Source: a virus. Taken from it: a stretch of DNA of 35,916 bases. Positions 1 to 35,916 of the stretch are shown here, in pieces. The number at the start of each line of letters is the position of its first letter. Positions within the stretch are counted from its first letter, which is position 1. The notes beneath the pieces are model-generated. The model saw nothing but the letters and a program-made list of their open reading frames with translations. It was not told the DNA's origin and did no database searches. Position numbers and translations under genes: made by a program. The stretch lies in IMG/VR virus record IMGVR_UViG_3300009503_000059, positions 1 through 35,916 of that record, one strand, 5' to 3'.

Positions 1-123
1 ATTGTTAAAAATATACCACGCATCGTGCAAATTTTTTGCTGTAACACCCCATTTCGTTTCAAGTTCACTGAAAATCTCTTTAATCGCCTCATCCCAGGGA
101 ATTTCTGCCTTGTATTTCCTTAA
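1..123. repeat. Left copy of the 123-bp terminal direct repeat
   Basis: The first 123 bases are identical to bases 35794-35916. The reading frame of the giant ejection gene continues without interruption from base 1 to base 35793. The repeat is therefore best read as the overlap of a circular assembly rather than as two separate biological copies. Confidence 0.95.
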
Positions 124-3100
124 TACACTATTTGCCACATAAAAAACTTGTCTCATAGGATTACTCGCAATCCCACTTACATCACTTATGAGTGCTCCTA
201 TAAATTTGTTCAGGTCTTTCTCGCCAAGTGCTCTCTTCGTTTCCTCAAAATCAGGGATTGCTCTAACTGAATATGAAAATTGTAAATTTAATAATCCCGC
301 AGGCACTCCACCACCTATAAATGGATGTTTATACATTGCGTCAAGTATCTCGTATTCAGTAAACGGATTGGCTTTATCACCTTTTAATTTTTTATACTGT
401 GAATAAACAAGTTTAGTTAAAAATAACCCGAATGGAATAGCGGTCACACCTCCTAAAGCTCCTACAACTGCCATATGTCTTAATACAGCACCTGGCGATT
501 TCAAAAATTCTTGTCTAAATAATTCAGTTTCTTTTACAAGCCAAGTTTTAAACTGGAATAATAGTTTTGACCACTCACTTTTCACTCCCAATGGCACATC
601 AACAGGTGAATAATAAAATTGTGTCTTCCCCACTTTATCAAGAACAAATTTTCTAATTTCATACTCATCAGTCATTCCTAACTTTTCTCTTGCAAATAAA
701 TCATAAATAATAGCAGTAACAGGTCTGTTGACACTTTCAGGAGCGTGAAAAGGATATAGTAATATAGAACTTATTTTGTCCATCTTAATAGGAATAAAGG
801 CATTTTCATCAAAACCGTAGGTTGCCATTATGTTTTTTACACTTTCAGGGATAGTAGTATCCGCAGGATTCATTAAATATCGTGCATAATAATCATGTGC
901 TCTTGTAATCAATCCTGCGTCTCGCACATCCGGCCATACATTCATCCAAGTCTGAAAAGCATTCACAGCCGCAGCTTTAAAGTTAAATCCTAATGCCATG
1001 AGAGCATTTATCTTTCTAAAAAATCTGGGAATGAATACTGAAGGTTTTGAAGCAGTAATAGTATTCCACCATCCGTAAGTATAAAAATCTTCGGGTAAAA
1101 CTTCCCAGCCCATCTGGCGGTCAATCCATTTCATTAAAGTTTGTTTGGCAAATATTTTACCTACTTGAGGAATTTTTAATGCTTCTTGAAAAACAGGCAC
1201 TGCACTATTTTTATACCAATCGTTCAAAAATACATTTCTATAATCTTTATACAATGCTCGCATATTTTTAAGAGGATTCCATTCAATAAATTCAGGATAT
1301 TTTGCTAAAACTCCTTTCCTTTTCAAAAATGAAGATACCCATTTTTTCCTCTCTTCAATAACCCATAAAACTTTTCGCAAATCACCAGCAATAAGTTTCT
1401 GTAAATCAGAAGGTTTTAAAGTTAATGTGAGTTCAGGCAAATTCTCCTGTATTGTTTTAGCAATTTGATTGGCAGCTGCATAAAATTTTCTCCTTGTAAC
1501 TCTTGTAATTAACTTATCAAGATATAAAGTTGATGGCATTATATCAATCTTTTCTATATCATTTATTTGATTTTCAAACTCTTTAGCTGCATAGTTTATA
1601 GCTGCTTCTTCAGAATTTAATCTTATTCTTGTTTGTGTTCCATCTTTGTATGTTATGAGCATATCAGTTTTAACAAAATCCCTTAAATCTTCTCGAAGAG
1701 TATGATGATAATATGCACCCCTTCGAGCTTCTTCAGGGAGCATCCCTAAATCTGCTAAAGTTGTATGATAATCCCTATACAATTTGAAAAGAGCAAGTGC
1801 TTCATTTTGATATTCTTTCGGAATTCTTTTAAATTCTGGTGAATTCACAAATTGTTCAGCAGTAATATGTTTTTCCAACGCATATCCTACCATTACAGTA
1901 TATTTTTCAGGTAATACCGTTTCTATTTTTTTAAATATATTTTCATATTCTTTTATCAATGTTTTAAAAGCGTTATCATAAACTAAAAATTCGTGAAATG
2001 TTTTTTCCCACAATTCACCGCATTTTTTTACATTTAGATTAGAATGCTTTTTTAAATCAGTTATCCAGCCTTGTATACTTTTTAACCATTTGTTAATACC
2101 TTTTCCTTCTGTAACTGCCCTTACAGGGTCTATATTCCCGCTTAGTTTCTTTGCAGCTTCAATTGCTTTTCCTGCATATCTACTACCTTTAGAAAAAAGA
2201 TTTTTTATATTTTTACCTAAAATAAAAAAACCGGGAAATAATCCCGCTTCGACTATAAATTCACTTTCATCAATTTCATTTTTAGAAAAATCATCAAGCA
2301 CTGGCTCAAGGTCTTCTGTTAATTTAACAAGATTTTTCTTCGGAAATTTATCAATTAAATCAAAATAACTTTCGTATAATTCTATAAGAAATCTATTTTT
2401 AAAATCTGAAAAATTGAGATTTTTTAATTTTGAAGCTTCTTGAAGTTTAGCATATAAAGGTTTCAATATATTATTATGAGTTCGATAAATATAATCCTGT
2501 AAAGTATAAGGCGTTAATCTGCGAGGTTCTTTTTCATAAATGTATTCCCACATTGCAACTGGTAATTTTGTGGCTTCTGTTAAAATTTTATGAATTTCCT
2601 TTAAAGTTGTTGTACTTAAAATCTTTTTGGATATATCTGCAAAACTTTTTACTGCTAAATCGTAATAATCTTCTTCACTTATTTTTTCTCCCTCCTTCGG
2701 AGGTCTCCCTCGTGGGGCTCGTTTCAATTCAGACAAAGATACAATCCTTCTTTCTATATACTTTGGAGTAAGTCTTGTAACATCATTATGCCACTTTTCA
2801 AGAGTAGTTTTTAAATCAATAAATTCTTTTAAACTTAATTCTTTTAAATTCAATTTATCCTGTAAATCTCTGACGCTTTCAAATGTAATTTCTTTTGTAA
2901 TAACTTTACCTGCTTCAGGTGAAGTTCTTAAAATTAAAGTTGGTTTTTCGGGTTTTAACCCTTTTGTAGTTTCAAAAGCCGTTCCTTTTTCAGATATATC
3001 CATTACAACTATATCACCCATAGGTCTTGATTTAATAAAATTCTGGAATTGTTCTAAAATTTGTTTTGGATTCTGAGAAATATAACTATCAATATCAATT

Positions 3101-4548
3101 TTTGATGGTGGAGTTTTAACTGGTGGAAGTTCAGGTGGCGGTTCAGGTTTAGGCTCAAAAACTTCTTTCGGCACTCCCGTTTCTTTTGAAAACAATTCAA
3201 CTTGTTCTGCTTCGGTAAGCACTTTTGGAGGTTCAAAATTCTTCGTAATAGGATTTTGCGTAGGTTCTATTTCTCGGATTTTATCAGGTGGCGTTGTTTT
3301 TTCTTTTTCTATAATTTTTTCAGGTAATTTCGTTGCTTCTATTGATTGTTTAATAATCTCTTTCTGCAGACTTTCAGGTATATCTTTAATAAATGCATCT
3401 AATAATACAGTAGATATTTCAGGTTTTATTTCAGATGAAGGCGGTGGGGGTGTTGGTGCTTTGGGTGGTGCTTCTTGTGGAGTTGGTGGTTTTTCTTTAG
3501 CTGCACGAGCTTTTTCAACCGCTTCTTTAATCTTTTTAAAAGTGGGAACAGTATTCAAAATTTTATTTTTTCTTTCAATAAAATTTTCAATTTCAGTATC
3601 ATATTTTGTAATTGCCAGTCGCATACGAGGAATTCCTCTAATCCCTCCAACTGCAGTCGCTATTCCACCCCAGGTCAATGCTTCTTTTGGTTCACCACTT
3701 ACTAATCCCATCGTAATTGCAGTGGGCACTGCCTCACCGGCTAATACCTCACCCATCATCTTTCCTGCTTCTGTGATAGGCACTCTTGCTGCGGGAATTG
3801 CTTTTGCTAAAGCTTTTCCTGCTAATTCACCCGCTCTTCCTCCTAATCCCTTCAATCCCATCATTTCAGTTGCTAAAGCAATAGGACGCTCAACAGCTCC
3901 AAAAGCAACAGCCGAAGTAGGTATAGGTAATGCCGTTTGAACTAAAGGATGCGAAATTGAATATGCCAATGAGGGTTGCAGACTACTTTCAATGGCTCTT
4001 TCAACTGCTCTAAATCCAAGTGGTTTTGATATTGTAGAAATTATCTGCCCAATAGGTGCAAAAAGTCCATGTTTAATAAGCCCTTCAAAAGCAATTTGTT
4101 TTTCCAATTCCTGTTTCTCTCTAAACTTTTCAGGTGTCATCTTCTCAAAATACTTGTCTCTTATTTTTTGATAAAAGCTTTCAAGTTTTAATGTAGGGTC
4201 ACTATATTGCGTAAATAATTCTTTTAATTTTTGGTATTCAAATTGCCTTCTTTCTTCTACAGGTAATTTTTTGTATGTTTCAAGCTCTTTTTTTGTTAAG
4301 AAAATAGGTAGATTTGAAACTTTAACATCTTGAGGTTTTCTTTTATTCTGCTGAACTTCGTTTAGTTGATTAGAAAATTCAATAAGTGCCTTTAAAGAAG
4401 TATTTAATCTCTCTGATATTTCTCTAAATTTTAAATTTGATTTACCAATTCCTTTATCAGTAATTTCAATATCCTCATTGATAATATTAAACTTTAAATT
4501 TGGGAAAAATTGAGGATTAAATATATCTTCAAATTTAACTCCATTCAT
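1..4548 (-). CDS. Giant ejection/polyvalent virion protein, N-terminal 1,516 codons (continues at 35793)
   Basis: An uninterrupted minus-strand frame starts at ATG 4548, just after the TGA of the previous gene. It leaves the window at base 1 in frame with 35793-35326, giving 1,671 residues in total. Visible layout: an N-terminal helical part; an Ala/Gly-rich hydrophobic stretch (about residues 200-310); two Pro-rich linkers (about 350-373 and 465-484); a long charged helical middle; and a C-terminal part with a membrane-like segment near 1359-1383. Position and size, after two smaller Ala/Gln-rich virion proteins, match the large internal ejection protein of podoviruses (compare T7 gp16 and P22 gp16). 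Such proteins are injected with the DNA and cross the cell envelope. The C-terminal third also recalls large polyvalent phage proteins. I saw no lytic transglycosylase, protease or polymerase motif. The frame is certain; the role is inferred from context. Confidence 0.85.
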   Translation of the reverse strand, partial: MNGVKFEDIFNPQFFPNLKFNIINEDIEITDKGIGKSNLKFREISERLNTSLKALIEFSNQLNEVQQNKRKPQDVKVSNLPIFLTKKELETYKKLPVEERRQFEYQKLKELFTQYSDPTLKLESFYQKIRDKYFEKMTPEKFREKQELEKQIAFEGLIKHGLFAPIGQIISTISKPLGFRAVERAIESSLQPSLAYSISHPLVQTALPIPTSAVAFGAVERPIALATEMMGLKGLGGRAGELAGKALAKAIPAARVPITEAGKMMGEVLAGEAVPTAITMGLVSGEPKEALTWGGIATAVGGIRGIPRMRLAITKYDTEIENFIERKNKILNTVPTFKKIKEAVEKARAAKEKPPTPQEAPPKAPTPPPPSSEIKPEISTVLLDAFIKDIPESLQKEIIKQSIEATKLPEKIIEKEKTTPPDKIREIEPTQNPITKNFEPPKVLTEAEQVELFSKETGVPKEVFEPKPEPPPELPPVKTPPSKIDIDSYISQNPKQILEQFQNFIKSRPMGDIVVMDISEKGTAFETTKGLKPEKPTLILRTSPEAGKVITKEITFESVRDLQDKLNLKELSLKEFIDLKTTLEKWHNDVTRLTPKYIERRIVSLSELKRAPRGRPPKEGEKISEEDYYDLAVKSFADISKKILSTTTLKEIHKILTEATKLPVAMWEYIYEKEPRRLTPYTLQDYIYRTHNNILKPLYAKLQEASKLKNLNFSDFKNRFLIELYESYFDLIDKFPKKNLVKLTEDLEPVLDDFSKNEIDESEFIVEAGLFPGFFILGKNIKNLFSKGSRYAGKAIEAAKKLSGNIDPVRAVTEGKGINKWLKSIQGWITDLKKHSNLNVKKCGELWEKTFHEFLVYDNAFKTLIKEYENIFKKIETVLPEKYTVMVGYALEKHITAEQFVNSPEFKRIPKEYQNEALALFKLYRDYHTTLADLGMLPEEARRGAYYHHTLREDLRDFVKTDMLITYKDGTQTRIRLNSEEAAINYAAKEFENQINDIEKIDIMPSTLYLDKLITRVTRRKFYAAANQIAKTIQENLPELTLTLKPSDLQKLIAGDLRKVLWVIEERKKWVSSFLKRKGVLAKYPEFIEWNPLKNMRALYKDYRNVFLNDWYKNSAVPVFQEALKIPQVGKIFAKQTLMKWIDRQMGWEVLPEDFYTYGWWNTITASKPSVFIPRFFRKINALMALGFNFKAAAVNAFQTWMNVWPDVRDAGLITRAHDYYARYLMNPADTTIPESVKNIMATYGFDENAFIPIKMDKISSILLYPFHAPESVNRPVTAIIYDLFAREKLGMTDEYEIRKFVLDKVGKTQFYYSPVDVPLGVKSEWSKLLFQFKTWLVKETELFRQEFLKSPGAVLRHMAVVGALGGVTAIPFGLFLTKLVYSQYKKLKGDKANPFTEYEILDAMYKHPFIGGGVPAGLLNLQFSYSVRAIPDFEETKRALGEKDLNKFIGALISDVSGIASNPMRQVFYVANSVLRKYKAEIPWDEAIKEIFSELETKWGVTAKNLHDAWYIFNN

Positions 4549-4549
4549 T

Positions 4550-5521
4550 TCATTCTATTATCTCTTCTTCTATCTTTTCTTCAGAAGGAGGTGTAGATGA
4601 AGGTGGTGGAGAGGGTAAGCTTTTTATAAATTCTATTACTTTTTGTGAAATAATCTCCATTAAAGAAACTTTTTTGGGTTCGGACAAATCTTTCTTTGCA
4701 GCAATACCTTTTTCTACTTCAGCAAATGCATCATTAGCTTTTTTCCTATATTCTTCAGCTTTTTCTGGCGATATATCAGGATAATCAGCAAGATTGTAAT
4801 AAGCAAGAGCCTCTATATATTTATTATACAATTTTTTGTCTTTCATGAGTGGCACTAACTCATCATAGTAAGGATTAGTATAACTTTCCAGAGATTTTCT
4901 AATTCTGTCCTTTTCAGCAAGATAGTATTTACTCATATCTTGCTTTGCTCCCATTCCTTTTCCTTTTAATTCTAATGCTTTTCTCATCAACTTTAATCTT
5001 TCTCTCTGATATGGTGTTATTTCTTCAGTTTGTGGAACATAAGGCGTAAATATCTTTGATAGAAAATCAAGCATATTCCAGTAATTCTGTAATTGCTGTG
5101 CGTATTGCTGTTGCTCCCATTGTGCCCTTGTTAATGCTCCCTGAACTACTCCTGGAACTACAGGTGATAAACCTGCAAATACTTGTGCTCCAGGTGTTGC
5201 TCCACCACCCGCAGCTTTACTAATTAAACCAGTTAATAAGCCTGCTCCTGCGGGTATTAAAGAAGATAATAAAGCAGCTTTCATTATTTGTCCCCAACCA
5301 ACCTGTGGTGCTGGTCTTGTTAATCCTGCCAGTGCGGTTCGTACTGCTTGTGTAATTTCTTCTTGAGGAATACCTGCAAAAATAGGTGAGGTTGCCCATA
5401 AAACTGGTGCAGTTGATAATTGACCAATAGGTGGCGATTGAGGTAATGGTGGTAAATTTAATAATGAATAAGATTGTGCTGATGTGCGTGGTTCTAATAA
5501 TGATAATCTTCCATTCGCCAT
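4550..5521 (-). CDS. Putative internal virion/ejection protein (323 aa)
   Basis: Starts at ATG 5521 behind an AAAGGAG ribosome site. The N-terminal 60 residues are Pro/Ser/Leu-rich. Residues about 80-135 are Ala/Gly-rich and hydrophobic, and could insert into a membrane. A Gln-rich helical stretch (about 130-150) and a charged helical region follow, then a Pro/Ser/Glu-rich tail. This composition, and the place between a 219-residue Ala/Gln-rich protein and the giant protein, fit the middle member of a three-protein podoviral ejection set (T7 gp14-gp15-gp16 or P22 gp7-gp20-gp16 by analogy only). No enzyme motif is visible. It ends 2 bp before the start of the giant gene. Confidence 0.7.
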   Translation of the reverse strand: MANGRLSLLEPRTSAQSYSLLNLPPLPQSPPIGQLSTAPVLWATSPIFAGIPQEEITQAVRTALAGLTRPAPQVGWGQIMKAALLSSLIPAGAGLLTGLISKAAGGGATPGAQVFAGLSPVVPGVVQGALTRAQWEQQQYAQQLQNYWNMLDFLSKIFTPYVPQTEEITPYQRERLKLMRKALELKGKGMGAKQDMSKYYLAEKDRIRKSLESYTNPYYDELVPLMKDKKLYNKYIEALAYYNLADYPDISPEKAEEYRKKANDAFAEVEKGIAAKKDLSEPKKVSLMEIISQKVIEFIKSLPSPPPSSTPPSEEKIEEEIIE

Positions 5522-5541
5522 TTTTTACTCCTTTATAATCA

Positions 5542-6201
5542 TCATCCCGCTATTTTCATTCCTAATGCCGTCCCAGCTGCACCTGCCAATGAGCTTAAAC
5601 CTTGCATAGCATAATCCCAAAAAGTTGGTTGTGTTACCCAGCTTGCCAGTAATTGAGGTTGTAATGCACCATACATTTGCAACCACGGCGCCATCAATTG
5701 TGCAGGAGCTCCCATCAATTGTGCCCTTGTTGCCAATTCTTGATATGGCAATAATCCGTATTGCATCGCAAGAGGCATTGCTTGTAATTGTCTCTGCCGT
5801 TCCGCTAATTCCAATTGTGCATACAATTGCCCTAAATTCTGCAGTGCCCCTTCCGTTGCTTCTGCCATTGCTAATGCCTCCGAAGAACTTCCAGGTGTTC
5901 CTAATGTAATATACCTACTCCTTATACCTCCCAATGCCTCCTCTAATTCTTTCTTGTATTGTTCAGCAAGAGGTTTATAAATTTCTCCAATTTCCTCACC
6001 CCCTAAAATGCTACCTAACCTTTGTCCCATCAATTGTCCTAATTCTCCACCACTAAAAGAAGGCAATCTTTGTATTTGTCCTAATAGTGTAGGAAGATAC
6101 GCCTGATATATATTCATCATAGGTTGAACATATTTGCCTGCAAATTGTTGTGCCCCTTGCCAGGGCTCTAAATACTTGTATTTTAGTTTTGTGGTTGGCA
6201 T
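5542..6201 (-). CDS. Putative internal virion/ejection protein (219 aa)
   Basis: ATG 6201 directly follows the stop of the upstream gene and has a GGAGGG ribosome site. The protein is almost entirely helical, with many Ala, Gln, Leu, Met and Gly residues. Repeated QLMG/QLMA-like turns lie in the second half, and the C terminus is hydrophobic and Ala/Gly-rich (LSSLAGAAGTALGMKIAG). Small Ala-rich helical proteins directly upstream of larger ejection proteins are typical of podoviruses. It probably sits in the capsid or tail lumen and leaves with the DNA. The role is inferred from composition and neighbours. Confidence 0.7.
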   Translation of the reverse strand: MPTTKLKYKYLEPWQGAQQFAGKYVQPMMNIYQAYLPTLLGQIQRLPSFSGGELGQLMGQRLGSILGGEEIGEIYKPLAEQYKKELEEALGGIRSRYITLGTPGSSSEALAMAEATEGALQNLGQLYAQLELAERQRQLQAMPLAMQYGLLPYQELATRAQLMGAPAQLMAPWLQMYGALQPQLLASWVTQPTFWDYAMQGLSSLAGAAGTALGMKIAG

Positions 6202-6729
6202 TTATCTTACCCTCCATACAAAAATTTGTCTTTTACTTGCATACACTGTTACATTAGTATTATTTTGCAATATAAGTTCAAAATTGTCAAGGGTTTGAGA
6301 GCCATAAGATTTTATTGTTGCTTTTCCAAAAAGTGTATATTGTTGTTCAGAAGTTGGTGGAATAAAAGAAAGTTGAGAAATTATAGTATGACTTCCCTGT
6401 GTTCTTAAAGTTAATGTTATTTTATTCGTTCCAGGGCTTGCACTTGCATAGATAAATACACTTGCAATAACAATAAATTCTCCCTGTTCTCTTTTTTGAT
6501 TGACATTATCAGTAGAAACAAGATTACTACTTGTTTGATCTGCGAGTATAGTAATCGTGCTATCTAAAGAAGTTACATTTGAAGGATTATCCCCAAAAAA
6601 ATCTACTTCTCTTAAATCTTCTCTATTTTTTATATTCAAAAAATTATTATTGATTTTAACTACACAATCTTTTGCCCACGCAAGTAAATCTTCAATTCTA
6701 AAGAGTTCTTTTAACAAACTTAAATTCAT
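6202..6729 (-). CDS. Unknown virion-module protein, probably tail-associated (175 aa)
   Basis: Starts at ATG 6729, overlapping the stop of the nozzle gene by 4 bp. The first 40 residues are predicted helical (LLKELFRIEDLLAWAKDCV). The remainder is rich in Thr, Ser, Ile, Val and Asn in beta-strand patterns and ends with WRVR. A helical base followed by a beta-rich body is common in small tail knob or needle parts, but I recognise no family. It lies between the nozzle and the ejection proteins and is probably co-translated with both. Confidence 0.6.
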   Translation of the reverse strand: MNLSLLKELFRIEDLLAWAKDCVVKINNNFLNIKNREDLREVDFFGDNPSNVTSLDSTITILADQTSSNLVSTDNVNQKREQGEFIVIASVFIYASASPGTNKITLTLRTQGSHTIISQLSFIPPTSEQQYTLFGKATIKSYGSQTLDNFELILQNNTNVTVYASKRQIFVWRVR

Positions 6730-8750
6730 ACAGTTCCCCCAGGCTTTGTCCCCGCTTTTACAGAAGTTGCCATGTAAATTAAATTTATACCCGTTAACGA
6801 GAAAAAACTATCGGCTCTTATAAGAATTTGGAAAAACTTCGCCTTATAAGAAACATCAAGATAAGGATAAATCGTTATATCTGAAACTTCATATTCATCA
6901 CTTTCAAACATCCCATCGGGTGTGTCCCCATATCTGATTTTTACATATAATTTTTGAGAAGTCTTTTCATCAGTTATAAATTGAATTCTGTTTAATCTCT
7001 TTATGATATAAGGGTTGCCTAAATCTAAAATAGATGTTGCGTAATATCCTTCATAATCAAGATTAAGTCCACCTAAAACTGAAGTAAAATGTGCCACATA
7101 ATTATAATTTTTTGTAGCTCCGTATTCTTTTATTCCAAACCACATCTCTCTTATCCTGTCTCTCATATATGCCTCTTGCCATTTTAAACCTGCTTTATCC
7201 CAAGTTAATCTTGTATAATCCCATATATAAGCCTGTTCTATATCCTCTACTTCTACAGCTCCCCTAAATTCTATATTTGGTATTTCATACTTTGTCCACT
7301 GCCCTGTTAAAATATGATAACCCAACCCTATTCCATATAAGTTATCTTGAGGAACTGCAAAAGGTATCCAAATAAAGTATTGTTTTTTTATATCTATATA
7401 AGAAGCAAAAACTCTTGAATAATTTATATTTCTTTTAATACTTGAAAAGTAAGTGGCAATAGGTTCAGAAATTTTTTCAATTTTATTACCTGAATAAGTA
7501 TATATTCCATCTTCACCTAAAAAGAATAAAATATCTTTATAATTCACAATTGAATGCTGTGCTTTACAACCAATATCATCAGAAATTTTTTGGATTACTA
7601 CAATAATAGGTAAACCTACATATTTAGCCACATAAGTTGTGGTTGCTTTGAATATAATTAAATCATCACCAATCACTTTTATAGCAGTAATTTCACCTTC
7701 ACTATCCTGTAAGTCAACACAATAAGCATCATCAGAAGTTTGAGGATTATATTTATTGATGTCATTATTTGCCGAAAGTCTAATTCTTGTAGGGTAATAA
7801 ACTCCCTGTTCATAAGTTTTTGCGTGAACACAATGCCACTTCCAGTATTCAATCAATTCTGCTTTTATATATCCATCTGCTAAATCTGTAGTTAAATCTC
7901 TTAAATGTGTTGCCGTTGGAGAAGCTGCCCTCACTTTTGCCCATTTATTTTGAATATCAAAAATTATATACTGGTCAGTGCCATCCCACATATTTTGTGA
8001 AGTTATTATCGTCGCATTCGCATTATTCATTTTTTTGAGAATTCTATATGTAGTATTTGAAACTGTGGAAGGAACAGTTGCCGTCAAAGTAATTTGTGTA
8101 TCACTATCAATTGATTGAATTGTGAAAGTCCCCACACTATCAATAACAATTGTATCATTCGCCTGTGCTTCACTTATGAGCCACGAAGTATTGGTGCCTG
8201 TAATTACTGCCGAATTTGCAGTTGTAGATACTGTTCCTTTATCCCAGATAATTATCATCTGTTGCCATTTTTTTGTTTGTGGATTGTATTCATACCAGTT
8301 TTTATCTCCCAAAATAATATATCTTTTTGTCCCGTCTTTTACCAACCATTTGGATAAATGATATATATCTTCAGGAATGACTTGAATATACCAGAAAGGC
8401 ACTGCGGTAGTATAATCCTGTGAAAATGCTCCTGTTAAGGTTAATGATGTATCAGAAGATATACTTGCAATTTCTCGTTTTTCAGAACCTATAACAATGA
8501 ACCAGCCAGCTTGCAATTCAGTTGTAAATTGTGTGCCTGTTCCTGTAACGGTTGTCCCCGAAGTAGTTATTGTCCCTGTGCCTTGGTTCATAATAGGTTC
8601 AATCCCCAATGCAAGTTTTATAGAAGTATCAGTGAAATCTATGTTTTTTAAATTTTTAGAAGCTTCAGGAGGCAATAAATCTGCAGGATATTCTGTATAT
8701 AAGCCTTTGAAAGGTGCTTTAATCAGCAGGTTTTTAATTTCATAACCCAT
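6726..8750 (-). CDS. Tail nozzle/stabilisation protein (P22 gp10 / T7 gp12-like), 674 aa
   Basis: I place the start at ATG 8750 (MGYEIKNLL), just after the upstream stop and behind AAAGGATAA; a start eight codons earlier is possible but less likely. The N terminus reads like podoviral nozzle proteins, with a PFKGLYTEYPADLLPPEAS segment followed by a statement-like 'N-x-D' region. The body is made of repeated Thr/Val beta-strands and propeller-like blades; two similar strand-turn units lie at about 55-100 and 170-230. Such proteins form the hexameric distal tail tube. Position after the adaptor and appendage genes and before the ejection genes supports this. Family assignment is from pattern and context. 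Confidence 0.75.
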   Translation of the reverse strand: MGYEIKNLLIKAPFKGLYTEYPADLLPPEASKNLKNIDFTDTSIKLALGIEPIMNQGTGTITTSGTTVTGTGTQFTTELQAGWFIVIGSEKREIASISSDTSLTLTGAFSQDYTTAVPFWYIQVIPEDIYHLSKWLVKDGTKRYIILGDKNWYEYNPQTKKWQQMIIIWDKGTVSTTANSAVITGTNTSWLISEAQANDTIVIDSVGTFTIQSIDSDTQITLTATVPSTVSNTTYRILKKMNNANATIITSQNMWDGTDQYIIFDIQNKWAKVRAASPTATHLRDLTTDLADGYIKAELIEYWKWHCVHAKTYEQGVYYPTRIRLSANNDINKYNPQTSDDAYCVDLQDSEGEITAIKVIGDDLIIFKATTTYVAKYVGLPIIVVIQKISDDIGCKAQHSIVNYKDILFFLGEDGIYTYSGNKIEKISEPIATYFSSIKRNINYSRVFASYIDIKKQYFIWIPFAVPQDNLYGIGLGYHILTGQWTKYEIPNIEFRGAVEVEDIEQAYIWDYTRLTWDKAGLKWQEAYMRDRIREMWFGIKEYGATKNYNYVAHFTSVLGGLNLDYEGYYATSILDLGNPYIIKRLNRIQFITDEKTSQKLYVKIRYGDTPDGMFESDEYEVSDITIYPYLDVSYKAKFFQILIRADSFFSLTGINLIYMATSVKAGTKPGGTV

Positions 8751-8755
8751 TTTTA

Positions 8756-9649
8756 TTATCCTTTCAATACACAAGAATAAAATTTAATACCGTTTACACT
8801 ATTCCAAACCTGACCTTTTGAGGCACGATTTCCATCAAGTCGGGGCGCACAAACTAATGCCATAGTTAATGAATTTTTATAAGAAGTTTCATAACCTGTT
8901 TGATATTGCGTAAAAGGTAAAATTCTTACTCCTCTTAAGAAGGTGGTATAAATGTTAAAATCATAAAAATATGTATTTGAAGGTAAAGTAGCTGTAATTG
9001 TTGTTATATATTGCATAATATATTCTGAATTATCATATTCAAGTTTTCGTCCAATTTCTAAATAGACATCGCAAATAAAATTAGTGCCTACTGTGGGAAA
9101 TTCAAAATAAAGCCTAATATAATCATTATAAGCGGATACAGAATAATGTAATAAAGATAAATCTCCATATTCATCATTAGTATCATTCCTATATAAAGTA
9201 AGACATTCATAATCTTTTAAAAAAACATATCGCCAGAACCAATTATATGGTGGTGGCAGAGTAAATCCTGTTTCGCCAATAATTTGCCCCGAAGTTAATG
9301 TTAAATACTTTCCTCTTGCGGGTTTATAAGCATAATCGTATTGTAGATTTTCATTTAAACATATTTTTAAAGTATTGAAATTTTTATAACGATTTATTTC
9401 TGTAGTAGTAGGGGGGTCAACGCCTGTATAAAGAAGAATTCTATTTGTATATGGAGAAAGTGGATTAATTTTCCAGCTGGCTTTTAATGAACCTTGTTTG
9501 TGCTTACCCATTGAAGTAAAAGAAACGGGAATTCCTTCGTGTTCAGTTTCATACATATTTTTAAATGTTTCTTTTAATTCTCTTAAAATTTTTGCCCCAT
9601 CGCCTAAATATGAATTACCTGCTGGTGTTGAACTATTCCATTTCGGCAT
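8756..9649 (-). CDS. Tail appendage protein, paralog 3 (297 aa)
   Basis: Starts at ATG 9649, sharing one base with the stop of the upstream paralog. The N terminus (WNSSTPAGNSYLGDGAKILRELK, quoted in part) has the pattern W-N-S-S-x-P, GD, I/L-RELK, EH that is also found in the two genes upstream and at the start of many podoviral tail fibres. The remaining 240 residues are beta-rich, aromatic (many Tyr) and unlike the other two paralogs. I read it as a shared virion-attachment base with its own receptor- or glycan-contacting part. Confidence 0.65.
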   Translation of the reverse strand: MPKWNSSTPAGNSYLGDGAKILRELKETFKNMYETEHEGIPVSFTSMGKHKQGSLKASWKINPLSPYTNRILLYTGVDPPTTTEINRYKNFNTLKICLNENLQYDYAYKPARGKYLTLTSGQIIGETGFTLPPPYNWFWRYVFLKDYECLTLYRNDTNDEYGDLSLLHYSVSAYNDYIRLYFEFPTVGTNFICDVYLEIGRKLEYDNSEYIMQYITTITATLPSNTYFYDFNIYTTFLRGVRILPFTQYQTGYETSYKNSLTMALVCAPRLDGNRASKGQVWNSVNGIKFYSCVLKG

Positions 9650-10350
9650 TAGTAGTGAGAACCTCCTTCAAAATTAGTTGCTCCTCGTATCAAAAGAGCA
9701 CTAGTAATTGTAATTGAACCTGTATAATTCATTTTAAACCGATATTTTATAGCATCATTATATTCGACTAAATGAGTAAAACAAATATGGAAAAAATATT
9801 TATTATTTAATTCTCGCATAATTTGGTTATTAGTAGGTAAAATATATCTAATATATTCAGTTCCCGTTGATATTTTTTCTATAATTTGCAATTCATGAGG
9901 GTTATTATCGTTAGAAGTATAATATCCCGACCATATAAAAATTAATGGAATATTAAAATAATATGTGTTAATTGAGGGTAAATTATATTCATAAATAGGA
10001 TTTGTAGAAGGATCAAATACAGTTTTTTGTTCTTTTACATAAAAACAATATGGAATTAAATTATAACTTTCGTGCCAATAACCGTCTTTATAAACATACA
10101 ATTTTTTAGTAGAAGTATTCCAGAATAATTGTCCATTTTGAGCAGATGAGGGGGCTGAAGTTCCAGCAAAAATTAATCCGGAACCTTCAAGGTGAACACC
10201 ATAAGTATTTGAGGGAACTTCTGTATTTTCGGCGGGGAAGGAATGTTCTTTTGAAAAAATTGTTTTTAAATCAGATTTAAGTTCTCTTATCTTATCATCG
10301 CCAAAACATATCAAATCAGTATCAAGAGGGCTTGAACTATTCCAAGTCAT
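9649..10350 (-). CDS. Tail appendage protein, paralog 2 (233 aa)
   Basis: ATG 10350 overlaps the upstream stop by 4 bp. Residues 1-45 share the W-N-S-S-x-P, GDDKIRELK, EHSFPAE pattern with its neighbours. A short segment around residues 55-90 (LEGSGLIFAGTSAPSS, then a Trp/Lys/Tyr strand-turn) resembles the knob that follows the base in fibre proteins. The C-terminal half is beta-rich and Tyr/Asn-rich. It probably forms a tail appendage together with paralogs 1 and 3. Confidence 0.65.
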   Translation of the reverse strand: MTWNSSSPLDTDLICFGDDKIRELKSDLKTIFSKEHSFPAENTEVPSNTYGVHLEGSGLIFAGTSAPSSAQNGQLFWNTSTKKLYVYKDGYWHESYNLIPYCFYVKEQKTVFDPSTNPIYEYNLPSINTYYFNIPLIFIWSGYYTSNDNNPHELQIIEKISTGTEYIRYILPTNNQIMRELNNKYFFHICFTHLVEYNDAIKYRFKMNYTGSITITSALLIRGATNFEGGSHY

Positions 10351-11018
10351 AGTTTTTTACCTTTCCAGAAATACAATCCAAAAGTTAAAGCTACTGCAGT
10401 AGAAGATTGATAAACTTTTAATTGTAAATATTGCTCAGTTAGATTTGATGAAGGTGAAAATATTGTAAATAAATAGCCATATTTATAGTTATTACTTGCC
10501 TGGGTTAATTGTGCTTTTCCCAAACAAATACTATTACTCAACCATACTTCAAAATACTGCCAATTAGAATGACTATAATAAACTGCACTTTCTACTACTA
10601 AAACTTCATCAGTTGATAAATCAAATGTCAGATCACTTACTCCGGAAGTGCTATAAACATAAGGATTTCCTGATACATTACCACTCACTCGCCGTCCATT
10701 TCTTTTTAACACTCCTACTGCGGGATACCATTGCTGGTCATTAGGAAGGTAATAATACAATCTTTTGTTTGATGGTTTAAATAATAAAGTTCCTCTTTTG
10801 AGTGTATTAGTTCCTAAATTTGTTGGGAAAGTATCGCTTATGATACATCTTTGAGGGACATTGTGAATTCCTGTTCCATCTGCACTTCCGCCTTCTACGG
10901 GAAATGTATGTTCGCCTGATAATAAAAGTTTGATTGCTTCTTTTAATTTTCTGATTTCACTCGCTCCCCCTTTTACCAAATCATAATCATAAGGTTTAGT
11001 TATATCAAGTTCAGCCAT
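10347..11018 (-). CDS. Tail appendage protein, paralog 1 (223 aa)
   Basis: Begins at ATG 11018, 15 bp after the adaptor stop, with no good Shine-Dalgarno site visible. Residues 1-45 carry the shared base (ITKPYDYDLVKGGASEIRKLK, in part, then EHTFPVEGG). A segment rich in Gly, Asn and Tyr follows, and the C-terminal domain is beta-rich with conserved-looking Trp/Tyr. It is the first of three tandem paralogs, which most likely arose by gene duplication and divergence of the C-terminal part. Confidence 0.65.
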   Translation of the reverse strand: MAELDITKPYDYDLVKGGASEIRKLKEAIKLLLSGEHTFPVEGGSADGTGIHNVPQRCIISDTFPTNLGTNTLKRGTLLFKPSNKRLYYYLPNDQQWYPAVGVLKRNGRRVSGNVSGNPYVYSTSGVSDLTFDLSTDEVLVVESAVYYSHSNWQYFEVWLSNSICLGKAQLTQASNNYKYGYLFTIFSPSSNLTEQYLQLKVYQSSTAVALTFGLYFWKGKKL

Positions 11019-11033
11019 TTTTTATAGAGTTAA

Positions 11034-11681
11034 TTATCCCTTCCATTTTAAAGGAGATTTTTTAGCACCTAAACTATACTTCATAAATACTCTCGGGGGT
11101 ATTCTCCTTGATTGGTCTTGACTTATCATTCTTTGAACTGCCTCATCATATAATGCTCTATAAAGTGTTGCGTCTCCTTCTTGAAGCCATACCATTCCTC
11201 TCCAAGTAGCTCCATTTATTAAGACATCGGGATAATTGTTTGTAATATAATTTGTATCTTCATCATTAACTAATTCTGATAAATACTGGTAGTATTCTAA
11301 AATTCCAGTATAATTTTTATCAGGAGTTGGATAAATAATGTATTGACTATCAATAAGTCTGTAATACATAGGTTCGGCGTTGGTAGTAGTTGGTGGGAAT
11401 AATTCAAGTGCTTCTTGAAGTGTAATAGGTTGAAGTTGCTTATAATCATTCGTGAGTTGTAGCCATATCCTCAATTCATCTTTGTAGGTAGCAGGTAAAT
11501 CATAAGTATTTGTATTTTCATAAAAAGTTATGCTTTCCTGAACTTTTAAAAAAGAAAAATTATGAAGCCTGCACACATCTTGCATAGTGCGATTTATCCA
11601 AACTGGAATTAAATCAGTTATTTCCTGCTGTTGTCTAACAAGATTTTTCTGAACTTCTGCTTTTATTTGTCCAAAATTCAT
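11034..11681 (-). CDS. Head-to-tail adaptor / tail tube A-like protein (215 aa)
   Basis: ATG 11681 overlaps the upstream stop by 4 bp. The mainly helical start (IKAEVQKNLVRQQQEITDLIPVWINR, in part) leads into a strand-rich middle with the phrase YDLPATYKDELRIWLQ, then YYRLIDSQYIIYPTP, and helices up to a basic C terminus. This 'helix bundle, DLP, then yPtPd' arrangement is typical of podoviral head-tail adaptors that bind below the portal (T7 gp11, P22 gp4 group). The place between the capsid genes and the nozzle fits. Confidence 0.7.
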   Translation of the reverse strand: MNFGQIKAEVQKNLVRQQQEITDLIPVWINRTMQDVCRLHNFSFLKVQESITFYENTNTYDLPATYKDELRIWLQLTNDYKQLQPITLQEALELFPPTTTNAEPMYYRLIDSQYIIYPTPDKNYTGILEYYQYLSELVNDEDTNYITNNYPDVLINGATWRGMVWLQEGDATLYRALYDEAVQRMISQDQSRRIPPRVFMKYSLGAKKSPLKWKG

Positions 11682-11953
11682 TTCTCATCTTGCATTTTTT
11701 CATAAAGAGCGATAGGACATTCATTTTCAAGATGATTTTGATATTCCGATTCTTTTACCCACGCTTTACATTTTTCACATTCTACCATATCACCTCTTTT
11801 TCTCAAAGTTTTTTGAGTTGATTTTGGAGTTTCAAAAGGAATAAGTTCTACTATTCCTATTCCGTCTTTCCCCACTCCGATAAAACCAGGAGGGATACAA
11901 CTGAATTTCATATTGTCTTTCGTCACAGGAATTGATTTTTTCTTTTCTGCCAT
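11678..11953 (-). CDS. Small zinc-finger protein in the head-tail module (91 aa)
   Basis: Starts at ATG 11953 behind GGAGGTG. The first half is basic and contains an IPPGFIGVGKDGIGIVELIPFE segment (in part). The second half has a treble-clef-like pattern C-x2-C-x(10-12)-H-x(4)-C (CEKCKAWVKESEYQNHLENEC, in part). The lone copy sits directly after an intrinsic terminator and before the adaptor gene. Related zinc knobs occur among phage head completion proteins, but I do not recognise a family. It is probably structural or a small regulatory protein. Confidence 0.6.
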   Translation of the reverse strand: MAEKKKSIPVTKDNMKFSCIPPGFIGVGKDGIGIVELIPFETPKSTQKTLRKRGDMVECEKCKAWVKESEYQNHLENECPIALYEKMQDEK

Positions 11954-11976
11954 TCCGCACCTCCATCAAGTTTTTT

Positions 11977-12011
11977 AAAAAAGGGGATAGGTTAATAAAA
12001 GCCTATCCCCT
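11977..12011 (-). terminator. Intrinsic terminator after the decoration gene
   Basis: On the minus strand a 10-bp perfect stem (AGGGGATAGG paired with CCTATCCCCT, 10-nt loop) is followed directly by six T residues. It lies 9 bp after the stop of the decoration protein gene. It should end most transcripts of the scaffold-capsid-decoration group, with read-through feeding the tail genes. Confidence 0.9.
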
Positions 12012-12019
12012 CATTTCCA

Positions 12020-12394
12020 TCAGGAATAACGGCTTCTGTAAGTGACGAATGCTATTCCTTTTAGCGAGGGACTTGTTCCGGCGTCATCAAGAGTAACTCT
12101 TAAAACTTTAGGTCCGGTAATGTTTTTGTAATCAGAAGCAATTGAAGTAGTAGATTTGAGTGTTCCAGCTGCATCAGCTGTCCCAATAGTGATTGAAGCG
12201 AGTGTATTTCCGCCTGAATAAGCGTCATACAATGTAGCAGTAGAATTATTAGCAGCTGCAGCTGTAGTAATAAGAACATCAAACCTTAAAATTACGGCGT
12301 CTTCGGGAATTACAATATAATCAGAATCATCAGCGGTGATTTCTTTTGTATGTTGTGTTTTATTTGTCCAATATCTTTCTTTTGCGTATCCCAT
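12020..12394 (-). CDS. Putative capsid decoration protein (124 aa)
   Basis: ATG 12394 follows AGGAGGATAAAA, one of the strongest ribosome sites in the window. The protein is rich in Ala, Thr, Ser, Asp and Ile in regular beta-strand patterns, with the Thr/Ala/Asp/Gly composition of exposed virion proteins. It lies directly after the major capsid gene and directly before the terminator, so it should be made in high amounts together with the capsid. I infer a head decoration or fibre role from position and composition; no family motif was recognised. Confidence 0.65.
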   Translation of the reverse strand: MGYAKERYWTNKTQHTKEITADDSDYIVIPEDAVILRFDVLITTAAAANNSTATLYDAYSGGNTLASITIGTADAAGTLKSTTSIASDYKNITGPKVLRVTLDDAGTSPSLKGIAFVTYRSRYS

Positions 12395-12415
12395 TTTTAT
12401 CCTCCTATTCTAAAA

Positions 12416-13348
12416 TTACGTACTCGTGACATATATGATATGTTCTTCGCCATCAGTTGCATAATCCCAGATTTTCTTGAACCCGCCGAGATAATACCAC
12501 GCTATTCCTTTGCTTCTTCCGTAGTCATCGGGGATTTTTGCTCTTAATTCTGCAGGAATCACAATCCCTTCTGCCACAGCGTCATCACCAAAAAATACAG
12601 CCTCACCGAGCACGCCATTTGTCCCTTTTGAATTTGAAAGAACATTTGTCTCCATTATGAACCTGCACTGATATATTCTTCCAACTTCACCTGCAAAGAG
12701 CCTTTCAGGTTCACCATATTTTGCAGCTTCAACCCAGTTGCTATCATCCATTATTCCTCGCAAGGCTTTAACGGAAGCCACACAGATATAATTTTCACCA
12801 TCATAAGGAGGAATATTCATACTTCTAAACCAGTCAATGATATTTTTCACATCGGATACCCTCAAATTAGCATCTGCCGTTCCACCAGGAATTCCATTAT
12901 TTGTCAAATAATATCCCGTTGAAGTTGGAGTATATATAACTTTTGAAGCCTTGAATTGTGCGCCAGCTGCACTATCAAGTGTCAATGCCATATCATCACG
13001 AAGGGTTTTCTGTATAGGATTTGTGATATCAAATTCTGAAAGAGCTTCCAATTTTCCAGTATAAGGTATTGAATTACCATATTCATTAACTTGGATATAA
13101 TCTTTTCTGATATTGAAATTGGTTTCAGGCATTTTTGAAAGCTCATCTATTGTGCCTCCCGCGGTAGCAATTCTTGAAATTTTGATATACTCAAGTTTAT
13201 CGCCTTTACCCTTGCCAACTTCTGTAAATACTTTACAGAACTGGCGGAATTTCATCAATGGAATAGCATTATATCTTAATTGCCTTGAAAGTCTGGGATT
13301 TGCTAAATATCCACCTAAACTATTGGTCTGCCAATACTGTCCAGCCAT
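12416..13348 (-). CDS. Major capsid protein, N4-gp56 family (310 aa)
   Basis: Starts at ATG 13348 behind GGAGGTAAATAAC. Features read as HK97-fold of the N4-gp56 group: an N terminus with LSRQLRYNAIPLMKFRQFC, a KGKGDKLEYIKISRIATAGG segment (in part), a helical spine around residues 100-135, the phrase GRIYQCRFIMETNV, and a C-terminal GIAWYYLGGFKKIWDYA strand-helix. Length fits the family. Gene order portal ... scaffold - capsid - decoration supports the call. Transcription probably starts at promoters inside and just before the two upstream small genes. Confidence 0.88.
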   Translation of the reverse strand: MAGQYWQTNSLGGYLANPRLSRQLRYNAIPLMKFRQFCKVFTEVGKGKGDKLEYIKISRIATAGGTIDELSKMPETNFNIRKDYIQVNEYGNSIPYTGKLEALSEFDITNPIQKTLRDDMALTLDSAAGAQFKASKVIYTPTSTGYYLTNNGIPGGTADANLRVSDVKNIIDWFRSMNIPPYDGENYICVASVKALRGIMDDSNWVEAAKYGEPERLFAGEVGRIYQCRFIMETNVLSNSKGTNGVLGEAVFFGDDAVAEGIVIPAELRAKIPDDYGRSKGIAWYYLGGFKKIWDYATDGEEHIIYVTST

Positions 13349-13350
13349 TG

Positions 13351-14082
13351 TTATTTACCTCCAGTTCGTTTTCTTAAAAATTCTTTTCGGGCTTCTAATT
13401 CCGCCCGTAATTCTTCCTCCGGGGAGTAAACTATTTCTTCCTCCCTTTTGGAAATAGTCTCTGGAGCGGTTTTTTTGCCGCTCTCTGCACCTATACCTTT
13501 AACACCTGCTTTGGTCGTTTGACCTCGCACGGTTGCTATATATTCTCTTGTTCGTTTTGCTATTTCAGATAATTGAGTTTCAAGAGGAACATTTGGCATT
13601 TGCTGGGTCACTTCTGTAGCTATAACAGCAACTATTTTTTCGTATCCTTTCAAATCAGGATAAGTAGAATAAAAATACTGCCTGATTTGTTCTGCTTGAA
13701 TTTGTGCTTGTAATTGTGAAATATAAGGCGATACGGATTTTAAAACTTCATTTTTTATTACTTCAACTGCTTTTTTGGGATTTTCGTATAACAAATTCTG
13801 TATTTCCTCATCAGATAATGTTTGTTGAGGTGGCGGTTGATTTTGAGAAAGTGGATTAGTTTGTGAAATGAATTGTTGCCCCAGTTTCATTTTTTCAAGT
13901 TCTGCTTGCATTTGTCCAATTTGCTTTTTCAATAACTCATTTTCCAATTTTATTTTTTCTATTTCATCAGAAGAAAATGTAGGAGGTTGAGAAGTTTCTG
14001 TAGTTTTTTCTTGTTCTGTGGTTTCTTCTTTTGTTTCAGGGGTCTCTGTTTCTTCAATTTCATTTTCTTTATACCTTGGCAT
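13351..14082 (-). CDS. Scaffolding protein (243 aa)
   Basis: ATG 14082 lies behind GAGGTG. Residues 1-40 are Glu/Thr/Pro-rich and disordered. Residues 40-75 form a coiled coil (KIKLENELLKKQIGQMQAEL). A Gln/Pro linker, a helical region around 95-185 and a charged, basic C terminus (ARKEFLRKRTGGK) follow. Acidic N terminus, coiled coil, helices and a basic capsid-binding tail directly upstream of the major capsid gene is the classic scaffold arrangement. The gene stops 2 bp before the capsid gene. It sits downstream of a near-consensus internal promoter. Confidence 0.82.
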   Translation of the reverse strand: MPRYKENEIEETETPETKEETTEQEKTTETSQPPTFSSDEIEKIKLENELLKKQIGQMQAELEKMKLGQQFISQTNPLSQNQPPPQQTLSDEEIQNLLYENPKKAVEVIKNEVLKSVSPYISQLQAQIQAEQIRQYFYSTYPDLKGYEKIVAVIATEVTQQMPNVPLETQLSEIAKRTREYIATVRGQTTKAGVKGIGAESGKKTAPETISKREEEIVYSPEEELRAELEARKEFLRKRTGGK

Positions 14083-14323
14083 CTTTCACCTCTTTTTCAT
14101 ACATTGTTATAATATATTGTACTTCATTTTTTATTCTTGTCAAGATTTCAAGTTTGCCTTGTGCTTTAAAGAGTTGTTCAGGAGTTTTCGCTTCAAGTAT
14201 TTCAGATAATACAATATCTTTATATTGGTCTATAAATGGGGTTAAAATTTCTTCTATTTTCTTTGCAGTATCATATTTTGTCAGTAATTTTTCAATAAGC
14301 TCTTGTGGAATTTTAAGTTTCAT
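14069..14323 (-). CDS. Small helical protein, unknown (84 aa)
   Basis: ATG 14323 overlaps the upstream stop by 4 bp; the 3' end overlaps the scaffold start by 14 bp. The protein is all helical and charged (IPQELIEKLLTKYDTAKKIEEIL, in part). It has no Cys and no recognised motif. The location just before scaffold suggests an assembly factor, or a gene whose coding sequence mainly carries the internal scaffold promoter. Confidence 0.65.
   Translation of the reverse strand: MKLKIPQELIEKLLTKYDTAKKIEEILTPFIDQYKDIVLSEILEAKTPEQLFKAQGKLEILTRIKNEVQYIITMYEKEVKDAKV
14116..14143 (-). promoter_or_regulatory. Internal sigma70-type promoter before the scaffold gene
   Basis: Minus strand: -35 TTGACA at 14143-14138, 16-bp spacer, -10 TACAAT at 14121-14116. 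The predicted start is near 14109, giving a leader of about 27 nt with GAGGTG before ATG 14082. It lies inside the small gene 14069-14323. Together with the terminator at 12.0 kb it would define a scaffold-capsid-decoration transcript. Confidence 0.6.
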
Positions 14324-14565
14324 AATCTTTTATAACCTCTTATGATTTCAGTATCAGTAAAATATCCAGAACCACGAGGTCGTTTTTTCGTTCTTTTTCT
14401 GCTTTCATATCGTCTTGTTAATCTTTCTTTTGTTTTTTTACTATACTGCTTGTGCCAAATACCTGCCACTATTCTATCTATACTTTCTTCAGAGCGTCCA
14501 GGATATTGTTTCTTAACTCTTTTTTTCATCTTTTCAAACCATTCTTTTGGTGGTCTTTCAGGCAT
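14320..14565 (-). CDS. Small basic phage protein, unknown (81 aa)
   Basis: Starts at ATG 14565 behind GGAGGAAAAA. The N terminus MPERPPKEWFEKMKKRVKKQ and the later IVAGIWHKQYSKKTKER resemble a short protein found in many phage genomes near head genes, where a Pro-rich start precedes a helix and a W-x-[KH] motif. It is very basic (Lys/Arg-rich throughout), so nucleic-acid contact is plausible. The function is not known to me. Confidence 0.65.
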   Translation of the reverse strand: MPERPPKEWFEKMKKRVKKQYPGRSEESIDRIVAGIWHKQYSKKTKERLTRRYESRKRTKKRPRGSGYFTDTEIIRGYKRL

Positions 14566-15205
14566 TTTTTCCTCCTTCTTTTTCTATATAGGTATTATAA
14601 ATAATTTTAAATGCTTCTGTCAAGGCTTCTGCAATTTTATCAGTCCATTGCCTATTTACCAATTTATCAAAATGTTTATCATTATCAATGAAGCAAGGTT
14701 CTAAAATATATGCGGGGCATTTAAATTTTGTTAAAATAGAATATCCTCGTTCATTAGGTTTTAAGTAATAAATTCCAGTAGATTTATCGATTGTATCCAT
14801 GCGGTCTTTAAAGGGAATTTTTAATTTTCTTTGCAGAGCTTTCACAATTTCTGCACCATATCCTATTTCTCTCAAGGTTATACTTAATAAATCATTAACA
14901 GCAAGGAGCATTCCGTAGTTGCCTTTTCCCGCATTTAAATGCCCTTGAATATAAATATCATTTTCTGTAAAATTTTTATTTACCCATTCACGCCTTTTCC
15001 AATAATCTCCAATTAAAGTTTTTGTGTAAGGGTCAGAAATATAAACTTCAAATCTATTATCACCCTCTAATAAATTATAAGTTTTTTGCATATAATTTTT
15101 AACAATATCACTTTCATACATTCCTTTATAAAAAGCACCTTTATCAAGAGGTTGGTTATCTTTATAAAGATGTCCGATGTCAAGTGCAATTTTCAGTTTA
15201 TACAT
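14558..15205 (-). CDS. N-acetylmuramoyl-L-alanine amidase, Amidase_3 type endolysin (215 aa)
   Basis: I choose ATG 15205, which overlaps the stop of the spike gene and follows a GAGGTAGAAG purine stretch; a TTG 14 codons upstream is less likely. Zinc ligands fit the Amidase_3 pattern: H12 (ALDIGHLYKD), E31 (GMYESDIV), H89 (YIQGHLNAGKG). The catalytic Glu is E169 (YILEPCFIDN). The enzyme cleaves the amide bond between muramic acid and L-alanine in peptidoglycan. There is no signal peptide, so export needs a holin; a candidate lies at 17825-18100. There is no separate wall-binding domain, so the protein is the bare catalytic domain. Confidence 0.85.
   Translation of the reverse strand: MYKLKIALDIGHLYKDNQPLDKGAFYKGMYESDIVKNYMQKTYNLLEGDNRFEVYISDPYTKTLIGDYWKRREWVNKNFTENDIYIQGHLNAGKGNYGMLLAVNDLLSITLREIGYGAEIVKALQRKLKIPFKDRMDTIDKSTGIYYLKPNERGYSILTKFKCPAYILEPCFIDNDKHFDKLVNRQWTDKIAEALTEAFKIIYNTYIEKEGGKNA
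14594..14623 (-). promoter_or_regulatory. Internal promoter at the end of the amidase gene
   Basis: Minus strand: perfect -35 TTGACA at 14623-14618 and perfect -10 TATAAT at 14599-14594, separated by 18 bp. The predicted start is near 14587, about 22 nt before ATG 14565, and GGAGG lies in that leader. It is embedded in the last codons of the endolysin gene and would drive the head-gene group. Confidence 0.65.
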
Positions 15206-17288
15206 ATCTTCTACCTCTACCTTTTTCAGGTGGATATTCACTTTCAATTGCCCCTATATCTCTTGTCCCAATAGGGTCTCTGCCATATATATCCTTCAAG
15301 TCAGGTTGTCCTTCGGGATAGAATTCACCTGAAACTTCATTGCCTATACTAATGGTAGGTTCGGTTGCCATATATTTTCTAACAATAATCCAATCATAAT
15401 AAGCAGGACTTCCTGCACTTCCAGAAACATAAGTATCTATTCCAATATAGCAATTATTCCAATCTGCATTATCCAATGATACATCGGCAATAAAACTTCT
15501 ACTTTCCGTTAACCACTCTCCTTTTACCTGTGAAGAAGTCAAAATCATTCTGTTTATGTATTTTACATTTAAACCTATTCCATATACACTTCCACCCTCA
15601 TAATCAGTTATAGTTCCATCCGCATCACAATATCTTAACATTGCATAACTGCCGTTAGTAAAAGTATGATATGAAGCCTTATTGTAGTTAGAATATTCAG
15701 TTTTAGCCCAATAAATCAATCCTAATGCATAACTTCCCCACGCACCAGTTTGTCTACATTTAGTTTCAATTACGATAGGTCTTGCAACTTTGAACCATCT
15801 TGAAATAGGAGCATACCAACTCACACTATCAACTTTTAGTTCACCAGGCCAGGCAGGCGTCAAAGCAACATAAGTGCCATCAAAAGTTTCAGAGAATGTG
15901 TTATCCGCAGTCTGAACATGCCATTTGTTGTAATTATCCGTTCTATACACGAAGTCATCAAAGAATTCAAAAGTATTGTATCCATCAGACCTTCTCGGCA
16001 TATAGGGATTTCCGTAATACATTTTTATTGTAGTCGAACCCAGAGCGGGCAGAGAAGGAATTTTTACCCAGATAATTGTGCTTGAAGTATTCTCACCATA
16101 TTCAATCCAGAAAGGCAATAAATTTCCTTGTTCATCAGTGAACCTCAAATCCTCGCAGAAAGACCTCAATTTTCCAGCAGAAACCAATGAAGCAGTGTCA
16201 ACAACAATTTTAACCTGAACATTTGAATAGTTTGTGTTGTCGTTGTTCGTGATGGTGATGGGTTTATAATATGACCATTTGTATGGTTCAGTAGAAAAGA
16301 AGTCCTTTATGCTGGTTGGAGCAACAACATAAACATAGTTTAATGACTTTCTTTTTAAAGAAGTGTCTTCGGAAGGTTTAATATCAACAAATGCTGAACC
16401 CCATATTAAATCAGAAAAAGTTCCTGTCCCTCCTAAAGCGACAGGGTTTTTTGAAGCCAAACATCGTTTAACATTATATTTTACATGAGTATAAAACTCA
16501 GAAAAAGTCCAGATTGAATTTATGATATAATTATGCGTTTTACTTGTATCTGTGCCTATGTTTGAATAAATGTTTGACCTTGCATTTATTATACATCTAT
16601 CATAGAGCAATGAAGAAGGATAACCCCCCTCATTCAATATTCTATAAAAACAAGTTTTTGAGTGGATAATACAATTCTTAAAAGTCCAGTTGGTAGCCCA
16701 TCTCAAAAAATTAGTATCTGCCAATCCAGTTATTATGCAATTCTCAAATTGTAAATTATCCAGAAATCCTCGTCCATTAGACATCAAATTGTTCAAGCCA
16801 TCAAAATAACAATTTTTGAATTTAAAATTGTATAACGCAGAAGGATTTCCCACTACTGTTCCTAAAAATTCTGCCACATTACCTCTAAAAGAGCAGTTCT
16901 CAAAATACCAATCACTTGCGACATATATATTATATAGAGCAAGATAAGTTAAAATGAATTGAAAATTCTTAAAAACAACATTTTTAATGGGACCTGCACT
17001 TCCACCAGCAAAAATAACTTGTGAATTTCCACTTTGCGATACATAATTTCCAACAATATACACATTTCCTTTAACTCCGAATTTCTCACCATTTACATCA
17101 CCAATCCAAGTTGTGCCTGACGCAGGGTTATTAAAATATCCATAAGTTGCATCATAAACTCCTGGTTTGATATAAATTGAATCGCCAGAAGTTGCGGTTG
17201 CAACCGCTTTGGTTATCGTGCGAAAAGGTGTCTGCGGACTTTGACCATTGTTATTATCATCGCCGTCGTATGCTACGAAAAGCTCCAA
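15198..17288 (-). CDS. Tail spike: parallel beta-helix plus DUF2341-like domain (696 aa)
   Basis: No ATG is available. The start is TTG 17288, preceded by AGGAGGTG at good spacing. Residues 1-45 carry the 'DG-x-D-x(3)-G-x-[ST]-P-x-[TR]-P-[FY]-x-T-[IL]' entry of DUF1565-like beta-helix proteins (DGDDNNNGQSPQTPFRTITK). Repeated short strands with N-C and K-N-C turns (FKNCYFDG, FENCIITG, FKNCIIH) form the helix rungs to about residue 270. Residues about 330-440 match DUF2341 (YYKPITITNNDN, ILWVKIPSL-like, MYYGNP). A lectin-like, Trp/Tyr-rich domain then runs to about 650. The role is probably binding, and maybe cleaving, host surface glycan. It is placed away from the other tail genes, beside the endolysin. 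Confidence 0.75.
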   Translation of the reverse strand: MELFVAYDGDDNNNGQSPQTPFRTITKAVATATSGDSIYIKPGVYDATYGYFNNPASGTTWIGDVNGEKFGVKGNVYIVGNYVSQSGNSQVIFAGGSAGPIKNVVFKNFQFILTYLALYNIYVASDWYFENCSFRGNVAEFLGTVVGNPSALYNFKFKNCYFDGLNNLMSNGRGFLDNLQFENCIITGLADTNFLRWATNWTFKNCIIHSKTCFYRILNEGGYPSSLLYDRCIINARSNIYSNIGTDTSKTHNYIINSIWTFSEFYTHVKYNVKRCLASKNPVALGGTGTFSDLIWGSAFVDIKPSEDTSLKRKSLNYVYVVAPTSIKDFFSTEPYKWSYYKPITITNNDNTNYSNVQVKIVVDTASLVSAGKLRSFCEDLRFTDEQGNLLPFWIEYGENTSSTIIWVKIPSLPALGSTTIKMYYGNPYMPRRSDGYNTFEFFDDFVYRTDNYNKWHVQTADNTFSETFDGTYVALTPAWPGELKVDSVSWYAPISRWFKVARPIVIETKCRQTGAWGSYALGLIYWAKTEYSNYNKASYHTFTNGSYAMLRYCDADGTITDYEGGSVYGIGLNVKYINRMILTSSQVKGEWLTESRSFIADVSLDNADWNNCYIGIDTYVSGSAGSPAYYDWIIVRKYMATEPTISIGNEVSGEFYPEGQPDLKDIYGRDPIGTRDIGAIESEYPPEKGRGRRYV

Positions 17289-17301
17289 TTAAAATCACCT
17301 C

Positions 17302-17352
17302 CTATGAAATTCTAAAATCTTTTGTTAAAATTTGTTTCCACTTGGTTGCCAT
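17302..17352 (-). CDS. Very short ORF before the tail spike (16 aa)
   Basis: ATG 17352 has GGAG 11 bp upstream. The peptide reads MATKWKQILTKDFRIS and stops 14 bp before the spike start, with the stop next to the spike ribosome site. The opening 'MATKWKQILT' resembles the N termini of phage fibre proteins, so this could be a decayed fibre gene start, or a short leader that couples translation to the TTG-started spike. It is too short to be sure. Confidence 0.3.
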   Translation of the reverse strand: MATKWKQILTKDFRIS

Positions 17353-17354
17353 CC

Positions 17355-17828
17355 TTAAATCTCCTCAATCAAGTATTTTATCTCCTTCACAACGAGGCAA
17401 GGGATGTATGGAATTCCTGCGTTGTAATCTTCAATGTAGGGCTCATATATGTATTGCCTCCGAACCCGCACCCTTTTTGGTAGCACTTCATCTGTCTCTA
17501 TAGGATTTCCCGTCTGGTATAAGTCAACATAAATTTTATTCCCTGTTTTAACACCGATAACACCTTCCACAATCTCCTCTTGTATGTATCCAATTTCATT
17601 TTTGACAACTTGAATAGGATAACCTCTACCTATGAGGTCAAGAAAAATCTGCTCTTCAGGGGAGATTGTTATTTCAGGTGCTTGAACTTCTTGTGCAGTT
17701 AACTTCGCCGTTTCAATTTCCGCAAGTTTTCTTTCAAGAAGTTTTTTCTTTCTTTTCTTGAAAAGTCCTGTAATGAAATTCCAGATTTTTAAAAAGAATT
17801 GCCAAATTTTAATAAAAATTTTTTTCAT
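17355..17828 (-). CDS. Unknown protein with amphipathic N terminus (157 aa)
   Basis: ATG 17828 overlaps the upstream stop by 4 bp. The first 35 residues are strongly basic and aromatic (IFIKIWQFFLKIWNFITG, then KKRKKK), as in a membrane-surface helix. A charged linker follows, then a compact beta-rich domain (about 60-157) with VKTGNKIYVDLYQTGNPI and KRVRVRRQYIYEPYIEDYN. No family was recognised. Its place between the holin candidate and the spike suggests a role in lysis or as a spike attachment adaptor. Confidence 0.6.
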   Translation of the reverse strand: MKKIFIKIWQFFLKIWNFITGLFKKRKKKLLERKLAEIETAKLTAQEVQAPEITISPEEQIFLDLIGRGYPIQVVKNEIGYIQEEIVEGVIGVKTGNKIYVDLYQTGNPIETDEVLPKRVRVRRQYIYEPYIEDYNAGIPYIPCLVVKEIKYLIEEI

Positions 17829-18100
17829 TTTGATTTAAATACAGATAACAATCCTTTTTTAATCAAAGCAAAGAATAATTGTGAACCTGCTAAACTTTCT
17901 AATCCTGCAAATGCAGATTGCCGTAAAAATCCATATAAAATGCATATTAGAGCTGCCAACCCGAACCCTACCAAATCGTGCCATTCTTCCATTATTATTC
18001 GTTTTAAGAAATTAAATAAAGGTAGAACAACTCCAGCAATTATAATTCCGCCTACAATCAGGTCAAACTCTTTTGATAAAGTTTCAATAATAGTTTCCAT
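17825..18100 (-). CDS. Holin candidate (91 aa, two to three membrane segments)
   Basis: ATG 18100 follows the upstream stop by 2 bp. Hydrophobic segments are at about residues 14-32 (LIVGGIIIAGVVLPLFNF) and 43-60 (LVGFGLAALICILYGFL), with a weaker one at about 65-83. The N terminus is acidic and the C terminus is basic (KKGLLSVFKSK). Length, topology and a nearby amidase match small phage holins, which form membrane lesions at lysis. A virion membrane protein cannot be excluded. Confidence 0.6.
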   Translation of the reverse strand: METIIETLSKEFDLIVGGIIIAGVVLPLFNFLKRIIMEEWHDLVGFGLAALICILYGFLRQSAFAGLESLAGSQLFFALIKKGLLSVFKSK

Positions 18101-18102
18101 TT

Positions 18103-18366
18103 TTATATATATAAGCTTGCTTGATATTTTGCATTTGCAACGGTGCTTTTAATATAAAGTGTATATCCTTTTCGCCTTTTTCGTTGCCAGACATCAGAGG
18201 GATATAGAATTTTTATAATTTTACTATCATCTGCATCAGTAGCAATATAAATTGTAGCACTATCGTCATCATTTTGAATAGTTATTTCAGCATTAGCAGG
18301 TATAGAGAATAACAGTTGCCAACTTGTAGTTAATGAAAAATTGAGATTGTTTTTAACATACTCCAT
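18103..18366 (-). CDS. Small beta-rich virion-module protein (87 aa)
   Basis: ATG 18366 directly abuts the upstream stop. The sequence alternates hydrophobic and Thr/Ser/Asn residues (FSLTTSWQLLFSIPANAEITI, in part; then SATIYIATDADDSKIIKIL), as in a small beta-sandwich. This style is common in short phage head-fibre or cement proteins. It holds no Cys and no enzyme motif. It sits between two other small proteins after the portal. Confidence 0.6.
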   Translation of the reverse strand: MEYVKNNLNFSLTTSWQLLFSIPANAEITIQNDDDSATIYIATDADDSKIIKILYPSDVWQRKRRKGYTLYIKSTVANAKYQASLYI

Positions 18367-18594
18367 TTATTTCTTTTTTTTGGATTTTTTATTTTTCTTT
18401 ACTTTTTTTCTGATATCCGCAAGATGTTCTCTGAAAGTTTTATATTTCGCTTTATCGTATTTACGGGTATCTTCTTTTTGTTTTGGAGGTTCCGCAGGCG
18501 TTGCTTCAATTTCAACCTCGGGTGGCACATATTGAGGCTCTGGTATTTCTCGTGGCACAATTCTTTCTACTTTTATTTCTTTTTCATCTGCCAT
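18367..18594 (-). CDS. Small acidic-to-basic disordered protein (75 aa)
   Basis: ATG 18594 is preceded by AGGAGGTGATAAG. The first 40 residues are Glu/Pro/Val-rich (VPREIPEPQYVPPEVEIE); the second half turns strongly basic and ends in a run of Lys and Ser (KKVKKNKKSKKKK). It looks mostly disordered. No family was recognised. Directly upstream lies the 59-residue Pro/Lys peptide; the two look like an oppositely charged pair and may act together inside the capsid or on DNA, which is only an inference. Confidence 0.6.
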   Translation of the reverse strand: MADEKEIKVERIVPREIPEPQYVPPEVEIEATPAEPPKQKEDTRKYDKAKYKTFREHLADIRKKVKKNKKSKKKK

Positions 18595-18605
18595 CTTATC
18601 ACCTC

Positions 18606-18785
18606 CTAATATCCAAATTTTTTCAATTTAAATTGTTTCAATTTTATAGGAGATTTTAATTTAACTTTTGTAAATTTTTCAAGTTTGGGCGGTTTTGGTA
18701 ATTTTGGCAATTTCAATTTTGGTATTTTTATTTTTGGCGTTCTTATTTTAGGTTTCGGTAATTTCACCAGGCTTTTTCTCTGCAT
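18606..18785 (-). CDS. Hidden 59-residue Pro/Lys-rich basic peptide
   Basis: ATG 18785 lies inside the end of the portal gene (38-bp overlap, other frame) and has GGAGGAG 4 bp upstream. The peptide MQRKSLVKLPKPKIR... has a run of P-K-x-K-x spacing (PKIKIPKLKLPKLPKPPK, residues 17-34), then KFTKVKLKSPIKLKQFKLKK. About one third of its residues are Lys, there is a single acidic residue (Glu), and no Cys. The TAG stop touches the ribosome site of the next gene. The strong start signal and the absence of stops across the whole gap support a real gene. The function is unknown; binding to DNA or to the acidic neighbour is plausible. Confidence 0.7.
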   Translation of the reverse strand: MQRKSLVKLPKPKIRTPKIKIPKLKLPKLPKPPKLEKFTKVKLKSPIKLKQFKLKKFGY

Positions 18786-20505
18786 AAGTCTCCTCCTTTG
18801 TTTCTTCTTCTATTTTTAAAAATTCTTTTATTACTTCATCTTTAAAAATATCATACGGGTAAATTCCCAATAATTCGGCAAACTTCGCAATAACTTTCCG
18901 CATGTCTATAATTTCCTCTACCGCGCCCATTTTTGAAATCAAACTCATAAAAGCAAGCAATTTGTCAATCTTTTCTTGCTGAGTAGTCAGTAATGAGAGT
19001 CCATAAACCTTCAAATCAAATTCCCTGGGCAAAACTTGTTCTTTCAATTCGGGAGTAGGTGTAGCAAATACGATTCCATATTTTTTCAAAATGTCGTCAT
19101 ATATTGTAATTTCGTTATTTATTATTATTTTTCTTATTGCGTCATATAATTTTAAAATTAGAGGTTCAAGCAAATATGTTTCAATGCTCCTTGCAAATTT
19201 ATTAAAAAACATTGCTCCCTGTTCTCTTTTAGCAATTATTTCTTTTCCAGTTTGCCTTGACTTTGTGGGTGCTCTTCCAGCAAGATATTCCGTCACAGAT
19301 GAGGCTTCCTGAAATTCATTCTTAAATATATTAAACATTGCGAGTAAATCTTGTGTAATTCCCTGTCCTATTCGCACGGGTTCAATTGCATTTTCTAATC
19401 CCTGCACAACTTGACCAGGATATAATCCTTCCATTAAAATTTCTGAATTAAAAATTGCGTGAGGATTTATTCTGAAAAGGGGAATACTTGCGTATGCACA
19501 GGCGTCAAACATCAACGAAGCAGTTTCATTGATGTATCTTGCGAGATTACACAAATTACCGATGAAGGGTGGTGGATAAATTGTATTTAAGCCGGGGATG
19601 ACATAAAAAACAACGAATGGTAAATCTGAAAAGAATGACGAAAAATCTTCGGGAGCTCTAATCAAAATATGGCGATTTGCAACTGTGCATACAACTTGTT
19701 TATAAATTAGTCGTCCTTCTTTATTATATACACTTCCCCAAAATTCTAACAATTCTACTTCTTTTACATTTGGCATCTGGTCTTCGGTGATTTCACCTCT
19801 TGCCAGTTTTTCCTTTGCTTCCTCATAAGTTTTTGTTTGATATTCGGTAAGTTTATCAAGGTTAATATAATTCATATAGGGTTGTGCTTCATATAATTCA
19901 TCAATAGATTTTCTTGTTAGGTGGATAATAAATCTATTTTTTTGTGAGGGGTCAAGGTAAATATCAAAGGAGCTGACGCATTCAATATCAAGCGGATTAT
20001 CAAAATTTAGAGTGTGTATGATTTTCAAAGTGCCATAACCAGTTAATAGACAATATCTAATAGCTTTTGACAATTCATTCTGGAATTTTGCTTTTTTGAG
20101 GCAGGTATCAAGTAATTCTTTGATAAGTGAGGGTTTAATGGTGCCTTTTATTTTTTCAATTTTATAGTATTCAGGTAATCCAAAAATTCCGCTTTCTATG
20201 AAAGTAATTATATGTTCGACGGCATCAAAAATTTTAGGGATAAGGATTTTTGCTTGCCACTCTTCTTTTGCGGAATAATCGTGAATAAGATTATATTGTT
20301 CTATACTTTGCAACCACAATTCTTCTTTTGGTAATCTTGCTTCTTGCGATTTTGTGAGGCATTCAACAATATATTCAACGATTTCATTTTCTTCCATTGC
20401 AATTGTAGAAGTATCTATTGGGATAGTAGCAGTTTCTAATTTTTCAGCGGGAAGTGCTTCTTCGGGTAATCCCAATATGGAAGATAAGCTCAATTCTTCA
20501 GCCAT
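18748..20505 (-). CDS. Portal protein (585 aa)
   Basis: ATG 20505 overlaps the end of the upstream gene by 8 bp. Portal-like features: an acidic disordered N terminus; a helical wing (about 40-130) with SQEARLPKEELWLQSIEQYN; a stem/clip with GYGTLKIIHTLNFDNPLDIE and DIYLDPSQKNR; then PFVVFYVIPGLNTIYPPPFIGNLCNLARYIN (in part) and a helical crown with EYLAGRAPTKSRQTGKEIIAKREQG (in part). Length is normal for podoviral portals. It forms the dodecameric DNA gate at one vertex. Neighbours (scaffold, capsid, adaptor) agree. Confidence 0.82.
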   Translation of the reverse strand: MAEELSLSSILGLPEEALPAEKLETATIPIDTSTIAMEENEIVEYIVECLTKSQEARLPKEELWLQSIEQYNLIHDYSAKEEWQAKILIPKIFDAVEHIITFIESGIFGLPEYYKIEKIKGTIKPSLIKELLDTCLKKAKFQNELSKAIRYCLLTGYGTLKIIHTLNFDNPLDIECVSSFDIYLDPSQKNRFIIHLTRKSIDELYEAQPYMNYINLDKLTEYQTKTYEEAKEKLARGEITEDQMPNVKEVELLEFWGSVYNKEGRLIYKQVVCTVANRHILIRAPEDFSSFFSDLPFVVFYVIPGLNTIYPPPFIGNLCNLARYINETASLMFDACAYASIPLFRINPHAIFNSEILMEGLYPGQVVQGLENAIEPVRIGQGITQDLLAMFNIFKNEFQEASSVTEYLAGRAPTKSRQTGKEIIAKREQGAMFFNKFARSIETYLLEPLILKLYDAIRKIIINNEITIYDDILKKYGIVFATPTPELKEQVLPREFDLKVYGLSLLTTQQEKIDKLLAFMSLISKMGAVEEIIDMRKVIAKFAELLGIYPYDIFKDEVIKEFLKIEEETKEETYAEKKPGEITET

Positions 20506-20950
20506 TTAATATTTTTCCCTCTTCTTCTTTTTCTTCATCTTCATTTTGTTCATTAGAAATAACTGATAAAGGTAATCCTACGGGTGAAAGCAATAATCTT
20601 TTTTTCTTTTTACTACGAGGTTGTCTGCTCATTTGGTATTTAATAACCATTTTTGAGGCTTCTAATCGTATTTTTTCGTTTTCGCTATTCATAAGGGCAT
20701 AAAGATTATCTATTGCTTTTTTAATCATATCAGGACTCATAAGGTATTCTTCATCGGCAATTGCTTTTTTGAAATTCTCACTATCAAGGAATTCTTTTAT
20801 AACTTTTTTCTTTATTCGTAGATTTTTAGACCATAGCATTTTATAATAATCATCTGTTGAAAGATTTTTATCTTTGTTTCTAAAGAAATGGAATACAATT
20901 TCTTTTTGCCATTGTTCAGTTATCCCGCATTTTTCAAAATGCTCTTCCAT
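20498..20950 (-). CDS. Small helical protein upstream of portal; possible small terminase (150 aa)
   Basis: ATG 20950 lies only 8 nt after a perfect-looking -10, so its mRNA is predicted to be almost leaderless; no Shine-Dalgarno is present. The protein is helical: a helix-turn-helix-like start (CGITEQWQKEIVFHFFRN), a middle with LMSPDMIKKAIDNLYALM, and then ENEKIRLEASKMVIKYQM, which resembles the C-terminal helix of small terminases. It ends in a basic then acidic tail. The usual small-terminase place would be beside the large subunit 2 kb upstream, so this call is tentative. Confidence 0.6.
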   Translation of the reverse strand: MEEHFEKCGITEQWQKEIVFHFFRNKDKNLSTDDYYKMLWSKNLRIKKKVIKEFLDSENFKKAIADEEYLMSPDMIKKAIDNLYALMNSENEKIRLEASKMVIKYQMSRQPRSKKKKRLLLSPVGLPLSVISNEQNEDEEKEEEGKILNG

Positions 20951-20958
20951 TTGTGAAA

Positions 20959-20987
20959 AGTATATTTATTTTGAAATATATTGTCAA
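20959..20987 (-). promoter_or_regulatory. Near-consensus promoter giving an almost leaderless mRNA
   Basis: Minus strand: -35 TTGACA at 20987-20982, 17-bp spacer, -10 TATACT at 20964-20959. With +1 seven bases after the -10, transcription starts near 20952, two bases before ATG 20950. It would separate the portal and head genes from the upstream recombination and packaging genes. Confidence 0.75.
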
Positions 20988-20999
20988 GAGTTCTTATAT

Positions 21000-21025
21000 C
21001 AGGGGGAGATTTTCATCTCCCCCTG
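21000..21025. other. Perfect 11-bp inverted repeat with a 4-nt loop
   Basis: CAGGGGGAGAT and ATCTCCCCCTG flank TTTC; on the minus strand the loop reads GAAA, a GNRA tetraloop. It lies 36 bp after the stop of the recombination gene and 12 bp before the -35 of the portal promoter. No T tract follows on either strand, so it is not a standard intrinsic terminator. It may protect the 3' end of the upstream mRNA or act with a factor. Confidence 0.7.
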
Positions 21026-21061
21026 CAAGGAGGTTGGTATGAAGGAGAAGGAAGTAGCAAG

Positions 21062-21775
21062 CTATTTTTTGATATTTCTAATATATTTTAATGCTTCATT
21101 CAAGTCTTCGTTAGTCCATTCAGAAATAGGTTTACCTATGTATGTGACAAGAGCGACAGTATCTGTTCCTTTTTTTCTTGCCATATCTTCTAAAAATTTT
21201 ATCTGTGCTTCTGAAAGGTATTTAGGTGATTGTGGTGATTGTGAGGGTTGGGGTGGTGAAGATGGAGTTGGTCTCGCCTCATTTTGTTCTTGATGATTTT
21301 TTTCTTCCTCCTGTATTTCTTCTGCAGGTGTAGGTTCAAAACCAGCGAGCACCATTACCCACGAAAGGGCTATTCTACATACCTTTGATACTGCACGAGT
21401 CTGAGCCATTGACCTCACTGCATATTCATCTCTATCTTTCCAGTTTTTTTCTTTTATTGAGCATATACTTTCTGCTTGTGCAATTTCAATTCCTGTTTTA
21501 ATATCTACCAACGCCGCTGTTGCGATTGCTTTTTCTATATTTCCGTCTTTATCATATATTGCCTCTACTTTTTTTATGGTGGGAATATATCCCATCATTC
21601 TTGCGAGTGTAGTCCAGCCTTCGCAACGTACATATTTGCGGTCTTTTATAAGATTATACACTTTCTGCTTTTCTATTATTTCAGCCAATACACTCGCCTT
21701 TTCCTTTGCTTCTTCTATAAATTTTCTGGGAGATAGTGCAGTTTCTCTTATTTCTTTTTTTACTATTTCTCCCAT
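21062..21775 (-). CDS. Probable phage recombination / single-strand annealing-associated protein (237 aa)
   Basis: ATG 21775 has AAGGAGGTGT upstream. The core (residues about 40-150) holds an R-x-E-G-W-x-x-L-A-R-M-M-G motif (VRCEGWTTLARMMGYIP) and the phrase SMAQTRAVSKVCRIALSW...LAGFEPTPAEEI. Phage proteins with this phrase usually sit beside RecB/Cas4-like nucleases, as here. A Pro/Ser/Gln linker (about 165-190) leads to a small C-terminal helical domain (YLSEAQIKFLEDMARKKGTD) that resembles a DNA-binding tail. I infer a Rad52/ERF-like annealing role; the exact family is uncertain. Confidence 0.6.
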   Translation of the reverse strand: MGEIVKKEIRETALSPRKFIEEAKEKASVLAEIIEKQKVYNLIKDRKYVRCEGWTTLARMMGYIPTIKKVEAIYDKDGNIEKAIATAALVDIKTGIEIAQAESICSIKEKNWKDRDEYAVRSMAQTRAVSKVCRIALSWVMVLAGFEPTPAEEIQEEEKNHQEQNEARPTPSSPPQPSQSPQSPKYLSEAQIKFLEDMARKKGTDTVALVTYIGKPISEWTNEDLNEALKYIRNIKK

Positions 21776-21776
21776 T

Positions 21777-22748
21777 TTACACCTCCTTATTTATTATTTT
21801 TATTCTTTTCATTACAATTTCTTTTAAATACTTATTATAAATGTCGGGGTATTCCAATTTGATTTTTTCATTATCTAATCTTTTTTGTACATATGTATTT
21901 AATTCAACGATATATTCACCATCTTCTATCACATTTGAGCCATCTTGGAATAATATTTTTATCAAACTTTCTTTTGTTTCTTCAAGTTCTCTTTCTTGTT
22001 TTCTTATCTTTTTTAATTCATTTTCAACTTCAACTAATTGTTTTATACCACCCCAATCTATAATTTTTTTAATTTTTTCTTTTGTTTCATCTATTTGATT
22101 GAAGTATTTTTCGCATTTTTGCCTGTGGGGGCATTCATACAAATTTCCTCTTTTTGTAACATAGCCACATTCCCAGCTATTCCAGTGTGCTTCGTTATAA
22201 GGCGGTTCAGAATTTAATAATGCTTGTGACAATTTTTCAAGGATTTCAATTATTTTTTTAATCAAATTTTCATTTTTATTAACAATAAATTCCTCGATTT
22301 GTAAAGAAGGAGTTTTGATATAAACTAATCTTCCATGCCAATTATTTTTTTCTTTTCTTTGTTCTTCTAAAAAATGAATATATGCTTGTAATTGTAGAAT
22401 ATGATGTTCGTGAGGCACTTTTGCGGTATCATCACAGGATTTAATTTCAATAATTTCTTTTCTTTCGGGGAATAGAATATCTGCATGTCCTATTCCGTAA
22501 GGATGTTTGATTTCATATTGGTATCTAACTTTATGAGGAAAGTTTTCTCTATAGTATTGCCTTACGAAATCTTCAAGAATTATTCCTCTTTGAAAAACCA
22601 AAAGGGTTTCTTCGCTAAATTCTTCGCCCTCCTTAACTGCCCAATAGTGTCTTAATGGGCACAATCCTAAAGACGATAATCTTAATCCCTCCAGTTTCTC
22701 TTTCCCTTTCAGTTTTTCTATAACCCATTGTCTTATTGCCGTTTCCAT
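21777..22748 (-). CDS. Cas4/RecB-like PD-(D/E)XK nuclease with four-cysteine iron-sulfur signature (323 aa)
   Basis: ATG 22748 has AGAGGTG upstream. Motifs in order: C30 (LGLCPLRHYW), H88-x-D90 (GIGHADILF), E101-x-K103 (EIIEIKSC), Q119-x-x-x-Y123 (QLQAYIHF), then C194, C206 and C212 (WECGYV, YECPHRQKC). One early and three late cysteines are the Cas4/AddB-type 4Fe-4S arrangement. A charged coiled coil follows (about 218-270). The predicted role is an exonuclease that makes single-stranded ends for the annealing protein encoded directly downstream (1-bp gap). There is no CRISPR array in the window, so this is a phage recombination nuclease rather than part of a CRISPR system. Confidence 0.82.
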   Translation of the reverse strand: METAIRQWVIEKLKGKEKLEGLRLSSLGLCPLRHYWAVKEGEEFSEETLLVFQRGIILEDFVRQYYRENFPHKVRYQYEIKHPYGIGHADILFPERKEIIEIKSCDDTAKVPHEHHILQLQAYIHFLEEQRKEKNNWHGRLVYIKTPSLQIEEFIVNKNENLIKKIIEILEKLSQALLNSEPPYNEAHWNSWECGYVTKRGNLYECPHRQKCEKYFNQIDETKEKIKKIIDWGGIKQLVEVENELKKIRKQERELEETKESLIKILFQDGSNVIEDGEYIVELNTYVQKRLDNEKIKLEYPDIYNKYLKEIVMKRIKIINKEV

Positions 22749-22794
22749 CTCAACACCTCTTTGCTTTCTATATATTATTACTTGTATTTTTCAT

Positions 22795-24156
22795 TTAGAA
22801 TTTTTTTATCCCTGTTAAATACCTTTTTTCAGAAGATAAAGCCACGGGTTTTCTGATTTGTCCTGTTAATTTAGGAAGTTCAATTGGGTAATAAATAGAA
22901 ACTGCGTAACCAAGTGCATCAACTACATGGTCATAATAACCGTCCTTGAAGGGTTCTTCTTTAATTTTTGGGCTATCAGTTTCAGGGAAGTGATAACCTC
23001 CCATCATTGCTTCTATGAGAATCTGGCAATCAGGATGAATTTGTAGAGCGGGTCTATTACCTTTTAAAGTTGTTAATAGTTTTTTAATAATATATACTCT
23101 CTGCATTATAGGCATTCTGCGGTATAAAGGAATGATATTGAAATCCCTTAAAATTTCTAATGAAGTTTTCCCTTTATCGGTAGTTTGAGCACCAGCGGGG
23201 TCACAAGTATCTACGAAATGGCAGAATGGAAATTTTTTATTAGAAATAGAAATTATTTTTTCGGCAAAATCTGTTAAATATATATCTGTTCCCATATATT
23301 CATATAAAACATTTAAAGTGTTATCGCTATCAATTTGCATCCACAGGCAGACTGGGCGGTGGAAGCCGAAATCCCATGACCTTATCACATCTAAATCTGA
23401 ATTAACTTTTATTTTTTCATTAACGTGGATTTGTTTATTAAATTCAGTGAATACTGGTTTGCCTGTAATATCTGCCCCCCATTCGCCGTATAAGTATTTT
23501 CTTTTCAAATCGGGTGGCATATCTTCAAGACTTTTCAAATAACTTTCAGGTAAATTCTCTTGATTTTCATAAGAAGAAGCCTTGTAAGTTATTCTTTGTT
23601 CGTTCTTTCGTTCTACAAATAGTTGATATAAGAAAGAATTTTTTGATGGTGGTGTTGAGGTAAGGAAGAAGAAGTAAGAGGGCATTTTAGGTTGACGCAA
23701 TCTTTTTGACAGGAATTGATATTTCATTTCATCGGTTAGAGCTTCGTTAGCCTCATCAATGTATATGTAATGAAGTTCGGTGGATTGATATTTTGTGGGG
23801 TCATCAAGGCATCTGAAGAGAATAACAGAAGGTTTATTTGGGTCAATACTTCTCAACTGGACAAGGCGTCTTGCATGATTGAAGTTAATTATAATTCCCA
23901 ATCTTTCGCATTCATTAAAGAATGTTTGCATCGTGCTATCAACAAGTTCGGTATAATGTTGTCTACATATCATTCCGAGAGAGCCTGGGCAGGTAATTGA
24001 CAGAATTATTGCTTTTCTCACTCCCGCAGTTGTTTTTCCAGAACCCCAACCTCCAATCATCAATTGTTCTGGATGCTCAAAATCAAATACAAATTTTTCC
24101 TGTGTTGGTGTCCACTTTTCCCATAATGCTTTTAATCTACCTTTTTCTATCTTCAT
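22795..24156 (-). CDS. terL: Terminase large subunit (453 aa)
   Basis: ATG 24156 overlaps the upstream stop by 4 bp. ATPase part: adenine-binding WTPTQEKFVFD (15-25), Walker A GGWGSGKT (35-42), Walker B IYIDEANE (131-138), coupling motif FFFLTSTPP (162-170). RNase H-like nuclease part: D262 (WDFGFHRP), D316/D319 (VDTCDPAG), and D409-H-V-V-D413 (YYDHVVDALGYA). All expected catalytic residues are present and the length is normal. The protein powers DNA packaging at the portal and cuts the concatemer. The N terminus resembles terminases grouped with phage T4-type/Terminase_6C folds, but the packaging mode cannot be read from sequence alone. Confidence 0.95.
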   Translation of the reverse strand: MKIEKGRLKALWEKWTPTQEKFVFDFEHPEQLMIGGWGSGKTTAGVRKAIILSITCPGSLGMICRQHYTELVDSTMQTFFNECERLGIIINFNHARRLVQLRSIDPNKPSVILFRCLDDPTKYQSTELHYIYIDEANEALTDEMKYQFLSKRLRQPKMPSYFFFLTSTPPSKNSFLYQLFVERKNEQRITYKASSYENQENLPESYLKSLEDMPPDLKRKYLYGEWGADITGKPVFTEFNKQIHVNEKIKVNSDLDVIRSWDFGFHRPVCLWMQIDSDNTLNVLYEYMGTDIYLTDFAEKIISISNKKFPFCHFVDTCDPAGAQTTDKGKTSLEILRDFNIIPLYRRMPIMQRVYIIKKLLTTLKGNRPALQIHPDCQILIEAMMGGYHFPETDSPKIKEEPFKDGYYDHVVDALGYAVSIYYPIELPKLTGQIRKPVALSSEKRYLTGIKKF

Positions 24157-24473
24157 TGTTCTATTTTTTCTATTTCATCATAATAACCTGCTTGTGTTAA
24201 GAAATCCATAACGCCTTTCATAATCATTCCAAAAAAGATTAAATTGCTTTTTTTCAATTCTAACTGTATTGTTTTATCTTCAACTGTGATAAAAGGGCGT
24301 ATTGTAATTGCAATTTTGACTGGGTCATTTATAAAATGAACGATTATTCCAAAATTAATCATTTCATCGTTTTCTAAGATATCAGCCAGATTATTTATGT
24401 CCTCCATTGAGATTTCTTCCACAAATTTTTTTGCCAGTTTTTCTGAAGTATAGATTGCAATTTTTTTCCTCAT
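24153..24473 (-). CDS. Unknown small protein upstream of terL (106 aa)
   Basis: ATG 24473 has CTGGAGGTG upstream and is served by a strong promoter whose -35 is shared with a gene on the opposite strand. The protein is alpha/beta: helices at the start (SEKLAKKFVEEISMEDINNLADIL, in part), strands INFGIIVHFINDPVKIAITIRPF, and a helical end rich in Met/Leu. No Cys and no motif were recognised. The position right before the large terminase fits a small terminase or packaging cofactor, but its length and fold do not clearly support that. Confidence 0.65.
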   Translation of the reverse strand: MRKKIAIYTSEKLAKKFVEEISMEDINNLADILENDEMINFGIIVHFINDPVKIAITIRPFITVEDKTIQLELKKSNLIFFGMIMKGVMDFLTQAGYYDEIEKIEQ

Positions 24474-24496
24474 TTTTCACCTCCAGACTTTTTTCT

Positions 24497-24525
24497 ATTA
24501 TATATATTACTTGTATTTTTTGCAA
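24497..24525 (-). promoter_or_regulatory. Minus-strand promoter of a divergent pair
   Basis: -35 TTGCAA at 24525-24520, 17-bp spacer, -10 TATAAT at 24502-24497. The start near 24490 gives a short leader with GGAGGTG before ATG 24473. The -35 hexamer is a palindrome and also serves the plus-strand promoter. Confidence 0.65.
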
Positions 24526-24548
24526 TTATGGAAAAATACAGGTATAGT
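24520..24548 (+). promoter_or_regulatory. Plus-strand promoter of a divergent pair, almost leaderless
   Basis: -35 TTGCAA at 24520-24525, 17-bp spacer, -10 TATAGT at 24543-24548. The start near 24555 lies two bases before ATG 24557. Both spacers contain AAAAATACA followed by AG or GG just inside the shared -35, forming an imperfect inverted repeat. Confidence 0.65.
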
Positions 24549-24556
24549 GATAAAAA

Positions 24557-24760
24557 ATGAAGGATTGGACGGAAGGTTGGGAAATAGTAGTTGTATCATC
24601 TTATCATTCCGAACAATATAAGGAAAAATTAAAAAAGAGAGGTTTTAAATTTTGGAAAAAGGGGAATGTTGCAAATAGAGAAGTTGAGTTATGGAGGCGG
24701 AAGAATGAGTGGTATGATAGTAAACCAATAAGAAAATTTAAATTTAAAGAAGAATTATAA
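24557..24760 (+). CDS. Small plus-strand protein inside the minus arm (67 aa)
   Basis: The only plus-strand gene between 1 and 27.5 kb. It has no Shine-Dalgarno, but a good promoter ends 8 nt before its ATG. The protein is basic and Trp-rich: WEIVVVSSYHSEQYKEKLKKRGFKFWKKGNV (in part), then VELWRRKNEWYD. The pattern 'strand, Y-x-x-K-E-x-L-K-x-x-G-F-x-F' resembles short domains in other phages that pack a helix against aromatic strands. Its last 6 bp overlap the end of the convergent gene. An early or lysogeny-like regulator is possible; no homolog was recognised. Confidence 0.6.
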   Translation: MKDWTEGWEIVVVSSYHSEQYKEKLKKRGFKFWKKGNVANREVELWRRKNEWYDSKPIRKFKFKEEL

Positions 24761-25237
24761 TTTTTTCTTTCCAACTCTTAATCTTTTGTATTCTTCGCTA
24801 TCTGCGTATCTATGTTCCAGCAGGATTGTGGTTATTTTTCCAATTGCCGGGTCGGCGGGATTTCGTTTCAATAATCTATTTTTCAATTTTTCAAGGTCCT
24901 CCATTTTGGTATAATTTTTTTGAAGAGTATCAAAATATGTGTTTAAGTAATGCGTGCATATATCGCAGAAAAAGAGTTTTTTAGATGGAATTTCTTTGCC
25001 TCGCTGTCTCGCTTTATCTACGGCTTCTTTGTATTTTTGTTTATGGTCTTCATAGCACCCAGGTTTTGTGGGTAATAGTTCGGGTTTCCACGCTTCTAAA
25101 TGCTCTAACATGTAATCATCAAGAGCTTCTTCCGTAAGGTTTCCTTCTTTTAGCAGCTCAACGAGTATTCTGATGATAGAGCCTGCTTCTTGCCCAATTT
25201 TCTTTTCTTTCTCTTTATATGCTTTCAATAAATCCAT
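24755..25237 (-). CDS. Unknown helical protein with one CxxC (160 aa)
   Basis: ATG 25237 lies 4 bp after the replisome-organizer stop. The protein is helical and charged, with KLFFCDICTHYLNTYFDTL near residues 88-106 and a basic C terminus (RLRVGKKKL). A single CxxC pair with His nearby could bind zinc, alone or as a dimer. The gene pairs with the upstream replication gene, so a replication accessory role (helicase loader-like) is possible but unproven. It ends against the plus-strand gene, with no terminator hairpin visible. Confidence 0.65.
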   Translation of the reverse strand: MDLLKAYKEKEKKIGQEAGSIIRILVELLKEGNLTEEALDDYMLEHLEAWKPELLPTKPGCYEDHKQKYKEAVDKARQRGKEIPSKKLFFCDICTHYLNTYFDTLQKNYTKMEDLEKLKNRLLKRNPADPAIGKITTILLEHRYADSEEYKRLRVGKKKL

Positions 25238-25241
25238 GTTT

Positions 25242-25865
25242 TTAATTTCCTTTCTTCATCTTCTCATTAAGGAGTTCCTCTATTTCTTTTTTCTTGTCAA
25301 GTGCGTTCCTATAATTTTCAATTACTAATTTCAATACCTTTTTTGCGTTTTCACTACTCGGGTCTCGTTCTACTACCTCTTTATATTTTGGGAGTTTCTG
25401 CTGAATATCCGCAATATAATTATTCCAGAAATCCAATTTATTTTGCAATTCCTCTATCGTAAGTTCTTTTTTTTCCTCTATTATTTCTTCTTTTATTATT
25501 TCTTCTTTTAATTCCTCTTGTCTCTCTTTTTCGTCTTTCTTTTTCCTGTAATACCGTTCATAAACAGTTTGATACTTCTTAAAATTAAGTATTTCTATGC
25601 GTCCATCTCCCAATATTCTTATCTTTTCGACTTCCATCAACTTCTTTAGAATTTTGTTTAATTTATCAACATCACAATTGAGTAAGTCCGCCAGTGTTTC
25701 TATCTTATACGGGACACCATCATATTTTTCCACAATCCCGGGGTTATTCTTGCTCCGAGCTGCATAACACAAAAGAAGTATCCACACCTTAAACTCGTCA
25801 CCATCTAACTCTTTTAGAGTTGTTCCCGTTAACAACTCCTCTATCCATAGCCTTATCCATCTCAT
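25242..25865 (-). CDS. Replisome-organizer-like protein (207 aa)
   Basis: ATG 25865 has AGGAGGTG and a near-consensus promoter. The N terminus (WIRLWIEELLTG...LKELDGDEFKVWILLLCYA) and the following winged-helix segment (IETLADLLNCDVDKLNKILKKL) match the N-terminal domain of phage replisome organizers and DnaD-like initiators. An Ile/Glu/Lys-rich helical linker (about 115-150) and a helical C terminus follow. It would bind origin DNA and recruit the host helicase. It is the first gene of the minus arm and lies beside the repeat-rich hub that it would be expected to act on. Confidence 0.7.
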   Translation of the reverse strand: MRWIRLWIEELLTGTTLKELDGDEFKVWILLLCYAARSKNNPGIVEKYDGVPYKIETLADLLNCDVDKLNKILKKLMEVEKIRILGDGRIEILNFKKYQTVYERYYRKKKDEKERQEELKEEIIKEEIIEEKKELTIEELQNKLDFWNNYIADIQQKLPKYKEVVERDPSSENAKKVLKLVIENYRNALDKKKEIEELLNEKMKKGN

Positions 25866-25916
25866 CTCTGCACCTCCTATTTTTATTTAAATATATTTGT
25901 ATTTTTCATTACTTTA

Positions 25917-25945
25917 AATATAACCATAAAAAAATCTTTAGTCAA
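25917..25945 (-). promoter_or_regulatory. Main minus-arm promoter
   Basis: -35 TTGACT at 25945-25940, 17-bp spacer, -10 TATATT at 25922-25917. The predicted start is near 25910. The leader carries a GAAAAATACA element (25907-25898) and AGGAGGTG before ATG 25865. The promoter drives the replisome-organizer gene and probably the packaging genes beyond it. Confidence 0.75.
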
Positions 25946-26058
25946 GTTTTTTGTAAAAGTTTGTTTATTAAATAAATATTTAAAAATTTTTAAATTAAGT
26001 GAAATCGCCCGTCCCCATAAGTTCCCGATTTTCCTTCACTTTTTTAATTTTTAAATAT

Positions 26059-26081
26059 ATATTTAATAAATATTTTTTTAT
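26059..26081. repeat. 23-bp AT-rich direct repeat, copy 1
   Basis: Identical to 26235-26257 and composed only of A and T. It flanks the polypurine tract on the left. It is a candidate DNA-unwinding element. Confidence 0.8.
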
Positions 26082-26092
26082 AAAAAATCGAT

Positions 26093-26224
26093 AAAAGAAA
26101 AGAAAAAAAGAAAAAGAAAAGAAGCAAAAGAAAAAGAAAATAAAGAAAAGAAAACAGAAGAGAAGAGAAGAGAAGAGAAGAGAGGGAGAGAGTATGAGAG
26201 AGGGAGAGAGGAGAGGAGAGGAGA
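26093..26224. repeat. 132-bp polypurine tract
   Basis: The plus strand has only five pyrimidines in 132 bases. The left part is A-rich with scattered G; the right part is an (AGAAG)/(GAGAG)-type simple repeat. Mirror symmetry in the AGAAGAG block could allow triplex (H-DNA) formation. Confidence 0.85.
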
Positions 26225-26234
26225 ATTTAAATAG

Positions 26235-26257
26235 ATATTTAATAAATATTTTTTTAT
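26235..26257. repeat. 23-bp AT-rich direct repeat, copy 2
   Basis: Identical to 26059-26081, on the right side of the polypurine tract. Confidence 0.8.
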
Positions 26258-26285
26258 TTTTTTGTTTAAACACAAAAACTCCCCT

Positions 26286-26546
26286 TCACTCCATCCACAT
26301 CACCCAAACCTCATACCCCTCCCCCTTTAATCGCTCCTTCACAGCCTTCAAACAATCCTCACACACCAATAACATCCTATCCCCGTCAAAATAACAAAAC
26401 CCCTTACCCTTAAAGTCAAATCCCTTCCCGCATTTCCCACATACCGCACACCCAGAAATACTCAAACCCTCTCTCCTACGCCTCCTCAACCATACCCCCA
26501 CACCCCTTAACCCCAATTTCCTCAAAAACTTCCTCCTTACTTCCAT
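26286..26546 (-). CDS. Small zinc-finger protein in the origin hub (86 aa)
   Basis: ATG 26546 has GGAGGT 7 bp upstream; a TTG five codons earlier is less likely. The N terminus is very basic (RRKFLRKLGLRG, LRRRRREG). A four- to six-cysteine pattern follows: CAVCGKCGKGF around residues 33-43, then C52 and CEDC near 63-66, as in a zinc ribbon or treble clef. The end is Trp-rich. Codons end mostly in G (AAG, GAG, GGG), unlike neighbouring genes that prefer A. A weak TTGATT...TATAAG pair (15-bp spacer) lies upstream. A DNA-binding role at the hub is inferred. Confidence 0.6.
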   Translation of the reverse strand: MEVRRKFLRKLGLRGVGVWLRRRRREGLSISGCAVCGKCGKGFDFKGKGFCYFDGDRMLLVCEDCLKAVKERLKGEGYEVWVMWME

Positions 26547-27007
26547 CTCTATTACCTCCAATCTCTTATTCTCTCTATATCTTATAACCCCTATTCTCTT
26601 AAATCAATCACTAAAAACCACTGACCCCAAAAAATATACCCGCCAAACGCACAGAATTGGGCTTATTTTTAATGAACTACCCCGACCCCCTATCACAACC
26701 CTCCCCCCTAAAAAATCCCGATTTTTCCAATATCAATTTTCAAAAATGCCCGCCAAAATTCACCAAATAGGTCTAAATTCAAAAATCTCATTTTCCATGC
26801 CGATTCCACCAATACATTTCCACCCCTATAAAAACGATAAAAATTCGTTAAATATGCTTCTCTAACTCCTATATCTGACCCTATGTATGGGCAAAAATGG
26901 GGGGTGGTGGGGGCTTCGGGCTTCTGGACGGCATGCCGTTATGCTGGTATACTGGTCAATCAATGCGATGTATTCTGCCTCATATTGACAATGTCCGATA
27001 ACACACA
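26547..27007. other. Gene-free origin hub, left part
   Basis: No believable gene. The plus strand stays poor in G to about 26730. It then holds AAAAATC-CC-GATTTTT (an inverted repeat around 26710-26725), two CCCGCCAAA copies (near 26640 and 26750), a G-run (GGGGGGTGGTGGGGG near 26899-26913, a possible G-quadruplex) and the 12-bp palindrome ACGGCATGCCGT at 26928-26939. Confidence 0.6.
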
Positions 27008-27052
27008 TTATGTAAAATAGACAAAAAACTAACGATTTTTCAGGAACTTATG
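27008..27052 (+). repeat. 45-bp imperfect direct repeat, copy A
   Basis: Begins TTATGTAAAATAG, contains ACGAT and TTTCAGG, and ends TTATG. It matches 27301-27345 at about 37 of 45 positions, with conserved ends and centre. Confidence 0.8.
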
Positions 27053-27054
27053 AG

Positions 27055-27144
27055 TTTTCCACAGACTTTTCCACAGGTAGGAATTTTTGTATAAGTGGCT
27101 ATTTTATGAGGACTTTTCAAAAGTTTTCCACAGGTTTTCCACAG
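27055..27144 (+). promoter_or_regulatory. Four DnaA-box-like TTTTCCACAG sites
   Basis: Copies at 27055-27064, 27067-27076, 27124-27133 and 27135-27144, all in the same direction and in two close pairs (12- and 11-bp steps). They differ by one base from the common bacterial DnaA box TTATCCACA; TTTTCCACA is used as a DnaA box in some bacterial lineages. Confidence 0.7.
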
Positions 27145-27186
27145 ATATTTTTTAATAAAATGACAATACATATATTTTCACTACTT

Positions 27187-27243
27187 CAAAAATTTTCTCA
27201 GTAGGAGAGATAATTTTCCCAAAAATTTTCTCTGTAGGAGAGA
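27187..27243 (+). repeat. Two 24-bp direct repeats
   Basis: Copies at 27187-27210 and 27220-27243, differing at one base; each reads CAAAAATTTTCTC, one variable base, then GTAGGAGAGA. They are spaced 33 bp start to start (about three helix turns). Confidence 0.85.
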
Positions 27244-27300
27244 CATTTTGCAATCATCGGCTGTTCAAGTTCTTACAATTTTTTAGACTAATTCTAAATG

Positions 27301-27345
27301 TTATGTAAAATAGGATAAGAACTGACGATATTTCAGGCGGTTATG
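27301..27345 (+). repeat. 45-bp imperfect direct repeat, copy B
   Basis: Partner of 27008-27052. The two copies enclose the DnaA-like boxes and the 24-bp repeats. Confidence 0.8.
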
Positions 27346-27358
27346 TTAAGAATTTAAA

Positions 27359-27400
27359 GTGTCAAAAATTTGACAGTGGGTGTCAAAAATTTGACAGTGG
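27359..27400 (+). repeat. Two perfect 21-bp tandem repeats with inner inverted repeat
   Basis: Units 27359-27379 and 27380-27400 are identical. Each contains TGTCAAAAATTTGACA (7-bp arms, 2-bp centre). A 21-bp spacing puts both on the same DNA face, as for dimeric repressor or initiator sites. The second copy ends in TTGACA, which could also act as a -35. Confidence 0.85.
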
Positions 27401-27446
27401 TCATTTTAGGGGTAGATAAGGGCTAGTATGGGGTTTTTGTGGGGTA

Positions 27447-27477
27447 TTGAAAAGAAAAATACAATAGTAGGTATATA
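27447..27477 (+). promoter_or_regulatory. Probable plus-arm promoter
   Basis: TTGAAA at 27447-27452 and TATATA at 27472-27477 with a 19-bp spacer (18 if GTATAT is used), which is suboptimal. The spacer contains GAAAAATACA, the element seen upstream of four other genes. The predicted leader of about 70 nt includes CCCCACCGC-TTTT-GCGGGGGG, a hairpin-like block (27508-27528). Confidence 0.45.
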
Positions 27478-27554
27478 GAAGGCGGGGAAGCCTTCCGGCC
27501 CGTAAGTCCCCACCGCTTTTGCGGGGGGCAGGGCAAGAAAATGGAGAGGATAAA

Positions 27555-28595
27555 ATGGAGAAGGAGAAGAATAGAAAATATGGAACGAAGATGACCCCTT
27601 GCGGGGTCAAAAAGTTTTTAGCCTCCCTTCTAAAAAGGGAGGCAAAAGAAGTCCCCGCAGTATTTCTGTGGGGACCCCCAGGGATAGGGAAATCGTCTAT
27701 CGTAAAACAGGTTGCTGAAGAGAAGGGAATTGAGATAATAGACGTTAGGCTTTCATTGTTAGACGCAATTGATTTGCGGGGAATACCCGCAACAGAAGGA
27801 AAAAATTGTTTCTGGACTCGTCCACCTTTTATACCAGAAAAAGGAAATGGAATCCTCTTTTTAGACGAGTTGAATACGGCGTCTCCCTCTGTCCAGAACA
27901 GCGCCTTGCAGCTTGTGCTGGACAGAAGGGTGGGGGAGCACAAGCTGGGAGATGGGTGGTACATCATTTCAGCTGGGAATCGGTTAGAGGACTCGTCATT
28001 AGTTTTTCAACTTGCCGACCCTCTCATATCGCGATTTATTCACATTGAAGTTGAAATCAATATAGATGAATGGATAGCATGGGCAATGAAAAACGAGATA
28101 AATGAGCGGATTATTGGATTTCTCAAGTTCCGTCCAGATTTGTTATCAAGAATTAATGAGAATAGGAATTCAATAAACTTTCCCTGCCCTAGAACATGGG
28201 CATTTGCATCAACCTTAATGGGGTCAGGAATTGACCCCGTAGAGGCTGTTGAAAGTTCAGTAGGCACAGGAGTATCCGCGGAATTTAGTGGATGGCTAAA
28301 GGTGTATGATAAACTTCCCGATGTAGAAGAAATATTGGATGGCAAAAAAGAGTTGAAATTGAGTGAATACGAACTCTCGGTTCTATGTGCGTTAGGACCA
28401 ATTTTAGTTTTACGAGCGAATACTCCTCAACGACTTGAAAACCTGTTAAAAATACTTACAAATATTGAAAGGAAGTGGGGAGTATATTTTTCAACTCTTC
28501 TATTTGCGAAATTTGAAAAAGAAAAAATTGTACGATGTAAAAATTGGAAAAGGTTTTATACACAATATTCTGATATTCTCTTTGAAGAAGTGTAA
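27555..28595 (+). CDS. MoxR-type AAA+ ATPase (346 aa)
   Basis: I choose ATG 27555 (GGAGAGG upstream) over a TTG 12 codons earlier. Motifs: Walker A GPPGIGKSS (about 39-47), Walker B GILFLDELNTA (about 98-108), sensor 1 ISAGNR (138-143), arginine finger DPLISRF (155-161), and a helical lid domain to the end. The pre-Walker B 'RPPFIPEKG' and 'VRLSLLDAIDLRGIP' segments are typical of MoxR/YehL-like members. These remodelling ATPases act with VWA partners to assemble or activate other complexes. The next gene, 12 bp downstream, encodes such a partner. The 5' 700 bp contain several perfect hairpins. Confidence 0.9.
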   Translation: MEKEKNRKYGTKMTPCGVKKFLASLLKREAKEVPAVFLWGPPGIGKSSIVKQVAEEKGIEIIDVRLSLLDAIDLRGIPATEGKNCFWTRPPFIPEKGNGILFLDELNTASPSVQNSALQLVLDRRVGEHKLGDGWYIISAGNRLEDSSLVFQLADPLISRFIHIEVEINIDEWIAWAMKNEINERIIGFLKFRPDLLSRINENRNSINFPCPRTWAFASTLMGSGIDPVEAVESSVGTGVSAEFSGWLKVYDKLPDVEEILDGKKELKLSEYELSVLCALGPILVLRANTPQRLENLLKILTNIERKWGVYFSTLLFAKFEKEKIVRCKNWKRFYTQYSDILFEEV

Positions 28596-28607
28596 GGAGG
28601 TGTAGAA

Positions 28608-30188
28608 ATGGAAAAAGCGATGAAAAAAATAGAGAAGGCAATAATAGACCTTCTCTGTGAACAACCTTTTTTTGGAACACTACTTTTGGAAATAAAAATT
28701 GAAAAAGCCGACCCTTCTCTTCTATGTCCTACAATGATAGTCTATCCTCACGGAATTATTCGTTTTAACGAGGAATTCGTGCTCACGCTCACAAATCCTC
28801 AACTTAAAGCGGTTCTTTGCCATGAGATTTTACATCTTGCTCTACTTCATTTTGTTCGTCAGGCGACAAGAGACAGGAAGGTATGGAATATAGCAACTGA
28901 CCTTGAGATCAATGGGTATTTAGCAGAAAATAATTTTTCGCTTCCGAGTGCAGCTTTGATTCCCCCGCAAGATAAAAGAGGTTTGAGTGCAGAGGATTGG
29001 TATAAAAAGTTGCTTGAAAATCCGTCAATGATTCAAGAAAAAGTGATGGATGTTCATATCTATGATGATGAAATTGAGCAAGCACAAAATGAAAATCAAA
29101 ATCAAGGCAAACAAAATCAAAGCAATCAAGGACAAGAACAAGAGCAAAAACAAAAGCAAGGTCAAGGGCAGGATAGTCAAGGTCAAGGACAGGATAGTCA
29201 AGGTCAAGGGCAGGATAGTCAAGGTCAAGGACAGGATAGTCAAGGAAATCAAGGCAAACAAAATCAAAGCAATCAAGGACAAGAACAAGAGAATGAAAGT
29301 CAAGATGGTAATCAAGGGCAAGATGGTCAGGGGCAAGATGGTCAGGGGCAAGATAAGAAAAAAGTAAAAAAAGAAGGAGATAATAAAAAAAGTGATGAAA
29401 ATGGAAAAGAAAAAGAGGGTGATAGAAGTGGAAAAGGCAATAAAGGTAAGAAAAAAATAAAAGAAGAAGGTGATAAAAGTGGAAAAGAAAAAAATGGCGA
29501 AAACAAAGGAAAAAAGAAAAATGAAGGAAGGAAAGATGAGGAGAATGACATTATAAAGAAGTGGAAAGACGCTTTGGCAAGAGCAGTTAACCTCGCAAAG
29601 TTGCAAGGGAAAATGCCTACGGGATTGAATGGTGTTATTGAAAAAATTTTACGCCCTCAACTTGACTGGCGACAAGTATTACGGCAGTTTATTACAAAAA
29701 TTGTAGGGGATGTTGACTGGTCAAGGAAGGATAGAAGGTTCAAAGATATATATCTTCCTCAACATCGCGAAAAAGTAATTGAACTTGTAATAGCAATTGA
29801 TACATCGGGGTCAATCAGAAAAAATGAATTTGAAAAGTTTTTCGGCGAGGTAAACGGAATTCTTCAATCAAACGGGAAATACAAAATCCATCTTGTTCAA
29901 TGCGATGCGGATATTCAAAAGGTAGAAGTGATTTCATACCCCAACAAGTTGCCTGCCGATAGAATAGAAATCAAGGGACGGGGCGGGACAGACTTCCGCC
30001 CCGTTTTTGAATACATGAGAAAAAACCATCTTCAGATTCCACTTATCTATTTCACTGATGCTCAAGGGACATTTCCTTCTTCCCCGCCGACTTTCCCTGT
30101 CTTGTGGGTAATTACTGAAGCAAAAAGAAAAAAAGATATTCCGTTTGGAAATGTAATTATTTTAGATTTAGAAAAAAAGGAGGATTGA
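28608..30188 (+). CDS. DUF2201-like protein: zinc-peptidase-like plus VWA domain (526 aa)
   Basis: ATG 28608 has AAGGAGGTG upstream. Domain 1 (1-125): CHEILHLALLHF with HEILH at 72-76, and NIATDLEIN at 94-102, the zinc-protease-like signature of this family. A low-complexity linker (about 155-320) is rich in Gln, Gly and Asp, then Lys/Glu. Domain 3 (about 335-526): VWA with a MIDAS made of DTSGS (398-402), a Thr in GGTDFRP (about 459-465) and D in YFTDAQG (about 482-488). It pairs with the MoxR ATPase directly upstream. An archaeal virus (Acidianus two-tailed virus) has a MoxR-VWA pair proposed to shape virion tails; here the pair heads the early arm instead. The target is unknown. Confidence 0.88.
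   Translation: MEKAMKKIEKAIIDLLCEQPFFGTLLLEIKIEKADPSLLCPTMIVYPHGIIRFNEEFVLTLTNPQLKAVLCHEILHLALLHFVRQATRDRKVWNIATDLEINGYLAENNFSLPSAALIPPQDKRGLSAEDWYKKLLENPSMIQEKVMDVHIYDDEIEQAQNENQNQGKQNQSNQGQEQEQKQKQGQGQDSQGQGQDSQGQGQDSQGQGQDSQGNQGKQNQSNQGQEQENESQDGNQGQDGQGQDGQGQDKKKVKKEGDNKKSDENGKEKEGDRSGKGNKGKKKIKEEGDKSGKEKNGENKGKKKNEGRKDEENDIIKKWKDALARAVNLAKLQGKMPTGLNGVIEKILRPQLDWRQVLRQFITKIVGDVDWSRKDRRFKDIYLPQHREKVIELVIAIDTSGSIRKNEFEKFFGEVNGILQSNGKYKIHLVQCDADIQKVEVISYPNKLPADRIEIKGRGGTDFRPVFEYMRKNHLQIPLIYFTDAQGTFPSSPPTFPVLWVITEAKRKKDIPFGNVIILDLEKKED
29099..29144 (+). repeat. 46-bp direct repeat inside the VWA gene, copy 1
   Basis: Identical to 29246-29291. Both lie in the Gln/Asn-rich linker and encode NQGKQNQSNQGQEQE. 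The copies bracket the 21-bp tandem array. Confidence 0.9.
29160..29243 (+). repeat. Four tandem 21-bp units coding GQGQDSQ
   Basis: Units start at 29160, 29181, 29202 and 29223. They alternate at one base (GGG/GAC versions of the middle codon area), so units 1 and 3 match, and units 2 and 4 match. This suggests stepwise duplication of a 42-bp pair. Copy number is likely to vary. Confidence 0.9.
29246..29291 (+). repeat. 46-bp direct repeat inside the VWA gene, copy 2
   Basis: Identical to 29099-29144. Recombination between the copies would delete the tandem array in frame (147 bp, 49 codons). Confidence 0.9.
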
Positions 30189-30189
30189 A

Positions 30190-30684
30190 ATGGAAGAGAA
30201 AAAGGAAAAGGAGACGATTGAAATGGAAAAAAAGAAAAAGGTAAAAATATTTTTAAAGTGCCTGCCCTCCGCTCAACTTTTTTTTGAGGTGGTGGGGGAA
30301 TACATATTCAACCTTTATAATACTCTTTTCAAGGAAGCCCCTGAAATTATTGCTATAGTTGACGACGAAAAGTGGGAATTACATTATGAAAATTCACAGG
30401 CATTGCGAATGCTTCACAATAATGACAAACCATTATACCTTGATATTGAAAATTCTAATAACAGGATTAAATTAAGTAGTTGCGTGGTTAAGGAGAAAAT
30501 AAACGAAAGTGTTTCACCCGAACAAAGTTTACAAGTAGTTACAGAGATTGAGAATTTGATATACGATATTTACGAAGCATGGAGCAAGGCGGAGGAAAAA
30601 TTGCAAGAAATCCTTAGAAATGATAAACGCTTCTCAAAATTGATGGAAGAAAAATTGATTAAAAAATTATCGGGGGCGAAATAA
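30190..30684 (+). CDS. Unknown MoxR-VWA-associated protein, paralog A (164 aa)
   Basis: ATG 30190 (AAGGAGG upstream) starts 1 bp after the VWA stop; an in-frame ATG at 30223 has its own GGAG. After a charged start comes VKIFLKCLPSAQLFFEVVGEYI, then strands (IIAIVDDEKWELHYE), an SLQVVTEIENLIYDIYEAW helix and a basic C-terminal helix ending LSGAK. It is clearly related to the next gene along its whole length. No known family was recognised. Direct coupling to MoxR and VWA genes suggests a client, cofactor or inhibitor of that pair. Confidence 0.75.
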   Translation: MEEKKEKETIEMEKKKKVKIFLKCLPSAQLFFEVVGEYIFNLYNTLFKEAPEIIAIVDDEKWELHYENSQALRMLHNNDKPLYLDIENSNNRIKLSSCVVKEKINESVSPEQSLQVVTEIENLIYDIYEAWSKAEEKLQEILRNDKRFSKLMEEKLIKKLSGAK

Positions 30685-30689
30685 ACTTC
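30618..30689 (+). repeat. 72-bp perfect direct repeat, copy 1
   Basis: Identical to 31200-31271. It covers the last codons and stop of paralog A. The rest of the two genes differs strongly, which points to recent gene conversion or strong constraint on this end. Confidence 0.95.
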
Positions 30690-30704
30690 AAGGAGGCGAT
30701 TGAA

Positions 30705-30737
30705 ATGGAAAAATGGGAAAATTGTATTGAAAAATAG
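30705..30737 (+). other. Ten-residue ORF with strong ribosome site between the paralogs
   Basis: AAGGAGG stands before an ATG that opens MEKWENCIEK and stops. The same AAGGAGG-(C)GATTGAA-ATG block starts other genes here (30190, 32794). It is probably a remnant start from the duplication, or a leader peptide coupling to paralog B. It is not annotated as a gene. Confidence 0.4.
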
Positions 30738-30780
30738 TATTATTAGAGCGAGGATAGGTGAAAGTAAGGAGAAAAAAGCG

Positions 30781-31266
30781 ATGGACAAAAAAGTGACGGG
30801 AGAAAAAAAAGTGATAAAAATATCATTGAACTCACTTCCGTCTGCCCAGGCATTCAAAGAATTTGTGGCAGAATATCTGTATTACTTGTATGGAAATCTT
30901 TTTAAAGATAGCAATACAATTAAAATAATAATTGGTAAACAAAAATGGGAATTAAAATATTCATCTTCTTCTTCATCTTTATTACAAATTTATTTGTATG
31001 ATGATACGAACAGAACATCTTATCTTGAAATAAAAAAATATAGCAATGGATTTGCCTTGAATACTTGCGAGGTGAGGAATAAAATAGAAGAAGGTTCAAT
31101 AGAAGAAGCCTTACAAGTAGTCACAGAAGTAGAGAAATTATTATATGACATTTATGAGATATGGAGAAAAGAAGAAGAAAGATTACAAGAAGTTTTTAAA
31201 AATGATAAACGCTTCTCAAAATTGATGGAAGAAAAATTGATTAAAAAATTATCGGGGGCGAAATAA
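30781..31266 (+). CDS. Unknown MoxR-VWA-associated protein, paralog B (161 aa)
   Basis: I choose ATG 30781 (AAGGAG upstream), which aligns with the start of paralog A; a TTG 27 codons earlier is unlikely. It shares IKISLNSLPSAQAFKEFVAEYL, KQKWELKY, ALQVVTEVEKLLYDIYEIW and an identical C-terminal stretch with paralog A. The middle has a Ser-rich loop (YSSSSSSLL) absent from A. Divergence outside the 72-bp identical end shows an old duplication with recent homogenisation. The last codons also form the 5' arm of a terminator. Confidence 0.75.
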   Translation: MDKKVTGEKKVIKISLNSLPSAQAFKEFVAEYLYYLYGNLFKDSNTIKIIIGKQKWELKYSSSSSSLLQIYLYDDTNRTSYLEIKKYSNGFALNTCEVRNKIEEGSIEEALQVVTEVEKLLYDIYEIWRKEEERLQEVFKNDKRFSKLMEEKLIKKLSGAK

Positions 31267-31271
31267 ACTTC
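31200..31271 (+). repeat. 72-bp perfect direct repeat, copy 2
   Basis: Identical to 30618-30689. In this copy the next bases complete a terminator hairpin, which the first copy lacks. Confidence 0.95.
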
Positions 31272-31286
31272 TTCGCCCCCTTTTTT
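31254..31286 (+). terminator. Intrinsic terminator overlapping the stop of paralog B
   Basis: GGGGGCGAA and TTCGCCCCC form a 9-bp stem with a 9-nt loop, followed by six T. The 5' arm encodes the last Gly-Ala-Lys and part of the TAA stop. It should end the MoxR-VWA-paralog transcript; the small genes after it need read-through or their own promoter, and I found no clear promoter. Confidence 0.9.
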
Positions 31287-31296
31287 AGGTGAAGAT

Positions 31297-31539
31297 ATGA
31301 AGAAGGTAAGATATGGCAAAGATTGGGAGGAATTCAAGAAGAAGGTCATCAGGACCTTTTGGGAGAGGGTCCGGGAGGAGGAAAAGCAAAAGCAAAAAAA
31401 GAAAAAAAGGAGGAAAAAGAAGGGGGAAATGCCGGCGATATATTATGAAAAATTACAGGAAATCATAAATAAAGAAATCTTTGGAATACCTTCTTATGTC
31501 TCTGAAGACCTCGCTTTCAGGCACGATGATGATGAATAA
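31297..31539 (+). CDS. Small Lys-rich protein, unknown (80 aa)
   Basis: ATG 31297 has AGGTGAAG upstream. A basic first half with a long Lys/Arg run (KQKQKKKKRRKKKGE) is followed by a helical part and an acidic end (RHDDDE). No motif was recognised. The C terminus overlaps the start of the next gene by up to 14 bp, so they are coupled. It is the first gene after the terminator. Confidence 0.6.
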   Translation: MKKVRYGKDWEEFKKKVIRTFWERVREEEKQKQKKKKRRKKKGEMPAIYYEKLQEIINKEIFGIPSYVSEDLAFRHDDDE

Positions 31540-32089
31540 AGGGAAAATCTTAATAGTTATCTATATCCTCACTTCAATTTTTGTTTCTGCTTACCTCATC
31601 TGGCTAAATTCTCATCAAGAGCCTGAAATCCGCATAATAGAAAAACCTGTCTATGTGGAAGTGGAAAAACCGAAATATATAGAAAAAATCAAAAAATATC
31701 CCGTGGAAATTTCAAAGGTTGTGGTTTTGGAGAAAGAGAAGATTGTTGAAAAGGAGAAGCTTCCTGAATGGCTATCCGGGGCAACGGAATATGTCATTCT
31801 TGCTATTGGTGATGTTCAACCTTACAGAGGAAAAACCCGCATAATCTCTTTATTGAACACAAAGACGGGTGAAGGTTTTCTCATTCAAAAACAACTTCCC
31901 TATTCCGAACCTCTCTTTCAATTCAAATGGGATTTGAGAGTAGGTGGAGGCTGGGATTTTGTCAATCAAAGCGGAATAGGGAGGTTGGACTTTGATTTCC
32001 TGAAAATTTCAAAAGTTAATTTCTCCTTGACAGGAGAGGTTGAAAAGGATAGAATCAAAGGAGGAATTTGGATATGGATAAAATTCTAA
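31526..32089 (+). CDS. Membrane-anchored protein with one N-terminal segment (187 aa)
   Basis: Three ATG codons in a row (31526, 31529, 31532) are possible starts; all overlap the previous stop. Residues about 7-27 form one membrane segment (ILIVIYILTSIFVSAYLIWL). A Glu/Lys/Val-rich extended stalk follows (IEKPVYVEVEKPKYIEKI), then a compact beta-rich domain (about 85-187) with VGGGWDF and GGIWIWIKF. The shape (inner-membrane anchor, rigid stalk, outer domain) resembles phage spanin-like or envelope-associated proteins. Family not recognised. Confidence 0.65.
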   Translation: MMMNKGKILIVIYILTSIFVSAYLIWLNSHQEPEIRIIEKPVYVEVEKPKYIEKIKKYPVEISKVVVLEKEKIVEKEKLPEWLSGATEYVILAIGDVQPYRGKTRIISLLNTKTGEGFLIQKQLPYSEPLFQFKWDLRVGGGWDFVNQSGIGRLDFDFLKISKVNFSLTGEVEKDRIKGGIWIWIKF

Positions 32090-32295
32090 AATTTATATGC
32101 AGAGATTGTCTTTATAAGCACAAGATTAAACATCCAGAGCATACCTGGCCTATAAAAGAATTTCCACACAACTATGTGTGGATAGACGGGGAAAAATACC
32201 TTTTGGTTGAAAAGGACTATGAGGTAAAATGTTCGGAATGCGGAAAAAGAAATAAGAAAGTCTATCAGTTGTTGTCAACAATAAAAAAATGGTAA
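32074..32295 (+). CDS. Small zinc-ribbon protein (73 aa)
   Basis: I choose ATG 32074 (AAAGGAGGAATT upstream), inside the end of the previous gene. C-x-x-C pairs lie at CRDC (about 9-12) and CSEC (about 53-56), with HPEHTW and HNYVWIDGEKYLLV between, a plausible zinc ribbon. The end is basic. It is one of four tiny Cys-bearing proteins in a row. Confidence 0.65.
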   Translation: MDKILKFICRDCLYKHKIKHPEHTWPIKEFPHNYVWIDGEKYLLVEKDYEVKCSECGKRNKKVYQLLSTIKKW

Positions 32296-32314
32296 ATTAA
32301 AAGGAGGTGATAAA

Positions 32315-32545
32315 ATGACAGAACAAAAAACAATATGGGCAAGGTATTATAACGCATACGGGTTTGCTGTGGCAATAGTAGCAGTTGTCACAGAAGGAAT
32401 TGACTGGACGGCTTACATAGGTGCTTCTCATAATTTGATGACATCAGAAGAAACTGCTGAATGGGTTGCAAAGAATGGTTGTAAACTGGCAAAAAAAGAT
32501 GCTGTGCATTTCTTTCCTGACATAGACCTTCCTTACAGGGAATAA
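32315..32545 (+). CDS. Small unknown protein (76 aa)
   Basis: ATG 32315 has a near-perfect AAAGGAGGTGATAAA upstream. An alpha/beta pattern: IWARYYNAYGFAVAIVAVVTEGIDWTAYIG (in part), then EETAEWVAKNGCKL and DAVHFFPDIDLPYRE. It is compact, with one Cys and several Trp/Tyr. This resembles small phage proteins with 'A-x-W-x-x-x-G-x-K-[LV]...FP..' endings that occur in early regions of other phages, function unknown. Confidence 0.65.
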   Translation: MTEQKTIWARYYNAYGFAVAIVAVVTEGIDWTAYIGASHNLMTSEETAEWVAKNGCKLAKKDAVHFFPDIDLPYRE

Positions 32546-32567
32546 TATGGCGATAGGAGGTGCTGAG

Positions 32568-32792
32568 ATGAAAATTATTTACAGGAGAATAATAGGAAAA
32601 GAAGATGAAAATTTCAGAATTCAAGAGTATGTTATAGAATATGATCCTTTAGAAACAAATAGGAAAAAATGTTCTATTTGTGGTGAAGTATCAACCTCTA
32701 TGTATATGTTGGATATTTTTTACAAAAAAAACTTTTTAGTTAGTATTGATTTGTGCGAAAAATGTTGGCTGGAAAAAATAAAGGAGGATTGA
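32568..32792 (+). CDS. Small zinc-binding-like protein (74 aa)
   Basis: ATG 32568 has AGGAGGTGCTGAG upstream, which argues against the earlier ATG at 32547. Two CxxC pairs: CSIC (about 35-38) and CEKC (about 63-66), separated by a Met/Tyr/Phe-rich strand pair (TSMYMLDIFYKKNF). The N-terminal half is a beta-rich segment. Probably a zinc ribbon; partner unknown. Confidence 0.65.
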   Translation: MKIIYRRIIGKEDENFRIQEYVIEYDPLETNRKKCSICGEVSTSMYMLDIFYKKNFLVSIDLCEKCWLEKIKED

Positions 32793-32793
32793 A

Positions 32794-33066
32794 ATGAATA
32801 AATCAATAGTGATGCTGTATTCTTTTTTGGCGACAATGAGTGAGGACAATGACGATACTATGGAAAAAATACTTGAAAAATGGATAGAAAATCCGGAAAA
32901 ATACTATTGTCTTTGTTGCGGAGTTGAAATATCTGAAGAACAATTTTGTTATTCTCATGGGTTCTGTGAATATTGTGATAGTGGTGCTTGTCAAACTGCA
33001 CAATTTGTTTTCAAAAAAGGACATGGAAAGTTTTTGAAATTGTTTCTTATTCGTGAAAATGATTAA
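32794..33066 (+). CDS. Cys-rich small protein (90 aa)
   Basis: ATG 32794 follows the previous stop by 1 bp and has AAGGAGG. A helical acidic start leads into a dense Cys/His region: YYCLCCGVEISEEQFCYSH, then FCEYCDSGACQ (about residues 37-67), enough for two zinc sites. The end is basic and hydrophobic. Its stop overlaps the next start. Confidence 0.65.
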   Translation: MNKSIVMLYSFLATMSEDNDDTMEKILEKWIENPEKYYCLCCGVEISEEQFCYSHGFCEYCDSGACQTAQFVFKKGHGKFLKLFLIREND

Positions 33067-33298
33067 GGTTTTATTGATAATTTTTACCCTTCTTTTTCTT
33101 TTTATAGTTTATCTAATGATTTTCTCACTTTGTAAAGTGGCTAAAAAATCCGATGAGAAGATTGAGGAAATGCTTCATGAGCAGGAAAAAGGAGATTGCC
33201 TCTCTTGTGTATTATATCAAACGATGAGTTGCCCTCTAAAACCTGTATATCCCATGAAGGATTGTCCATATTATATTCCTTTAATTCCTTTTGCCTAA
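33059..33298 (+). CDS. Small membrane-anchored Cys protein (79 aa)
   Basis: ATG 33059 overlaps the previous stop by 8 bp, so it is translationally coupled; no clear Shine-Dalgarno. Residues 3-25 form a membrane segment (IKVLLIIFTLLFLFIVYLMI). After a charged linker comes GDCLSCVLYQTMSCPLKP and DCPYYIP, with five cysteines in all. The tail could bind a metal or form disulfides if outside the cell. Confidence 0.6.
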   Translation: MIKVLLIIFTLLFLFIVYLMIFSLCKVAKKSDEKIEEMLHEQEKGDCLSCVLYQTMSCPLKPVYPMKDCPYYIPLIPFA

Positions 33299-33428
33299 AA
33301 TAAGATATGCTTTATTCTAATCAAAATGACCTTCTGTTTGTTTATTGTTTCATCTTCGCTGGCTGGTGTATTATTTTTTCTTTTTTTATTGCTTTGGTTT
33401 TAATAATAGTATAAACTTAAAACCTCAA

Positions 33429-33710
33429 ATGAGCAGTAAATATCACAAAGGCAGACGCTATGAATATAAAACAATAGATATGCTCAAAAAGGCTTCTTAT
33501 GAAGTTATGAGGAGTGCGGCTTCAAAGGGGAATTGGGATGTAGTGGCGTGGTGCCCGCAGTTAAAAATAATAAGATTTGTTCAAGTAAAATATGTAGGTA
33601 AGCAGAAACAAAAATTGAATAGGATAACTGAATTTGAAGAAGATGGCTGGAAAGTGATTTTTGAAATTTTGAAGTGGGGAAGTAAAAAGAAATCAAAGAA
33701 TAATGATTAA
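33429..33710 (+). CDS. Hjc-type Holliday junction resolvase-like nuclease (93 aa)
   Basis: I choose ATG 33429; the longer frame upstream is only hydrophobic noise. Pattern of archaeal Hjc/phage resolvases: KGRRYEYKTIDMLKKASYEV with E12, RSAASKGNWDVVAW with S32 and D37, and FVQVKYV with Q52-x-K54. The usual Glu of the E-x-K pair is Gln here, a change that could lower activity or shift metal binding. At 93 residues it is shorter than typical Hjc (about 120), missing C-terminal strands. A TATAAA at 33410-33415 suggests its own short-leader mRNA. Predicted to resolve branched replication DNA before packaging. Confidence 0.75.
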   Translation: MSSKYHKGRRYEYKTIDMLKKASYEVMRSAASKGNWDVVAWCPQLKIIRFVQVKYVGKQKQKLNRITEFEEDGWKVIFEILKWGSKKKSKNND

Positions 33711-33732
33711 AGGCGGGCTTTCAAACCCGCCT
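33711..33732. terminator. Hairpin between convergent arms, possible bidirectional terminator
   Basis: AGGCGGG and CCCGCCT form a 7-bp stem with an 8-nt loop, right after the resolvase stop. Short T-rich runs lie on the minus side (TTTAATCATTATT) and A5 on the plus side. It stands where the two gene arms converge. The T tract is weak, so efficiency is uncertain. Confidence 0.55.
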
Positions 33733-33762
33733 AAAAATGGGAGAAAAGGAGTGTGGCTGCAG

Positions 33763-34011
33763 TTATGGAAAATTACTTTTTATTTCATTCAAAATCTTTT
33801 TTATGTCTTCTAAAAGATTTTTAATTTCTTCATACCTTATTCGCGAGCGTTCCTCGTGAAACTCAAATTGGGCTTTCACTCTTTCAATTATTCCATTAGG
33901 ATTATTATTCTTTTTAGAGCTCATATTTTTAATTATATCAAAAATTTCTTTTAAAATCAAAAATATAATTCCCGACAAAATACTAATAGATATTGCATTT
34001 GCTTCATTCAT
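33763..34011 (-). CDS. Small membrane protein with charged coiled coil (82 aa)
   Basis: ATG 34011 overlaps the end of the ATP-grasp gene by 8 bp. Residues about 7-26 form one membrane segment (ISISILSGIIFLILKEIF); the rest is a charged helix with heptad-like repeats (IRYEEIKNLLEDIKKIL). This resembles small phage holin-associated or XhlA-like proteins, but with the membrane segment at the N terminus. It is the last gene of the minus arm. Confidence 0.6.
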   Translation of the reverse strand: MNEANAISISILSGIIFLILKEIFDIIKNMSSKKNNNPNGIIERVKAQFEFHEERSRIRYEEIKNLLEDIKKILNEIKSNFP

Positions 34012-35329
34012 TTTCTATCCATCCCCATTCTTTTAGTTTCTCATACCTTTTGATGGCAGATTGACCGCTATCATTCCTGTATTGAATGTTAGAAACTTTT
34101 ATAAATTTCACATAAGCAAACACTTTTGAAACTGCTTCCTGAATAGTATTTCCTATTTCAACCAATTCACCCACAATCCCATCGTAACCTGCTAATTCAT
34201 ATTTTTTATTCCTTCGCCGCACATCAAGTAAATAAAAATTCTTTTTCAAAATCTGCTCTGGGAATTCAAGAGGTAAATTTTCAACTACATTTTTGATTTC
34301 ATTGTTCTCTTCAACTTGTAAAGTATTTGCAGGATAGGGATAAGTTGTTATTCTTAATGCAAAGCTGAATTTATCATAAAAAACAGGCAATTCCTGTAAA
34401 GTTCCTGAAAGTAATCTAAAAAATACATTTATAAGAGGTTCATTTAATAAATGTTTCCATGCATAAATAGCATTATACCCAAATCTGGGAGTAATCTCTA
34501 AAAAATATGCTTTATGGTCTTTCTCCGAAACAATACAATTGAAATCTATGGGGCCAGTATAATCAAAGTTTTTCATAACAGGGATAAAATGCTGAAAAAT
34601 CTGACGATACGGTCTACATAGAAAAGTATTTTTCCAATTAAAAACAACCGACGACATACATCCCACATTACAGCCTAAATCACCTGCTAAAAATCGCTTT
34701 TCCTCAAATGTAGAATTCAAAGGTGGAATAAATCTTCCATGAGAAAACCATGCTTCCGTTGAAATCTCTACTCCTGAAATAAATTCCTGAACTACAATCG
34801 GAAGATTTAAAATTCCTTCCTGAATTTTTTCTTTTGCTACTTCATATGCTTCTTCACCATTCTCGCATATAATAGTGTTCTCTACAGCTCCTGCTCCCTC
34901 TTCTTTTATAACACATTTTTTGTTTTTGACTTGGTCTAAAATAATAGGTAATTGCTCTAAATTTTGAATATGAATTGTAAAAGGCACAGGAATTGATAAT
35001 TTCCGCACTAACTCAATTGTTTTCCATCTCTGTGTTTCAAAATTCCTCATCCCTGTTGTAGAACCTATAACAAGATAACCTCTCTGCTGTAATTCACCCG
35101 CTAATTTATCATTCAAAGCACTTTCAAATACAAATACAGTGTCTTTTCTGTCAAATTTATTCAGAGGCGGGAGAATAGGCACAATAGGAACTATATTTTT
35201 ATATACCCTTTGTTTCCAGCATAATTTATTTTTGTAATAAACAACTAAAACTTCTTGCTGGAAGTCATCCTGAAATTCTTTCGCAATTGGCAATAAATCT
35301 CCTACATCACTTATAAAAACCCATCTCAT
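34004..35329 (-). CDS. PurD-like ATP-grasp ligase of unknown substrate (441 aa)
   Basis: ATG 35329 overlaps the stop of the giant ejection gene by 4 bp. An N-terminal Rossmann-like part (residues 1-100) is followed by the ATP-grasp fold: CVIKEEGAGAVENTI (139-153) as the nucleotide lysine loop, VVQEFISGVEISTEAW (179-194), GDLGCNVGCM (216-225), which matches the GD-x-G-P-N-T-G-G-M signature of phosphoribosylamine-glycine ligase (PurD), and YFLEITPRFGYN (275-286) with metal-binding E278 and R282. A C-terminal domain (about 320-441) fits the family. No other purine gene is present and all neighbours are virion genes, so it more likely modifies a peptide or virion protein than makes purines. Confidence 0.8.
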   Translation of the reverse strand: MRWVFISDVGDLLPIAKEFQDDFQQEVLVVYYKNKLCWKQRVYKNIVPIVPILPPLNKFDRKDTVFVFESALNDKLAGELQQRGYLVIGSTTGMRNFETQRWKTIELVRKLSIPVPFTIHIQNLEQLPIILDQVKNKKCVIKEEGAGAVENTIICENGEEAYEVAKEKIQEGILNLPIVVQEFISGVEISTEAWFSHGRFIPPLNSTFEEKRFLAGDLGCNVGCMSSVVFNWKNTFLCRPYRQIFQHFIPVMKNFDYTGPIDFNCIVSEKDHKAYFLEITPRFGYNAIYAWKHLLNEPLINVFFRLLSGTLQELPVFYDKFSFALRITTYPYPANTLQVEENNEIKNVVENLPLEFPEQILKKNFYLLDVRRRNKKYELAGYDGIVGELVEIGNTIQEAVSKVFAYVKFIKVSNIQYRNDSGQSAIKRYEKLKEWGWIENE

Positions 35330-35916
35330 CGCTCAAGCCTCATCTCTCGCATTTTCTCAAAAATTTCTTCCCATCTGCCTTTCATATATTTTTGACGAGT
35401 CCATTCCGGTAAAGTTTTTGCTTTCTGAAGTTCTGCAGGCACTTGTGCTCCCCTTACTCTGGTTTCTAATACTCTTTGTAGTGAGTCAAGAAACGCCTTT
35501 TTTCTTTCTTCAGGTTGATTACTACTATTTATGCGTTTAAGTGTTATAAATAACCTTCGCCGATACTCATCCCAATCAGGTAATCCTTTTGCAATCCAGT
35601 TCGCTGTTTCCTCCACACTTGTTTTCATATTCTCTATTGCTTCCTGCATTGCAAAGTCCTTTTCCCGTTCCATCATCGTTTTATAGTTTATTCCAAATAG
35701 CATTGTTTTAATAGCATCTGCAGCAGGATTATCTGAAACAAAAGTAATTCCTTTACTCCTTAAATCTTTTGTTGCTCCGCCCCACAACATTTTATTGTTA
35801 AAAATATACCACGCATCGTGCAAATTTTTTGCTGTAACACCCCATTTCGTTTCAAGTTCACTGAAAATCTCTTTAATCGCCTCATCCCAGGGAATTTCTG
35901 CCTTGTATTTCCTTAA
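35326..35916 (-). CDS. Giant ejection/polyvalent virion protein, C-terminal end (same gene as 1-4548)
   Basis: This is the 3' end of the 1,671-residue gene. Bases 35794-35916 repeat the first 123 bases, and bases 35793-35326 encode the last 155 residues. The segment is helical and strongly charged, with many Arg/Lys-Glu pairs near the C terminus (ends MREMRLER). An apparent start at TTG 35823 is an internal Leu codon, not a gene start. The stop codon overlaps the ATG of the downstream ATP-grasp gene by 4 bp, so the two are translationally coupled. Confidence 0.85.
   Translation of the reverse strand, partial: LRKYKAEIPWDEAIKEIFSELETKWGVTAKNLHDAWYIFNNKMLWGGATKDLRSKGITFVSDNPAADAIKTMLFGINYKTMMEREKDFAMQEAIENMKTSVEETANWIAKGLPDWDEYRRRLFITLKRINSSNQPEERKKAFLDSLQRVLETRVRGAQVPAELQKAKTLPEWTRQKYMKGRWEEIFEKMREMRLER
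35794..35916. repeat. Right copy of the 123-bp terminal direct repeat
   Basis: Identical to bases 1-123. Collapsing the two copies gives a circle of 35,793 bp. A real terminal redundancy is not excluded, but phage terminal repeats do not usually sit inside a continuous coding frame. Confidence 0.95.

Follow-up and report, generated by a model that had tools for sequence, protein, structure and literature searches.

Viral MoxR-VWA pairs

In the general mechanism described for MoxR-VWA systems, the VWA protein holds a target while the MoxR ATPase drives a conformational change (PMC7159879). Such pairs are already known in phages, where they form the families phrog_1297 and phrog_1314 and have been found as gp24 and gp25 of N4, in jumbo phages and in cyanophages (PMC9964418); a haloarchaeal virus provides a further example (PMC7911831). 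In the N4-like phages gp24 and gp25 are core middle genes, gp24 being listed as unknown and gp25 as a vWFA domain protein, and in RPP1 the pair adjoins a second, mid-expressed virion-protein module (PMC4193335). The jumbo-phage pair of a MoxR protein and a metallopeptidase-vWA protein has been described as a chaperone and its cochaperone, with virion assembly as the proposed function (Iyer et al. 2021, PMC7824862). The initial annotation of the present locus pointed to an archaeal virus using such a pair for its tails, and the literature bears this out: p618 and p892 of Acidianus two-tailed virus (ATV) interact, and the authors concluded a role in tail development (PMC4124505).

Of the phage records searched, 850 matched MoxR and 558 matched VWA. 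In IMG/VR we found 80 MoxR loci, 69 of which had room for a downstream gene, and a VWA gene followed on the same strand in 68 of these (within 200 bp or less in 60); hence we regard MoxR and VWA as a linked unit. The genes after VWA vary between phage groups, and at some loci a protein of about 290 aa is encoded between MoxR and VWA (L137, L007 and L012, and the genome loci L176 and L179). Many phage copies of the pair are mislabelled as "HNH endonuclease".

Genome and operon layout

The locus studied here is found in IMG/VR virus record IMGVR_UViG_3300009503_000059, and we refer to the whole stretch analysed, 35,916 nt, as the window. An exact 123-bp direct repeat is present at both ends, hence we take the window to be circular and complete, at about 35.8 kb. 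It is a small tailed, podovirus-like genome in which a gene encoding about 1,670 aa spans the circular junction. The minus strand carries the terminase, a podovirus-type portal, the major head protein, tail proteins, an endolysin, a RecE-like nuclease and a DnaD-like protein. Four nearly contiguous genes, at 27555-31266, head the only plus-strand arm, and the virion genes are all on the minus strand, in agreement with the opposite placement first noted for the pair. The features of this operon are as follows.

27555..28595, plus strand, MoxR-type AAA+ ATPase, 346 aa (phrog_1297, N4 gp24-like; ATG start)
28608..30188, plus strand, DUF2201 metallopeptidase (HEILH), linker and VWA domain, 526 aa (phrog_1314, N4 gp25-like)
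30190..30684, plus strand, paralog A, 164 aa (153 aa if begun at the second RBS/ATG, 30223)
30781..31266, plus strand, paralog B, 161 aa (ATG at 30781; ORF open from TTG at 30700)
31254..31286, plus strand, intrinsic terminator GGGGGCGAA-ATAAACTTC-TTCGCCCCC followed by T6 (fold dG -17.8)

MoxR and VWA are separated by 12 nt and VWA and A by 1 nt, after which B follows A. The RBS of A sits within the VWA gene, and A is probably translationally coupled to it. A single terminator was detected, after B, with a GC-rich stem of 9 bp (31254-31280) that holds the stop codon of B in its loop. We are thus confident that MoxR, VWA, A and B form one operon ending after the second paralog, as was originally proposed.

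The MoxR and DUF2201-VWA proteins

The MoxR protein was first described as a complete ATPase and this was confirmed: it has the Walker A (GPPGIGKS), Walker B (ILFLDE) and sensor-1 (AGN) motifs, its putative Arg finger R160 is conserved in an alignment of four phage homologs, and it matches the AAA (4e-08) and phrog_1297 (1e-83) profiles. The second protein matches DUF2201_N (8e-40), DUF2201 (4e-29) and phrog_1314 (2e-81). Both of its predicted sites are intact, as had been claimed, since H72, E73 and H76 of the HExxH motif and D398-x-S400-x-S402, T461 and D484 of the MIDAS are invariant among four phage proteins. Its middle part is a Q/K/E/G-rich linker of about 175 aa, built of tandem repeats and far longer than in the homologs compared. 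With the ATPase motifs, the HExxH-MIDAS fusion and the adjacency on the same strand all present, the two proteins belong to the phage MoxR-VWA(DUF2201) pair (phrog_1297/1314), an assignment we consider practically certain.

The window shares with the N4-like phages both families, their order and the fusion of peptidase and VWA (PMC4193335). The N4-like genes are core middle genes, however, and the locus examined has a short linker and other neighbours in place of A and B, whereas the window has the long Q/K-rich linker. Pair and domain fusion are likewise as in the jumbo phages (PMC7824862), but here they occur in a much smaller podovirus-like genome, together with extra paralogs and at an accessory site rather than in a virion module. 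ATV and the window both have a virus-borne MoxR with a VWA partner, and for the ATV pair interaction is reported (PMC4124505); ATV, in contrast, is an archaeal virus, its p618 is a virion component and its VWA protein is reported to have no peptidase domain (PMC7824862). The core of the locus is therefore an ordinary, known pair; what is unusual is its duplicated ORFan partners and the exchange of the cassette, described below.

Paralogs A and B

A and B are 54% identical and, as the initial annotation held, have no recognised family: none was found in Pfam, PHROG, PADLOC, NCBIfam or PDB sequences. Weak Pfam matches (PAS_8, 0.005; DUF5365, 0.04) were below the cut-offs and were rejected. Gene A carries two RBS/ATG copies, at 30190 and 30223, within a 30-bp tandem repeat. 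For B the TTG at 30700 had been taken as the start, which is less likely than the ATG at 30781, as this is preceded by AAGGAG. Two smaller features were found around the genes.

30705..30737, plus strand, ORF of 10 codons with ATG at 30705 behind a strong RBS
30618..30689, plus strand, 72-bp block identical to 31200-31271 at the 3' end of B

The short ORF is probably the former start of B, now out of frame. Outside the 72-bp block the two genes are 61% identical, and the full identity within it points to a recent gene conversion or a duplication junction. The copy at the end of A holds only the left arm of the hairpin, which after B is completed into the terminator.

The differences between A and B number 48, 39 and 71 at the three codon positions, i.e. 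most are at third positions. The pN/pS ratio is 0.45, and dN of 0.41 and dS of 1.97 give a dN/dS of about 0.2, with dS near saturation. From the third-position bias and this ratio we conclude that A and B are real, maintained proteins that arose by duplication and have since diverged under purifying selection.

The searches for relatives of A and B covered phage and plasmid records, including by tblastn, and the loci of 80 genome relatives of the VWA protein, with no homolog in either. Pattern scans of viral and genome contigs did not find them, the patterns being short near-exact peptides that distant homologs may escape. In the viral contigs, single-protein scans for VWA, A and TerL all came out empty as the chosen peptides are not conserved, hence alignments were used instead. 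A profile of A and B, built on two rows and thus also open to escape by distant homologs, was run against 81 whole related or MoxR-bearing records and matched only the window itself, which served as the positive control. Neither paralog was found at any of the IMG/VR MoxR-VWA loci examined.

Three look-alikes were rejected. A Coprothermobacterota MAG (L170) encodes, in this order, MoxR, two paralogs of 154 and 161 aa and VWA, but these paralogs do not match A and B (hhalign probability 0.2). Further, a 159-aa protein of the close relative described below and a 158-aa protein at another locus (L008) were tested as homologs and discarded.

The predicted structure of A is poor (pLDDT 44.9), while that of B is better (pLDDT 59.8, pTM 0.48) and consists of a beta strand, an alpha helix, five strands, a long helix and a further helix. 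Foldseek gave no match at E <= 0.001, and a viral structure library likewise yielded nothing. The top PDB matches were PR-10/Bet v 1 helix-grip proteins (E 0.03, TM 0.29), too weak to use.

As A and B are absent from all loci and records searched, no second genome with the four-gene order is known so far. The initial annotation saw an autonomous four-gene module, and this does not hold in that form: a great many phages have the pair but not A and B, A and B are known from this genome only, and hence it is solely the operon structure that ties them to the pair. One alternative is that MoxR and VWA act alone and that A and B are independent genes which merely share the operon. The hundreds of phages having the pair without A and B, and the varying genes after VWA, agree with this. 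Against it we note the 1-nt spacing, the probable coupling and the absence of a terminator between VWA and A, along with the other MoxR-VWA loci that also have lineage-specific extra genes, such as that for the ~290-aa protein. We consider independence a possibility of lesser weight, and lean slightly towards A and B working together with the MoxR-VWA pair.

Exchange of the cassette among relatives

Using ATP-grasp and TerL as queries, the only close relative we found was one 22.9-kb contig (L088/L252), with TerL 68% and ATP-grasp 73% identical to those of the window. Its tail-side arm is 40-73% identical, the large tail/virion protein reaching 73%. The contig's collinearity with the window extends to the holin-like gene and resumes at the zinc-ribbon gene, and the segment between them is exchanged.

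26562..33762, no strand assigned, exchanged segment between the zinc-ribbon gene (26286-26561) and the holin-like gene (33763-34011)

In the relative this site holds 3.7 kb unrelated to the window segment, with genes in the same direction for the 159-aa protein mentioned above, an Amidoligase_2 protein and a class-II glutaminase (GATase). Profiles of VWA and of A and B matched nothing in the whole 22.9-kb contig; as much of the head-gene region is missing from it, the pair may sit elsewhere in that genome. The amidoligase (PF12224) and GATase proteins differ from those of the MoxR-VWA-A-B cassette, and cassettes of this kind have been proposed to modify the cell wall or secondary metabolites (PMC10580990). 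Amidoligase and glutaminase recur in two of the more distant TerL relatives, L087 and L106, on the arm divergent from TerL, while two others, L086 and L137, have MoxR-VWA. An AU test rejected a single clade for the MoxR-VWA pairs of the window and L137 (p 5e-05); the very long L086 and N4-like rows were left out of this test because the first tree joined them. Thus the two pairs were acquired separately, and as the cassettes of the relatives also differ, we conclude that this part of the genome gains and loses cassettes. The exchange between an amidoligase-glutaminase cassette and MoxR-VWA-A-B at one site is the main new result of this study.

The exchange bears on the main rival explanation, also raised at the outset, that the operon serves virion assembly or maturation. 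Here MoxR-VWA would chaperone a tail or head complex, the peptidase would trim a structural protein, and A and B would be clients or scaffold-like. Precedent is found in ATV p618/p892 (PMC4124505) and in the jumbo-phage proposal (PMC7824862); the homologous gp24/gp25 are core genes and adjoin virion proteins in RPP1 (PMC4193335), and in S-TIM66 the pair lies between Hsp20 and a structural gene. The N4, RPP1 and jumbo-phage observations also count against an accessory role, as does the incomplete head-gene region of the relative. On the other hand, the relative keeps the same tail-side genes with another cassette at the site and no VWA in its contig, and in the window the pair has a terminator of its own, on an arm that holds no virion genes. 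We therefore find virion assembly rather unlikely. Exchange of the cassette alongside conserved tail genes suggests an accessory, outward-facing task instead; host-directed or accessory roles appear to fit the evidence better, and an accessory role is the reading we favour. A small genome with a swappable pair and its duplicated partner, along with a near relative lacking the pair at that site, makes it possible to tell an accessory role apart from virion assembly.

An exchangeable accessory site would also suit a phage-borne MoxR-vWA ternary conflict system, in which the pair acts as the switch and A and B as an effector pair against rival phages. These systems have MoxR, vWA and further component(s) in one operon (PMC7159879), as does the window. 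Unlike them, the window has a VWA fused to a DUF2201 peptidase, and A and B resemble none of the known effectors: they match no Pfam effector or VMAP-type family and no PADLOC model. No Pfam match to the third components VMAP, iSTAND, FtsH or beta-propeller was detected in A, B or the neighbouring genes, and the bpMoxR match (24.9 bits) is under the cut-off of 27. This explanation is very improbable.

Proposed role of the cassette

Returning to the accessory role, we suggest an interchangeable MoxR-VWA cassette acting on a host or competitor protein, with A and B as dedicated adaptors or cofactors; taken as a whole, this explanation has in our view an even chance of being right. The MoxR ring would hydrolyse ATP, the VWA/MIDAS domain of its partner would grip the target protein and the fused zinc peptidase may clip it. 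A and B would join MoxR and VWA in one complex as dedicated accessory subunits, most likely as adaptors or cofactors bringing a specific target. Their place at the operon end is most simply read in this way, and duplication with diversification would suit target-facing parts. The target is most likely a host or competitor protein, with takeover, counter-defence or superinfection control as the task, rather than a core virion part. The possibility that A and B are unrelated operon passengers counts against this explanation too.

Further, we speculate that the site alternates between two unrelated protein-acting cassettes doing the same job, e.g. blocking a rival phage or a host pathway. One would be amidoligase-glutaminase, and the other the MoxR-peptidase-VWA machine with group-specific A and B, a new paired-adaptor family aiming an AAA+ peptidase machine at chosen proteins. 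This is a long shot that we put forward with little confidence.

Putative regulatory elements

The divergent intergenic region of about 1 kb upstream of MoxR contains the following repeats.

27359..27400, no strand assigned, two perfect 21-bp tandem copies of GTGTCAAAAATTTGACAGTGG, each with the palindrome TGTCAAA-AA-TTTGACA and a TTGACA
27053..27149, no strand assigned, three copies of (A/G)GTTTTCCACAG, DnaA-box-like

The palindromes and TTGACA elements suggest that the 21-bp repeats are probably an operator over the promoter of the MoxR operon, in which case the cassette would be expressed from its own regulated promoter, separately from the virion genes. The DnaA-box-like copies mark a possible origin. 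At the other end of the operon, a minus-strand terminator partner was also found for 31254-31286.

Genome ends and intergenic region

1-123 and 35794-35916, 123-bp direct repeat at the two ends, copies identical
27008-27400, repeat-dense intergenic region
34004-35329, - strand, PurD-like ATP-grasp enzyme

The end repeat marks the contig as complete and circular, with an assembled length of 35,793 bp; a gene of ~1,670 aa on the - strand spans the junction. The intergenic region holds DnaA-box-like copies of TTTTCCACAG, direct repeats of 45 bp and 30 bp and tandem 21-bp palindromes; judged by this sequence, it looks like an origin combined with a divergent control region. The PurD-like gene is among the best conserved of the window's phage group, its product being 73% identical to that of the closest relative found (L088). 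In this relative and two more distant TerL relatives, operons of an amidoligase and a class-II glutaminase occupy the arm divergent from TerL:
L088:4538-6306
L087:9447-12692
L106:437-4410

MoxR-VWA loci elsewhere

A family of ~275-350-aa proteins recurs at or near MoxR-VWA in phages and bacterial contigs:
L137:6960-7838
L007:2799-3857
L012:11583-12473
L022:4345-5241
L176 and L179

At these loci it has no Pfam match and in most of them lies between MoxR and VWA, and it is probably a third component without an existing name. A second case of a small duplicated gene within a MoxR-VWA operon was seen in a Coprothermobacterota MAG, where neighbouring paralogs of 154 and 161 aa separate MoxR and VWA (L170:4863-5812); they are not related to paralogs A and B of the window.

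In PHROGs (phrog_1314) and in many phage records (e.g. H9, H11, H16 and H18), proteins of the DUF2201 peptidase-VWA kind carry the name 'HNH endonuclease' or 'homing endonuclease'. This label appears to be wrong, as the window's member matches only metallopeptidase and VWA families in Pfam.
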